Assembly (NCBI GenBank): GCA_016874005.1
Contig: VGVQ01000024.1
Span: forward strand, 1-52,900
Direction: 5' to 3'
DNA length: 52,900 nucleotides
From: Gemmatimonadota bacterium
GTDB taxonomy: Bacteria > Gemmatimonadota > Gemmatimonadetes > Gemmatimonadales > GWC2-71-9
Numbering within the stretch: position 1 is the first letter of the stretch; every line of letters starts with the position of its first letter. This document shows positions 1 to 52,900 of the stretch, one piece after another. The notes below the pieces were generated by a model that worked only from the letters and a program-made list of their open reading frames with translations, was not told the DNA's origin and did not search any database. A program made the translations under genes and the position numbers.

Positions 1-221
1 CCCGTCACCGCGAGCGAAGTTTCCTGGGTCAGCTGCTGCCCGATATTCCAGGCCGCCTCGGAGACATCCCTCTTCGACACCACGACCTGGAGGTAGCCGG
101 AGCCATCTCGAACGACCACGAAGAGGATCTTGCCACTGGCTCGGGTCGTGGTCACCCACCCCATCACCGTCACCGACTGGCCGACGTGGCGAGCCAAGTC
201 GCGGATGTCCGTCCGTTGCAT
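1..221 (-). CDS. asnS: Asparaginyl-tRNA synthetase, N-terminal part (cut by window edge)
   Basis: This is the first 73 codons of a class II aminoacyl-tRNA synthetase; the rest lies left of the window. The start is the ATG at 221-219 and the protein begins MQRTDIRDLARHVGQSVTV. It shows the anticodon-binding OB fold: a GWV strand, then ASGKILFVVVRDGSGYLQVVV. The layout resembles the N-terminus of Thermus-type AsnRS (ARHV, GKI-F-RDG-G-LQ, QET) more than AspRS, which is why asparagine is preferred. The catalytic domain is not visible, so a related Asp/Asn enzyme cannot be fully excluded. Confidence 0.8.
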   Translation of the reverse strand, partial: MQRTDIRDLARHVGQSVTVMGWVTTTRASGKILFVVVRDGSGYLQVVVSKRDVSEAAWNIGQQLTQETSLAVT

Positions 222-245
222 TTCGATACCTATTGGGTTGGCTCA

Positions 246-275
246 AACCTAGGCCCACCGTTTGGCCATGGTCAA
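246..275 (-). promoter_or_regulatory. Possible sigma-70 promoter for asnS
   Basis: On the minus strand TTGACC (275-270) is followed after 18 bases by TAGGTT (251-246), 25 bases before the asnS ATG. The -35 is good and the -10 is weak. The rest of the 280-base divergent gap (222-501) shows nothing else convincing. Confidence 0.25.
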
Positions 276-501
276 ATGGCCCGGTCGGGAGGAGTGTGCA
301 GGCGGCGGGGCGCTGCAACGTCTTACACCGGATGCAACGATCGGCCAAAACCGTCCAGAAACGCGACACCGATTGAAATTTCGCGTCTTGCGGCCTGGCG
401 TTGGCTGTCCAATCTTGTGATCCCCGAAAAGGATCCGCCGGTCCGGCGGCGGCTCCATTCGGACCCAACGGTCCACCCCACGAGTTACGAGAGGTCGCCT
501 G

Positions 502-741
502 ATGCCCCAGCAGATGCAAGCTCGCTTGAAGCCAGAGCACACCCTCCGCTACCCGCGCCTGTCGCCCCAGCTTTGGTACGAGGTCTCGCTGATCTTCCCC
601 GGAGTGACGACCCGTCGGGCCGACATCTTTGGCCGCCGGATCACCCGGATCAGGACCGCCCGAGACTACGAAACGGTCCAGGCGATGCACTTCGAGTTTC
701 GGGAGCGGCCGGTCGAGGAGGAAGTCGTCGCGACTGCCTAA
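502..741 (+). CDS. Small hypothetical protein (79 aa)
   Basis: The 79-residue protein begins MPQQMQARLKPEHTLRYPRL and is rich in Arg and aromatic residues, with no signal peptide or membrane segment. An AGAGG ribosome-binding site sits 7 bases before the ATG, and codon use is GC3-rich like its neighbours. These support a real gene rather than a shadow; a longer overlapping frame from 186 is compositionally poor. It ends 43 bases before the DUF2878 gene on the same strand and may be co-transcribed with it. I do not recognise the family. Confidence 0.6.
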   Translation: MPQQMQARLKPEHTLRYPRLSPQLWYEVSLIFPGVTTRRADIFGRRITRIRTARDYETVQAMHFEFRERPVEEEVVATA

Positions 742-784
742 CAGCGGGCCGTCGACGGCTCGGTCGGACCACGGCGGGGGGGCG

Positions 785-1312
785 ATGAGACACCCCGCCG
801 TGAATTTTTCCGTCTACCAACTCACCTGGTTTGCCCTGGTCATCTCGGCGGGCGCCGGCCGGGCCTGGTTGGGAGTAGCAGTCGGTGTCGCGGCGGTGTC
901 CGCCCATCTCTGGGTTGAGGAATCGGGCAGAGACCTCCGACTGGTCGTGACCTCGTTGGCGATCGGCTTCGTGGTCGAGACCAGCCTGCTGGCCGGCGAG
1001 GTCCTCCGGTACCAGCCAACTCCTTCGGCAACCCCATGGCTTCCACCGGTGTGGATTCTCACCCTTTGGGCAGCCTTCGCCATCACCCTCCGCCACAGTC
1101 TCCGCTGGCTGCAACGGCACCTGGGCGTCGCGGCCGCCGCTGGTGCCATATTCGGGCCGGTCGCCTTTCGAGCAGGCGAGGCCTTCGGTGCGGTGGTGTT
1201 TCCGCCGGATCGCGGCACCAGCTACCTGGCCCTGTCGGTCGCCTGGGGCACTGCCCTTCCCATCCTCATGGCGATGGCGCGTCGCGCCGAGGCTTCGGTC
1301 TCCACGGAATGA
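785..1312 (+). CDS. DUF2878 family membrane protein
   Basis: This 175-residue hydrophobic protein has about five membrane segments (near residues 8-28, 30-45, 55-75, 90-105 and 150-170). The opening VNFSVYQLTWFALV is typical of DUF2878. DUF2878 genes are often found beside DUF1295 genes in lipid-modification neighbourhoods, and the partner here is the convergent DUF1295 gene. The two coding regions overlap tail to tail by 47 bases. The ATG at 785 follows a G-rich stretch. The frame is open further upstream to 629, but that part lacks protein character. The function is unknown; membrane lipid or fatty-acid modification is an inference from the family's neighbours. Confidence 0.7.
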   Translation: MRHPAVNFSVYQLTWFALVISAGAGRAWLGVAVGVAAVSAHLWVEESGRDLRLVVTSLAIGFVVETSLLAGEVLRYQPTPSATPWLPPVWILTLWAAFAITLRHSLRWLQRHLGVAAAAGAIFGPVAFRAGEAFGAVVFPPDRGTSYLALSVAWGTALPILMAMARRAEASVSTE

Positions 1313-2063
1313 AGGCGTTGGTTCGGGCGACGTAATCGCGATATTGCGGTTTCGCATCGACAAGACGCCGTTCCAGCAAGGCCACCCCGGACACCTTGAG
1401 GAGGAGCAGGTTCATCAGGACGGGCCCAATGACGGTCCACCACGCCCCGTTGGCCGCGGCAAAGCCGAAGAACCCCCACCACAGACAGGCATCGCCGAAG
1501 TAGTTGGGGTGTCGAGTCAGTCGCCAGACGCCTCGATCGAGCACCTTGCCTCGGTTCCCTGGATCGGCGCGGAATCTGGTCAACTGCCAGTCGCCGACGG
1601 CCTCGAAATAGAACCCGACCAGCCAGAGGAGTGCTCCAATCGCAACGAGCGGGTGGTCTACCGGGTACGAACGGCGCAGGGCGACCAAGAGCGGGAGCGA
1701 CACCACCCAGAGGATCGCCGCCTGCAACAGGAAAACGGTGGCGAGGCTCGTCAGACCGAACCGGCCCGGCGCCTTGGCCCGCATGGCGCGATACCGGTAG
1801 TCCTCACCATGCCCCCAGTTCCGCCAAGTCAGGTACCCCGACAGCCGCACCCCCCAAACCGCCACCAACCCGAACAACAGCGCCGCCCCGCCTCCGGGCC
1901 ATTCGGCCGACCACCAGTAGACCAGAGCGACCACGACGAAGCCGAGCCCCCAGAAACGGTCGACCAGGCTCGCGTCGCGCCGAACCAGACTGCCGACCCA
2001 GACCACAACCATCAGCGCCCCGGCGGCGGCGAGTCCTAGTAGAGCAGCGCTCGTCTCTTTCAA
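1266..2063 (-). CDS. DUF1295 family protein (steroid 5-alpha-reductase-like fold)
   Basis: An integral membrane protein of 265 residues with about seven hydrophobic segments. It carries the family signature LTRHPNYFGD near the middle of its second half, plus DRFWGLGFV near the N-terminus. DUF1295 is related to the C-terminal domain of steroid 5-alpha reductases and isoprenylcysteine methyltransferases, and probably binds a cofactor such as NADPH or SAM; the substrate is unknown. The start chosen is TTG at 2063, preceded by an AAAGAGG site 5 bases upstream; an ATG at 2132 would run into recG and lacks such a site. It starts 20 bases after recG ends, so it is probably last in that operon, and its 3' end overlaps the convergent DUF2878 gene. 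Confidence 0.8.
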   Translation of the reverse strand: MKETSAALLGLAAAGALMVVVWVGSLVRRDASLVDRFWGLGFVVVALVYWWSAEWPGGGAALLFGLVAVWGVRLSGYLTWRNWGHGEDYRYRAMRAKAPGRFGLTSLATVFLLQAAILWVVSLPLLVALRRSYPVDHPLVAIGALLWLVGFYFEAVGDWQLTRFRADPGNRGKVLDRGVWRLTRHPNYFGDACLWWGFFGFAAANGAWWTVIGPVLMNLLLLKVSGVALLERRLVDAKPQYRDYVARTNAFIPWRPKPRRDAPSP

Positions 2064-2082
2064 TGTTGCCTCTTTTCCACAT

Positions 2083-4152
2083 TCAGCCGACGCGAAACAG
2101 GATTTCTGCCTTCGGATATCGGCTAATCGCACGGCCTTTCATCGATCGGTGCTCCCGCTTGCCCAGCTCTGGATCATCCTCGAGCACCCGCTGAGCCATG
2201 CTCCTGGCCCGCGCCAGGAGATCGGTGTCGTCCGGAAACCGAGCCACCCGGACCTCCTCCGAGCCTGCCTGCCGCTGGCCGAGGAGGTCACCGTGACGCC
2301 GCTCCGCCAGGTCCAGTTCCGCGATCCGGAATCCGTCGGTTGTGGCGGCGAACGCCTTGAGCCGGCTGGTGCCTCGATCGGCCAGCAAGATACAGTGGCT
2401 CTCGCCGGTCCCCCGCCCGACCCGGCCCCGGAGCTGGTGGAGCTGGGCCAGGCCGAAGCGGTCCGGGTGCTCGATCACCATCATCGTGGCATTGGGCACG
2501 TCGATCCCGACTTCGATCACGGTCGTCGCAACGAGGACATCGATCTCGCCGGCTCGGAAGGCCCGCATGACCTGATCCCGCTCCGCCGCCTTGAGCCGGC
2601 CATGGACCAGACCGACGCGGAGGTCGTCCCAGCGGGCGGTGAGGGTGTCGGCCATGGTTCGGGCGGCCAACAGATCGGCCTTCTCGCTTTCGTCGATCAC
2701 CGGGAGCACCAGGTAGGCTTGTCCCCCGGAACGGCACCGCTCCGCGACGAAATCGAGAACCCGGTCGCGGTGATCGGTCGAGCGCAACACGGTTCGAATC
2801 GACCCGCGCCCGGGAGGCTTGGCCCGCAACACGCTCAGGTCGAGGTCGCCGTAGCGGGTGAGGGCCAAGGTGCGGGGAATCGGAGTCGCCGAGAGCAGCA
2901 GGGTATCGGGCGCTTCACCCTTGCCGATGAAGGCGGCCCGCTGGCCGACTCCAAACCGGTGCTGCTCATCGATGACGACGAGGCCGAGTCGCTGGAACGC
3001 GACCGCCTCCTGGACCAGGGCATGGGTGCCGACCACCAGGCGCATCGATCCGGAGGCGAGTTGCTTGCGCACTTTGCTCTTTTCTGCCGCGGTCAGCCGG
3101 CCGAGGAGTAGCCCTGGCACGATCTCGAGCGGGGCGAGCAGATCCGACAGGGTCGCGTGGTGCTGCTCGGCGAGCAGTTCGGTCGGGGCCATCAGGGCGG
3201 CCTGGTAGTCGTTCTCGACCGCCAACAGCATGGCGAACAGGGCCACCACCGTCTTGCCAGTCCCGACGTCCCCCATGAGCAATCGGTGCATTCGGTCCGG
3301 CGCCGTCATGTCCCCCAGAATCTCCCGGACGGCCATCCGTTGGTCGGCCGTCAACGACCAGGGCAACGCCTCCTTGAGCTTGGTGGTGAGCTCGCGCCGG
3401 TTTTCGAAGGCAATCCCTTGGCGGCCACGTTTCGCGAGGAACCTGGCGCGCCCCAGCATCAACTGAAGGTCGAGCAGCTCGTCGAGCGCCAGGCGGCGCC
3501 GAGCCTGTTCGGCCGAGGCGACGCTGGCGGGCCGGTGGACCTCTCGAAGCGCGTCCGGCAGCTTGGGAAGGGCGAACTCCCGTCGGATGTCGTCTGGGAG
3601 AATTTCCTCGGTGAGCCTGATCAGATCGTCGAGATGTCGGCCAATCAGCCCGCGGATGACCTTGTGACTGAGCCCTTCGGTGGCGGGGTAGACTGGCAGG
3701 ACCTTGCCTAACGGGAACCCACCGGCCCCGGCGGTATCGGCTTGGTCGGCGAGCACCACGAACTCGCGGGGCAGCACCTGGCGGCCGTGGAAGAATCGGC
3801 AAGGGCCCGCCACCAGCAGCGTCTGGCCAACCGAGATGGTGCGATCGAGAAAGGCCTGACCCGGCCAGACGCACTCGATCGCGCCGGATCGGTCCTGGAG
3901 GACGGCGTGGAAGAACCGAAGCCCCCGACGAGTCGGCAACACCCCTTTGCTGACCACCTGGCCCACCAGGGCGACGTCGTCACCCACCTTGACTCGGCCG
4001 GCTGGCGTCACACTCGAGGCATCGAGGTAGCGATGGGGAAGATGCCAGAGGAGATCGTGAGCCGTCTCGATCCCCAACCGACGGAGTTGATCGGCTCGGC
4101 GATCGCCGACGCCCTTGAGGTACTTGACCGGGCTATCGAGGCGCAGGGCCAT
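2083..4152 (-). CDS. recG: ATP-dependent DNA helicase RecG
   Basis: RecG remodels stalled replication forks and branch-migrates Holliday junctions. The 689-residue protein has the wedge/OB domain near residues 55-150. The helicase domains follow, with Walker A GDVGTGKT, the DEQH Walker B box, a SATPIPRTLA motif III, and helicase C motifs including TTVIEVGIDVPNA and QLRGRVGRG. Length is normal for the family. Its start lies 20 bases inside the end of ftsY, so translation is probably coupled. The codon at 3712-3710 is a rare TTA within the GCCTAACG motif described in the findings. Confidence 0.97.
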   Translation of the reverse strand: MALRLDSPVKYLKGVGDRRADQLRRLGIETAHDLLWHLPHRYLDASSVTPAGRVKVGDDVALVGQVVSKGVLPTRRGLRFFHAVLQDRSGAIECVWPGQAFLDRTISVGQTLLVAGPCRFFHGRQVLPREFVVLADQADTAGAGGFPLGKVLPVYPATEGLSHKVIRGLIGRHLDDLIRLTEEILPDDIRREFALPKLPDALREVHRPASVASAEQARRRLALDELLDLQLMLGRARFLAKRGRQGIAFENRRELTTKLKEALPWSLTADQRMAVREILGDMTAPDRMHRLLMGDVGTGKTVVALFAMLLAVENDYQAALMAPTELLAEQHHATLSDLLAPLEIVPGLLLGRLTAAEKSKVRKQLASGSMRLVVGTHALVQEAVAFQRLGLVVIDEQHRFGVGQRAAFIGKGEAPDTLLLSATPIPRTLALTRYGDLDLSVLRAKPPGRGSIRTVLRSTDHRDRVLDFVAERCRSGGQAYLVLPVIDESEKADLLAARTMADTLTARWDDLRVGLVHGRLKAAERDQVMRAFRAGEIDVLVATTVIEVGIDVPNATMMVIEHPDRFGLAQLHQLRGRVGRGTGESHCILLADRGTSRLKAFAATTDGFRIAELDLAERRHGDLLGQRQAGSEEVRVARFPDDTDLLARARSMAQRVLEDDPELGKREHRSMKGRAISRYPKAEILFRVG

Positions 4153-5077
4153 CGGAGGCGGTAACCAACTCCTCGGCGAATCGAAGGGGGTCGAAGGGAA
4201 CCAAATCGTCGACGGCCTCTCCGACTCCGAGAAACCGGACCGGGACCGCTAGCTCCCGGCGGAGCGCCACCACTGCCCCGCCCCGGGCGGTGCCGTCGAG
4301 CTTGGTGACCACGAGCCCGGTCGGCGGAATGACCTGGGAGAACAGCCGCCCCTGTTGCACGGCGTTCTGGCCGACCGTGCCGTCCAGCACCAGCCAGGCC
4401 TCGTGGGGCGCCCCGGGCACCTTGCGGCCGATGACTCGGCCCACCTTGCGGAGCTCGTCCATCAGGCCTTCCTGGGTGTGAAGGCGGCCGGCCGTGTCGA
4501 TGATGACCAGCGACGCGTTTCGGGCGATCGCAGCCTCGAGGCCATCGAACGCCACGGCGGCCGGATCGCCGCCTGGCGCTCCCGAGACGCAGGGGACCCC
4601 GAGCCGATCGCTCCAGGCCTTGAGTTGGTCGATCGCGCCGGCCCGATAGGTGTCGGCGGCGACCAGGAGCACCGAGTCGCCACTGCGGCGGTATCGGGCG
4701 GCCAGCTTGGCCACCGTCGTCGTCTTGCCGGTGCCGTTGACCCCCATCACCAGCAACACCGCCGGGCCGGTGGCGGGCCGGTGGAGCCGCCCCGGATCAC
4801 CGGGGCCCTCGAGCAGCGCGGCCACCCGGCGAACGATGGTGGCCTTGAGGTCGTCCTCCGTCTTCACCTTGCCGAGACGGACCTGATCTTCCACCTCGTT
4901 GATGATGTCCGTCGTTGCCTGCACGCCGAAATCGGCCTCGAGGAGGGTCTCTTCCATGGCCTCGAGATCGGCGGCCTTGAAGCCGCGCACCAGGGCCCCG
5001 ACGTCGGTCAGCGCCAGTCGCTTGAGTTTCCCCCAGAGGGAGAGCTTCTTGCTTTCGGTGATTCTAGAAGACGCCAT
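4133..5077 (-). CDS. ftsY: Signal recognition particle receptor FtsY
   Basis: FtsY is the GTPase receptor that docks SRP-ribosome complexes at the inner membrane. The 314-residue protein has an N domain (about 10-95) and a G domain with G1 MGVNGTGKTTTVAKL, the DTAGRLH motif, the TKLDGTARGG motif and the closing GVGE. There is no long acidic A domain; membrane contact probably relies on the short basic N-terminus. It overlaps recG by 20 bases and follows the vWA-like gene by 31 bases. ATG start at 5077. Confidence 0.96.
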   Translation of the reverse strand: MASSRITESKKLSLWGKLKRLALTDVGALVRGFKAADLEAMEETLLEADFGVQATTDIINEVEDQVRLGKVKTEDDLKATIVRRVAALLEGPGDPGRLHRPATGPAVLLVMGVNGTGKTTTVAKLAARYRRSGDSVLLVAADTYRAGAIDQLKAWSDRLGVPCVSGAPGGDPAAVAFDGLEAAIARNASLVIIDTAGRLHTQEGLMDELRKVGRVIGRKVPGAPHEAWLVLDGTVGQNAVQQGRLFSQVIPPTGLVVTKLDGTARGGAVVALRRELAVPVRFLGVGEAVDDLVPFDPLRFAEELVTASDGPAPR

Positions 5078-5108
5078 GGAGCAAATCTAGCGGGATTCGA
5101 GGCCGCCC

Positions 5109-6893
5109 TCAGCGGAGCCCGGCTCGCCGTCGCCAGAACCATTCGCCGGCGAGCGCGGCAACCGCGATCGCGAAGAGCCACCACCGATCCCGCAACGGAG
5201 CCCGTTCGGTCGAGGCGCGGACCTGCGCTTCGCGGTCCGACACGACCACCGGTCGGGGCAACAGTTCCCGGGAATACCGCTCGACCGCGATCAGTCCGCT
5301 CCCGCCGCCACCGAGTCGGTATCGAAACTGCCCCGGCTCGAGTGCCAAGGATGCCCGGCCGGCGCCGTCGAACGACAAGGTATCGACCCGGGCCGGGGCG
5401 CCGCTGGCGGCGAGCTCGATGGTCACGACCCCGCTGTCGCCCCGAAGCCGCTCAAAAACCACCGGGCGGCCTCGTTCGACGACCGCTCGGATCGGCCGGG
5501 CAACGCCAGTGGTCGAGTCGCTCGCGCCCAAGAGCCAGGTTAGGGTGGAGGCAACGTAGGCTCGGTATGCCTGCTCGCTCGCGCCGCCGCGGAACGCCCA
5601 GCGCCAGAGACCGCCTGCCGCGACGACCACCTCTCGCCGGCCGGCCGAATCGCGCCCCACGATCGCCGGCCGTTCGACGCCGCGACGATTCTGCTGAGCC
5701 ATCAAGCCGACCCAATGCCGCGGCCCGAGACCGACCGCCGCGAGCGCCACCGCCGGCGGGAAGCTGTCGACCGGCAGCCCGACGAAGGCCCCGACGATCG
5801 GCGAGATGGCGGACGGCGCGAGGTACCAGTCGCCTTCGACGGCCCCCGCGGATGGAGCGACCTCCCAGCGCCCTTTTGGTCTGGCGCTCCGAAACCGATT
5901 GGCCACCTCGCCGGCGAGGACCAAGACGTCGGCCCGGGCGACGGCCTGCTCGACTTCGGACCCCGACGCGGGAGCGAGGTCGCCCATCCGGCTCCAGCGA
6001 TCGCGCTCGACGGTGAGGTAGCCGCGGATCGGAACCGCCCCGACATCGAGCAGGGCCCGATAGAGAAACCGGCTTTCCCAGTTCGCCGGCGAGGCCAGCA
6101 GCACCACACCGGGGGTCGGGAGGACTCGAACGAGGTGGTACCGGCTGTCGGTATCGGGCGCCTGGTCGGCGGCATCGGTCAGCCGAACCATGAGGAGGTG
6201 GTCCCCGGCCCCGAACGCCGCCGGGATTGGAATGTCGAGCGCCGCGGTGCCAGATCCGGCGGACAGGGGAATGCCCCGTTCCAGCCACCGGGTCGACCCC
6301 GAGGTCACCTCGACCGTAGCCTTGCTCCGGTCCGCCATCCCAAACCCGGCGACGTCAACCTCGATCCGCAGGGTATCGCCAACGGACACCCGATCGGGGC
6401 CCCCGACTCGGGTCACCGCCAAGTCGGGAACGGGCGTCCTTGGCACCACCGAGACGCCGACCGCGCTCCACCAGTCACCCGCCAATTCGCCGGCGTCCTC
6501 GAGTTCGCCGTCGGTTACCAGCCACACCGGCCGACCGCGACTGACCGCTCCCGCCACTGCCGCCGCGAAGCCGCTGGAGCCCCCGACCGGGGTCGAGTCG
6601 GGGCCGAGCTTGCCGAGGAACTGGACCTCGCCCAACTGGTTGGCCCGGATCGTTGCCCCGGGCCAATCGGCGCCGGCCGCCCCCATGCTGAGCGAACCGT
6701 CGAGCAACGCCAACGGCCGCTCGGCCCCGACGACATGGGCGCACGACAGGTCGACCGCGAGGGTGCCTAACGAAAGCCACGCGGCGGCTCGGAGCGCGAG
6801 CGGCACCAGTCCGGCCCTGCCCTGCGGCTCGAGCCAGAGGTACACCACCGCCGCCAGCGCGACCGCCGCCAACCCGAGCGCGGCGACGGTCAT
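5109..6893 (-). CDS. Large membrane protein with vWA-like domain
   Basis: 594 residues. Two hydrophobic segments lie at the N-terminus (about 1-22 and 30-48) and one at the C-terminus (about 572-588, followed by the basic tail WRRRAGLR). The segment LLDGSLSMG near residue 64 resembles the DxSxS metal site of von Willebrand A domains. The central part is a mix of beta-rich Ig-like and glutamine-amidotransferase-like segments. This architecture recalls the BatA-like or 'double-transmembrane' membrane proteins of Bacteroidetes and planctomycetes. Those are usually next to MoxR ATPases, and none is seen here. It sits between the M23 peptidase and ftsY, 34 bases after the former. Function unknown. 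Confidence 0.7.
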   Translation of the reverse strand: MTVAALGLAAVALAAVVYLWLEPQGRAGLVPLALRAAAWLSLGTLAVDLSCAHVVGAERPLALLDGSLSMGAAGADWPGATIRANQLGEVQFLGKLGPDSTPVGGSSGFAAAVAGAVSRGRPVWLVTDGELEDAGELAGDWWSAVGVSVVPRTPVPDLAVTRVGGPDRVSVGDTLRIEVDVAGFGMADRSKATVEVTSGSTRWLERGIPLSAGSGTAALDIPIPAAFGAGDHLLMVRLTDAADQAPDTDSRYHLVRVLPTPGVVLLASPANWESRFLYRALLDVGAVPIRGYLTVERDRWSRMGDLAPASGSEVEQAVARADVLVLAGEVANRFRSARPKGRWEVAPSAGAVEGDWYLAPSAISPIVGAFVGLPVDSFPPAVALAAVGLGPRHWVGLMAQQNRRGVERPAIVGRDSAGRREVVVAAGGLWRWAFRGGASEQAYRAYVASTLTWLLGASDSTTGVARPIRAVVERGRPVVFERLRGDSGVVTIELAASGAPARVDTLSFDGAGRASLALEPGQFRYRLGGGGSGLIAVERYSRELLPRPVVVSDREAQVRASTERAPLRDRWWLFAIAVAALAGEWFWRRRAGLR

Positions 6894-6927
6894 CCGACGG
6901 TCCGCGGTCGACCGAGCGTCAGGCCGG

Positions 6928-8169
6928 TCATGGCGCGCTGGGACCGGCCGAGCTGACCGGTTCGGCCTCGAGAAGCGCCCGGAACCGCTCTCGTTCCTCA
7001 GCGAACCGGGGGAGCAGTTCCGCCGGCAGCGGGGTGCCGTCGCCGAGGTCCACCGTCGAGGGGTTCCGCGCCGCGCCGTTGACCCGGAACTCGTAGTGCA
7101 GGTGAACGGCCGTGGCGAGGCCAGACGACCCGACGTAGCCGATCACGTCGCCCTGCAGTACCCGAGCCTGGGGCCGGATTCCCGGACCAAACCCACTGAG
7201 GTGGGCGTACCGGGTCGTGATCCCGTTGCGGTGGCGCAGTTCGACCAAACGCCCATAGTTGCCGGACCAGTTCGCGGTGACGACGAACCCGTCGCCCGCC
7301 GCCAGCACCGGGGTGCCAGCGGCGGCCGCGTAGTCGACGCCCTGATGAGGTCGATTGACCCGCAGGATGGGATGAAACCGCCTGTTGGTGAAGCCCGAGG
7401 AAATCCGCCGGAACTCGACGGGGGCCTTGAGGAAGGCGCGTCGCAGCGACACTCCTGCCGCATCGAAATACTGGACCCGGCCGTCCGGCAGCGCAAAACG
7501 GAATCCGGCGTAGTCCCGCCTGCCGACTTCGAGGGTGGCCGCGAGCACCTTCCCCACCCGGGTTTCGCCCCGTTCCGATTCGAGCCACTCGAGCAGCACG
7601 ACGATCCGGTCTCCCGGCTGGATCTCGCGGCTGAAATCCACCTGCCACGCGAAAACGTCGGCCACGTCCCAAGCGAGGCGAATTCGTTGATCTGGGCCCA
7701 ATGCCTCGTCCAGCGGTGCCGCAAGCATGGCGTCGTGGACCGAGGTGGACACCGATCCCTCGACCCGGATGGCCCGGGTGTTCCACCGAATCGGGGCCCG
7801 CTCCAGCTGCCAGGCGTTTCGGACCCGTACCGCGCTCAGCTCCTCCTCCGGGGTGGTTCGGACGGTGACCCGCGAGGCGACCGGGTGGTCGGCCGGATGG
7901 CTGAACTGGGCGACCCACCCTTCGGGGAGGCGGGTCGGATCGAGCCCCAACGAGGTGACCAGCCCGTAGAGATCGGGGGCGACGATACCGTGGCGTCCAA
8001 AGAGCTCGCCTAACGACTCCCCGCGGCGCAAGGTATCGGTCATGACCATCGGGGGCAGTGCTGTCGCCGAGGGCCGCCCCGGAATCTCGAACCGCCGAGC
8101 GGTCACCAGGAGGTAGCCCGCGATCGCCAGCCCGCCGGTCGCGAGCCCTCCCAGGACCCAACGCCGCAT
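6928..8169 (-). CDS. M23 family metallopeptidase (LytM/MepM-like)
   Basis: Likely a peptidoglycan endopeptidase or amidase activator acting in the periplasm. The 413-residue protein has an N-terminal membrane anchor (about 5-25), then an OapA/LysM-like region (from MTDTLRRGESLGELF), then a C-terminal peptidase M23 domain. Zinc ligands are visible in FHPILRVNRPHQGVDYA (H...D) and in VHLHYEF (HxH), so it should be active. The start ATG overlaps the ftsZ stop (TGATG); a TTG one codon earlier is possible. Linkage to ftsZ suggests a role in septal wall splitting, as an inference. Confidence 0.92.
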   Translation of the reverse strand: MRRWVLGGLATGGLAIAGYLLVTARRFEIPGRPSATALPPMVMTDTLRRGESLGELFGRHGIVAPDLYGLVTSLGLDPTRLPEGWVAQFSHPADHPVASRVTVRTTPEEELSAVRVRNAWQLERAPIRWNTRAIRVEGSVSTSVHDAMLAAPLDEALGPDQRIRLAWDVADVFAWQVDFSREIQPGDRIVVLLEWLESERGETRVGKVLAATLEVGRRDYAGFRFALPDGRVQYFDAAGVSLRRAFLKAPVEFRRISSGFTNRRFHPILRVNRPHQGVDYAAAAGTPVLAAGDGFVVTANWSGNYGRLVELRHRNGITTRYAHLSGFGPGIRPQARVLQGDVIGYVGSSGLATAVHLHYEFRVNGAARNPSTVDLGDGTPLPAELLPRFAEERERFRALLEAEPVSSAGPSAP

Positions 8170-9332
8170 CAATCCATCTGGCGGCGGATGAAGGTCGGAA
8201 TTTCCATGTCAGGGACGTCGGCCGGTGCGGCCCGGATCGGCTGGACCGGCCGCGGCGGCTGGGCGGGTGGCGCCACCGGGGTGACGACGGGCGGCGGGAC
8301 CGGGGTGGAGCGCCGGGACGGGAACGGCAGCACCCCCGGGGCCGGGCGGGCCGGCGGAGCGACCTCGCCGGTGACCGCCCGGTCGAAGCCGGTCGCGATG
8401 ACGGTCATGTGGACCTCGCCCCCGAGACTGTTGTCGATCGAGGCCCCGAAGATGATCTCGGCATCGTCGCCGACCGCGTCGTGCACCCGCTCCGCCATGT
8501 AGGTGACTTCGTCCATCGTGAGGTCGCCGCCGCAGATGTGAATCAGCGCGCCGGAGGCCCCCGCGATCGATACGTTGTCCAGCAAGGGGCTCGAGATCGC
8601 CTGCTGCGACGCCTCCGAGGCTCGGTTGTCGCCCCGACCGATCCCGGTTCCCATCAGCGCCGAGCCGCCGTTCTGCATCACGGTGCGGACATCGGCAAAA
8701 TCGACGTTGATCATCCCGCTCGCGGTGATCAGGCCGGCAATGCCCTGGGTGGCCTGCAACAGCACTTCGTCGGCCTTCTTGAGAGCGTCCTGGAAGAGGA
8801 TTCCCTTCCCGACGACGGCCAGCAGCCGCTCGTTCGGCACCACGATCATGGTGTCGACGTGCTGCCGCATCTCCATGATTCCGGTGTCGGCCTGCTTCAT
8901 CCGTTTCTTGCCCTCGAACAGAAACGGCTTGGTCACGATTCCGACCGTGAGGGCCCCAATGTCCCGGGCCATTTGCGCGATGACCGGAGCGGCCCCGGTC
9001 CCGGTTCCGCCGCCCATCCCGCAGGTGACGAACACCAGGTCGGCACCCTGCATGGCGGCGAGCACCTCGTCGCGATTTTCCTCGATGGCCTGGCGGCCGA
9101 TCTCCGGGCGCGCTCCGGCCCCCAGCCCCCGGGTGAGCCGCTTCCCGATCTGGACCTTGAAGTCCGCCCGATTGTCGGCGAGGGCCTGCGCGTCGGTGTT
9201 GACCGACACGAACTCGACCCCGATCATCCGTTCCTCGATCATTCGGTTGACCGCGTTGCCACCTCCGCCCCCAACCCCGATCACCTTCATTTGGGCGCGT
9301 TGGGCCGGCGGCTCCTCGATGCGGAAGGTCAT
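8169..9332 (-). CDS. ftsZ: Cell division protein FtsZ
   Basis: A tubulin-like GTPase forming the Z ring. The 387-residue protein has the GGGGGNAVN loop near residues 21-29, the tubulin signature [10 protein letters not shown], and a Pro/Ala-rich linker from about 325. It ends with [12 protein letters not shown], the conserved C-terminal peptide that binds FtsA. The ATG at 9332 has an AGAGG site 10 bases upstream and lies 24 bases after ftsA. The stop overlaps the start of the M23 peptidase. Confidence 0.98.
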
Positions 9333-9356
9333 GTCGTTGATCCTCTCGTCAGTCGC

Positions 9357-10610
9357 TCAGAAGAAATCCTGCAGCCACTTTTTCACTGGACCGATCACTT
9401 TGTCAACCGCCGGCGATCGGCGCGCGACCGCGCCGAACCCGCCGGTTTGCAGCGCCTGCTTGGCCCCATAGAGCAGCAATCCCACCGGCACCGTCATTCG
9501 CGGGCTCGCGACCCGGTCAGTCAAGCCACTGAGACCCGGGCCGGGCATGGCCACCCGCACTGGCAGCGCCAGAACGTCGCGCGCCAACTCGACGATCCCA
9601 GGCGTCAGGGCGCCGCCGCCAGAGAGCACGACACCCGCCCCGAGGCGTGGCCGAAGTCCGCTGCGACCCAGTTCATCCCCCACGAGCTCCAAGATCTCCT
9701 GGAGCCGCATGTGCATGATGTGGGCGAGCACCCGGCGGCTGCCCGGGCGGGGTGGCTGGCCAGGCCCGGAAGGAAGATCGATGGTCTCGGCGTCGGACAC
9801 CAGCGGTTCGTAGGCCGCGCCGCTGGCTTCCTTGAGCCGCTCGGCGTCCTGCTGGGGGACCTGGAGGCCGTGGACGATGTCGCTGGTAACGTGTCCCCCG
9901 GCGAACATCAGGGAGGCCGTGTGGCAGATCTTCCCGTGCTGGAACACGGCGACGTTGGTCGATCCGCCCCCGAGCTCGACCAAGGCGCAACCCAGCTCCC
10001 GTTCATCGGGCGTCAGCACCGCGAGCGAGCCAGCCAGTGGCTCGAGAACGAACTCCCCGACCCGGAAGCCGGCCCGCTCGATGCACCGCTGGAGGTTGGC
10101 CACCGCGCTGGACAGGACGGTGACGAGGTACACCTGAGCCTCGAGCCTCGACCCACTCATCCCGATCGGATCGGTGATGCCGGCTTGTTGATCGACCAGA
10201 TAGTCCTGCGGCACGGCATGGAGCAGCTCGTGGTCGCGACTGAAGGCCACGTTGGCGGCCACCTCGTTGACTCGGGCCACGTCGGCGGTCCGGATCTCGT
10301 TGCCGGTGATCGAAACCACGCCATGGGACAGGCGACCGCCGACGTGCTCGCCGGCAATACCGCAGTAAAGAGTCCCGACCTCGACGCCGGCCATCAGCTG
10401 GGCGTCCTTCAAGGCCCGTTCGATTCCCCGGGTGGCCTCGACGATATCGCGAACGACCCCCCGCCGCACCGCGGTAGACCGCTCGCTCCCGACCCCGAGC
10501 ACCCGAACCCCCGGATTGCGAGGATCGCCGGTGACCTCCCCGATGGCGGCCAACATCCGAGTCGACCCGAGATCGAGGGCCGCGACCAACCGCTGATTCG
10601 TTTGGGTCAT
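9357..10610 (-). CDS. ftsA: Cell division protein FtsA
   Basis: An actin-like ATPase that tethers FtsZ to the membrane. The 417-residue protein starts with ALDLGSTRMLAAIGE (phosphate 1), has the SHDL-like 1C insertion around residues 85-165, ELGGGSTNVAVF (phosphate 2) and VLSGGGALTPGI (adenosine motif). It ends in a short hydrophobic, amphipathic tail (KKWLQDFF) suited to membrane binding. Its ATG overlaps the ftsQ stop by 4 bases. Confidence 0.97.
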   Translation of the reverse strand: MTQTNQRLVAALDLGSTRMLAAIGEVTGDPRNPGVRVLGVGSERSTAVRRGVVRDIVEATRGIERALKDAQLMAGVEVGTLYCGIAGEHVGGRLSHGVVSITGNEIRTADVARVNEVAANVAFSRDHELLHAVPQDYLVDQQAGITDPIGMSGSRLEAQVYLVTVLSSAVANLQRCIERAGFRVGEFVLEPLAGSLAVLTPDERELGCALVELGGGSTNVAVFQHGKICHTASLMFAGGHVTSDIVHGLQVPQQDAERLKEASGAAYEPLVSDAETIDLPSGPGQPPRPGSRRVLAHIMHMRLQEILELVGDELGRSGLRPRLGAGVVLSGGGALTPGIVELARDVLALPVRVAMPGPGLSGLTDRVASPRMTVPVGLLLYGAKQALQTGGFGAVARRSPAVDKVIGPVKKWLQDFF

Positions 10611-11284
10611 GAGCGACGCCCCCTGACCACGATGCGTTTCTCGAAGCGGGCATCGAGTTCCGCCACGGCCATCCCCCTTCGCCGAACCTCGGATCGGACC
10701 ACCCGGAGGGCGTTGAGATCTTTCGCGTCCGCGCCGGGCCGGAACAGGATTCGTTCGGTGGCGGTTTCGACGACCACGGTCCCCCGTTCGCGGGTTGCCG
10801 AGACGACCTGCCCGAATAGATCCGAATCGACGTCCCGGATCCGGTCGAGCAAGGCTGTCACCGCCGGATCGCCGGTCGCTACCGGAAGATCGGTCGCCGA
10901 CCGAGTGGGGTCGAACGGCAGCACCCGGCCCCGCCGATCCACCAGTGCCAAACGTCCCTGGGCCTGGGTCAGGGCCACCGGCTCGAACTCGGTGACTTCG
11001 ACGACCAGCGCCCCCGGCAGCCGCCAGTCAACGGTCACGTTGCGGACGCCGGGCATCGCCAGCACCCGATCCCGGGCCGGCGTGAGATCATCGAAGATGC
11101 TGGCGCGGCTCTTGAGTTGCATGGCGCGGGCGATCTCGTTCGGATCGAGGTAGACGGCCCCAACCACTTCGACCCGGCGGACCCGGAACCAATCGACGTG
11201 ACGAAGGATTGGCCGCAGCGCGACCGCGAGCGTCGCCACCCCCACCGCCGCACCGGCCACCACCAGCAGCCTCCGCCGGGTCAT
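10607..11284 (-). CDS. ftsQ: Cell division protein FtsQ/DivIB
   Basis: A bitopic divisome scaffold of 225 residues. The N-terminus has a short basic stretch (MTRRR), one membrane segment (about 6-24), a POTRA domain (VRRVEVVGAVYLDPNEI...) and a beta domain with WRLPGALVVEVTEFEPVAL. It overlaps murC upstream and ftsA downstream by 4 bases each. In many dcw clusters murB and/or ddl lie between murC and ftsQ; here they are absent. Confidence 0.93.
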   Translation of the reverse strand: MTRRRLLVVAGAAVGVATLAVALRPILRHVDWFRVRRVEVVGAVYLDPNEIARAMQLKSRASIFDDLTPARDRVLAMPGVRNVTVDWRLPGALVVEVTEFEPVALTQAQGRLALVDRRGRVLPFDPTRSATDLPVATGDPAVTALLDRIRDVDSDLFGQVVSATRERGTVVVETATERILFRPGADAKDLNALRVVRSEVRRRGMAVAELDARFEKRIVVRGRRS

Positions 11285-12651
11285 CGGGACAGCCGCGCCA
11301 ACAGGTCGCGCCCGAGGTGGGTAATGTCACCAGCCCCCATGGTCAGGAGCAAATCGCCCGAACGGACCAGGGCACCCACCGTGTCACCAAGAGCCGCCCG
11401 ACTGGGCTGGTATTCGACGATCGCGCCGCGACGTCGCGCCGCGTCGGCGACCAGGGCCCCGGTCACGCCCGGCATCGGGCGTTCCCGGGCGGGGTAGACA
11501 TCGGTCACGACAGCGAGGTCTGCCGCGGCCAAGGCCGCCCCCATCGCGTCCGCGTGGAGGGCCGTTCGGCTGAAGAGGTGGGGCTGGAAGACGGCCACGA
11601 GCCGCCGGGCCGGGTAGGCTTGCCTGGCCGCCGCGAGGGTCGCGGTCAACTCGGTCGGGTGGTGGGCGTAGTCGTCGATCACCGCCACCCCGCCCGCTTC
11701 GCCGAGGCGCTCGAACCGCCGCCCGACCCCCCGAAAATCGGCCAAGGCATGGGCGGCCCGCGCCGCGTCCCCACCTAACGCCGCCACCGCGCCAACCGCC
11801 GCGGCCGCGTTGCGGACGTTATGGAGCCCGGGCACCGCCAGCCGCAACGGGATCCGGCCCCCGCCCGGCAGCCTGAGGACGCACCGGCTCCCCTCGCTCG
11901 ACTGCCGGATGTCCTCCACGGCCAGGTGGGACGCGCCGGGTCCGAACCGCCACACCCGACCCGGTTCGAGCCGCTTGGCCACCCGGTCGGCCCCGGAATC
12001 GGCGTTGCCGACCAGCACTCGGTCAGCCGGGGCCGCAAACTGAACGTAGGCCGCCTCCATCGCTGCCACGCTGCCGTAGCACTCGAGGTGGTCCGCCTCG
12101 ACGTTGTTGATGACCGCGACGGTGGGACGGAGGGCCAGGAATGCCTGGTCGTACTCATCGGCCTCGACCACGAACAGCTCGTCGCTTGCGAGCCGAGCGT
12201 TGCCGCCCCACGCCGCGACCCGGCCCCCAGCCAGCCCAGTGGGGTCGCGCCCGGCACCGATCAGCGCCTCGGTCGTCATCACCGTCGTGGTTGTCTTCCC
12301 GTGCGTCCCCGCGATCGCGACGCAAGTGGCATCGCCGATCAGGCCCGCCAGGGCGGCTTTCCGCGGGACGATCGGAACCCCGAGTGCCCTTGCCCGCTGG
12401 AGGTCGGGATGATCGGCTGGGATGGCGGCACTCGCGACGACCGCGCGGGCCCCCTCTACCGCCTGACTCCCATCGTCGCGAAACACCTTGGCACCCTGAG
12501 CCGCCAGATCAGCCGCCCCGACCGGATCGCTGTCCGATCCGCTCACTCCGATCCCCCGGCGCAGCGCGATCAGGGCCAGCGCGCTGACCCCCGCTCCGCC
12601 GATGCCGACGAAGTGGATCGGGCGCGGATCGGACTGGAGAAAAAGGTTCAT
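11281..12651 (-). CDS. murC: UDP-N-acetylmuramate--L-alanine ligase MurC
   Basis: Adds L-Ala to UDP-MurNAc in the cytoplasm. With the chosen ATG (12651) the protein has 456 residues and begins MNLFLQSDPRPIHFVGIGGAG. It contains the ATP site AGTHGKTTTTVM, the YEADEYDQ-like segment VVEADEYDQAF, and DDYAHHPTELTATL near the C-terminal domain, all typical of MurC. A second in-frame ATG at 12678 would add 9 residues; neither has a strong ribosome-binding site. The 44 bases between murG and murC form the longest gap inside the dcw run after rsmH. A rare TTA codon lies within an ACCTAACG motif at 11773-11780. Confidence 0.96.
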   Translation of the reverse strand: MNLFLQSDPRPIHFVGIGGAGVSALALIALRRGIGVSGSDSDPVGAADLAAQGAKVFRDDGSQAVEGARAVVASAAIPADHPDLQRARALGVPIVPRKAALAGLIGDATCVAIAGTHGKTTTTVMTTEALIGAGRDPTGLAGGRVAAWGGNARLASDELFVVEADEYDQAFLALRPTVAVINNVEADHLECYGSVAAMEAAYVQFAAPADRVLVGNADSGADRVAKRLEPGRVWRFGPGASHLAVEDIRQSSEGSRCVLRLPGGGRIPLRLAVPGLHNVRNAAAAVGAVAALGGDAARAAHALADFRGVGRRFERLGEAGGVAVIDDYAHHPTELTATLAAARQAYPARRLVAVFQPHLFSRTALHADAMGAALAAADLAVVTDVYPARERPMPGVTGALVADAARRRGAIVEYQPSRAALGDTVGALVRSGDLLLTMGAGDITHLGRDLLARLSR

Positions 12652-12695
12652 CTGCGGTGGCGCAAATCTAGGTACCATCGAGCACTTGGCAAAGC

Positions 12696-13808
12696 CTACC
12701 GGGGTGCCGCCAGGGCTTGGAGCTCGGCCACGATCGTGGCGAGGGCCTCGGGCTTGCCGCGCTTCAGCGCGGCCGCCCCCAGTTGGGCGAGTCGGGCCCG
12801 GTCGCCAAGAAGCCCCACGATCGCAGACCCGAGTCGATCTGGGTCCAGGTCGTCCTGGCGGACGCAAACCGCGGCGCCAGCCGCGGCAAACGCGGCGGCG
12901 TTGATGGTCTGATGGTCGGCCGCGGCGGTTGGCAGCGGAATCAGGATCGAGGGGAGCCCCCACGCGGATATCTCCGCCAGCGTCATCATCCCGGCTCGGC
13001 CAACCACCAGGTCGGCCACGGCATAGCCGTCGGCCACCGGATCGAGAAAATCCACGACCCGGACCGCGGGCGGCCGGTGCCACTGGGCAAACTCGCGATA
13101 GGTCCCCTTTCCGGTTACCCAGATCAGCTGCAGCCGGTCCGCCAGGGATTGGCCTTCGCGACCGAGCCATCCTTCGACCAACCGGTTGATCGCCAGGGAA
13201 CCTTGGCTCCCTCCCATGACAACGACGGTCGGCCGCCCCGGCACGAGCCCCAGCCGGGAGGCCGCATCCACTCGCCGCTCCGGCGTCGGCGGTGCGATCG
13301 GGCTGCCGGTCACCACGATTCGGGAGCGGACCGCGGCCGGTAAATGGTCGGCCGCCTCGGGGGCCCCGAGGAAGATTCGGTCAACGCGGCGCGCGAGCCA
13401 GCGGGTCGCCACCCCGGGAAAGACATCCTGCTCGAGGATGGCCGAGGGGACGCCCCGTTGCGATGCCATCCACAGCACTGGTCCCGAGGCGTAGCCGCCG
13501 GTGCCGAGGACCAGCGTCGGATGCTCCCGATCCAGCAAGCGCCGAGTCTCCCCGACCAGTCGAACGGCAAGAGCCGGCCACCGCCAGTTGCGCCACCACT
13601 GGCGCCGGTAGATCGGCTCGAAGGGCAACAGGTAGTAACGAAACCCCCGGCCCGGCAGCACGGCGGCCTCGACACCGCGGATCGCCCCGACCAACGCGAT
13701 CTCCCAAGAGGGCTCGAGGCGCCGGATCGCCTCGGCGATAGCCAGCGCCGGCATCAGATGGCCGCCGGTGCCGCCTCCGGCGATGAGGAGTCGGGTCCCG
13801 CTCGTCAT
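12696..13808 (-). CDS. murG: UDP-GlcNAc--lipid I GlcNAc transferase MurG
   Basis: Makes lipid II at the inner face of the membrane. The 370-residue protein (GT-B fold) starts MTSGTRLLIAGGGTGGHL, with the donor/acceptor loop GGGTGGH. It also has GTGGYASGPVL, GGSQGSLAIN and VGRAGMMTLAEI, the conserved UDP-GlcNAc region, in which G-R-A-G replaces the more common S-R-A-G. Its ATG overlaps the ftsW stop by 4 bases. The frame stays open upstream through ftsW, but the homology starts at this ATG. Confidence 0.96.
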   Translation of the reverse strand: MTSGTRLLIAGGGTGGHLMPALAIAEAIRRLEPSWEIALVGAIRGVEAAVLPGRGFRYYLLPFEPIYRRQWWRNWRWPALAVRLVGETRRLLDREHPTLVLGTGGYASGPVLWMASQRGVPSAILEQDVFPGVATRWLARRVDRIFLGAPEAADHLPAAVRSRIVVTGSPIAPPTPERRVDAASRLGLVPGRPTVVVMGGSQGSLAINRLVEGWLGREGQSLADRLQLIWVTGKGTYREFAQWHRPPAVRVVDFLDPVADGYAVADLVVGRAGMMTLAEISAWGLPSILIPLPTAAADHQTINAAAFAAAGAAVCVRQDDLDPDRLGSAIVGLLGDRARLAQLGAAALKRGKPEALATIVAELQALAAPR

Positions 13809-14935
13809 GACCGGCCGACCGGCCGGCCCCGCATCCGCCCGATGTTGATCAGCACCCCGACGGCCAACAGCGATACCATCAGACTCGATCGGCCAGCCGA
13901 CATGAACGGCAGTGTCAACCCGGTGGTCGGCATCAGGTTGGTGTTGACGGCCATGTGCATCAGGGTCGTGAAGCCGATCGACGCCGTGATCCCGGCCGCC
14001 AGCAGCTGACCGAATTGGTCCGCGGCGGTGAGCGCGATCCGAAAGCCGAGCCAGCAAAACAGCCCGAACAGGGCCAGGAGGACCATCACGCCCAGGAAGC
14101 CCCACTCCTCCCCGATGGTACTCATCAAGAAGTCGGACGACGCCATCGGCAGATAGTCCATCTTGAGCTGGCCCTCGCCGAACCCCACCCCGACCAGGCG
14201 CCCGGACCCGAAGCCGATGGTGGCCTGGTTGACCTGCATCCCGACGTCCCGGGCGCAGTCGCCCGCCAGGCCAAGAAAACACTTGACCCGGTTGAATCGG
14301 AATTCCTCCGACATGATGGCCGCGACACCGCCGAACACCACCGCGACCGACAACATCAGGAAGTGCCCGATCCGTGCCCCGGCCGCGAAGAGCACGACAC
14401 CGCCGGAGAGCCCGATCACCGTCGCCATCGACAGGTTGGGCTGGATGAGGACCAGCAAGGACATCACCCCGAGCACCGAGAGAACCGGCAGCATCCCCCG
14501 CCGGAAATCCCGAATCAGCGGCCCCTTCTTCGTCGCCAGCGCGGCCACCCAGACCACGATGACGAATCGGGCCAGTTCCGAGGGCTGGAAGCTCATCCCG
14601 GGTACCCGGATCCACCGGCGGGCCCCGTTGATTCTCGGGGCGATCGCCTCGGTCCCCGGTGTCATCACCAAGAGGAGCAGGAGGAAGGTCCCGCCGAGGA
14701 GCCACCAGGACCAGTTCCGCCACCGACCGTACTCGACCCGCGACGCCACCAGCATCGCGACCCCACCGATCGCGGCCGCGGACAGCTGCTTGAGCACCTC
14801 GGTCGTCCCCGACCCGAAGCTGGCCGCCGAGTAGAGCGTCGCGAGCCCAAAGGCAACCAGAATCGCGGTCACCACCGCCAGGAGCCGGTTCTCCCACCGA
14901 ACTTCACCGGGATGCTGAATTACGGTCGCCGTCAC
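13805..14935 (-). CDS. ftsW: Peptidoglycan glycosyltransferase FtsW (SEDS family)
   Basis: A 376-residue protein with about ten membrane segments that polymerises lipid II with its partner FtsI. Visible family signatures are NGARRWIRVPGMSFQPSEL, GEEWGFLG and NLMPTTGLTLPFMSAGRSSL. In the last, most relatives read PFxSYGGSS, so GRSS here is a local variation. It is nested between murD and murG with 4-base overlaps on both sides. RodA is excluded by the dcw location. Confidence 0.95.
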   Translation of the reverse strand: MTATVIQHPGEVRWENRLLAVVTAILVAFGLATLYSAASFGSGTTEVLKQLSAAAIGGVAMLVASRVEYGRWRNWSWWLLGGTFLLLLLVMTPGTEAIAPRINGARRWIRVPGMSFQPSELARFVIVVWVAALATKKGPLIRDFRRGMLPVLSVLGVMSLLVLIQPNLSMATVIGLSGGVVLFAAGARIGHFLMLSVAVVFGGVAAIMSEEFRFNRVKCFLGLAGDCARDVGMQVNQATIGFGSGRLVGVGFGEGQLKMDYLPMASSDFLMSTIGEEWGFLGVMVLLALFGLFCWLGFRIALTAADQFGQLLAAGITASIGFTTLMHMAVNTNLMPTTGLTLPFMSAGRSSLMVSLLAVGVLINIGRMRGRPVGRS

Positions 14936-16269
14936 ATCGCCTCCACGGCCGCCCGGAACCGGCGACCCCGCTCTTCGTAGTTCTGGAACATGTCATAGCT
15001 CGAGCAGGCCGGGGAGAGCAACACGGCGTCGCCCGGCTTGGCCGCGGCCTTGGCTCTGGCGAGCACGTCGGCGAAATCGCCGCCCGACTCCACCGGCACC
15101 ACTCCTTCCAGGTCGCGGACCACGAGCGGTCCGGCTTCGCCGTAGGCGATCACGACTCGGCAGCGGCCCAGTAGAGGTCCCAACTTGGTGTATGGCTCGC
15201 CTTTGTGGCGTCCGCCCAAGAGCAGCACGAAGGGACGGTCCATGGCCCGGAGGGCCACTTCGGTGGACGCCACGTTGGTGGCCTTCGAGTCGTTGATCCA
15301 CAGTACTCCGAACCGCTCGGCGACGGGCTCGAGACGGTGATTCAGGGGAGCCACGGTGGCCCACCCGGTGGCAATGGCGTCGGCATCGACTCCGAACGCC
15401 TGGACGGCCAGTGCCGCGGCCAGGGCGTTGGCCGCGTTGTGATCGCCGAGCAAGGGCAACCCGGCCCGCCGGGCGATCCGGACCCGGTCGATCACGAGCC
15501 AGCCGCTGGCCCGATCGAAATGTCCGTCGGCGGGAGCGGCCAGGCCGAAGGTCCGCCGTCCACCCACCACCGCTGCCGTCCAGCGGAGCGACTCGGGATC
15601 GTCGGCGTTGAGGACCCAGAGGGAGCGCCCGTCGGCGTTGGCGAACAAGGCCATCTTGTCCCGATAGTACGCCTCGAGGCTCGGGTAGCGATCCAGATGG
15701 TCAGGTGCAAGATTTGTCAAGATCCCGACGGTCGGCCGGACCGTCGGCATGTCATGGAGCTGGAAGCTCGACAATTCCACCGCCATCACCTCCGGGCGGC
15801 GATCGGCCAGGGCGATCTCACACAGCGGCGTGCCGATGTTCCCGGCCGCGATCGCCCGCCGCCCCGCCGTTCCGAGCAAGTGGGCCGCCAAGGCGGTCGT
15901 CGTGGTCTTGCCATTGGTCCCGGTGATCGCGACGTAGGGCACCGAATCGCCCAGGGCCCGAAGCCCGAGCTCCGCCTCGGCCCAGATCGGAATGCCTCGG
16001 GCCCGGGCGGTGGCGACGGCCGGCGCATCGGGCGGCACCCCCGGCGATACGATCACCAAGGAGGCTCGCCCAATCAACTCGAGATCGTGGCCCCCGAGGT
16101 CGACCCGAGCCCCGAGGGCGCGGAGCGAGGCGGCCTCGGCGTCGAGCGCCTCGGAACGGCCGGCATCGGACCCGTAGACGGAGGCGCCCTCGCGGAGCAG
16201 CAGACGCGACGCGGCGCCTCCGCTTCGGCCGAGGCCGACCACCGCGACGTCGCCCAGCCGGCCCAACAC
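14932..16269 (-). CDS. murD: UDP-MurNAc-L-Ala--D-Glu ligase MurD
   Basis: Adds D-glutamate to UDP-MurNAc-L-Ala. 445 residues with an N-terminal Rossmann-like domain (VVGLGRSGGAAS), the ATP loop ITGTNGKTTTTAL, ELSSFQLHDM, NLAPDHLDRY, NHRLEPV, NDSKATNVAST and the closing LLSPACSSYDMFQNYEERG, all classic MurD blocks. The start is GTG at 16269, 6 bases after mraY. It overlaps ftsW by 4 bases. Confidence 0.97.
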   Translation of the reverse strand: MLGRLGDVAVVGLGRSGGAASRLLLREGASVYGSDAGRSEALDAEAASLRALGARVDLGGHDLELIGRASLVIVSPGVPPDAPAVATARARGIPIWAEAELGLRALGDSVPYVAITGTNGKTTTTALAAHLLGTAGRRAIAAGNIGTPLCEIALADRRPEVMAVELSSFQLHDMPTVRPTVGILTNLAPDHLDRYPSLEAYYRDKMALFANADGRSLWVLNADDPESLRWTAAVVGGRRTFGLAAPADGHFDRASGWLVIDRVRIARRAGLPLLGDHNAANALAAALAVQAFGVDADAIATGWATVAPLNHRLEPVAERFGVLWINDSKATNVASTEVALRAMDRPFVLLLGGRHKGEPYTKLGPLLGRCRVVIAYGEAGPLVVRDLEGVVPVESGGDFADVLARAKAAAKPGDAVLLSPACSSYDMFQNYEERGRRFRAAVEAM

Positions 16270-16275
16270 GCGCCG

Positions 16276-17403
16276 TTACCGAACCTTCAGGGTGGCCAGC
16301 GCCACCAGCGCGCACAAGAGACCCGCGATCCAGAACCGCACCACCACCTGGGACTCGTCCCAGCCCTTCTTTTCGAAGTGGTGATGCAGCGGCGCCATTC
16401 GGAACACTCGATGGGCATCGGCGTATTCGCGGCCCCGGGTTCGCTTGTACCACTTGTAGACGCCCATCTGCAGGATCACCGACAGCTGCTCGGCCACAAA
16501 GACCCCGCCGATGATCAGGAGCAGGAACTCCGCCCGGAGCAGGATGGCCACGGTTCCGAGGGCACCACCGATGGCGAGGCTCCCGGTGTCCCCCATGAAC
16601 ACCTGGGCGGGGTGGGCGTTGAACCAGAGGAATCCCAGGGAGGCGCCCATCAGCGCGCCGCAGAACACGGCCAGCTCGCCAGCGCCGGGCAAGTAGTAGA
16701 AATTGAGATAGGCGGTCATGTCGATTCGCCCAAAGATGTAGGCGAAGAACGCAAACGCGGCCGCCGCGATCGCGGTGAGTCCGGTCGCGAGACCGTCGAG
16801 GCCGTCCGTCATGTTGACCGCGTTGCTGCTGCCGGTGACGACAAACGTCACGAAGGCCACGTACGCCAGTGGGACGAAGATGATGACCGTGTATTTCAAG
16901 AACGGTAACACCGAGGCCGTGGCCGGCAGCGTCGCGGCGGGCACCACCGGCGCGAGCCACAGATACAGGCCCAAGGCCGCGCCGAACAGGCACTGTCCCA
17001 CCAGTTTCCAGCGCGCCACCAGGCCGCGCGGCTTGCCCTGCACCACCTTGAGGTAGTCGTCGACGAACCCGATGGCCCCGGTCCACACGATCGCGAGCAG
17101 GGCCACGACGACGAAACGATTGCTGAGCGACGCCCACAGCACCGTGGGCACGACCGTCGCAATCAGAATGATGAGGCCGCCCATGGTCGGCGTGCCGCGT
17201 TTCTCGTCGTGGGTCGCGAGGAGGCCGGTCCGGACCACTTGCCCCACCCTGAGCGCGGCGAGTTTCCGGATGATGCTCGGTCCCACGACAAAGGCGAGCA
17301 AGAGGGCCGTGACGACCGCGCCAGCGGCCCGAAAGCTGATGTAGTTGAACAAGTTGAAGAGGATGTAGTCGCGACCCAGGGGCGCCAGCAGATGATAGAG
17401 CAC
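16276..17403 (-). CDS. mraY: Phospho-MurNAc-pentapeptide translocase MraY
   Basis: Transfers phospho-MurNAc-pentapeptide to undecaprenyl phosphate to make lipid I. The protein has 375 residues and ten predicted membrane segments. Signatures: KRGTPTMGG, DDYLK, SSNAVNMTDGLDGLATG (catalytic Asp region), MGDTGSLAIGG and the HHHFE loop near the C-terminus. The start is GTG at 17403 with AGGAG 7 bases upstream. A longer open frame to 17466 enters murF and is not needed. It lies 10 bases after murF. Confidence 0.96.
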   Translation of the reverse strand: MLYHLLAPLGRDYILFNLFNYISFRAAGAVVTALLLAFVVGPSIIRKLAALRVGQVVRTGLLATHDEKRGTPTMGGLIILIATVVPTVLWASLSNRFVVVALLAIVWTGAIGFVDDYLKVVQGKPRGLVARWKLVGQCLFGAALGLYLWLAPVVPAATLPATASVLPFLKYTVIIFVPLAYVAFVTFVVTGSSNAVNMTDGLDGLATGLTAIAAAAFAFFAYIFGRIDMTAYLNFYYLPGAGELAVFCGALMGASLGFLWFNAHPAQVFMGDTGSLAIGGALGTVAILLRAEFLLLIIGGVFVAEQLSVILQMGVYKWYKRTRGREYADAHRVFRMAPLHHHFEKKGWDESQVVVRFWIAGLLCALVALATLKVR

Positions 17404-17413
17404 GAGCGATCTC

Positions 17414-18754
17414 CTAGGCGGAAGGCCCGACCAGCCGCGGGAGCATTCGCTCCAGCGCCACCCCACGCGACCCTTTCAACACGATCAGCTCGGAGCCGGT
17501 GAGGCGTGGGGCCACCATGGCCGCCGCGGCCTCGGCGTCGGAGGCGACAATCAGCCGATCGCGGAGCCGGGGCCGCATCGGTTCGAGCGCCGGCCCGAAA
17601 TCCCCGACGGCCACCAGCAGATCGGGCCCCAGTTCCACCAGCCGCTCGGCGATCTCCCGGTGCAGTCGGGCGCTCTCGGGACCGAGCTCCAGCATCGAAC
17701 CCGCCACGAAGACCAGCCGGCGACCAGCCTTGAGCCGGCGGGCCGTCTCGATCGCCGCGACGAAGGAACCTGGATTGGCGTTGTAGCTGTCGTTGAAGAC
17801 CGCGAGAGCGCCGTAGTGGCGCAGTTGCCCCCGGCTACCGGGCAGCTCGACCGCCGCGAGCGCCGCGGCGACACCGGCGCGAGGCAGGTCGAGCTCGCGA
17901 GCAACGGCCCAGACCAACGCGGCGTTGGCCGCCTGATGGTACCCCAATGGCCCCAGCCTGAACCGATGCCCGTCGAACACCACCTCCGCCCGACCGTCGT
18001 CGCCGACCTGGACCGAATCTGGAACGACGTCGGCCCCCGCCAGGCCCGCAGTCACCACCCGGCGCGCCAACCGGCGGGCGCCCTCGGCGAGTTCCGGCGA
18101 ATCGGTGCCGACAACCGCGACCGGGGCGCCGACCGCGAGGGACAGCTTTTCGCGCATCACCCCGGCGATCGATCCGAATCCTTCCAGATGGCCGGTCCCG
18201 ACGTTGGTGATCACCACCACGTCCGGGGCAATGATCTCCCGGTATCGGGCAATCTCACCGGGAAGGTTGGCGCCGGCCTCCACCACCAGTGCCTCGGTGT
18301 CACCGGGCGCCTCGAGAATGGTGGTCGGCACCCCGACGAGGTTGTTGAGATTGGCGCGGGTGGCGTGGACCCGATACCGGGTTGCCACGGCGGCGGCGAG
18401 CATCTCCTTGGTCGAGGTCTTCCCGTTGGTGCCGGTCACCGCGATGACCGGGCCGGCGACCTCCGCCCGTCTGGCCTTGGCCAGCCGCCCCAGCCCGACC
18501 AGCGTGTCGTCGACGGGATACAGGGTCATGCCCGCGAGCGCCGGAGTTCCTCGCCGGACCACGGCACCTCGGACGCCCGCTTCCCGGGCGGCCTCGAGAA
18601 AGGCGTGGCCGTCGAACCGCTCACCGGCCAGCGCCACGAAGAGATCGCCCTCGGCCGCGCCGCGACTGTCGGTGACGACGCGGCGATAGGGCCCGCCGCC
18701 CTCCTCGCCACTCAGGCCCAGGATCTCGCGAACGGCGCGGTCGGTCCGGATCAC
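17414..18754 (-). CDS. murF: UDP-MurNAc-tripeptide--D-Ala-D-Ala ligase MurF
   Basis: Completes the pentapeptide precursor. 446 residues with the ATP loop VTGTNGKTSTKEML, the TRANLNNLVGVP segment, NVGTGHLEGFGS and FNDSYNANPGS, all MurF hallmarks. The start GTG overlaps the murE TGA (GTGA). The D-Ala-D-Ala substrate would require a Ddl ligase, which is not in the window. Confidence 0.97.
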   Translation of the reverse strand: MIRTDRAVREILGLSGEEGGGPYRRVVTDSRGAAEGDLFVALAGERFDGHAFLEAAREAGVRGAVVRRGTPALAGMTLYPVDDTLVGLGRLAKARRAEVAGPVIAVTGTNGKTSTKEMLAAAVATRYRVHATRANLNNLVGVPTTILEAPGDTEALVVEAGANLPGEIARYREIIAPDVVVITNVGTGHLEGFGSIAGVMREKLSLAVGAPVAVVGTDSPELAEGARRLARRVVTAGLAGADVVPDSVQVGDDGRAEVVFDGHRFRLGPLGYHQAANAALVWAVARELDLPRAGVAAALAAVELPGSRGQLRHYGALAVFNDSYNANPGSFVAAIETARRLKAGRRLVFVAGSMLELGPESARLHREIAERLVELGPDLLVAVGDFGPALEPMRPRLRDRLIVASDAEAAAAMVAPRLTGSELIVLKGSRGVALERMLPRLVGPSA

Positions 18755-20217
18755 GGGGCCGACCCGATCGCCTCGCGGACGATCTCGCGTTCGTCGAACG
18801 GAAGGTAGTCTTTGCCGATGACCTGGTAGGTCTCGTGACCCTTGCCGGCCAGGAGCAGGGTGTCCCCCGGCCGCGCCATGGCGATCGCCCGCCGGATGGC
18901 CTCGCGCCGATCGGGGAGGCGCTCGTAGGCGGTCCCGGGCGGCAGTCCCGTAACGATGTCATCGAGGATCCGGTCGGGGTCCTCGGTCCGGGGATTGTCC
19001 GAGGTGACGATGACGAGATCGGATCGTTGGGCCGCGATGCCCGCCATGATCGGCCGCTTCCCGCGGTCTCGGTCGCCGCCGCAGCCGAACAAGCAGATCA
19101 GCTTTCCAGGGGTGATCGGGCGGAGGGTGTCGAGCACCCGCTCGAGGGCATCGGGCTTGTGGGCATAGTCGCGGAGCACCACGCACGGCCGCTCGGCGAT
19201 CCGTTCCATTCGGCCGGGGACCTGCGGCGCGATGGCCAGCCGAGCCACCACCTCGTCGAGCGAGCGCCCGAGGCCGAGAGCCAGGGCCGCCGCGCCCAAC
19301 GCGTTGGCGACGTTGAACGCCCCAGGGAGCGGCAGAGTCGCCTCCGCGGAGCCGAAGCGCCCGGCCAGCCGGAAGCGGCTCGAAGTCGGGAGCATCACGA
19401 TACCCTCGGCCCGAACTTGAGCCATCGGGCTCGACCCGAAACCGATCACCCCGGGCCGCCTGGCCAACCCGTCCCAGGCGGGGTCGTCGGCGTTGACCAC
19501 GACGACGCCGCGGGGACTCATCAGATCGAGCAACTTGAGCTTGGCATCGCGGTACTCGTCCATCGACCGGTGGTAATCGAGGTGTTCCCGGCTGAGATTG
19601 GTGAACACCGCCCCGTCGAAGCTGAGGCCGTCGAGCCGACCCTGATCGAGGCTGTGCGACGAGGTCTCCATCGCGACTCGCTCCACGCCGGCCGCGAGGA
19701 GCCCGGCCAGGGTGGCGACGAGGTCGATCGGCCCTGGCGTCGTCAGGCTCCCGGCGGTCGAGGCCACCGGGCGGTCGGCGCCGTCGAACGCGCCTAACGT
19801 GCCGATGCTGCCGGCCCGCCCGTCGCCGTTGAGGAGGTGGCGCGCCAGCAGGGTCGTCGTGGTCTTGCCGCTGGTTCCGGTGACCCCGAGCAACGAAAGC
19901 CGAGCGGCCGGATCGCCGTACCACCACTTGGCCGCGGTGATCGCCGCCCGACGCCCATCGCTCACGATCACCTCCGGTGGCCCGGCCCCGGTGGCCCGCT
20001 CGCCAATGATCAGGCTCGCACCGCCCGCGACCGCCGCCCCCACGAACTGATGGCCGTCCTGTTGCGACCCGCGGACCGCGATGAAGGCCCCGCCCTGGCC
20101 GACACGCCGGCTGTCCATCGCGATACCGGTGATCTGACCGAGACCCTCCGGGGCGCGAATCAGCAGCCCCGATCGTCGCAGGGCCTCGACCAATTCGCCG
20201 CCCGCTCGCGGTGTCAT
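18751..20217 (-). CDS. murE: UDP-MurNAc-tripeptide synthetase MurE (diaminopimelate type)
   Basis: Adds the third amino acid to the peptidoglycan stem. The 488-residue protein has VTGTSGKTTTTLLARH, TTPGP, METSSHSLDQGRL, NLSREHLDYHR, RDYAHKPDALE and the selectivity motif DNPRTEDP. DNPR at this position is associated with meso-diaminopimelate rather than lysine, so this cell wall is probably DAP-type. It overlaps murF and ftsI by 4 bases each. A rare TTA codon sits in a GCCTAACG motif at 19792-19799. Confidence 0.97.
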   Translation of the reverse strand: MTPRAGGELVEALRRSGLLIRAPEGLGQITGIAMDSRRVGQGGAFIAVRGSQQDGHQFVGAAVAGGASLIIGERATGAGPPEVIVSDGRRAAITAAKWWYGDPAARLSLLGVTGTSGKTTTTLLARHLLNGDGRAGSIGTLGAFDGADRPVASTAGSLTTPGPIDLVATLAGLLAAGVERVAMETSSHSLDQGRLDGLSFDGAVFTNLSREHLDYHRSMDEYRDAKLKLLDLMSPRGVVVVNADDPAWDGLARRPGVIGFGSSPMAQVRAEGIVMLPTSSRFRLAGRFGSAEATLPLPGAFNVANALGAAALALGLGRSLDEVVARLAIAPQVPGRMERIAERPCVVLRDYAHKPDALERVLDTLRPITPGKLICLFGCGGDRDRGKRPIMAGIAAQRSDLVIVTSDNPRTEDPDRILDDIVTGLPPGTAYERLPDRREAIRRAIAMARPGDTLLLAGKGHETYQVIGKDYLPFDEREIVREAIGSAP

Positions 20218-22202
20218 GGCGCGGGGTCCTTCCGCGACACGATCACCACAGTCCGGCCCGCGACCAACGATTCGCCGGCCGCCGGAACGGTGGCCGAAAC
20301 GAATCCGCTCGCAGCGCCGTCGAGGCGAACCCGAAACCCCCTCGCGTGGAGGACCCGGGCCGCGTTCCGAGTCCCCTGCCCGAGTACGTCGGGAACCTCG
20401 AGAGGACCCGCCGAGCGAGTCGGCGCGGCCCCGATCGGCAGCGGCACCCGGACGGCGCGGCGCGGCGTCGGCTTGCCGGCCGAGGGCCCCGACGAGGGAG
20501 CCGCGACGCGGTCATCGGCGATCTTGGCCCGGTCGAGCGCCGTCCGGCGGGCCCCGATCGCTTGCCGCAACATTCTGGCAACCAGTGGCGCGGCGACCAG
20601 CCCGCCGTAGTAGTCGCCCTTGGGATTCTCGATTCGAACGGTGACCACCAGCTGCGGATCCTTGGCGGGATACAGTCCCGCGAAGGACGCCGCTCGGCGG
20701 TCGACATAGCGCTTGGTCTCCTGGTCGAGGAGGCGCGCGGTGCCGGTCTTCCCGAGCACCCCTCCCTTGACCTGGGCTCGGCGCCCGGTCCCAGAATCGC
20801 TGGCCGACAGCGCCAGATATCTCCGAATGGTCGCGGCGGTTTCCGGGGAGACGACTCGACGGACCACCATCGGCTCATGGCGGTACAGCACCGTCCCGTC
20901 CTTGCCGCGAATCTCCTTCACCACCGCCGGGGCCAGCAGTACCCCGTCGTTCGCCAGGGCGCCGTATGCCGCCGCCAGCTGGATCGGGGTCACCATGAAG
21001 GCGTACCCCATCGCGACGCTGGCGGTCTGCTCCCAGGCCCGCCACCGGTGGGGCAAGGCCGGCAGCACGCCACCGCCCTCCCCGGAAAAGTCCACCCCGG
21101 TCGGCGCCCCGAACCCGAAGGCACGGAGAAAGTCGTAGTGCTCGGCGGGTTGCAGCCGAGTGGCGAACTTGACGAGGCCGATGTTGCTGGAGACCTGGAC
21201 CGCCCGGGCCAGCGTTAGGCGGCCTTCCTCGGGATGATCGTCTTCGATGGTTCGGAACCGCCCACCGGGCATCGGCATCTTCCAGCTGCCATTCTCCGCC
21301 GACACCGCCGCTTCGGCGTCGACCCGGCCGAGCTCGAGTAGCGCCGCGGCGGTAAACGGCTTGGCCGTGGACCCTGGCTCAAAGGCCAGCTGGAAGTAGG
21401 AGGCGCTGGCGGCAACCGCGCCACCGGGCCGCCGCTCCAGCGACGCCGCGGCAAGCACCTCGCCCCGCCTCGGGTCGAGGAACACGATGTCGCCTCGGTC
21501 CGGCGTGGCGTCGCGGAACACCGCGGCCAAAGCGCCCTCGGCGATCTCCTGGAGTTCCTTGTCGATCGTCAGGATGACGTCGTGCCCCGGGACCGGCTCT
21601 CGGAGGATCCGGCCCGGCGATTCGTACGTGCGCCCCTGTCGATCCCGGAGCAGGGTCGCCTCGCCGGGCCGGCCGGCGAGAATCGAGTCGAGAAACCGCT
21701 CGAGGCCGCTCGCGACGGTCCCGGAATCCCCGGCCGGGGTCCCGATCAACGGCCTCGCGAGCGGACCCGAGGGGTACTCTCGCCGGTACACCGGGGTCAG
21801 CGTCACCCCGTCGAGGGCGCGGAGACGGCGCACCTGGCCAGCGGTAAACGGCCCGTGAGCGTAGAAGTCTCGGCCGGCGGCCAGGCGACTCCGCAACTGT
21901 TCCGTTCTAGACCCGATGTCGGCCCGGTAGACTCGAAGCAGGGCGGCGAGGTCCTTCACTTGCTTGGCCGAGACATCGATTCGATAGCGTTCCAGCGACT
22001 GGGCCAGGGCGGTTTCGCCGCGGTCGTAGATCACTCCGCGCTGAGCCGGCAGGGCCCTCGACACGGTGCGCCTCGACTCGGCCAGGTGACGCATTTCGCC
22101 GCCCCGGTAGAGCTGGAGATACCCGGCCCTCGCCAGCACCGCCAGACCGCCGACGACGAGCATTGCCTGAATCGCCTTGATGCGGGCGTCGACGTTGGCC
22201 AT
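20214..22202 (-). CDS. ftsI: Septal transpeptidase FtsI (class B PBP with PASTA domain)
   Basis: A class B penicillin-binding protein that cross-links septal peptidoglycan together with FtsW. It has 662 residues: a membrane anchor (about 8-26), a dimerisation domain, and a transpeptidase domain with STAK (S278-K281), SSN (338-340) and KTGT (485-488). Near residues 595-655 there is one PASTA-like domain (VPDVLGQGTRNAARVLHARG). A C-terminal PASTA domain recalls SpoVD/PBP2x of Gram-positives, and it is not found in proteobacterial FtsI. The start overlaps the ftsL stop by one base. Confidence 0.95.
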   Translation of the reverse strand: MANVDARIKAIQAMLVVGGLAVLARAGYLQLYRGGEMRHLAESRRTVSRALPAQRGVIYDRGETALAQSLERYRIDVSAKQVKDLAALLRVYRADIGSRTEQLRSRLAAGRDFYAHGPFTAGQVRRLRALDGVTLTPVYRREYPSGPLARPLIGTPAGDSGTVASGLERFLDSILAGRPGEATLLRDRQGRTYESPGRILREPVPGHDVILTIDKELQEIAEGALAAVFRDATPDRGDIVFLDPRRGEVLAAASLERRPGGAVAASASYFQLAFEPGSTAKPFTAAALLELGRVDAEAAVSAENGSWKMPMPGGRFRTIEDDHPEEGRLTLARAVQVSSNIGLVKFATRLQPAEHYDFLRAFGFGAPTGVDFSGEGGGVLPALPHRWRAWEQTASVAMGYAFMVTPIQLAAAYGALANDGVLLAPAVVKEIRGKDGTVLYRHEPMVVRRVVSPETAATIRRYLALSASDSGTGRRAQVKGGVLGKTGTARLLDQETKRYVDRRAASFAGLYPAKDPQLVVTVRIENPKGDYYGGLVAAPLVARMLRQAIGARRTALDRAKIADDRVAAPSSGPSAGKPTPRRAVRVPLPIGAAPTRSAGPLEVPDVLGQGTRNAARVLHARGFRVRLDGAASGFVSATVPAAGESLVAGRTVVIVSRKDPAP

Positions 22203-22498
22203 CAGCGCGAGGGTTCTGGCGGGTCGAGGACCAGGATCGTGCCGGCCGTATCGGCCGGAAGTCCCAGCCCAAGCCGGGCGACTTTCGGGAGCAGCGCCTC
22301 GGCGGTCGTCGCCACCCGGATGCGACGCTCCAACTCGGCCCGGGAGGCCTCGAGGGTACCCCGGGTCTCACGAATTCGCCGCAGCCGGGCGGCCGTTTCC
22401 AACGCCGACTTCTGACGGGCGATGACCGCGGTGGCCACCAGCAGGAACACCGCCAGCCAGAGCGCGAACCAATACCGGCCCCTACCCTTGCGGCTCAT
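22202..22498 (-). CDS. ftsL: FtsL-like divisome protein
   Basis: A small bitopic protein of 98 residues: a basic N-terminus (MSRKGRGR), one membrane segment (about 10-27) and a coiled-coil stretch rich in Leu, Arg and Glu (about 30-65), then PKVARLGLGLPA. Sequence conservation in this family is poor, so the call rests on size, topology and position between rsmH and ftsI, the usual place of ftsL. It overlaps rsmH by 17 bases and ftsI by one. Confidence 0.8.
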   Translation of the reverse strand: MSRKGRGRYWFALWLAVFLLVATAVIARQKSALETAARLRRIRETRGTLEASRAELERRIRVATTAEALLPKVARLGLGLPADTAGTILVLDPPEPSR

Positions 22499-23405
22499 CG
22501 CGAGCCTTCTCGAAGACCCGGAGCCGGACGCTTCTGGCCCGCGGATTCGCGGCGATTTCGTCGGCCGTGGGCCCGACCGGCTTCTTGGTCAGGATTCGAC
22601 CCAGCGGGCGGCCCCGGCAGGCGCACCGGAGAGTTTTCGGGGGACAAACGCAGGTGGCACCCCACTCACGTAACGCGTTCTTGACCAGCCGATCTTCTCC
22701 CGAATGATAACTCATCACCGCAAGGGCCCCGCCCGGTTCGAGGGCCTCGAGGAACCCCGGCAAGGCCTCGGCGAGGCCGCCGAGTTCGTCGTTGACCGCG
22801 ATCCGGACCGCCTGGAAGATCCGGGCGAAGTCCGCCGGCCCGCTGCGGGGGCCTAACGCGGCGCGAATGGCCCGGACCAGGTCGTCGCTGGTCTCGAACC
22901 GGGCAGTCGCTCGGCGGCGGACCAGCTCGGCGGCCAGTCGCCGCGCCCGGCGCTCGTCCGCGAAATCACGGAAGATTCTGGTCAATTTGCCGGCGTCCGC
23001 CGAATTGAGCAGGTCGGCTGCCGGGCGACCCTCCCGCGCCATCCGCATGTCGAGGGGCACCCCGGGCCGAAAGCTGAACCCGAGCGACTCGTCATCGAGT
23101 TGACGCGAGGAGACGCCGAGATCGAGGAGAATCAGGTCCGGTCGAAAAGCCCGAACCGCGAGCAGGCTCTCGGGGGAATACACCGATGCCTGCCGAGCGT
23201 CCAGGCGGTCGGAGGCGAGCCGAGTCACCGCCCGGCGAATGGCCTCGGGATCGCGGTCGAAGCCGAGCACCCGGGCCCCTCGATCGAGGAACAGCCGGGC
23301 GTGGCCGCCGTCGCCCAGGGTGCCGTCGACCACTCGTTGCCGCTCGCCGACCAGCCCGAGCAACTCGGAGGCGAGGACCGGGAGGTGGTAAGGCGGCTCG
23401 GTCAC
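22482..23405 (-). CDS. rsmH: 16S rRNA (cytosine-1402-N4)-methyltransferase RsmH
   Basis: Methylates C1402 of 16S rRNA with SAM. 307 residues with HLPVLASELL, the SAM loop DGTLGDGGHAR, LLDLGVSSRQLD, FSFRPGVPLDMRM, FQAVRIAVNDELG and MSYHSGEDRLVKN (usually SFHSLEDR). First gene of the dcw run; mraZ, which usually precedes it, is missing. The start is GTG at 23405 with only a weak GGA upstream. The 65 bases between it and tRNA-Asp are mostly occupied by a hairpin. Confidence 0.96.
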   Translation of the reverse strand: MTEPPYHLPVLASELLGLVGERQRVVDGTLGDGGHARLFLDRGARVLGFDRDPEAIRRAVTRLASDRLDARQASVYSPESLLAVRAFRPDLILLDLGVSSRQLDDESLGFSFRPGVPLDMRMAREGRPAADLLNSADAGKLTRIFRDFADERRARRLAAELVRRRATARFETSDDLVRAIRAALGPRSGPADFARIFQAVRIAVNDELGGLAEALPGFLEALEPGGALAVMSYHSGEDRLVKNALREWGATCVCPPKTLRCACRGRPLGRILTKKPVGPTADEIAANPRARSVRLRVFEKARDEPQG

Positions 23406-23423
23406 CGAAGTTCCAGAATGAAA

Positions 23424-23454
23424 TTCACCCCGCCTCTGATCGAAGCGGGGTGAA
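23424..23454 (-). terminator. Hairpin between tRNA-Asp and rsmH (terminator or attenuator)
   Basis: A perfect 10-base stem (TTCACCCCGC / GCGGGGTGAA) with an 11-base loop. On the minus strand it is followed by TTTCATTCT, a moderate U-rich tract. It lies 17 bases downstream of the tRNA and 19 bases before the rsmH start. It could end the tRNA transcript or control read-through into the dcw genes. Confidence 0.6.
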
Positions 23455-23470
23455 CGAGAACCGATGGGAA

Positions 23471-23545
23471 CGGGGCTGACGGGGCTCGAACCCGCGACCT
23501 CCGCAGTGACAGTGCGGCACTCTAACCAAGCTGAGCTACAGCCCC
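23471..23545 (-). tRNA. tRNA-Asp (anticodon GTC)
   Basis: Full cloverleaf on the minus strand: acceptor GGGGCTG / CAGCCCC, D arm GCTC...GAGT, an anticodon stem CGCAC...GTGCG-like with the loop CTGTCAC giving anticodon GTC, and a T arm GCGGG-TTCGAGC-CCCGT. The discriminator base is G, as expected for tRNA-Asp. The CCA end is not encoded. A sigma-70 promoter lies just upstream. Confidence 0.95.
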
Positions 23546-23563
23546 TCTTCCTGCGAGCCCGAC

Positions 23564-23592
23564 AATATAGACCCCGTCATTGTCCCTTACAA
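23564..23592 (-). promoter_or_regulatory. Sigma-70 promoter of tRNA-Asp
   Basis: TTGTAA (23592-23587), 17-base spacer, TATATT (23569-23564), ending 18 bases before the tRNA. The -35 lies in the last codons of the TPR gene and its stop codon is in the spacer. It is the best promoter seen upstream of the dcw genes. Confidence 0.65.
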
Positions 23593-25310
23593 TAGGCCTT
23601 CTTCATCTGGGCAACGCGCGGCAAGTAGCTCTGGTCGATCGCCTGGATCCGCTGCCCGACGACCTCCGCCTGAATCGATTGCCCGGCCGTCAGCGCCGCT
23701 TTGGTATCGTTGATGAAGACCTCGTAGACGTTGACGGACTCGCAGGTCTTGGCAGCGACGACCTCCTGGTCCTTCTCGTTCAGTTGCCCGAGCATTCCGA
23801 ACCCGAGCACGTAGCTGGCCAGTTGGTACCCCCGGCTCCCCTCTTTGAGCATGCCCGCCGCCTTCTTCGCGATCACGGTCGCAAGGGCGAAGTCGATCGG
23901 CTGGGTCTGGAGAATCGGCAGCCCTGCTTCTTGGGCGAGGATCAGCCCGTAGTTGGTCTTATCGGTATCCTGACCGTTCTGTTCGATCGCGCTGCCCAGG
24001 GAGATGCCGTCCTGATAGCGCTTCTCCTTGAACAGCTTCCGCACCGCCCGAATGACCGGGGTGAGATCCGTCTTGTCGACCTCCACCAGCCGGCGCGTCA
24101 CGGCGACCACGCTGTCCGTCGGCCCGACGAGTTCAAACGCCTTGCCGAGTTCGCCCAAGAAGTAGCCGTTGGACGGGAACTTCTTGGCCGCGAACTGCGA
24201 CCACTTGAGGTACGCCGGGCCGTTCACCGAGTCGCGGGACGCGACATAGAGCATCTTCTGGAGATTCAGGGTGTCCGCTTTGGCGGAGTCGAGCGCGAAC
24301 ACCTGTTCCATGGCCTGAATCGCGCAGAGGTTCTTCTCCGGCCTTTGCTGGACCAGGCAAGCGGTAGCGCGGAGGTTGTAGAAGTCGGGATTGGCCGGAT
24401 CGCGGTCGATGGCTTCGGTCGCGACCTTCTCGCCGAGATCGGGCTTGCCGGCGAGAATGAAGAACCGGATTGCTTCCTCGACCACCTTCTGGTTGTTCGG
24501 CGCGACCACGATCAGGTTGGTGTAGGTCTCGACGATCTTGACGGTGTCGTTCTTGGCCTGGTATTGGCCGAGCAGCCCACCGAGCGCCTCGACGCTGAGC
24601 CGGTCCCCCTTGAAGGCGTCGCCGTAGTACTTGATGATCTCATCGGCCGGTGACTTCTTGGCGACGGCGATCTGGGCCATGCAGAGATTGGCCATCCCGT
24701 GAAGCGGAAGCGCTTTGAGCGCCTTGTTGGCCGCTTCGGCGGCCTTGGTTTGATCGGTGCTGGCGAGGTTGTCGCATTTGAGCGCTTCCTGCATCGCGAC
24801 AAAGGCGGGCCGGAGCGACTCGGCGATCTTTCCACCCAGATCCTCGAAGCTCTGACCGGCGGCTTGGGCCATCGAGGTCATGTAGCCGGTCTGATCGTTC
24901 CGGGACAAAAGCCGGACTTCGACCGAAACCTTTCCGTCGGGCGCTCGATTCAGGGTGCCGACGATGATCGCCCGCGCCTGGAGCTGGCTGCCCAACTGCC
25001 GAGCCACGAGCGGCAGCAGCAACGCGTCCGGCGGGTACCCGTACTGGATGAGCGCGTCGTTCATCACATTGCGGGTGATCGTCTGATACCACTTGTCGGC
25101 GACACCGTCCATCTTGTCGCGGAGGCCGGATCCGACCAGGACCGCCGCCGCCGAATCGGCCGAATGGAAGGTGTGTGTATTGGCAACCAGCAGTCGCGGC
25201 AGATTCTGGGTCGGACGCACCGGCCGACTGGCGCGCAGCTGCGCGGAGATAGAAGATACGGCGGCACCGGCAACCAGACCGAGTACCAGCGAAGCCACAC
25301 GAAGACGCAT
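23577..25310 (-). CDS. Secreted TPR-repeat protein
   Basis: 577 residues with a clear signal peptide (MRLRVASLVLGLVAGAAVSS...SAQ, cleavage near residue 24). An N-terminal domain (about 35-180) resembles a TolB-like or FlgO-like segment (ARAIIVGTLN...VSVEVRLL), followed by TPR-like helical repeats to the end. The ATG at 25310 has GGAGG 9 bases upstream. The frame continues upstream through tRNA-Val, but that part is not protein-like. Such proteins are common in Gemmatimonadota and probably act as periplasmic or outer-membrane scaffolds; exact role unknown. Confidence 0.75.
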   Translation of the reverse strand: MRLRVASLVLGLVAGAAVSSISAQLRASRPVRPTQNLPRLLVANTHTFHSADSAAAVLVGSGLRDKMDGVADKWYQTITRNVMNDALIQYGYPPDALLLPLVARQLGSQLQARAIIVGTLNRAPDGKVSVEVRLLSRNDQTGYMTSMAQAAGQSFEDLGGKIAESLRPAFVAMQEALKCDNLASTDQTKAAEAANKALKALPLHGMANLCMAQIAVAKKSPADEIIKYYGDAFKGDRLSVEALGGLLGQYQAKNDTVKIVETYTNLIVVAPNNQKVVEEAIRFFILAGKPDLGEKVATEAIDRDPANPDFYNLRATACLVQQRPEKNLCAIQAMEQVFALDSAKADTLNLQKMLYVASRDSVNGPAYLKWSQFAAKKFPSNGYFLGELGKAFELVGPTDSVVAVTRRLVEVDKTDLTPVIRAVRKLFKEKRYQDGISLGSAIEQNGQDTDKTNYGLILAQEAGLPILQTQPIDFALATVIAKKAAGMLKEGSRGYQLASYVLGFGMLGQLNEKDQEVVAAKTCESVNVYEVFINDTKAALTAGQSIQAEVVGQRIQAIDQSYLPRVAQMKKAYCKGQ

Positions 25311-25364
25311 GCGAAACAACCTCCGCAACGAGGTGCGCCCGGCGCCCGAAGTGGCGGCGGGGAA

Positions 25365-25438
25365 TGGGCGAAGAGGGATTCGAACCCCCGACATCCTGCG
25401 TGTAAGGCAGGCGCTCTGAACCGCTGAGCTATTCGCCC
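25365..25438 (-). tRNA. tRNA-Val (anticodon TAC)
   Basis: Cloverleaf on the minus strand: acceptor GGGCGAA / TTCGCCC, D arm AGCTC...GAGC, anticodon stem CCTGC / GCAGG with the loop CTTACAC (anticodon TAC), and T arm CGGGG-TTCGAAT-CCCTC. Discriminator A, as expected for valine. CCA is not encoded. It lies 54 bases upstream of the secreted TPR gene and may share its transcript. I see no clear promoter in the 94 bases between this tRNA and the next gene upstream. Confidence 0.95.
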
Positions 25439-25523
25439 GCCCGAACTCTCGAGAACCGCTCACTCGCCACACTGAACATGGGGACGCATTTCCGCCACCA
25501 CGATGCACGTCGAGTGCCCCGCC

Positions 25524-25548
25524 CGCGATCCGCTACAAAGCGATCGCG
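25524..25548. repeat. Inverted repeat at the end of the 63-aa gene
   Basis: CGCGATC(C)GCT - ACAA - AGCGATCGCG forms a 10-base stem with one bulged base and a 4-base loop. It covers the stop codon of the small membrane protein gene. There is no U-tract, so termination is uncertain, but it marks the end of the cheD-to-small-membrane-protein operon. Confidence 0.4.
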
Positions 25549-25724
25549 AGCGGCAACAATACGCAGTATCCGACCACGAGCAAGACGGCAGCAAGACTGG
25601 CGTTCCCGCTCGACAACGTCAAGTAGCCTATCCCCAAGGTGGCCAATGCGACGGCCAGCGCGATGAGATTTCGCCTGCCGAGCAACCTCCGGCCGCCGCC
25701 AGACTTCGCATCCGTTTGGGGCAT
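25533..25724 (-). CDS. Small two-helix membrane protein (63 aa)
   Basis: 63 residues: a polar, basic N-terminus (MPQTDAKSGGGRRLLGRRN), then two hydrophobic helices (about 20-37 and 43-62) separated by SSGNAS. The layout resembles DUF3098-like small membrane proteins, but I cannot assign it firmly. It starts 19 bases after the HExxH peptidase gene, so it is probably last in that operon. The ribosome-binding site is poor. Confidence 0.6.
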   Translation of the reverse strand: MPQTDAKSGGGRRLLGRRNLIALAVALATLGIGYLTLSSGNASLAAVLLVVGYCVLLPLAIAL

Positions 25725-25742
25725 AAGAGTTTGAGGATATGC

Positions 25743-26783
25743 CTATCGACCCGATCGGTCAAGCGTGCCGGCCCGATTCGTCCCGGCTTGCCGGTCAGTC
25801 TCGGATGGCAATTCCACCGCTGGACCGGGGTCGTCGGGCGGAACCACCCAGCCCTCGTCCAAGGCAACCCGCCGGGGCCGGTCCCGGGCCGCTCGAAGGC
25901 GCCAGGCGACGACCACCATGACCGCAACCACGACCCACAGGCCGCCCACCGCAAGCCACGAAACGAAATTGTACCGAAGCCGAACGTGCCGCTGCCACGC
26001 CGCCTCGAGCCGCCCCGGACCAAGCCCGGTAGCCCGGGCCACGGCCGAGTCGAACGGCTGGCCGTCCGCCAGCCGCTCGAGCAGCGGGACGATACTCCGA
26101 TCGGCGGTCCGAGTCGCCAGGAACGCCACCGCGCTGGCCGCCAGGGCGTACGACGCGTCAGCGGCCCCTGCGCTGGCCCGCAGGGTCTCGTTGAGTCGAT
26201 CGAGAGTCGGCACGTCGCCGCGGGCCACGGCAAGATTGAGGGCGAGTCCGTCGAGCCGAGCGAACTCACCGGCAGCAAGCACCGCGTAGCCCTCATCGAA
26301 CCACCGAGGCACCCGACCCCGAATCGCCTGGCGGAGGGCGAGATGGGCCAATTCGTGGCGAAGCACCTGGCGAGGATCGGGAACATCCGCTCGAACGACC
26401 ACGAGTCGGCCCTCCGGCGCGGCCCACCCGGCGGCCCAGCCGGGCACCCTTCCCCGGCCCAACCGGTCGGCCGCTACCCCGCGCCCGACGACCAGCGTCA
26501 GCGGAGCGACCAGCCGTTGGCCGAGACCCAGGTACCCGGCCGGGCGATCCGCCAGCTCCGCGAGTGAGAGCGCCAGGTCGAGGTCGCGCGGCTCCGCCAC
26601 CACGGTGACCTGCCCCACTCGAGCGACCTGTCGCCCGAGCTGAGCGGCGGCCGGGAGTTGAACCGCGATCAGACCGAAGGCGACGATCGCGGCACCACGC
26701 CGCCACGCTCGACGGACTCGAGCAACTCGGCGCAGCGCGCGGCCCAGGGCGCGAACCGGTTGGCGCTCGCCCCTCTTTTCCAC
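25743..26783 (-). CDS. Gluzincin-type metallopeptidase, membrane-anchored
   Basis: A peptidase-MA-like protein with an HELAHLALR zinc motif and a downstream Glu in RWFDEGYAVL, the gluzincin pattern (HExxH...E). An N-terminal hydrophobic stretch (GAAIVAFGLIAVQLPAAAQ) looks like a signal peptide. A C-terminal membrane helix (SWLAVGGLWVVVAVMVVVAW) is followed by a short cytoplasmic tail. The start is unclear: no ATG, GTG or TTG lies just before the signal peptide. The nearest is GTG at 26783, which overlaps the TPR gene by 115 bases. A GTG at 26618 would remove the signal. Substrate unknown. Confidence 0.7.
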   Translation of the reverse strand: MEKRGERQPVRALGRALRRVARVRRAWRRGAAIVAFGLIAVQLPAAAQLGRQVARVGQVTVVAEPRDLDLALSLAELADRPAGYLGLGQRLVAPLTLVVGRGVAADRLGRGRVPGWAAGWAAPEGRLVVVRADVPDPRQVLRHELAHLALRQAIRGRVPRWFDEGYAVLAAGEFARLDGLALNLAVARGDVPTLDRLNETLRASAGAADASYALAASAVAFLATRTADRSIVPLLERLADGQPFDSAVARATGLGPGRLEAAWQRHVRLRYNFVSWLAVGGLWVVVAVMVVVAWRLRAARDRPRRVALDEGWVVPPDDPGPAVELPSETDRQAGTNRAGTLDRSGR

Positions 26784-27544
26784 GTCGCGATGGCCCCCGC
26801 CGAGTCGCCGCTGAACCACTGGGCCCTTCCCAATTCGTAGTGCGCCTCGATCAGGTTCGGTCCAAGGGCGACCGCCTTGGCCAGGAACGATTGGGCGTCG
26901 AGGTACATCCCTCGCTCCAGGTACACCAAGCCCAAATAATAGTGGGCATAGAGGGTGGCCTTCCGGTCGGCGTCCGCCCGGATCACCCGGGAGAGGTGTT
27001 CGATGGCTTCGCCGAAAATCCGTTTCTTCAGACAGACATAGCCGATGTTGACCCTGGCCAACTGGTTCGACGGTTCGGCGGCGAGTACCCGCGAAAATGT
27101 CTCCAACGCCTTGTCGAGCTGGTGGTCGAGAATTTGGGCCCAGCCCATCAGGGACTGGGCCTCGAGGTCGTTCGGGGCCAATTCGAGCGCCCGCTCGAGC
27201 GACTGTCTGGCGCCCTGGTGGTCGCCCAGGGCGATGAGGGACCAGCCTTTCTCGACGAAGGTCGAGGCGCCGAGGTGATCGGCTTGGAAGCTGGGCCGCA
27301 CGCTCGGGCCAGGACCCGGACCGTCGGGTTCTACGACCACCGTCCGTTTGTACCGCTCGACCAAGCCGCGGATCCGCTGGCGCGCTTCGGCCAATTCCGC
27401 CGCGGCGGCTTCGGTCCGCCGGAAGGCGCTCGCGATCCGCCGCTTGAGGGATTCCTGGTCCCCTGGGGAGAGGTTGGCCGCCAGGCGCGCCTCCAGGTCG
27501 GCGATCTCTTCCGCCAATCCGGCGTAGGTCGGGTCCGGGGTCAT
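26669..27544 (-). CDS. TPR-repeat protein with N-terminal coiled coil
   Basis: 291 residues. The N-terminal third is a helical coiled coil (about 8-65, LAEEIADLEARLAANL). The rest is four to five TPR motifs (for example KGWSLIALGDHQGARQSLER and YLGLVYLERGMYLDAQSFLA). There is no signal peptide, so it is probably cytoplasmic. Its ATG overlaps the cheD stop (TGATG), suggesting translational coupling. The 3' end overlaps the metallopeptidase gene. Function unknown; a scaffold role is an inference. Confidence 0.8.
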   Translation of the reverse strand: MTPDPTYAGLAEEIADLEARLAANLSPGDQESLKRRIASAFRRTEAAAAELAEARQRIRGLVERYKRTVVVEPDGPGPGPSVRPSFQADHLGASTFVEKGWSLIALGDHQGARQSLERALELAPNDLEAQSLMGWAQILDHQLDKALETFSRVLAAEPSNQLARVNIGYVCLKKRIFGEAIEHLSRVIRADADRKATLYAHYYLGLVYLERGMYLDAQSFLAKAVALGPNLIEAHYELGRAQWFSGDSAGAIATWKRGASANRFAPWAARCAELLESVERGGVVPRSSPSV

Positions 27545-28032
27545 CAGAGCACCACCTGCTCTCGCTGGTACGCCTTGACGACGAGCCGGCCAGTCGAGAG
27601 ATCGCATTCGGCCGTCCGACCGAAGTCGCCGCCGACCGCTTCGCCGAGCAATCGGATCCCATGGCGGTGGAGCGCCTCTCGGACGGCGACGACGTTGCGG
27701 TCACCCATCTGAATGGTGCCCGGCGGGGACAGCGAGGCGAACATGCTGGCACCCCCGACGAGTCGAGCGCCGATGGCCGGCACGCGGGCACCCCGCGCGA
27801 TCATCCGTTCCACCAGGGCGGGCACCGCGGTCTGAGCGTAGCGCCCGGGTTGATCGACGGTTCGCCCCGCTCCCGCCGAGGGCAGCAGCACGTGGGCGAT
27901 GCCGCCGATCCGGGCTCCCGGGTCGTACATCACGACCGCGACGCAACTCCCCAGCCCGATGGCGACGAGGGTCCCCGGCGCGTCGGCGACGATCAGCTCA
28001 CTCACCCGAGCCACGAGGCGAGGGCCGCTCAC
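27544..28032 (-). CDS. cheD: Chemoreceptor glutamine deamidase CheD
   Basis: 162 residues, the usual CheD size. Catalytic residues are visible: C30 in IGLGSCVAVVMYDP and H47 in GGIAHVLLP, then LVGGASMFA and GDRNVVAVREAL. CheD deamidates glutamines of chemoreceptors and often works with CheC. The GTG at 28032 overlaps the stop of the CheR remnant (GTGA) and has GGAGG 5 bases upstream, provided by the CheR reading frame. It looks intact although its upstream partners are broken. An open frame up to 28323 is not part of the gene. Confidence 0.93.
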   Translation of the reverse strand: MSGPRLVARVSELIVADAPGTLVAIGLGSCVAVVMYDPGARIGGIAHVLLPSAGAGRTVDQPGRYAQTAVPALVERMIARGARVPAIGARLVGGASMFASLSPPGTIQMGDRNVVAVREALHRHGIRLLGEAVGGDFGRTAECDLSTGRLVVKAYQREQVVL

Positions 28033-28304
28033 CGACACCTCCGATAGATTCGCTCGGTGCGGTCGACGGCCTCGATACCCAGGTCGTCGGCCGGGGTGAT
28101 CGCTTCGGCCTTCCCGAGGACCAGCAGGCCGCCCTGGCGGAGGGACCGAACCAAGTTCGGGAGGATGCGCGACTGGCCATCCGGCCCGTAGTAGATCAAG
28201 ACGTTGCGGCAGAGCACCACGTGGTAGCGGTCGTTTCCAGCCGGGGCAAAGAGATCGCCTCGCCGGAAGGTAGTCCGCCGACGGACCGACTCTGGCGGAA
28301 CGAA
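28029..28304 (-). pseudogene. cheR: 3' remnant of chemotaxis methyltransferase gene cheR
   Basis: Only the last ~91 codons of a CheR-type MCP methyltransferase are present: FVPPESVRRRTTFRRGDL, then VVLCRNVLIYYGPDG (the conserved CRNVLIYF block), GGLLVLGKAE and a terminal RTERIYRR. The N-terminal domain and the SAM-binding loop (about 180 residues) are missing. The remnant has no start codon of its own and is joined to the 5' part of cheW in a different frame. Confidence 0.85.
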
Positions 28305-28492
28305 GGCCGCTTCCCCGGGCCATCCAGCAAGACGTCCGCCCGCACCACGGTGATCAGGGTGCCGCGCAGATTGACGACACCCTCAACCGGCGCTGCAACT
28401 CCCGGCATCGGCGCCACATTCAATCCCGTGCAAACTTCGCGCACGGCGTCCGTCCCGAGAGCCAGGCGGCGGTCGCCCACCCGGCAGACCAT
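28196..28492 (-). pseudogene. cheW: 5' remnant of cheW fused out of frame to cheR
   Basis: From ATG 28492 the first ~57 codons encode the start of a CheW scaffold (VGDRRLALGTDAVREVC, then PVEGVVNLRGTLITVVRADV). Homology then stops. The frame runs through cheR sequence in the wrong frame and ends at 28196, giving a hybrid of 98 residues (114 from a TTG at 28540 inside the end of rluD). The second half of CheW (about 80 residues) is missing. The join lies near 28324-28305. Confidence 0.8.
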
Positions 28493-28511
28493 GGTACCGC
28501 CGGGTCGAGGT

Positions 28512-29504
28512 CTATCCTGAACGATCACGATAGAACCCAAGATATGTCAGCCAATCAGGCGGATCAACGCGCTCTGCAACAAGTTGCAGCGCTGGGACCA
28601 GCTCCGTGGGCCAGGGGCTCCGAAACTCGAGCGGGCGGCCGTCGATGGGATGCCGGAAAGCCAGGAGAGCGGCGTGAAGGGCTTGGCGGGCCACCAGGCC
28701 GTTGAGGCGTTCCGCGAGGGCCCGCGAGCCCCCCCCGATCCGCCGGGGCCCACCCCCACCGTAGACGGGATCGCCAACCACGGGATGGCCGACATGGGCC
28801 AGGTGAACCCTGATCTGGTGGGTGCGGCCCGAATGGAGGTCCGCCCGCACCAGGTCCGCGACGTCGAACCGAGCGACCACCTCGACATCGGTGCGGGCCG
28901 GCCGGCCGTCGGGCCTGACGACCATTCGCTTGCGGTCGGTGCTGTGGCGGCCGATTGGGGCGTCGATCCGAACCAAGTCCTTCGGGAGGTGTCCCCAGAC
29001 CAGCGCAGCGTAGGCCCGTTTGACCTGGCGGGCCGAAATCGCGGTCCCGAGGCGACGGTGGGCCAGATCGTTCTTGGCCACCACCATGAGCCCCGAGGTA
29101 TCGCGGTCGAGCCGATGGACGATCCCGGGCCTCCCGGCGGGGGACTCGGAGAGCGCGGTGCCGCGGGCCACCAGCGCATTGACCAGGGTATCGTCCCAAT
29201 GGCCGGGCGCGGGGTGGACCACGAGTCCCGCCGGCTTGTCGATCACGGCGAGGTGTTCGTCTTCGTAGACCACGGTAATCGGGACATGATGGGGGGCCAG
29301 CGTCCGAGGCGGGGCCTGATCGGGGAAGGTCACCGATATCAGGTCGCCTCTGCCGAGGGTCCGCGAAGCCCGGGCGACGTCGTCACCGACCGTGACGGCG
29401 CCGTCGGCGACGAGCCGGGCGGCCTGAGTCCGGGACAGCGCGAGCTGATCGGCGAGAAACCGGTCCAAGCGCTCCGTCACGGGGGCGCACACCGAGAACG
29501 TCAC
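28512..29504 (-). CDS. rluD: Ribosomal large subunit pseudouridine synthase, RluD/YlyB family
   Basis: 330 residues with an N-terminal S4 RNA-binding domain (about 11-60, ERLDRFLADQLALSRTQAARL) and a RluA-type catalytic domain with HRLDRDTSG (catalytic D133), YEDEHLAVIDKPAG and SGRTHQIRVHL. It probably modifies the 23S rRNA helix 69 region. GTG start at 29504, 19 bases after lspA. In Bacillus the same position after lspA is held by ylyB of this family. Confidence 0.92.
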   Translation of the reverse strand: MTFSVCAPVTERLDRFLADQLALSRTQAARLVADGAVTVGDDVARASRTLGRGDLISVTFPDQAPPRTLAPHHVPITVVYEDEHLAVIDKPAGLVVHPAPGHWDDTLVNALVARGTALSESPAGRPGIVHRLDRDTSGLMVVAKNDLAHRRLGTAISARQVKRAYAALVWGHLPKDLVRIDAPIGRHSTDRKRMVVRPDGRPARTDVEVVARFDVADLVRADLHSGRTHQIRVHLAHVGHPVVGDPVYGGGGPRRIGGGSRALAERLNGLVARQALHAALLAFRHPIDGRPLEFRSPWPTELVPALQLVAERVDPPDWLTYLGFYRDRSG

Positions 29505-29523
29505 CGAGGGCAGCGGACGGCCC

Positions 29524-30036
29524 TCAGGCCTTGGCCGTTTTGGACTCTCGGGCTCGACGGGTGTCCTCGAGCCAGAAGGAAATCGCGAGCGCCACCGCCC
29601 CGCAGCTGACGCCGATGTCGGCGACGTTGAAGGTCGGATACCGGGTCACCCCGATTCCCACGTCGATGAAGTCAACGACGCCCTGCGATCCCCTGATCCG
29701 GTCGATCAAGTTGCCCGCCGCCCCGCCGACCACGAGCGCCGCGGCAATCTGCCTTAGCCACTCGCCCCAGTCCGGCTGACGCGCGCGCCAGGCGATGCCG
29801 ATCACCGCGGCCGTCGCGATGACCAAGAAGATCCACCGGGAATAGGGCCCGAGGTGGAGGCCAAAGGCCGCCCCCGGGTTGTAGACCAGTCGAAGCCGAA
29901 GCCAGTCACCGATGACTTCGACCGGCGGAACCGGGACCAGCTCGCGCTCCGCCAGGCGTTTGGTGAGGTAGTCGAGCGTCACCCAGGCGATCGCCAGGGG
30001 CCAGAACACCCGATGGGCGCTAGCGCCGTTTTTCAT
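29524..30036 (-). CDS. lspA: Lipoprotein signal peptidase LspA
   Basis: An aspartic protease that cleaves prolipoprotein signal peptides at the inner membrane. 170 residues, four membrane segments, the catalytic pair D112 in GNLIDR and D140 in FNVADIGV, and NPGAAFG in the second block. It overlaps the DksA-like gene by 17 bases. The N-terminus (MKNGASAHRV) and size are normal. Confidence 0.96.
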   Translation of the reverse strand: MKNGASAHRVFWPLAIAWVTLDYLTKRLAERELVPVPPVEVIGDWLRLRLVYNPGAAFGLHLGPYSRWIFLVIATAAVIGIAWRARQPDWGEWLRQIAAALVVGGAAGNLIDRIRGSQGVVDFIDVGIGVTRYPTFNVADIGVSCGAVALAISFWLEDTRRARESKTAKA

Positions 30037-30403
30037 CCTCTTCCTTTGCTTTGCACGCGATGCACAGCCGGGCGTGCGGGAGCGCGTCCAGCCGCTCGAA
30101 GCTGATTTCGCTGGAGCACGAATGGCATCGGCCGAAGGTTTCCGGCGAGGCGTAGAGGCGCCGGAGCGCCTGGTTCACGTGCCAGAGGTAGCGGCCTTCC
30201 TGCGAGGCGAAGAGGAACTGCTTCTCCCGTTCCATGGTATCGGTACCTTGATCGGCCATGTGGAACGAGTAGGACGAGAGGTCGCCGTCCGAGTTCTGGA
30301 GGGTCGAGTTGAAGGTGTCGTCGTAGTGCCCCAACTCCTTCATGACCCTGGCGCGTTCGTCGAGCAGCCTGCGTTCGAGATGCTTGAGCTGATCCTTCTT
30401 CAT
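30020..30403 (-). CDS. DksA/TraR family zinc-finger protein (YlyA-like)
   Basis: 127 residues: an N-terminal coiled coil (about 1-35), an acidic middle part (SDGDLSSYSFHMADQGTD) and a four-cysteine zinc finger CHSC...CIAC near residues 94-118. The family binds the RNA polymerase secondary channel. The position between ileS and lspA is the same as that of B. subtilis ylyA, so it is more likely a YlyA-type regulator than canonical DksA. It overlaps lspA by 17 bases and follows ileS by 29. Confidence 0.88.
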   Translation of the reverse strand: MKKDQLKHLERRLLDERARVMKELGHYDDTFNSTLQNSDGDLSSYSFHMADQGTDTMEREKQFLFASQEGRYLWHVNQALRRLYASPETFGRCHSCSSEISFERLDALPHARLCIACKAKEEDEKRR

Positions 30404-30432
30404 GCCTTCACCTCAGGTGTCTCGGTCGCAGG

Positions 30433-33400
30433 TCACGCCGCCCACGGCGCGACCGTCAGCACGACCTGGTGTTCGTCAATGGGCGATCGGTCGGTGGCGA
30501 CCGCCGCCCCAAGCACTTCTCCTACCCGAACCTCGCGGGCCAGCGTTTCCCCGGCGATCAGGTCGGTCTCCGACCGAGCAGCCGCGACGATCGCGTCCGC
30601 GCCGGCGACGCCGAGCACGATCCGGGCCGTGTACTCCAGCCTGGCCTCCTTCCGGAGCCGCTGCACTCGGCTCACGATCTCTCGCGCCAAGCCTTCCCGG
30701 GCCAGCTCCGGCGTCAGGGTCGGATCCAAGGCGACGACGAAGGGTCCCTGACTCTGGACCAGCCAATCGGTCGTGACCTCGCGCTCGACGACGGCGTCGT
30801 CCGGGAGGACCTCGATCTCCCGTCCCTCGAACACGAGCCGGACCGGACGCCCCGCCTCCAACTCCCGCAACGATTCACCGCCGAGCTGGCCGACCGCGGC
30901 CGCGACAGCCGGGGTCTCCTTGCCGAACCGCTTGCCTAACGACCGGAAGTTCGCCTTGGCCCTGAGCCGGACCAACTCGGCGTCCGAATCGACCACCTCG
31001 ATCCGCCGGACGTTGACTTCTTGTCCGAGCAACGGCAGCAACTCCCGAAACCGCGCTCCATCGACGCCCCGTCCCACCGCCACCCGCATCGAGGCGAGCG
31101 GCTGGCGAACCCGGCGATTGCCGCCTTCCCGGGCACTGCGGCCCAGCGAGGCGAGCCGCCGGATCCCATCCATCGCGCCGAGCAGCTCGGGCTCCTCGGT
31201 CCCCTGGGCCACCGGAAACCGAGCCAGATGGACCGACTCGCCCGTCAGGGCGCGGTGGAGCCAATCCGCCGCGAATGGGGCCGCGGGCGCCAGGAGCCGC
31301 GCCGTCGTGACGAGACAGTGCCGAAGGGTCGCGACCGCGGCGGGATCGGCATCGCGGTCCGGTGCCCAGAAGCGGGCTCGGCTCTGGCGGACGTACCAAT
31401 TGGAGAGATCCTCGACGAACTCCATCACCCCCCGCACCCCGGTGGTGGCGTCGTAGCCCTCCCAGGCCGCGGTAACTCGGCGGATCGTCTCGTCGAGACG
31501 GGCGACCACCCAGCGATCGAGCAGGTTGGGTTCGGTGGTCGCCGCCGCCGGGGCGGTCGCGTACAGGGCAAAGAAGGAATAGAGGTTCCGAAGGGTGTTG
31601 AAGAAGCCACCGGCCTGCTCGGGGATCGCCGCCCGATCGAACGGCTTCGGGACCCAGACCTGGCTCGACGCCAGGAGGTAGAGTCGGACCTGGTCCGCCC
31701 CGAACTCCCGGACCGCTTCCCAGGGGTCCACCACGTTGCCCCGGCTCTTCGACATCTTGAGGCCGGCGGCGTCGAGAACCAGCTCGTTGACCACCACGTT
31801 CCGGAAGGGCGCCTGATCGAAGACGGTGGCGGCGATCGCGAGGAGCGAGTAGAACCAGCCTCGGGTCTGGTCGACCCCTTCGCAGATGAAATCCGCCGGG
31901 AAGTGGCGGCCGAACTCGTCGGCGCCTTCGAACGGGTAGTGCCACTGCCCGTATGGCATGGCGCCGGAATCGAACCAGGTGTCGATCACCTCGGGCACCC
32001 GCCGCATGGTGCCCCCCGCCCCGTCCGGCCAGGTCAGCGCGTCGATGAACGGCTTGTGGGGATCGAAGTCGGCCGGGAGCGGGCGGCCGAGCTTGCTCGC
32101 CAGCTCGGCCAGACTCCCGATCACCTCGACCCGGCCGGGATCGCGATCGGAGATCCACACCGGGAGCGGAGTGCCCCAGTATCGATCCCGCGACAGGGCC
32201 CAGTCGACGTTATTGGCCAACCACCCCCCGAACCGCCCGGTCCCGACTTCGGGTGGATGCCAGGCAATTCCTTCGTTGAGGGCGACCAGCCGGTCCTTGA
32301 TCGCCGAGGTCCTGACGAACCACGAATCCTTGGCGTAATAGATCAATTTGCTCTTGCAGCGCCAGCAATGGGGGTAGCTGTGCCGATATTGCTCGGTCTT
32401 GAGATGACGGCCCTGACTCTTGAGCCGTCGGACGATCAGTTCGTTCGTCTCCTCGGCGGTGACGAGGCGGCCTTCCAACTCCGGCCAGGTGGTGCCCGTG
32501 AAAGTGCCGTCGGCAGCGACCGGGCGGAGCAAGGCGAGGTCGTGGCGTTGGCCCATGGAGTAGTCGTCGGCGCCGAACGCGGGCGCCATGTGGACGACCC
32601 CGGAGCCGTCGTCGGCGGTCACGAAGTCGCCCGCCACGACGATGGAGTGGTTGCGCCCGGCCGGGAGCGGCACCACGTCGAGCGGCCGGGTGTAGCGCAT
32701 CCCGACCAGCGCCCCGCCAGGCTCGATCGACTCGGGAACCGGCACCGGGTCGTCCTTCGAGCGGGCCAGGATCCCGGCGCGGGCCACCGCCAGGACGAGG
32801 CGGCGCTCGCCGACCCGGTAGGTACCGTACTCCAACTCCGGATGAACGGCGACCGCCACGTTGGACGGGAGGGTCCACGGGGTGGTCGTCCAGACGACGA
32901 GTTCCCGGCCGTCTTCGAGCCCGACGGTGAGGTAGAGCGACTTGTCGACCACGTCCTCGTAGCCCAGCGACAGCTCGTGGCTCGAGAGGGTGGTACCACA
33001 TCGAGGGCAATACGGCAGGACCCGGTGTCCCCGGAAGAGCAGTTCCTTGTCGTGGAGCCGCTTGAGCAGCCACCAAACCGACTCGATGTAACTCGGGGTA
33101 CAGGTCACATAGGGGCGGTCGTAGTCGAGCCAGTAGCCGATCCGGTCCGACAGAGCCACCCAATCGTTCTGATAGGCAAACACGCTTTCCTTGCAGAGCC
33201 GATTGAAGGCCTCGACCCCGTAGGCCTCGATGTCCTTCTTGCCGGAGAGCTCGAGCCGCTTCTCGACCTCGATCTCCACCGGGAGCCCGTGGGTATCCCA
33301 TCCGGCTATTCGGGTAACCGATCGGCCCTGCATCGACCGAAACCGGCAGAAGAGGTCCTTGATGGTTCGGGAGAAGACGTGGTGAATCCCGGGGCGCCCA

Positions 33401-33558
33401 TTCGCCGTCGGCGGCCCCTCGAAGAACACGAAGGGCGGATCGGCTTCGTGAGCAGCCTGAACGAGTCGGAACAGCCCTTCCGACTTCCAGGCGGCCAGCA
33501 GGCCGGTTTCGAGGGCGTCGGCGCCTCCGGCCGGCCAGGCGGGATAATGCCCAGTCAT
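30433..33558 (-). CDS. ileS: Isoleucyl-tRNA synthetase
   Basis: Charges tRNA-Ile. 1041 residues from the ATG at 33558. The class I motifs are GIHHV (residues 58-62, the HIGH motif in the form usual for the eukaryote-like IleS2 type) and KMSKS (near residue 600). The CP1 editing domain lies between, with WTTTPWTLPSN and a Cys pair in YCPRCGTTLS; the anticodon domain and a DUF5915-like C-terminus follow. IleS2-type enzymes are often naturally mupirocin-resistant; this is family knowledge and not shown here. It lies 8 bases after divIVA. A TTA codon lies in a GCCTAACG motif at 30934-30941. Confidence 0.97.
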   Translation of the reverse strand: MTGHYPAWPAGGADALETGLLAAWKSEGLFRLVQAAHEADPPFVFFEGPPTANGRPGIHHVFSRTIKDLFCRFRSMQGRSVTRIAGWDTHGLPVEIEVEKRLELSGKKDIEAYGVEAFNRLCKESVFAYQNDWVALSDRIGYWLDYDRPYVTCTPSYIESVWWLLKRLHDKELLFRGHRVLPYCPRCGTTLSSHELSLGYEDVVDKSLYLTVGLEDGRELVVWTTTPWTLPSNVAVAVHPELEYGTYRVGERRLVLAVARAGILARSKDDPVPVPESIEPGGALVGMRYTRPLDVVPLPAGRNHSIVVAGDFVTADDGSGVVHMAPAFGADDYSMGQRHDLALLRPVAADGTFTGTTWPELEGRLVTAEETNELIVRRLKSQGRHLKTEQYRHSYPHCWRCKSKLIYYAKDSWFVRTSAIKDRLVALNEGIAWHPPEVGTGRFGGWLANNVDWALSRDRYWGTPLPVWISDRDPGRVEVIGSLAELASKLGRPLPADFDPHKPFIDALTWPDGAGGTMRRVPEVIDTWFDSGAMPYGQWHYPFEGADEFGRHFPADFICEGVDQTRGWFYSLLAIAATVFDQAPFRNVVVNELVLDAAGLKMSKSRGNVVDPWEAVREFGADQVRLYLLASSQVWVPKPFDRAAIPEQAGGFFNTLRNLYSFFALYATAPAAATTEPNLLDRWVVARLDETIRRVTAAWEGYDATTGVRGVMEFVEDLSNWYVRQSRARFWAPDRDADPAAVATLRHCLVTTARLLAPAAPFAADWLHRALTGESVHLARFPVAQGTEEPELLGAMDGIRRLASLGRSAREGGNRRVRQPLASMRVAVGRGVDGARFRELLPLLGQEVNVRRIEVVDSDAELVRLRAKANFRSLGKRFGKETPAVAAAVGQLGGESLRELEAGRPVRLVFEGREIEVLPDDAVVEREVTTDWLVQSQGPFVVALDPTLTPELAREGLAREIVSRVQRLRKEARLEYTARIVLGVAGADAIVAAARSETDLIAGETLAREVRVGEVLGAAVATDRSPIDEHQVVLTVAPWAA

Positions 33559-33566
33559 CAGCGGAC

Positions 33567-34121
33567 CTAGGCTGGCCGCCTCGCGGCCGGCGCGCCCGGG
33601 AGCGACTCCGGGGTCGGGTGCTCTTCCATCGACACCAGGGCGTCGAGCTCCGCCAGCTCGCGCTCCAGCATTCGTCGATAGCTCGCGAGGTAGCTCGCGA
33701 ACTGCCGGCGGACCGAGTCGTTGGCGTGATAGAGTCGCTGCCCTTGGCCATTGGCGTCGGCCAGGACCTGCTGGGCCGTCATCCGTGCCTCGGCCACCAG
33801 TTGATCCGCCTGGGCCCGGGCCCGTTGGAGGATCAACTCGGCTTCCTTGTCCGCCTGGGTCTGCACATCGGCTCGGAGCTGCTGAGCCGCGATGAGGGCG
33901 TCGTTCATGGCCCGTTCGCGGTCGCGGAAGACCTTGAGCTGCTCGACCATGTGCTGCAGCCGGTCGTTGAGCTGCCCGCGATCGCGCCAGAGACGATCGA
34001 GTTCCTGGGCAATCCGCTCCTTGAAGTCGTCGACCTGGGTCGGATCGTAGCCCCGAAGCGCCTTGTGAAACTCCTGATGGCGGACATCGTGGGCGCTGAG
34101 ATTGAAGCCGTCTTCCGTCAT
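33567..34121 (-). CDS. divIVA: DivIVA family protein
   Basis: A membrane-curvature-sensing coiled-coil scaffold. 184 residues. The N-terminal lipid-binding domain contains LSAHDVRHQEFHKALRGYD and VDDFKERIAQELDRLW, and long coiled coils follow (about 60-165). It ends in a short Pro/Ala-rich tail. The ATG overlaps the yggS stop (ATGA). Most DivIVA proteins are from Gram-positives; the gene order around it matches theirs. Confidence 0.9.
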   Translation of the reverse strand: MTEDGFNLSAHDVRHQEFHKALRGYDPTQVDDFKERIAQELDRLWRDRGQLNDRLQHMVEQLKVFRDRERAMNDALIAAQQLRADVQTQADKEAELILQRARAQADQLVAEARMTAQQVLADANGQGQRLYHANDSVRRQFASYLASYRRMLERELAELDALVSMEEHPTPESLPGAPAARRPA

Positions 34122-34801
34122 CGGTCTCGCTCCCCGAACAGAATGGTCCCCAACCGAACCATGGTGGCACCCTCTTCGACCGCGGTCTCGAAGTCGCCCG
34201 ACATGCCCATCGAGAGTTCCGCCACCGAGATGCCGCGGGCCTCGAGGGTGTCCCGAAGGGTCCGCAGCCGTCGAAACGCCGGTCGCTGCACTCCGGGGTC
34301 GGCGCTCTCCGCGGCCATGGTCATCAGGCCGCGGAATTCGAGCCCCGGCTGGGCCAACACCAGATCGACGAGCGACGCGGCTGCCTCGGGAACAACCCCG
34401 CCCTTTTGCGGCTCGCCGCTGCAGTTGACTTCCACCAGCACCGGCTGGCGCCACCCGGGCACCGCCCGGCGGGCCAATTCCTCGACGAGTTCCGATCGGT
34501 CAACCGAGTGAATCAGACCGAACCGCCCGATCGCTTGCTTGACCTTGTTCCGCTGGAGCGACCCGATCAGGTGCCAGGTGAGTCCAGTGGGCGCCTCGGC
34601 CTGCTTGGCGAGGGCCTCCTGCACCCGGTTCTCGCCGATGTCGGCCAATCCAACCGCGGCCGCGGCCCGAACGGCGTCGACCGAGTGGCCTTTGGTGACC
34701 GCGATGATCCGTACCTCGCGAGTCGCGCCGGCGCGGGCCAGCGCCGCGGCAATCCGTTCCCGCACCACGCCAAGGCGCTCGCGAACGACCGCGTCCGTCA
34801 T
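34118..34801 (-). CDS. yggS: PLP homeostasis protein (YggS/YlmE family)
   Basis: A PLP-binding TIM-barrel protein of 227 residues. The cofactor lysine is K37 in IIAVTKGHS; GENRVQE, HLIGSLQRNK, VEVNCSGEPQKGG and LSMGMSGDFETAVEEGATMVRLGTILFG are family blocks. It buffers pyridoxal phosphate and affects amino-acid pools. Its SD is AGGGG 2 bases before the ATG. It starts 21 bases after the DUF2723 gene and overlaps divIVA by 4. Confidence 0.95.
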   Translation of the reverse strand: MTDAVVRERLGVVRERIAAALARAGATREVRIIAVTKGHSVDAVRAAAAVGLADIGENRVQEALAKQAEAPTGLTWHLIGSLQRNKVKQAIGRFGLIHSVDRSELVEELARRAVPGWRQPVLVEVNCSGEPQKGGVVPEAAASLVDLVLAQPGLEFRGLMTMAAESADPGVQRPAFRRLRTLRDTLEARGISVAELSMGMSGDFETAVEEGATMVRLGTILFGERDR

Positions 34802-34822
34802 AACCCCTAAAGATAAAAGGAG

Positions 34823-37168
34823 TTACTGCCTCTGGGGAAGCGTGGTGTCCGATTCGAGTTTGGGCTGGCGGATCTGCCGAAGCAGATCTTGGACGCCAGG
34901 ATTCGGGAAGACCCTGAGGGCGCGTTCAAACGAGGCGACCGCGGTCGCGAGATCGCCGGTCGCCTGGGCCTGATAGCCCAGTTGAACGAACGGGAGGCTC
35001 ATGGTGTTCGCCATCCCCGCCGCGGTGCTCTCGAAGCGAGACTGGGGGCGGGCGAGCAGATCCGCGTAGCGATAGACGTGGTTGGCCAGTGAGTCCGTGG
35101 CGACGATGTCGACCGGGACCCCGAACAGCCCTCCGGCAAGCCGGCGATTGCTGGAGTCCGGAACCGCGGTCTCGAGGTGCATTCCGATCCCCCGCTGGAC
35201 GATCAGCCCGTCGAGTCCGAAATACTTGCCCCCTGAGCTCAAGCCCCAGGCGATCGGGCGCCTGCCGAAATTCTGTTGAATCGTCCTGATCGCGACGATA
35301 TCCTCGGTGTAGACGACGCTGTTGGAGTCGAGTTGGGTGCGATACGGCCCGAACTGCAGCGCTACCGCCCTTGGGAGGATCTGCGGCACCGCCGCGGCGA
35401 TCTCCTGGTCGGTCATGGTGTGCACCGGCCAGGTCACCTCGACGGTCGGGTACCCCCGCCAAAACGCCGGCGCCTTGTCGGGCTCGAAGGGGCGGTCAGG
35501 GAGGTCCCGCAGCTGCTTGGTGTACCAATCGGTCCGCGTCAGGGCCAAGCAGACGATCCGGACGTCTCGACGGATTCCCTCGACCTCCTGGGCCCACCAG
35601 AGCGGGAAGGTGTCGTTGTCCCCGAAGGTGAACAGGATGCCGTTAGGTGGAACCGAGTTGAGCAGGCTGTAGGCCCAGTCACCCGCGAGGCGGGCATCCG
35701 GACCGTTGCCTCGATCGGCATCTCGGAAGTTGCCCACCACCGGTACCGCCGCCACCGCGAAGACGGCCACCGCCGCGACCCGGTGCCGGAGCCGCTTGGC
35801 AAGCTCGAGCAGTCCCATCCCGACCCACCCGGCCCAGACGACGAAGCTCAATACGAAGAAATAGTCGCGCTCCCGGACCTCATGGTCGCCGCTGTCGGGA
35901 AACTGCTGGTACCCGACGCTGAACCCGGGTCGGAAATTCATGTAGGCCATCAGACCGAGGCCGGTTGCGACCCACAGCGCCAGCATGAGCCACCAGGTCG
36001 GACGATCGGCCCGGCGGTGGGCCCGCAGTCCGGTGAGGCCGAGCCAGAAGAATGCGATGGTGACCACGGCGCGGAGGGGCACGTTGCCGGCCTGAACCAC
36101 CAGCGACTTGGCCCATTGCCAGTCGAAGTACTGGAGGTAGTTGAGCAACTGGAGGCCGATGATCGTCAGGCTTCGGCCCGGATTGTCGGGCCCATGGGGT
36201 ACCGTGGGATCGTCGAGCGGCGAGCGGGGCGGATACTGATCGCGGCGAATCACCGCGAGCAGGGCGTCCCAGGTCCCCGGCGCGGCCTCGTTGATGACCG
36301 GGTTCTGCGGGGAGCGGAGGTAGAGGAAGAGGTACGGCGTCGCGCCGACCAGCGCGATGACTACGGCGAGCGTCGCGAACGACAGCGCCCCGGCGGTCGC
36401 GGCGTAGATCGCCGAAGCCACGAAGAGCACCAGGCCAAGGGTCGCGAGCGTCCCGCTCCCCAGTCCGACGCCGAGGAGGAGGGCCCAAAGCCCGCCCATG
36501 ACGACCACCTTGGCCAGCTCCCGGCGGCGGGCCGCCGGATCCGCCGCCGGATCGCCCAGGACGACGGCGCCAAGGTAGGCGAGAATCGCGGGCCCGGCGA
36601 GCAAGGCCAGCAGATGGTTGGCGATCGAGAGGCCGAGGAGGTAGGCGATCATCAGCAGAAACCGGGGCGACCGGGGATCCCCGCGCGACGCCCTCCACCG
36701 GCACGCCAGCCAGGCCGAAGCCGCCACGATGAACCCGGCGATTCCGTAGACCTCAGTCTCGTTCGAGTTCTGCCAGTTGGTGAAGGTGAATGCCCCGATG
36801 ATCGCGCCAGCCCCCGCCGCCAGCGTCCTGAGCAGCCGGTCGCGGGTCCCGTCGCCCGGCATGCCGCGGGCCAGCGCTTCGTGCAGGGTCAGGAACCAGA
36901 ACCCGGCGGCGGCCGCGCTGAATACCGCGCTCATCAGATTGGTCCGCCAGGCGTACTCGCCGAACGGGATCATCTTGGCCCAGACGTGCCCGATCATGAC
37001 GAAGAGGGGCGTGCCCGGGGGGTGCGGAATCCCGAGGACCTTCATCGCGGCGATGAACTCGCCCGCGTCCCAGAAGGTGACCGACGGCGCCAGCGACACG
37101 ACGTACCCCACGAGGACCAGGATCGCGGTCGCCGCGGCAGCCAGGTAGGGGGGACGGGGTCCGTTCAT
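34823..37168 (-). CDS. DUF2723 multi-spanning membrane protein (GT-C-like)
   Basis: 781 residues. The N-terminal half is hydrophobic with about 10-12 membrane segments. It starts with VVSLAPSVTFWDAGEFIAA and GIPHPPGTPLFVMIGHVWA, the signature of DUF2723, a family with a GT-C glycosyltransferase-like layout (an Asp in the first loop, WDAGE). The C-terminal half is soluble and ends with a TPR-like pair (GDLATAVASFERALRVFPNP). It probably acts on a lipid-linked sugar or protein at the outer face of the inner membrane; the substrate is unknown. The 93 bases between ftsH and its start contain nothing recognisable. Confidence 0.85.
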   Translation of the reverse strand: MNGPRPPYLAAAATAILVLVGYVVSLAPSVTFWDAGEFIAAMKVLGIPHPPGTPLFVMIGHVWAKMIPFGEYAWRTNLMSAVFSAAAAGFWFLTLHEALARGMPGDGTRDRLLRTLAAGAGAIIGAFTFTNWQNSNETEVYGIAGFIVAASAWLACRWRASRGDPRSPRFLLMIAYLLGLSIANHLLALLAGPAILAYLGAVVLGDPAADPAARRRELAKVVVMGGLWALLLGVGLGSGTLATLGLVLFVASAIYAATAGALSFATLAVVIALVGATPYLFLYLRSPQNPVINEAAPGTWDALLAVIRRDQYPPRSPLDDPTVPHGPDNPGRSLTIIGLQLLNYLQYFDWQWAKSLVVQAGNVPLRAVVTIAFFWLGLTGLRAHRRADRPTWWLMLALWVATGLGLMAYMNFRPGFSVGYQQFPDSGDHEVRERDYFFVLSFVVWAGWVGMGLLELAKRLRHRVAAVAVFAVAAVPVVGNFRDADRGNGPDARLAGDWAYSLLNSVPPNGILFTFGDNDTFPLWWAQEVEGIRRDVRIVCLALTRTDWYTKQLRDLPDRPFEPDKAPAFWRGYPTVEVTWPVHTMTDQEIAAAVPQILPRAVALQFGPYRTQLDSNSVVYTEDIVAIRTIQQNFGRRPIAWGLSSGGKYFGLDGLIVQRGIGMHLETAVPDSSNRRLAGGLFGVPVDIVATDSLANHVYRYADLLARPQSRFESTAAGMANTMSLPFVQLGYQAQATGDLATAVASFERALRVFPNPGVQDLLRQIRQPKLESDTTLPQRQ

Positions 37169-37261
37169 GCCGGTTTCGGTCCTGGACGGGCGGCACCGCC
37201 GCGGCGCCGCGTTGGTAGACCGGCGCGCGGCGCACCCGACGCCGGTCGGTGGTTGGAGGGG

Positions 37262-39247
37262 CTAGGCGCCAGCGGGTTCCGCCGGAGGTGCTCCGAGAAT
37301 CCCAGGCGACCCGGCCGGCTTCGCGGTCGCCTTCGGTGCGGTCGGTCCGGGCATGGCCGGCGGAGGGGGTGCCGCGCGCGGGGGAAGCGGCTCGCCCTTG
37401 GCCAACATCGCGATTTCTTCTCGGTCGAGGGTCTCCCGGTCCAAGAGCGCGTCGGCCATCCGATCGAGCAGCTCCCGGTTTTCGCTCAGAATGACCCGGG
37501 CGCGCTCATAGGCCTCGTCAATGAGCCGCTTCACTTCGCGATCGACCGTTTCGGCCATCTCATCCGAAACGTCGCGGCGCTGGGCGATCTCCCGTCCGAG
37601 GAAGATTTCCTGCTCCCGGTCGCCCACGGCGATCATCCCCACATGCTCGCTCATGCCCCATCGAGTGACCATCCGGCGAGCCAGCGAAGTGGCCTGCTCG
37701 ATATCGCCAGCGGCCCCCGTGGTGATCTTCTCGGCGCCGAACACCAGCTCCTCCGCCACCCGGCCGCCGAAGCTGCAAGCCAGGTTCCCCTCGAGCCAGT
37801 ATTTGGTGACGTTGCGGCGATCCTGCTCGGGAAGCCAAGTGGTCAATCCGAGGGCCCGGCCGCGAGGAACGATCGTCACCTTATGGAGTGGATCGAGCCC
37901 CGGGATCTTGATCGAGACGATCGCGTGTCCAGCCTCATGGTAGGCGGTGAGCTTGCGGTCGTCCTCGGTGACCTGGAGGCTCCGTCGCTCGACCCCGAGG
38001 ATGACCTTGTCCTTGGCCTCCTCGAAGTCGCCCATGTCTACCATCGGCTTGTTGCGGCGGGCCGCCAGCACGGCGGCTTCGTTGACGAGGTTGGCCAAGT
38101 CGGCGCCGCAGAGCCCCGGGGTGCCTTTGGCGACGGTGTCGAGGCGCACGTCCGCGGCGAGCGGGATCTTTCTGGTATGGACCCGGAGGATCCCTTCCCG
38201 CCCCCTGATATCGGGCGCGTCGACCACGATTTGGCGATCGAATCGACCGGGCCGGAGCAACGCCGGGTCGAGCACGTCAGGCCGGTTGGTGGCGGCGAGC
38301 AGGATCACGCCGTCGTTGGACTCGAACCCATCCATCTCGACGAGGAGCTGGTTGAGGGTCTGCTCGCGCTCGTCGTGGCCGCCGCCCAACCCCGCCCCGC
38401 GATGGCGCCCGACCGCATCGATTTCGTCGATGAAGATGATGCACGGCGCATGGGCCTTCCCCTGCTCGAAGAGATCGCGCACTCGACTGGCGCCGACCCC
38501 CACGAACATCTCCACGAAATCGGAACCCGACATCGAGAAGAACGGCCGGCCGGCCTCGCCAGCGACCGCTTTGGCCAACAAGGTCTTGCCGGTTCCAGGC
38601 GGGCCGACCAGAAGGGCGCCCTTGGGCAGCCGGCCACCGAGCCGGGTGAACTTCTGGGGGTCCCTGAGGAACTCGATGATCTCCTGGAGTTCCACCTTGG
38701 CCTCATCGGCCCCAGCGACGTCAGCGAAGGTGATCTTCGGGGTATCGCCGGCCAGCAGTTTCGCCTTGGACTTGCCGAACGAGAAGGCCCGGTTCCCGCC
38801 GGCCTGCATCTGCCGGAAGACGAACAGCCACAGGGCCCCAACGGCGAGCCAGGGCAGAATCTGGAGGAAGAGCAGCCCGAAGCCGGGGTTGGCTTCGCGG
38901 GCGGTGATCGACGGCACCGAGGCCTCGATCCGCTTCATCAAGTCGGGGCTGTCGGCGATCGGTAAGAGGACCGTGAAGCGTTTGACGGTCATGTTGTCGC
39001 GGGGTACCGCGATTCGGAACTCGCCTCGCACCAACTTGCCTTCGACCACCTCGACCGCCACGATGTTGTTGGCATCGAGTTGCCGGCTGAAGGTGGTATA
39101 GTCGATCTCGTGAACCGGGCTGCGGGTCCGATCGACGAACTGGTAGAGGGCGAGGCCCAGTAACGCGACCAAGGCCCAGAGGGCGAGGTTGCGCGACAAG
39201 CCGCTCCAGTTCTGGGTCGGGGGCCGGGGGGGTTGGCGCTGCTGCAT
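37262..39247 (-). CDS. ftsH: ATP-dependent zinc metalloprotease FtsH
   Basis: Membrane-anchored AAA+ protease that degrades misfolded membrane proteins and regulators. About 661 residues: two membrane segments (about 20-38 and 125-145) around a periplasmic domain, Walker A GPPGTGKT (near 215-222), Walker B FIDEID, the second region of homology around [18 protein letters not shown], and the zinc site HEAGH (near 437-441). A Pro-rich tail ends the protein. The ATG at 39247 overlaps the hpt stop; a GTG one codon earlier is an alternative. Confidence 0.97.
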
Positions 39248-39756
39248 CACATCAAGTCCGCGATGAATGGTAGATGGCGGAAGTCCTCGGCGTGGTCGAG
39301 GCCATAGCCGACAAGGAACGCCGAGGGCGCTTCGAACCCGACGAAACGGAGGGCCGTCATCGGCTCGTGGTGCTCGACCTTGTTGAGCAAGGCGCAGACC
39401 GCGAGCGATCGAGGCCGCCGCTCCTCGAGGAGGGCGATCAACTTCCGCAGGGTATTACCGCTGTCGACGATGTCCTCGACCAACACGATGTGTTTGCCGG
39501 CAAGTTCCGTTTCGGGATCGTAGAGGAGACGAACCTGTCCGCTCGAGATCGTCCCGCGGCCGTAGCTGCTCGCCACGATGAAGTCGATCTGGAGGGGACG
39601 CTCGATCTGCCGAACCAGGTCGCCGAGAAAGATGAAGCTGCCTTTGAGGAGCCCAAGAACCAGGAGGTCGCCCTCGGGATAGGCCGCGGTGATGTCGGCC
39701 CCGAGTTCGCGTACCCGACCAGCGATGGTGTCCGCGTCGAACAGCACGGATTTCAT
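39247..39756 (-). CDS. hpt: Hypoxanthine phosphoribosyltransferase
   Basis: Purine salvage enzyme (hypoxanthine or guanine + PRPP). 169 residues from the ATG at 39756, beginning MKSVLFDADTIAGRVRELG. The PRPP-binding motif is VLVEDIVDSGNTL; GLLKGSFIFLGDL and the flexible-loop SSYG are visible. ATGs at 39780 and a GTG at 39795 would extend it, but the family start fits 39756. The tilS-hpt-ftsH order is conserved in many bacteria. Confidence 0.95.
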   Translation of the reverse strand: MKSVLFDADTIAGRVRELGADITAAYPEGDLLVLGLLKGSFIFLGDLVRQIERPLQIDFIVASSYGRGTISSGQVRLLYDPETELAGKHIVLVEDIVDSGNTLRKLIALLEERRPRSLAVCALLNKVEHHEPMTALRFVGFEAPSAFLVGYGLDHAEDFRHLPFIADLM

Positions 39757-39784
39757 CGCCCGACCGCCGGTGCGCCTCATCGTC

Positions 39785-41119
39785 TCAGAGTGCACGAACC
39801 TCGATCCTCATCGATGGCGCAGCGGCCGAGGGAACCGCTCCGACCCCTCGGCATACACCGGGTACCCAGACAATCTCACCCTCTCGGGTGACCACCGGCC
39901 AGAATGGCCGACGAGCCCGTTCCACGTCCTGCTCCTGCATGCACCGCACCACCAGCCGGGAGCCACGCCCGCCAAGCGGCCTGATCGCGTCGCCGGCACG
40001 CCATCGGCGCACCACCAACACCGTTCCCTCGGGAAACCAGGCGACCCACCCCCTGCGGTCGACAACAGAAGGACTGGGATCGGGGTGCCACACCAGCGAC
40101 CAGTCGCCCGCCGACAGGGCACCCTCTGGCCCCTGAACGACCGCCTCATCCCAACGATGCCCGAGCGCCCGAATCAGTCGAACCCGCCCAGCGGACAACT
40201 CCGCTCGGGCGCCCCCGGTCAGGTCCACAGCCTGGCCCGATCGACCCCTCGAGAGCATTTGTTCGACTCGGGCGGCCGACCTGGCACCGATCACCACCCC
40301 GACCCTGCGCCCGAGCGCCCGAAGCAGCGCTTGCCGGACGACCGAAGAATACCCGACCAATCCGGCCGCAGCAACGGACACCGCCCCACCGTCGAGGCTC
40401 AAATCGAGCGCTGGCAACTCGTTAACGAGGCTATCCCAGGCTGCCCGCGACGCCCCAAACCGCTGCCCGGACGCCAGGAGGTCCGCCTTGACGTGGGGGA
40501 AGCGTCGTTCGACCGCCGGCAGGAGGTGGCCTCGGATCCACGATCGTAGATGCTTGGGCTCGCGGTTGGCCGGGTCCTGCCAGCTGTCGAGTCCGCGACT
40601 GGCGAGGTAGCGGCGAAGGGTCGCGCGGGTCACCGCGAGTAACGGTCGGACCCAGAGGCCCTGCCTGGGCAGGATCCCGGCGAGCCCGTCGGGGCCGGAG
40701 CCGGCCAAGAAGCGCATCAGGACCGTTTCAACCTGGTCGTCGGCATGATGCGCGGTGATGATGTAGCTGGCACCTCGCTGAGCCGCGAGGCCCTGGAGCC
40801 AGGTCCGGCGAGCCACCCGGGCCGCGGTCTCGGAGGCTCCTGCCCCGAGCGACCCGCGGCCAACCAAGCAGTCGACGCCGAGGCGGGCTGCCAAGCTGAC
40901 AACGCGTTCGGCGACCTTTCCGCTGTCCGGGTGAATCCCATGGTCGAAATGGGCGGCCACGATTTCGAGGCTTCGGTTCCGAATGCTGGATAAGACATCG
41001 AGGAGCGCGACCGAGTCGCCCCCACCGGAGACGGCAACAAGAGCCGTCGCCGGGCCAGGCGCAAGCGACTCGAGCGCGGCCGCGACGTGGCTGACCAGAT
41101 CAGGGCGCGAGTCGCTCAA
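39785..41119 (-). CDS. tilS: tRNA(Ile)-lysidine synthetase TilS
   Basis: Converts C34 of tRNA-Ile(CAU) to lysidine, so that AUA codons are read. 444 residues with the PP-loop SGGGDSVAL (31-39), HFDHGIH, and [26 protein letters not shown], then the TilS substrate-binding and C-terminal domains ([17 protein letters not shown]). The start is TTG at 41119 inside the end of pdxH (20-base overlap); no better start is visible. Confidence 0.95.
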
Positions 41120-41735
41120 TCACCCACCGGTCGCCCGCCCGCCGATACAGCAGCCGGTCATGGAGTCGGCTCGGCCGGCCCTGCCAGAACTCGATGCTGT
41201 CCGGAACGACGCGATAGCCGCCCCAGTGATCAGGCCGGGCGATCGCGGCGCCGGCGAGGCGCCGTTCCGCGACGGCGTAGGCCTCGTCGATCACGGACCG
41301 ATTGGCCACGACCTCGCTCTGCCGGGATGCCCAGGCGCCGATCTGGCTACCCACCGGCCTGGTTTGGAAGTACTGAGTTGATTCCTGGGGGGTGATCCGT
41401 TCGACGGCTCCGGCGATTCGGATCTGCCGCTCGACGGGCTGCCAGAAGAACACCAGGGCCGCCCGACCGGTCGCTTCGAGTTCACGGCTCTTGTGGCTCC
41501 GGTAGTCCGTGAAGAACACGAAGCCTCGTTCGTCCTGCGCTTTGAGCAGGACGATCCGGGCCGACGGGCTTCCGTCAGCCTTGGTCGTCGCCAGGGTCAT
41601 GGCGTTCGGTTCGATCACCGAAGCCGCCTCGGCCTCGCGCCACCAGGCGGCGAATTGCCGCATCGGGTCGGGATCGACATCGCTCTCGAGCAGCGATCCT
41701 TTGCGATACTCGATCCGGCGATCGGCGATACTCAT
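41100..41735 (-). CDS. pdxH: Pyridoxamine 5'-phosphate oxidase
   Basis: FMN enzyme of vitamin B6 salvage, oxidising PNP and PMP to PLP. 211 residues with [63 protein letters not shown], and the C-terminal [11 protein letters not shown] and [11 protein letters not shown]. The ATG at 41735 has GGAGG 8 bases upstream. It is 20 bases after the fumarylacetoacetase gene. Confidence 0.96.
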
Positions 41736-41755
41736 CGAGGGGCCTCCGATTCTCG

Positions 41756-43072
41756 TTAGGCGGGCTCCACCACGCCTCGGCACTCGCCGAAGCCGATCCG
41801 GGCCGCTCCGGCGCGCTCGCAAGCGGCCCGGAGGATCACTTCATCGCCGTCGGCGAGGAAGCGGCGGATCTCCCCGGTCGGCAGCGTCACCGGCTCGGCC
41901 CCTCGCCAGGTCAGCTCGAGGAGACAGCCGCGGTTCTCCTTTTCCGGACCCGAAATGGTCCCGCTGCCGATCAAGTCGCCGGGCCGGAGATTGCAGCCGT
42001 TGCTGGCATGGTGGGTCACCAGCTGGGCCATGGTCCAATACATCGATGCCAACGACGCGTGGCTCACCCGCCACGGCGCCATCCCCTCGGCCCGCATCCG
42101 GGCCGAACTCAAATACACTTCGGTGGCAACCGCGATCCCTCCGGCCCGGCGGTCGGTCTCCGCGAAGAGATACGGCAGCGGTGCCGGGTCGCCGGCGGGT
42201 CGGTCGAAGCCCGGAACCCGAAACGGCGCCAACGCCTCCATCGTCACCACCCAGGGGGAGACCGAGGTCGCGAAGTTCTTGGCCAAAAAGGGGCCCAAGG
42301 GCTGGTACTCCCAGGCCTGGATGTCGCGGGCCGACCAGTCGTTCAGCAAGCAAAGCCCGAAGATCCGGCTTTCGGCCTCCGCGATCGGGATTTCGGTTCC
42401 CTGGCGATTACCACCGACGAGGTAGCCACCGATCTCGGATTCGTAGTCGAGCGATCGCGACGGCCCGAACACCGGGTCAGCCGCGACGTCGCCCTTGATC
42501 TGCCCCATGGGCCGCTTGATCGGCGTGCCGCTCACGACGATCGACGAAGCCCGGCCATGATACCCGATCGGAACGTACTTGTAATTCGGCAGCAACGGGT
42601 TTTCGGGACGAAACATGCTCCCAACGTTGGTCGCGTGGTGGATCGAGGCGTAGAAGTCGGTGTAGTCGCCGATCGCCACCGGCAGAAGAAGTTCCACCGA
42701 CTCCGCTGGCGCGAGACAGTCAACCACGTTGTTCCGCGAGGGACCATCTTGGGCCAAGAGATCGAAGAGCCGTTCCCGGACCGCCGCGGCCGCCGGCCGT
42801 CCCAGGGCGACCAGGGGATTGAGCACCGGCGCGGCCAAGGCCGACTGGATCTCGGATCCGAGCGCCGAAAACAATCCGTGACCCGCGGCGCGCCGGAGGT
42901 CGACCACTTGATCGCCGATGGCGACTCCGATGCGCTCCGCTTCCTGGCGGGCCCGACGGCGAAAGACGCCGAACGGCAGGTTCTGAATCGGGAAGTCCCC
43001 CCCGGGCTGGTTGGCCGATTCAATGAAGGAGCGCGCCTTGGCGTCGTGGGTACGGTTCACTAAACGGGTCAT
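41756..43072 (-). CDS. fahA: Fumarylacetoacetase
   Basis: Last step of tyrosine catabolism: fumarylacetoacetate to fumarate and acetoacetate. 438 residues with an N-terminal SH3-like domain ([10 protein letters not shown]), [20 protein letters not shown], metal and catalytic blocks ([29 protein letters not shown]), SASMYW-like [13 protein letters not shown] and [19 protein letters not shown] at 43072 overlaps the stop of the upstream gene (ATGA). A 5' extension of the frame to 44011 is an artefact. No homogentisate dioxygenase is in the window. The stop codon TAA lies in a CGTTAGGC motif. Confidence 0.95.
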
Positions 43073-43944
43073 GATGATGCCGGGATCGTCGAAAGTTCGT
43101 CGATGGGTTCGCTGAAGGAGCACGAGCCAAAGCCGTCGAACCTGGCCCGGAACCGCCGAATCGCGGCGAGCGAGAAGAATCGGTCGCGCCACTGCAAGCC
43201 GTCGGCCGAGAAACGAATGTGCCCTGGGTCGGGATCTTCGAGTACCGATACGAGCTGCTCCGGGGAAGCGCCTTCTGCCGCCGCGAGCGACGCCGCCATG
43301 AGATTGAGATACCCGAACATCGGGCCGCAGGGGCTGTCGGAACGGTAGCTGAGGCGATACCTCCCACGAAGCGGATGGTGAAGGCCGGCGGTGGCCTTGA
43401 ATCGGATCCCGGAGGCAAGAACCCGCACGATGAACTCGGCGACCGCAGTCACCGGGGGAAAGGCCTCGCGGGTCACCCCACCCATCCGGATCTTGGCTCG
43501 AAGGCCGACCTCGCGAATGGCGCCCAAAACGCCGTCCGGAACCGACGTGGGTACTTCGCAGTAACCGACTCGACCGTGGAGCCGGGCCGCCACGGCCGTC
43601 AGTTGATCCGGGACGAGTTTTGCCTCGAGACACTCGACCCGGGCGCCATCCCGGTGCGTTTGGATGAACCCGTCGACCAAATCCAAATCGGCGGCGATGT
43701 CGGCGGCGAGGGTGACGCTGAGCGGCAAGCGTCGGACGGATTGGGGAGAAAAACGCTCTCGAAGCTCCGGTAATCTCGCGGCGGGCAGGACCAATCGCCC
43801 GAGGGCCCATGCGTTCGGACCACTGGCGTATGACTGGTAATTGGCAACCGCGGCGTCGAGCGACAACTTGGCTGGCGGGAACATCCCGGCGTAATCGATC
43901 GCACGCCCGAGCAGCTCGCCGAGTGCATTCGGATAGGCAGACAC
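43069..43944 (-). CDS. Conserved uncharacterised protein (KATAGLHHP motif)
   Basis: 291 residues, soluble, no signal peptide. It begins MSAYPNALGELLGRAIDYAGMFPPAKL and carries FKATAGLHHPLRGR near residue 200. I recall this motif from uncharacterised proteins of actinobacteria and other phyla, whose alternating beta/alpha pattern suggests a TIM-barrel-like fold. It is translationally coupled to fumarylacetoacetase (4-base overlap), so a role in aromatic or keto-acid metabolism is plausible but unproven. The start GTG at 43944 is preceded by CGAG. Confidence 0.75.
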   Translation of the reverse strand: MSAYPNALGELLGRAIDYAGMFPPAKLSLDAAVANYQSYASGPNAWALGRLVLPAARLPELRERFSPQSVRRLPLSVTLAADIAADLDLVDGFIQTHRDGARVECLEAKLVPDQLTAVAARLHGRVGYCEVPTSVPDGVLGAIREVGLRAKIRMGGVTREAFPPVTAVAEFIVRVLASGIRFKATAGLHHPLRGRYRLSYRSDSPCGPMFGYLNLMAASLAAAEGASPEQLVSVLEDPDPGHIRFSADGLQWRDRFFSLAAIRRFRARFDGFGSCSFSEPIDELSTIPASS

Positions 43945-44071
43945 CTCGACAATTTACTCGATCGCCGCTACTGCCTCGACCAACGGCCGCCTTTCCGCTG
44001 CGTTCTCCCAAGCGGCAAACCCTTCCGCCCCCCGGCGTCGCCTGCCTCCCGGCCGACGTCGATGCTGATCG

Positions 44072-44127
44072 TAAATGATTGAGAACAAATAACTTCGGCC
44101 CGCGCCCCCAGGTGGCACACGGCCTGC
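44072..44127 (+). promoter_or_regulatory. Sigma-54 promoter, with possible IHF site, for the diguanylate cyclase gene
   Basis: TGGCAC (44113-44118), then CTGCC around 44124-44128, with GG (44114-44115) and GC (44126-44127) exactly 10 bases apart. About 30 bases upstream TAA-ATGA-TTGAGA (44072-44084) is one mismatch from an IHF site in the reverse orientation. The gene starts at 44174. The other part of the 229-base divergent gap (43945-44071) shows no further signal. Confidence 0.55.
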
Positions 44128-44173
44128 CTTCTGACTCGGCTGCGTCATTCTAGCGACTCTCGGGAGGGGGAAC

Positions 44174-45220
44174 GTGCCGAGCACCGCGCCGACAGCATTG
44201 GCGAGTCAGCCGACTCGATCGGATCGTCACCTGCTGGCGACCGGCCGCTCTGTCCCGCGGATCCGGCTGTTGCTGGTGGAGGACAACCCGGTCGACGCGA
44301 TGCGGCTCCGACAGCTGTTGGCGCGGGCGCGATCGGCCCAGTTCGAGGTCGATTCGGTGAGTTCACTCGATCAGGCGTGTCGTCGAATCGCCGCGAACCC
44401 TCCGGAGGTTATCCTGCTCGACCTCGATCTTCCCGACAGTATCGGCACCGAGACCCATGCATCGATCGCTTGCGCGGCCCCGTCGATCCCGGTGATCGCG
44501 TTGTGCCGCGGCGGCGACGAGTCGACCGGAATCGCGGCGGTGGGGCAAGGAGCCCAGGACTTTCTGATGAAGCAGAGCGTCAGCGCCGAGGGCCTGGCGC
44601 GGGCCATTCGGTGCGCGATCGAACGACACCGGGTCGTCGCCTCATTGCGGGGGCTGTCCCTCACCGACGAGCTGACTGGGCTATTGAACCGCCGCGGCTT
44701 CACCACGCTGGTCCAAGGGCACCTTCGCCTGGCGGGACGGACCGGTCACCGGTTCATGCTGCTTTATATGGACGTCGATGACTTGAAGGGGATCAACGAC
44801 CGCTTCGGCCATCACCAGGGGGACGAGCTGCTGGCACTGACAGCCGACGCCCTACGCCGGACCTTCCGGCAATCGGACGTGGTGGCCCGGTTCGGCGGGG
44901 ATGAATTCGTGGTTCTCGCGCTCGACGCGACGGGCGATCAGGGCGAATCCATCAAGCGACGATTGGAGGAGAACATCGCCGCCGAGAGTCGCCGCCTTCC
45001 GAACGACGTCCGGCTCACTCTGAGCGTGGGCAGTGTGTCGATCGCGGGGGCGAGCGAGGTTCCGCTCGGAGCGCTGTTGGCGCGGGCAGACCAGGCGCTG
45101 TACCTCGAGAAGCGGCGCCGGGACCCGACCTGCCACCGAACGGAGGGGCGGCCACGAACGACCCCGCTGGAGCACCGCCACCGCGAAGGGATCCAACCCG
45201 ACCTCGAAGGCGTGGTGTAG
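44174..45220 (+). CDS. Response regulator with GGDEF diguanylate cyclase domain
   Basis: 348 residues. An N-terminal receiver domain (about 30-150) has the acidic patch VEDN, phosphoacceptor D83 in LLDLDLPD and K133 in FLMKQ. A GGDEF domain (about 160-325) has RFGGDEF (241-245) and an inhibitory I-site RQSD (232-235). It should make cyclic di-GMP on phosphorylation and be product-inhibited. The GTG at 44174 has a GGGAGGGGG site. Location beside flagellar genes suggests control of motility. Confidence 0.92.
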   Translation: MPSTAPTALASQPTRSDRHLLATGRSVPRIRLLLVEDNPVDAMRLRQLLARARSAQFEVDSVSSLDQACRRIAANPPEVILLDLDLPDSIGTETHASIACAAPSIPVIALCRGGDESTGIAAVGQGAQDFLMKQSVSAEGLARAIRCAIERHRVVASLRGLSLTDELTGLLNRRGFTTLVQGHLRLAGRTGHRFMLLYMDVDDLKGINDRFGHHQGDELLALTADALRRTFRQSDVVARFGGDEFVVLALDATGDQGESIKRRLEENIAAESRRLPNDVRLTLSVGSVSIAGASEVPLGALLARADQALYLEKRRRDPTCHRTEGRPRTTPLEHRHREGIQPDLEGVV

Positions 45221-45239
45221 CACCACGACCAGACCGAGG

Positions 45240-45561
45240 CTAGTGGGTGAATTGGCGGGCCCGTTCGCCGATGTGGCCGACGTCGTCCATGATCCGTTTC
45301 CGAACCTCCGCGGGCACGGCCAGCTCGTCGAGCACTTCGTCGGGCGACACCTCGGCGACCCCTTCCTGCGGGAGATCGAGGCCCGACGCGGTTCGCCTTC
45401 GCGAGCTGGGCTTCGGTGGCGTCCGCGAAACGCGCCGAGGTACTCGCCGCCATCGCGTCGGCAACCCGCCGACCGATCCCCCGCTGTGTCGCCGTGGTTT
45501 CCTCGAGCCCACCCCTCAGGTGGGCCGCGAGCGAGCCGGCCCCAAACAGTCCCTTGATCAT
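45240..45561 (-). pseudogene. Frameshifted small gene beside flagellar regulator
   Basis: From ATG 45561 (SD AGGTGA, 7 bases upstream) the frame encodes MIKGLFGAGSLAAHLRGGL... to about 57 residues (QLAKAN). It then turns into Arg-rich nonsense. One base downstream the next frame gives a good protein end: SGLDLPQEGVAEVSPDEV... ending ERARQFTH and stop at 45242-45240. Joined by +1 shift near 45395-45400 the product is ~107 residues, mostly helical. I do not recognise the family. It may be a recent pseudogene, a base-call error or a programmed shift. Confidence 0.65.
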
Positions 45562-45684
45562 GTTCGGATCACCTAACGATGGTTGGTCGCCGGCTGACCG
45601 CTCGGGCAAGCCGCATACCGGGGCGGGCTCGGTCGCGGCTTGGCGCGGAACCAATTGGGACGACGTGGGTTATCGGAAACGACA

Positions 45685-45704
45685 CGGCCCCTGGTCGGGG
45701 GCCG
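45685..45704 (-). terminator. Hairpin downstream of the NtrC-family gene
   Basis: CGGCCCC / GGGGCCG stem with a 6-base loop, about 50 bases beyond the stop of the sigma-54 activator on the minus strand. A weak T-containing stretch follows (GTGTCGTTT). It is probably a terminator. The remaining part of the 193-base gap (45562-45754) shows only a poor GG-N10-GC match. Confidence 0.45.
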
Positions 45705-45754
45705 CGCGAACAGAGTCGGGAAAGATCGTCCGGCAGCTTGTGCCGCCGGCCGAC

Positions 45755-47155
45755 TCAGCCGGTAGCCGCCGGCTTCCGGACGTTGAGTTTGTTGCGGAGG
45801 GTGCGCTCGCTGATCCCGAGCAGTTTCGCGGCCCGGGTCCGGTTGCCGCCGGTCGCGGCCAAGGCCCGTTGAATGGTGATGCGCTCGAGCTCGTTGAGAT
45901 CGAGGACTTCGGCCCCCGGACCCGACGCGGCGGCGCCCGGCCCGACCGCAGCCGGGTTGGCACTTGCCGTGACCGCCGAGGAGGCCGTCGGAGCCGGCGC
46001 CTCGCCGAACGCCTCCGGGCGCAAGGCGCCGCCGCGGGAGAGGATCACGGCCCGTTCAACGACATTGGCCAGTTCCCGAATGTTCCCTGGCCAGGGCCGT
46101 TGCTGGAGCATCGCGATCGCTTCGGGAGTCACTCCACCGACCTCGACGCCGAGTTGCTGGGCCGCCTTCCCGAGGAAGTGGTGGACCAGGGCCGGAATGT
46201 CCTCCCGGCGCTCTCCGAGCGGCGGCAGGTGGATCGGAACGACGTTGAGGCGGTAGTAGAGGTCGGACCGGAACTTCCCGGCGTCGGCTTCCGCCTTGAG
46301 ATCCCGGTTGGTCGTGGCGATGAGCCGGACGTCGACCCGGATCGGCTGCTGGCCGCCGACCCGTTCGAACTCCTGCTCCTGAATCACCCGAAGCAGCTTG
46401 GCCTGGAGATCGAGCCGCATCTCGGAGATTTCGTCGAGCAGCAGGGTGCCGCCATGGGCCCGCTCGAAGGCACCCATGGTCCGGGAGCTGGCGCCCGTGA
46501 AGGCACCCTTCTCGTGCCCGAACAGGGCACTTTCGACCAGACCCTCCGGCATCGCGGCGCAGTTGATCGTGATGAAGGGCCGGTCGCGGCGGGGGCTCTG
46601 CTCGTGGATGGCCCTAGCGATCAACTCCTTGCCGGTTCCCGACTGCCCTTCGAGGAGAACGGTCGCTTTCGTCGGGGCGACGGTCGATACCACCTCGAGG
46701 ACTCGCCGGAGCGCCGGGCTGTCACCGAGAATCTGCCGTTTGCCTCGCAGGCTCGACAGCTCCTGGCGGTAGCTCTCGTTTTCCTTCTTGAGGCGGATCA
46801 CCTCGAGGGCTTGGCTCACCGCGATTCTCAAGGTCTCTTGCCGCACCGGCTTGGTGAGGTAATCGATGGCACCGCTGCGAAGGGTCATCACCGCGTGCTC
46901 GACCGACGAGTATCCGGTCATGATGATGACCGGGATCTGGTAGCCCTCCTTCTCGAGCGCGGTCAGCAGGTCCAGCCCGGTGGCGTTGGGCATCCGGTAG
47001 TCGGACACGATGAGGTCGAACTGGTGGCGGGCCACGGCTCGGAGCGCCTCGTCGACGCTGGTCGCGAGCACCGGCGAGTGCCCCAACTTGGTCAGGGCGG
47101 CTTCGAGCACCACCCCAACCGAAGGTTCGTCATCGACGCACAAGATGGTCGCCAT
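45755..47155 (-). CDS. Sigma-54-dependent response regulator (NtrC/FlgR type)
   Basis: 466 residues: receiver domain (1-120) with phosphoacceptor D52 in VSDYRMP, an AAA+ sigma-54 interaction domain with Walker A GQSGTGKE (170-177), the GAFTGA loop (217-222) and Walker B LLLDEIS (D241, E242), R-fingers in DLYYRLNV, and a Fis-type helix-turn-helix (about 425-463, TRAAKLLGISERTLRNKL). The intact GAFTGA shows it can activate sigma-54. Its place opposite flgL, with sigma-54 promoters nearby, makes a FlgR/FlrC-like flagellar role likely. No cognate kinase is in the window. Confidence 0.93.
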   Translation of the reverse strand: MATILCVDDEPSVGVVLEAALTKLGHSPVLATSVDEALRAVARHQFDLIVSDYRMPNATGLDLLTALEKEGYQIPVIIMTGYSSVEHAVMTLRSGAIDYLTKPVRQETLRIAVSQALEVIRLKKENESYRQELSSLRGKRQILGDSPALRRVLEVVSTVAPTKATVLLEGQSGTGKELIARAIHEQSPRRDRPFITINCAAMPEGLVESALFGHEKGAFTGASSRTMGAFERAHGGTLLLDEISEMRLDLQAKLLRVIQEQEFERVGGQQPIRVDVRLIATTNRDLKAEADAGKFRSDLYYRLNVVPIHLPPLGERREDIPALVHHFLGKAAQQLGVEVGGVTPEAIAMLQQRPWPGNIRELANVVERAVILSRGGALRPEAFGEAPAPTASSAVTASANPAAVGPGAAASGPGAEVLDLNELERITIQRALAATGGNRTRAAKLLGISERTLRNKLNVRKPAATG

Positions 47156-47169
47156 CTCGCACCCGATCC

Positions 47170-47186
47170 TGGCTCAAGGTTTGCAC
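47170..47186 (+). promoter_or_regulatory. Sigma-54 promoter of flgL
   Basis: TGGCTC - AAGGT - TTGCAC, close to the consensus TGGCAC-N5-TTGCA, with GG (47171-47172) and GC (47183-47184) separated by exactly 10 bases. It lies about 60 bases before the flgL GTG, in the divergent gap with the activator gene. Confidence 0.65.
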
Positions 47187-47200
47187 GTAAGTGTCGATAA
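47173..47200 (+). promoter_or_regulatory. Sigma-28 promoter of flgL (superimposed on sigma-54 site)
   Basis: CTCAAG (47173-47178), 14 bases, GTCGATAA (47193-47200). This equals TCAA-N15-GTCGATAA against the FliA consensus TAAA-N15-GCCGATAA. It shares its -35 with the sigma-54 spacer. Confidence 0.55.
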
Positions 47201-47245
47201 TCAATATACCTGGACTGCCAAGCCAGGGTCCATCGGGAGGGAGCC

Positions 47246-48151
47246 GTGCGGATCACCAACAGCCAGCTGCGGGACGAGAGCCTGCGCCAGATCCAGGCCA
47301 ACCTCGACCGGCTTTCCGACCTCCAGCGTCAGGTGGCCACGGGGAAGCGATTCACCCGGGTCGAGGAAGACCCACTCGGGGCGACCGTCGTAATGCGGGC
47401 CGAGCGGGGCAAGCGGGCCATCGATCAGTTCGCCAAGAACGGGACCAACGCGCAGGTCCGCCTCGGTGCCGAGGAAGCCGTCGTCAAGCAGGTCACCGAC
47501 CTCCTCCGCCAGGGTCGCGACTTCGCCTTGAGCTTCGCCAAGGGCGATCCGCCGTACACGGCAAGCCAGGTCAGCCAGCGCCAACTGGCGGCGGACCAGC
47601 TCGACCGGCTGATCGAGGAAGCGATAGCCTTCGGAAACACCAAGATCGGTAACGAGTACATCCTGGCTGGTGAGCGGTCGACCACCCCGCCCTTCGAGTC
47701 GACCCCCGGCCCCACCTTGGGCGCCTATCTCGGCGGGACTGCGGCCCGGCGGGTGGCGATCGCCGATGGCGTGACCGTGGCGCCAAACCATACCGGAGAT
47801 CAGTACCTCGGCCCCGCCATCGCGCAGCTCATCGCGCTGCGGGACGCGGTCGACCCCGCCAACGGCCAAACCGAGTCGCAGGTTCAAGTCCAGGTGTCGG
47901 CAGTGTTCGACGCCGGCCAGGACCTGCTGCTGTCACTTGCCCAGACCGGAATGGTCGGCAATCAGCTGGCGGCGACTCTCAAGGCCAACACGGTCGTCAA
48001 AAATGACCTCGAAACCCAGCGGGCAACCGCTCAGGACATCCCGCTGGAAGAATCGGTCACCAAGTTGTTGGCTCTCCAGACCACGATCGAAGCTTCGTAC
48101 AACGCGACCAGCCGGCTGCTCAATCTGACGATCACCGACTATCTCCGGTAG
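47246..48151 (+). CDS. flgL: Flagellar hook-associated protein 3 FlgL
   Basis: Junction protein between hook and filament. 301 residues. The N-terminal flagellin-like D0/D1 helix reads MRITNSQLRDESLRQIQANL with QVATGKRFTRVEEDPLGA. The C-terminal helix ends with LQTTIEASYNATSRLLNLTITDYL, both typical of FlgL. The GTG at 47246 follows GGGAGGG. It is expressed from the overlapping sigma-54/sigma-28 elements. It faces flaF convergently with a 57-base gap (48152-48208) that has no clear terminator. Confidence 0.93.
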   Translation: MRITNSQLRDESLRQIQANLDRLSDLQRQVATGKRFTRVEEDPLGATVVMRAERGKRAIDQFAKNGTNAQVRLGAEEAVVKQVTDLLRQGRDFALSFAKGDPPYTASQVSQRQLAADQLDRLIEEAIAFGNTKIGNEYILAGERSTTPPFESTPGPTLGAYLGGTAARRVAIADGVTVAPNHTGDQYLGPAIAQLIALRDAVDPANGQTESQVQVQVSAVFDAGQDLLLSLAQTGMVGNQLAATLKANTVVKNDLETQRATAQDIPLEESVTKLLALQTTIEASYNATSRLLNLTITDYLR

Positions 48152-48208
48152 CGACGCCGCCGCGCCCCAGACCTCGAGCGGGAATGGCGACCGCGCCCGC
48201 GAGCCGCC

Positions 48209-48610
48209 TCAGGCACCGGCGCCAACCGGCGCCGCCTTGGGCGAGGTCGAGAGGCCGGCCGCGATGTTCCGGTTGATGTTGATGAGGATGGTGAGCTTGT
48301 CCGGGGCGGGCGCCAAGAGCACGTCGAAGGTCCGTCGATCGACGAACTCGATCAGCTGGCAGAGGCCGAGCTTGAGTTCGGCCGGCAACGGGCAGTCGGG
48401 AGCCGAGATCTCCGCTTGGAAGAAAGTCCACAGCTTCTGATTGAGTTTGAGGGCCTCGTCGAGCCTGGCGGGCCCGCCGGGTGTTGCCCACTGGGCCTGC
48501 GCCTGTTGCAGGGCCCTGGCGACCCGGAAGAGGGCAGATGCCTCGAGCTGCCGCCCACTGACGGTGATCTTCTCGACGGTGGCGTAGGCGTCAGCGACGT
48601 GCGACGGCAT
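48209..48610 (-). CDS. flaF: Flagellar biosynthesis regulator FlaF
   Basis: 133 residues. It matches the FlaF pattern: SGRQLEASALFRVARALQQA, then LDEALKLNQKLWTFFQAEI, then LPAELKLGLCQLIEFVDRRTF. FlaF is known from alphaproteobacteria such as Caulobacter and Brucella, where it promotes flagellin translation or secretion and acts against FlbT. It overlaps flbT by 20 bases. The C-terminal tail is Ala/Pro-rich. Confidence 0.85.
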   Translation of the reverse strand: MPSHVADAYATVEKITVSGRQLEASALFRVARALQQAQAQWATPGGPARLDEALKLNQKLWTFFQAEISAPDCPLPAELKLGLCQLIEFVDRRTFDVLLAPAPDKLTILININRNIAAGLSTSPKAAPVGAGA

Positions 48611-48989
48611 GGGAGATCAGTTCCTGTTCGTAAAGGATGAGTTGGCGGCCCAACCGGAGGGCCTGGTAGTACTGGCCCGCGGCGATCTTGTCGTCGATCT
48701 CCTCGATGAGCTGGCGCATACTGGGCGATGCCTCGAGTACCTCGGCGACCAGCTGCCGGAGGAGCGTTCGATGACTGCTTCGGTGCTCCGGATCGACATA
48801 CATCAGCTGGATGGCGAACTGAATTCGTTTACACGGACTGGACGCTTCGTCGAGACTGAGCACGTCCTTGCCCCGTAGTATCGGCACGTCGTTCTCGATC
48901 ACGAGATCGCAGCGGTGGCCGCCGTTGCGGACGACCGCACCGCCCACGATCAATCGTTCCCCGGCCCTGAGCGAGATCCTGAGCGGCAT
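48591..48989 (-). CDS. flbT: Flagellin translation repressor FlbT
   Basis: 132 residues starting MPLRISLRAGERLIVGGAVV, with RCDLVIENDVPILRGKDVL, FAIQLMYVDPEHRSSH and LVAEVLEASPS. This is the FlbT family pattern. In Caulobacter FlbT destabilises flagellin mRNA, so it links filament synthesis to assembly. It starts 4 bases after the preceding small gene and overlaps flaF by 20 bases. No flagellin gene is in the window. Confidence 0.87.
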   Translation of the reverse strand: MPLRISLRAGERLIVGGAVVRNGGHRCDLVIENDVPILRGKDVLSLDEASSPCKRIQFAIQLMYVDPEHRSSHRTLLRQLVAEVLEASPSMRQLIEEIDDKIAAGQYYQALRLGRQLILYEQELISHAVARR

Positions 48990-48992
48990 CGA

Positions 48993-49232
48993 TCAGGCGA
49001 GGTCCCGAAGCAGATCGTGCGACCCCCGGGCCAGATCGAAGTGGCCCTCCGATCGAAGCGTTGCCCCGACCTCGATGCTCGCGATCTCCGCGCCGGCGAC
49101 GTCGCTGGCGGTCGGACGGGTCGCCCCCAGGTCGGCCCGTTGGGCGGTGACATCGGACTTCACCGCGTCGAGGGTGTGCAACACCGCTTCGACTTCTTCC
49201 GTCGACGAGTGCTCCGTCAACTCCGGAAGCAC
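48993..49232 (-). CDS. Small helical protein upstream of flbT (79 aa)
   Basis: 79 residues from GTG 49232 (SD GAGGG 10 bases upstream) or 75 from TTG 49220, which overlaps the TPR stop. It reads LPELTEHSSTEEVEAVLHTLD, then AVKSDVTAQRADLGATRP. The middle faintly recalls the flagellin C-terminal helix (..RADLGA..), too weakly to assign. It sits tightly between the TPR gene and flbT (3 bases). It may alternatively be a frameshifted tail of the TPR gene. Confidence 0.55.
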   Translation of the reverse strand: MLPELTEHSSTEEVEAVLHTLDAVKSDVTAQRADLGATRPTASDVAGAEIASIEVGATLRSEGHFDLARGSHDLLRDLA

Positions 49233-49702
49233 GAAGCGACCGCCCTCGCGGCTGGCGAGTCGGCGCAAGCCCGAAGGGCTCCGAGCGCATCGCCCTGGAG
49301 CCGAAGGGCGTTCCCGAGGTGCAGGCACGCTTTGGCGGAGGCGGGCCGCAGCGCCACGGCCCGCTCGAACTCGGCCCGGGCACGGGGCACGTTGCCGTGG
49401 GCCCGGTAGGCGAGCCCCAGGTTGATCGGGAAGTCCGGTGCCCGCGGGTCGAGCTCGACCGCGCGCTCCAGGAGAGCGATCGCCAGCGGGTGGTCGCCGC
49501 ATTGGTGAGCCAGAACCCCAACCAGATTGAGCGCGTCCGGCTGGTTCGGCTCCCGCGCGAGAACCTGACGATACCGGACCATTGCGCCGCGAAGGTCCCC
49601 GGCCTGGTGGGCAACGAGGCCGAGACGAAGCAGATCCCGAACCCCCAGGACCGGCGTCCGTTCCATCGCCACCAGCGGCTCTTCGGAAGACAGTTCGATC
49701 AT
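49217..49702 (-). CDS. TPR-repeat protein, first gene of the flbT-flaF operon
   Basis: 161 residues from ATG 49702. Three TPR units occupy most of the protein (LRLGLVAHQAGDLRGAMVRY; LNLVGVLAHQCGDHPLAIAL; INLGLAYRAHGNVPRARAEF). It ends soon after the last repeat with an atypical tail (AVASCFRS). No signal peptide. An alternative ATG is at 49666. It is preceded by a sigma-54 promoter and is probably a flagellar accessory or a glycosylation-type scaffold; unproven. Confidence 0.75.
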   Translation of the reverse strand: MIELSSEEPLVAMERTPVLGVRDLLRLGLVAHQAGDLRGAMVRYRQVLAREPNQPDALNLVGVLAHQCGDHPLAIALLERAVELDPRAPDFPINLGLAYRAHGNVPRARAEFERAVALRPASAKACLHLGNALRLQGDALGALRACADSPAARAVASCFRS

Positions 49703-49791
49703 GACCTCAATTGGCGCGCGAGTTGGTCCGGCAATCCGGCTCGCGCCTCGGGTAGAAATTTCCGGTTGCGTACGGCGAGGAAGGCGAGGGG

Positions 49792-49806
49792 GCAAGAGGT
49801 ACGCCA
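49792..49806 (-). promoter_or_regulatory. Sigma-54 promoter of the TPR-flbT-flaF operon
   Basis: Minus strand TGGCGT - ACCTC - TTGCC, with GG (49805-49804) and GC (49793-49792) 10 bases apart. It lies 90 bases before the ATG at 49702. Confidence 0.5.
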
Positions 49807-49823
49807 GTGCCCGACGCCGCCCG

Positions 49824-49851
49824 CTCAAGTGGCTGGACGAGACGCCGATAC
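49824..49851 (+). promoter_or_regulatory. Sigma-28-type promoter without an obvious gene
   Basis: CTCAAG (49824-49829), 14 bases, GCCGATAC (49844-49851). Same spacing and sequence as the flgL and flgM elements. It points towards flgM, 231 bases before its ATG. The next 100 bases hold no convincing gene (a 45-codon frame from ATG 49891 is weak). Confidence 0.45.
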
Positions 49852-49961
49852 TACGTTGTCAGGCCACGAGATCCGGCGCGGCTGGCGACCATGGCAGAGG
49901 GCCGTTGTCAGCCCGAATGGGCCCCTGTGACTCGGCAAGCCTTGACCGGTCATTCTTTCCC

Positions 49962-49977
49962 GGGCACGGTCTCTGCA
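49962..49977 (+). promoter_or_regulatory. Sigma-54 promoter upstream of flgM-like gene
   Basis: GGGCAC - GGTCTC - TGCAC. GG (49963-49964) and GC (49975-49976) are 10 bases apart, and the -12 box is TGCA. About 105 bases before the ATG. Confidence 0.45.
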
Positions 49978-50000
49978 CGTTGGGGGTTCGGGAAGTGGCA

Positions 50001-50028
50001 CTCAAGTTCTGAGACAGCCGGCCGATAG
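50001..50028 (+). promoter_or_regulatory. Sigma-28 promoter of flgM-like gene
   Basis: CTCAAG (50001-50006), 14 bases, GCCGATAG (50021-50028), seven of eight bases as in the FliA -10 box. A transcript would begin near 50035, about 48 bases before the ATG. Autoregulation of flgM from a sigma-28 promoter is well known in other bacteria. Confidence 0.6.
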
Positions 50029-50082
50029 TCGACGTTGGACGCATCGCCAGCGGCGCTGGCGAGGAGAAGGAGTGAAGCAGCC

Positions 50083-50418
50083 ATGAACATCAATCCGAGT
50101 TCACCGCAGGGACCCCGGGCCGGCGATTCCGCGTCCATCGAAGCCCAGCGGGCGCAGGACAACCGACTCGACCCGACACCGTCGGCCACCGACCGAGCCG
50201 CCCCGAAGGTTCGAACCGACTCGGCGGAGGTCTCGGCCGAGGCGAAGGCGCTCGCCGAAGGGACCGAGACCCCACCGCGCTCGACCCTCTCCGCGGAGCG
50301 GCTCCAGGAGATCTCCGAACGCCTCGCGAGCAACTACTACGATCGCCCCGAGGTCATCGAGACGGTGGCCAAGCGCCTCGCGGCCGACCCGAACCTGCGG
50401 GTCGAGGACCCTCGGTGA
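50083..50418 (+). CDS. flgM: FlgM-like anti-sigma-28 factor
   Basis: 111 residues, polar and disordered in the first half. The second half (LSAERLQEISERLASNYYDR, then PEVIETVAKRLAADP) matches the FlgM sigma-28-binding helices with the usual S/G-x-Y-D pattern. It should hold FliA inactive until the hook is complete. ATG at 50083 with AAGGAG 11 bases upstream. Its last bases overlap the cheY start (GTGA). Confidence 0.8.
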   Translation: MNINPSSPQGPRAGDSASIEAQRAQDNRLDPTPSATDRAAPKVRTDSAEVSAEAKALAEGTETPPRSTLSAERLQEISERLASNYYDRPEVIETVAKRLAADPNLRVEDPR

Positions 50419-50816
50419 GGTGTTTGGTCGTCGACGACTCCTCGACGATGCGCCGAATCGTCATCAACGCCCTGAAAACGATCGGCGCAACCGAGGTCGT
50501 TGAAGCCGCGAACGGTCGCGAAGGCCTGGAACGCTGCGATAGCCCGTTCGACCTGATCATCACCGACTGGAACATGCCGGTCCTAGGCGGGCTCGAGTTT
50601 GTCCGGGCGCTCCGGGCCCATCCGGCGACCGAGAAAACGCCGGTCCTGATGGTGACCACTCGCAGTCTCGAGGAGGACATCATTCAGGCCGGGAAGGCCG
50701 GCGTCAACGGTTACATCCTCAAGCCGTTCACCCCCCAAGTCCTCAAGGACAAGATCGCCCAGATCACCGTGTCCACTGAATCCACGGTCGGAGGCGACGG
50801 TGCCGCTGGCCACTGA
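50415..50816 (+). CDS. cheY: CheY-type chemotaxis response regulator
   Basis: A stand-alone receiver of 133 residues. The acidic pair is VVDDSS, the phosphoacceptor is D51 in IITDWNMP, T81/T82 lie in LMVTTRS and K103 in GYILKPF. The TDWNMP and KPF patterns match motor-binding CheY. GTG start overlaps the end of flgM by 4 bases. The Gly-rich tail (VGGDGAAGH) is unremarkable. Confidence 0.93.
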   Translation: MRCLVVDDSSTMRRIVINALKTIGATEVVEAANGREGLERCDSPFDLIITDWNMPVLGGLEFVRALRAHPATEKTPVLMVTTRSLEEDIIQAGKAGVNGYILKPFTPQVLKDKIAQITVSTESTVGGDGAAGH

Positions 50817-50894
50817 CCCCCGTCGGGGCCTTCCGGCCAGCGTCGAACCACCGAGGCAGGCCCTCGGAGGGTTCGGTCCGCCCGAGGGCGCCCG

Positions 50895-51308
50895 ATGATG
50901 GCTCCAGCCCAAGGGCCGCGTCCCATCGACGTGCTCTTCGTCGACGACGACGCGGCGGTGTGCGCCAGCATGTCTCGTTGCCTCCAGCGGGTCGGCTTCC
51001 AGGTTCGGGTGGCCAGTTCTGGGGTCGAGGCGCTTGCCGCCGTCTCCGAGCGACGGCCCGATGTCGTGGTCACGGACCATCGGATGCCGAAGATGAGCGG
51101 CTCTGAACTGATCGTCCGCCTGGTGGCGCTGGACCCGACCCTGCGGAACAGGATCATCCTGACCAGCGGCGACCTGATGGGCGATGAAGGCCGGACCCTC
51201 GCGACGGCAGGCGGTCGCGGATTGGCCAAGCCCTACAGCGCCGGCGAACTCAGCTTGGCGATCCGGGCCGCGGCAACCGAGGCGACCGTTCCCCTCTCGC
51301 CGGTGTGA
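50895..51308 (+). CDS. Single-domain response regulator
   Basis: 137 residues of receiver domain: FVDDDAAV, phosphoacceptor D61 in VVTDHRMPKMSG, ILTSGD and K112 in GLAKPYS. There is no output domain. The HRMP motif is like that of receivers paired with hybrid kinases or c-di-GMP enzymes. It follows cheY after a 78-base gap that contains two small GC-rich inverted repeats and no strong promoter. Confidence 0.9.
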   Translation: MMAPAQGPRPIDVLFVDDDAAVCASMSRCLQRVGFQVRVASSGVEALAAVSERRPDVVVTDHRMPKMSGSELIVRLVALDPTLRNRIILTSGDLMGDEGRTLATAGGRGLAKPYSAGELSLAIRAAATEATVPLSPV

Positions 51309-51309
51309 G

Positions 51310-52203
51310 TTAGGGCGTCAAGTCGGCTCGATAGGTCGTCGAGAACTGCAGGAAGCGCACCGCATCGAACAACGAACGAGCCTGATACCGGACCGCATGA
51401 GCCGTTCGGCGTTCCACGCCCGGCAGCAGAGCCATCGCCTCGGCCGGGGTGTAGTTCTTGTACGTGATATCGACCGTCACCGCCCCGTTGATCGGGCGGG
51501 GACGGAAGTCGCGGAGCCGCCCAATCGCCGCTTTGGCCCGCGCCCGAATCAAGGCCTGGCCCGCCTCGGGCGTCATCGTCGCGGCCGAGTGGAACCCGAG
51601 CGACCGTTTGACCACGGCGCCCTCCACGTCGCCGACCTGTTGCCGCACTTCGGCGACGGCCGCGTCGTCGCCGCTGACCAACACGACGGGCACCCCGAAG
51701 CCACCGGCGATCGCCGTGTTGATGTCCGATTCGGCCACGGCGCGGCCATTCAACTCGACCGCCGCGAACGTGGCGCTCGAGAGGGTGTGGGCTCGCACCC
51801 CAGTCGGGTTGGTGGTGGCCGAGTGATACCCGATGAACATCGCCGCGCTGAAGGTCGAGTCGATGCCCGCCATCATCCCGAGCGGCCGCGGCGACCCCCG
51901 CACGATCGTCACGTCCGCTGAGAACCGCTCGATCAGGAGATTCAGCTGGTTGCCGTGGGCATCCGCCACCACGAACTGGGTTGCGCCCGCTTCGCGGGCG
52001 CCCTGAATGGCGGCCAGCACGTCGGCGGTCATGAACTCACGGAATCGACCGTACTCGAACCCGGCGGGGGACAGTTGGTCGCCGGTGGCCACCCCGGTAA
52101 TCCCTTCCATGTCCACCGAAAGGAACACCTTGATGGGACCTTGGGCGGCCAGCGAGCCCGCCACCAGGGTCAGCGAAACCAGGGCGAACACGAGAGAGGG
52201 CAT
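51310..52203 (-). CDS. Secreted M55 family D-aminopeptidase (DppA-like)
   Basis: 297 residues with a signal peptide (about 1-20, ending SLAAQG). The zinc-binding site is SVDMEGI (D31, E33), then DAHGNQLN, FIGYHSAT (His) and GDDAAVAE. M55 enzymes hydrolyse D-amino-acid peptides, such as D-Ala-D-Ala in cell-wall recycling. The gene ends one base from the converging response regulator gene and has GAGGA 7 bases before the ATG. The 48 bases upstream (52204-52251) show no gene. Confidence 0.92.
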   Translation of the reverse strand: MPSLVFALVSLTLVAGSLAAQGPIKVFLSVDMEGITGVATGDQLSPAGFEYGRFREFMTADVLAAIQGAREAGATQFVVADAHGNQLNLLIERFSADVTIVRGSPRPLGMMAGIDSTFSAAMFIGYHSATTNPTGVRAHTLSSATFAAVELNGRAVAESDINTAIAGGFGVPVVLVSGDDAAVAEVRQQVGDVEGAVVKRSLGFHSAATMTPEAGQALIRARAKAAIGRLRDFRPRPINGAVTVDITYKNYTPAEAMALLPGVERRTAHAVRYQARSLFDAVRFLQFSTTYRADLTP

Positions 52204-52251
52204 GAAGGTATCCTCGAAACGTTTGGGGGTCGCCCGGCGGGCCGGTAGCGT

Positions 52252-52890
52252 CTATCTCGGTGAAGCGACGCCCGGCTGGGCGGGTATGCCGGCGAGGTGC
52301 TTGCGCACCAGCCACGCCGTCGCGAGCCCGAGGACCGCGCCCCGAATTACCGCGACCACGATCGTGTCGAACGATGTCTGAATCTTGAGCACCGCGAAGA
52401 CCAACTGACTCACCGCCACGCCCACCGCGGTGGCGCCGATCCATACCCGGGGCCGGCCCACCCACCGGCGGAGCACCACCCACTGGGCCGCGCCGAGCAC
52501 CGCGCCGAAGACCAGCCCGCGAATGGTGAGGGTCACCACGGTGGGTAGCTCGTTCCCCAACGCCCTCGCCAGTGGCGAGGCGACGATCCAGATGACCAGT
52601 TCGCCGGCGGCCATCACCACCAGCCAGGCAATCGGGCCGGGCCGGTTGGGCCAGCGGCGGACCGCTCGCCAGAGGACCGCCCCTCCGACCAGGCCGGCGG
52701 CCGGGGTCACCATCCAGCCAGCGTCATTGTCGAATTGGAGCGAGCGGATGACGGCGTAGAAGGCGGTCGAGAGACCTTCGGCGGCGGCATTGGCGCCGAT
52801 CCACCAGCGTAGCGGCTCGCGATCCGGCTCCACCCCGGGCGCGACGGACGGCGGCACGCGGGTCGGGGCCGGGGCCGGGGGCAGCGGCAC
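52252..52890 (-). CDS. Integral membrane protein, unknown (N-terminus near window edge)
   Basis: 212 residues from GTG 52890. A Pro-rich N-terminus (PPAPAPTRVPPSVAPG) is followed by about six hydrophobic segments (LSTAFYAVI, TPAAGLVGGAVLW, GPIAWLVVMAAGELVIWIV and others), ending with a basic tail. No family recognised. The frame stays open to the edge of the window, so the true start may lie further right. Confidence 0.6.
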   Translation of the reverse strand: MPLPPAPAPTRVPPSVAPGVEPDREPLRWWIGANAAAEGLSTAFYAVIRSLQFDNDAGWMVTPAAGLVGGAVLWRAVRRWPNRPGPIAWLVVMAAGELVIWIVASPLARALGNELPTVVTLTIRGLVFGAVLGAAQWVVLRRWVGRPRVWIGATAVGVAVSQLVFAVLKIQTSFDTIVVAVIRGAVLGLATAWLVRKHLAGIPAQPGVASPR

Positions 52891-52900
52891 GCTGGTTGGG

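Follow-up and report, generated by a model that had tools for sequence, protein, structure and literature searches.

A deletion scar beside cheD leads to a Gemmatimonadota operon that most likely joins chemosensory genes to an MglA polarity switch

Introduction

In the stretch of DNA analysed here (the window: 52,900 nucleotides, positions 1 to 52,900 of contig VGVQ01000024.1, assembly GCA_016874005.1), an intact cheD gene stands behind the beginning of a cheW and the end of a cheR that are joined to each other. This raises the questions of what was lost between the two fragments, whether the loss is real and why cheD is still there. The genome that holds the window, G000, is a Gemmatimonadota draft of 3.88 Mb in 49 contigs (97.09% complete, 1.26% contamination). 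We compared the locus with its counterparts in other genomes, with G002, of the same genus, as the reference.

Results

The minus strand of the window carries, in this order, rluD, cheW', 'cheR, cheD and tprD (Table 1). The cheW' fragment holds 56 codons counted from the ATG at 28492 and 72 counted from the TTG at 28540, from which the cheW frame stays open up to a stop at 28196. The Pfam CheW match in this frame (28540-28199; E 5.5e-11) covers only positions 3-65 of 138, so that the whole CheW fold is not present. By tblastn the fragment is 58% identical to G002 CheW over 52 residues, and homology stops at 28325, residue 72 of 129. Homology to CheR begins at 28295 (tblastn), where 'cheR aligns at 50% identity with residues 175-262 (of 262) of G002 CheR. 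Its Pfam CheR match (PF01739; frame 28331-28032; E 1.4e-12) spans positions 115-181 of 195; the N-terminal domain and the first half of the SAM-binding domain are missing, and the piece does not amount to a functional CheR. The two fragments lie in different reading frames. The out-of-frame joint that a first-pass annotation of this DNA had placed near 28324-28305 agrees with these results, while its codon counts of about 57 and 91 become 56 and 88. The fragments are collinear with one operon in relatives (G002 and others) and the DNA lost between them occurs nowhere else in the G000 assembly, both of which mark a deletion scar. At the level of the assembled sequence, the scar is confirmed as real.

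Table 1. Features around the cheW-cheR joint (positions in the window)
Feature	Position	Strand	Description
rluD-type pseudouridine synthase gene	28512..29504	-	Pfam PseudoU_synth_2 and S4; synteny
cheW'	28325..28492	-	First 56 codons from ATG 28492, truncated; Pfam CheW
Junction	28296..28324	-	29 bases assignable with confidence to neither cheW nor cheR (ends of tblastn homology; alignments of relatives' cheW and cheR)
'cheR	28029..28295	-	Last 88 codons and stop; Pfam CheR
cheD	27544..28032	-	Intact, 162 aa, GTG start; Pfam CheD
tprD (label coined here)	26669..27544	-	TPR protein; Pfam TPR; 65% identical to G002 tprD

The cheD gene is whole, as the first-pass annotation had it: its GTG start (28032-28030) overlaps the cheR TGA (28031-28029), and the Pfam PF03975 (CheD) match at 28032-27547 takes in positions 1-107 of 108 (E 7.8e-26), a full-length domain. 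The protein belongs, like the T. maritima enzyme, to the CheD family of receptor deamidases, which act on MCP glutamines; it matches chain C of PDB entry 2f9z (T. maritima CheD) with E 1.3e-34. It is 69-75% identical to four same-genus copies. We take the Cys, His and Thr positions of T. maritima CheD to be catalytic. Cys30 and His47 of the G000 protein align with the Cys and His of 2f9z chain C, and the Thr of the CheD motif is Ala24 in G000 and in all four same-genus copies. A second, weak CheD-like match with an internal stop was observed at G000:C5:19126-19323 (L109). The tprD start overlaps the cheD stop, and tprD comes directly after cheD in same-genus genomes, where rluD forms the upstream flank of the operon. 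Outside the genus cheD and tprD are usually separated by a cheY-like gene, sometimes along with a cheW (L115, L117-L124 and others).

In G002 (contig C13, stretch L099; genes called with a frame-aware score), the order is rluD, cheW, cheY, cheA, cheC, a TPR gene (886 aa), a DUF4388/PATAN gene, a further TPR gene, genes for two small roadblock proteins, an MglA GTPase, an ATPase (646 aa, with two AAA/DnaA-like parts) and a second PATAN protein (PATAN2), cheR, cheD and tprD. Pfam searches with ten G002 operon proteins returned Response_reg, CheA domains, CheC, TPR, DUF4388, Robl_LC7 and Bac_DnaA, as expected. Both roadblock proteins are modest Robl_LC7 matches (E 1.2e-8 and 3.1e-4), the second with 20.9 bits, under the curated cut-off of 23. 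The operon MglA has a weak Arf/Ras match in Pfam; against solved structures it matches M. xanthus-type MglA with E 1.1e-72 and the gliding protein MglA of 3t12 with E 1.1e-64.

The points joined in G000 are 12,898 bases apart in G002, and the gap between rluD and tprD measures 971 bases in G000, 1,103 in G004 (same genus) and 13,833 in G002. The first-pass annotation had envisaged an old cheW-cheR-cheD operon that lost about 750 bases or more. A cheW-cheR deletion sparing cheD stands, but eleven genes intervene between cheW and cheR in relatives and the loss comes to about 12.9 kb by comparison with G002; the compact ancestor with its smaller loss is ruled out by G002, by G005 and by the named Gemmatimonadota loci. 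G005 carries the C-terminal part of CheA and then cheC-TPR-PATAN-TPR-roadblock x2-MglA-ATPase-PATAN-cheR-cheD-tprD on one contig, and rluD-cheW-cheY-CheA (N-terminal part) on another. Such genes are also found, in pieces over contigs, in G001, G003, G006 and G007. In G033, from another genus, a single contig holds rluD and almost all of the operon; G002 CheD has no match in that stretch.

A scan of named genomes yielded 76 cheD loci, 39 with Gemmatimonad titles and 37 others. PATAN2 lies upstream of cheD in all 32 Gemmatimonad-titled loci with more than 1,300 bases upstream, and mglA in 21 of the 22 with more than 5,200 bases upstream; among the other loci, PATAN2 was present in 3 of 34 with more than 1,300 bases upstream (two titled only as bacteria, one as WOR-3). 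This comparison of cheD neighbours, an idea of the first-pass annotation, shows that cheD is the tail of the operon in the phylum and that the window, whose cheD has neither gene upstream, is the exception. The WOR-3 record (L157), a MAG assigned by its title to another phylum, shows the Gemmatimonadota-like order ATPase-PATAN-cheR-cheD, which might reflect transfer or mislabelling.

The fragments, the intact cheD, the flanks and the full operon of relatives, all read from sequence, make it very probable that one deletion, about 12.9 kb long, produced the scar. The ancestor would have had the G002 layout, and a single event would have taken out the 3' half of cheW, two thirds of cheR from its 5' end and everything between them (cheY-cheA-cheC-TPR-PATAN-TPR-roadblock-roadblock-MglA-ATPase-PATAN). 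We infer that the deletion exists in the living population, beyond the assembly. The opposing view is that of an assembly or binning artefact, in which the operon is intact in the population or its major strain and a jump by the assembler connected cheW with cheR. The draft is in 49 contigs, it is the one genome of its species in the comparison, and two mixed strains could have left a 13-kb piece out of the bin. However, the missing 12.9 kb is on no other contig of the assembly, the CheW, CheR and CheA searches agree, and G004, a genome of about 20 contigs, has a comparable loss. In G002, which stands here for the lost G000 DNA, the surroundings of the two equivalent points share no word of at least 12 bases, and this argues against a simple repeat collapse. 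An artefact appears improbable. A direct-repeat mechanism at the junction was rejected on the same G002 sequence for repeats of at least 12 bases.

Had chemotaxis moved elsewhere in the genome, as the first-pass annotation suggested, complete cheW and cheR genes should be found there. The whole G000 genome has no PF01584 (CheW) or PF01739 (CheR) match beyond the two fragments and no PF02895 (CheA) match, and CheC was undetected. When the 12.9 kb of G002 were searched against G000 by blastn, the only match was a second mglA copy (C11). This second MglA gene lies outside the operon (G000:C11:14188-14624; L217) and is present in all eight genomes compared (G000-G007). Relocation within this 97%-complete genome is ruled out as far as the CheW, CheR, CheA and 12.9-kb searches reach. 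The CheA profile has false negatives, since G023 is without a PF02895 match yet has a CheA-like gene in its operon (tblastn; L203 13085-14494), and some chance of a divergent CheA elsewhere in G000 remains. No CheW-domain match was found in the G023 genome. G000 cells would no longer have a CheA-based chemosensory pathway. Two MCP-type proteins with MCPsignal domains (707 and 419 aa) are retained. The far end of the contig carries flagellar genes (window 45758-50816) for a sigma-54 activator, a flagellin/FlgL-like protein, FlaF and FlbT, and a CheY-type regulator (50415-50816) in this genome without detectable CheA.

The 432 bases of the two fragments contain no stops. Under a neutral model, 0.3 substitutions per site would produce 2.1-3.2 stops in this length (P(none) 0.04-0.12), and at 0.1 substitutions per site P(no stop) is 0.34-0.49. 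This suggests that the deletion is probably young. Private amino-acid changes on the G000 branch number 16/113 in CheD, 18/216 in rluD and 15/94 in tprD; the small numbers for 'cheR (4/34) and cheW' (4/26) are similar to those of cheD and tprD. The simplest reading is that the deletion is young relative to a long branch and that cheD has not yet had time to decay. The stop-free frames might also mean that a new functional small protein is made, of up to 114 aa from the cheW' frame or of 63 aa from the 'cheR piece (start GTG 28220). Yet neither fold is complete in these pieces, a young scar in G+C-rich DNA should have open frames by chance (the 0.1-substitution case above), and no such fusion occurs among the relatives read, making a new protein extremely improbable.

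CheD might also have survived because selection keeps it for work outside CheA signalling, for instance the modification of the two MCPs that remain. CheD is whole, with Cys30 and His47 in the positions of the T. maritima protein, and G000 retains its MCPs where G004 has neither CheD nor a PF00015 match. Against this, the private changes of CheD are not few, and because the broken fragments are equally stop-free and change no faster, the intactness of CheD is weak evidence for another role; its conservation as proof of function was rejected, since the fragments look equally conserved. Among 73 CheD-positive genomes, four have no PF02895 match: G000, G020 (CheD match of 23 bits with two stops), G036 (78% complete) and G050 (69% complete). 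No relative that is at least 90% complete has a strong CheD match without a CheA match. The role described for CheD in B. subtilis goes via CheC and CheA (PMC3513319), both undetected in G000. As judged from the sequence, a separate role is unlikely and CheD is probably a leftover, which could act on the two remaining MCPs but with the feedback on CheA gone.

G004 has lost most of its operon in a different way. Its cheW frame is whole, and codons 1-43 of cheY are fused to codons 104-307 of PATAN2 ahead of tprD, without cheR and cheD; G000 retains cheD and the cheR end and is without cheY and PATAN2. Each genome retains what the other lost and neither arrangement can be derived from the other, which indicates that the deletions were independent. 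A tree of the flanking proteins is weakly resolved within the genus (support 34-47%) and adds nothing on this point. We also read the rluD neighbourhoods of 13 more distant genomes, chosen for missing CheA, CheW or CheD matches. In nine of the 13 mglA is still in place; it is missing in G038, G077, G078 and G087. Most of the core is present with no tblastn CheA match in G011, G021, G027, G029, G052 and G060, a CheA-like gene is retained in G023 and G090, and G084 has mglA and PATAN2 only. In G029 (L206), a cheW with one TAG and fragments of cheR and cheC lie beside an intact MglA core, and the chemosensory genes are apparently eroding in place. A fourteenth stretch, from G020, gave no matches, and neither G020 nor G014 has an rluD match at E 1e-40. 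A common pattern is loss of the chemosensory half with the core retained; in G000 and G004 the core itself is gone. As a reason for operon loss, the loss of type IV pili was considered and rejected: PilT-family matches occur in 101 of 101 genomes including G000 (in 99 over the curated cut-off), and operon loss is not explained by losing that family.

Discussion

Gene content and the Myxococcus precedent make it most likely that the lost operon linked an MglA/roadblock polarity switch with a CheA/CheY pathway. As described in PMC3441718 and PMC4316618, the Frz chemosensory system of M. xanthus acts on MglA/MglB via RomR, and PMC7519303 describes stimulation of pilus formation by MglA and the TPR protein SgmX. 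In M. xanthus, according to PMC4316618, mglA lies away from its partners' genes. Like Frz-MglA/MglB with SgmX, the G002 operon has parts of CheA, CheW and CheR type, an MglA GTPase, roadblock proteins and a large TPR protein; all these shared parts are gone from the G000 locus. Unlike in M. xanthus, the G002 parts are all in one operon, with CheC and CheD, and the Robl_LC7 matches are only modest. CheC and CheD are not known from Frz. Group 1 MglA is recorded in Gemmatimonadetes (PMC4316618). The G002 mglA lies near PATAN-domain genes, as in the Group 1/5 neighbourhoods of that paper; there, however, PATAN neighbours are occasional, and its section 18 names no che genes alongside. In B. subtilis, CheC and CheD regulate receptor-kinase activity (PMC3513319). 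All three components of the B. subtilis CheC/CheD/CheY adaptation system would have been encoded in the ancestral operon; unlike in that system, only CheD survives in G000.

A literature search found no paper joining Gemmatimonadota chemotaxis with mglA, or Gemmatimonas chemotaxis with cheD. We give roughly even odds to a broader proposal: that Gemmatimonadota have a system, apparently undescribed so far, whose single operon connects a CheW/CheY/CheA/CheC/CheR/CheD pathway with a polarity core of MglA, roadblock, PATAN, TPR and ATPase proteins. In it the chemosensory half would serve as optional input, as several genomes have the core without detectable CheA, and G000 and G004 would be independent natural losses of the core that kept their PilT-family ATPases. 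Such a system would control the polarity of surface motility, and, with PilT-family genes in every genome searched, the machinery may persist after its controller is lost.

As a case of gene loss the scar is ordinary, with an independent recurrence in the same genus, and the operon behind it is of greater interest. What the scar leads to is a conserved Gemmatimonadota operon in which chemosensory genes are most likely coupled to an MglA polarity switch and whose function can be probed through the natural knock-outs G000 and G004.
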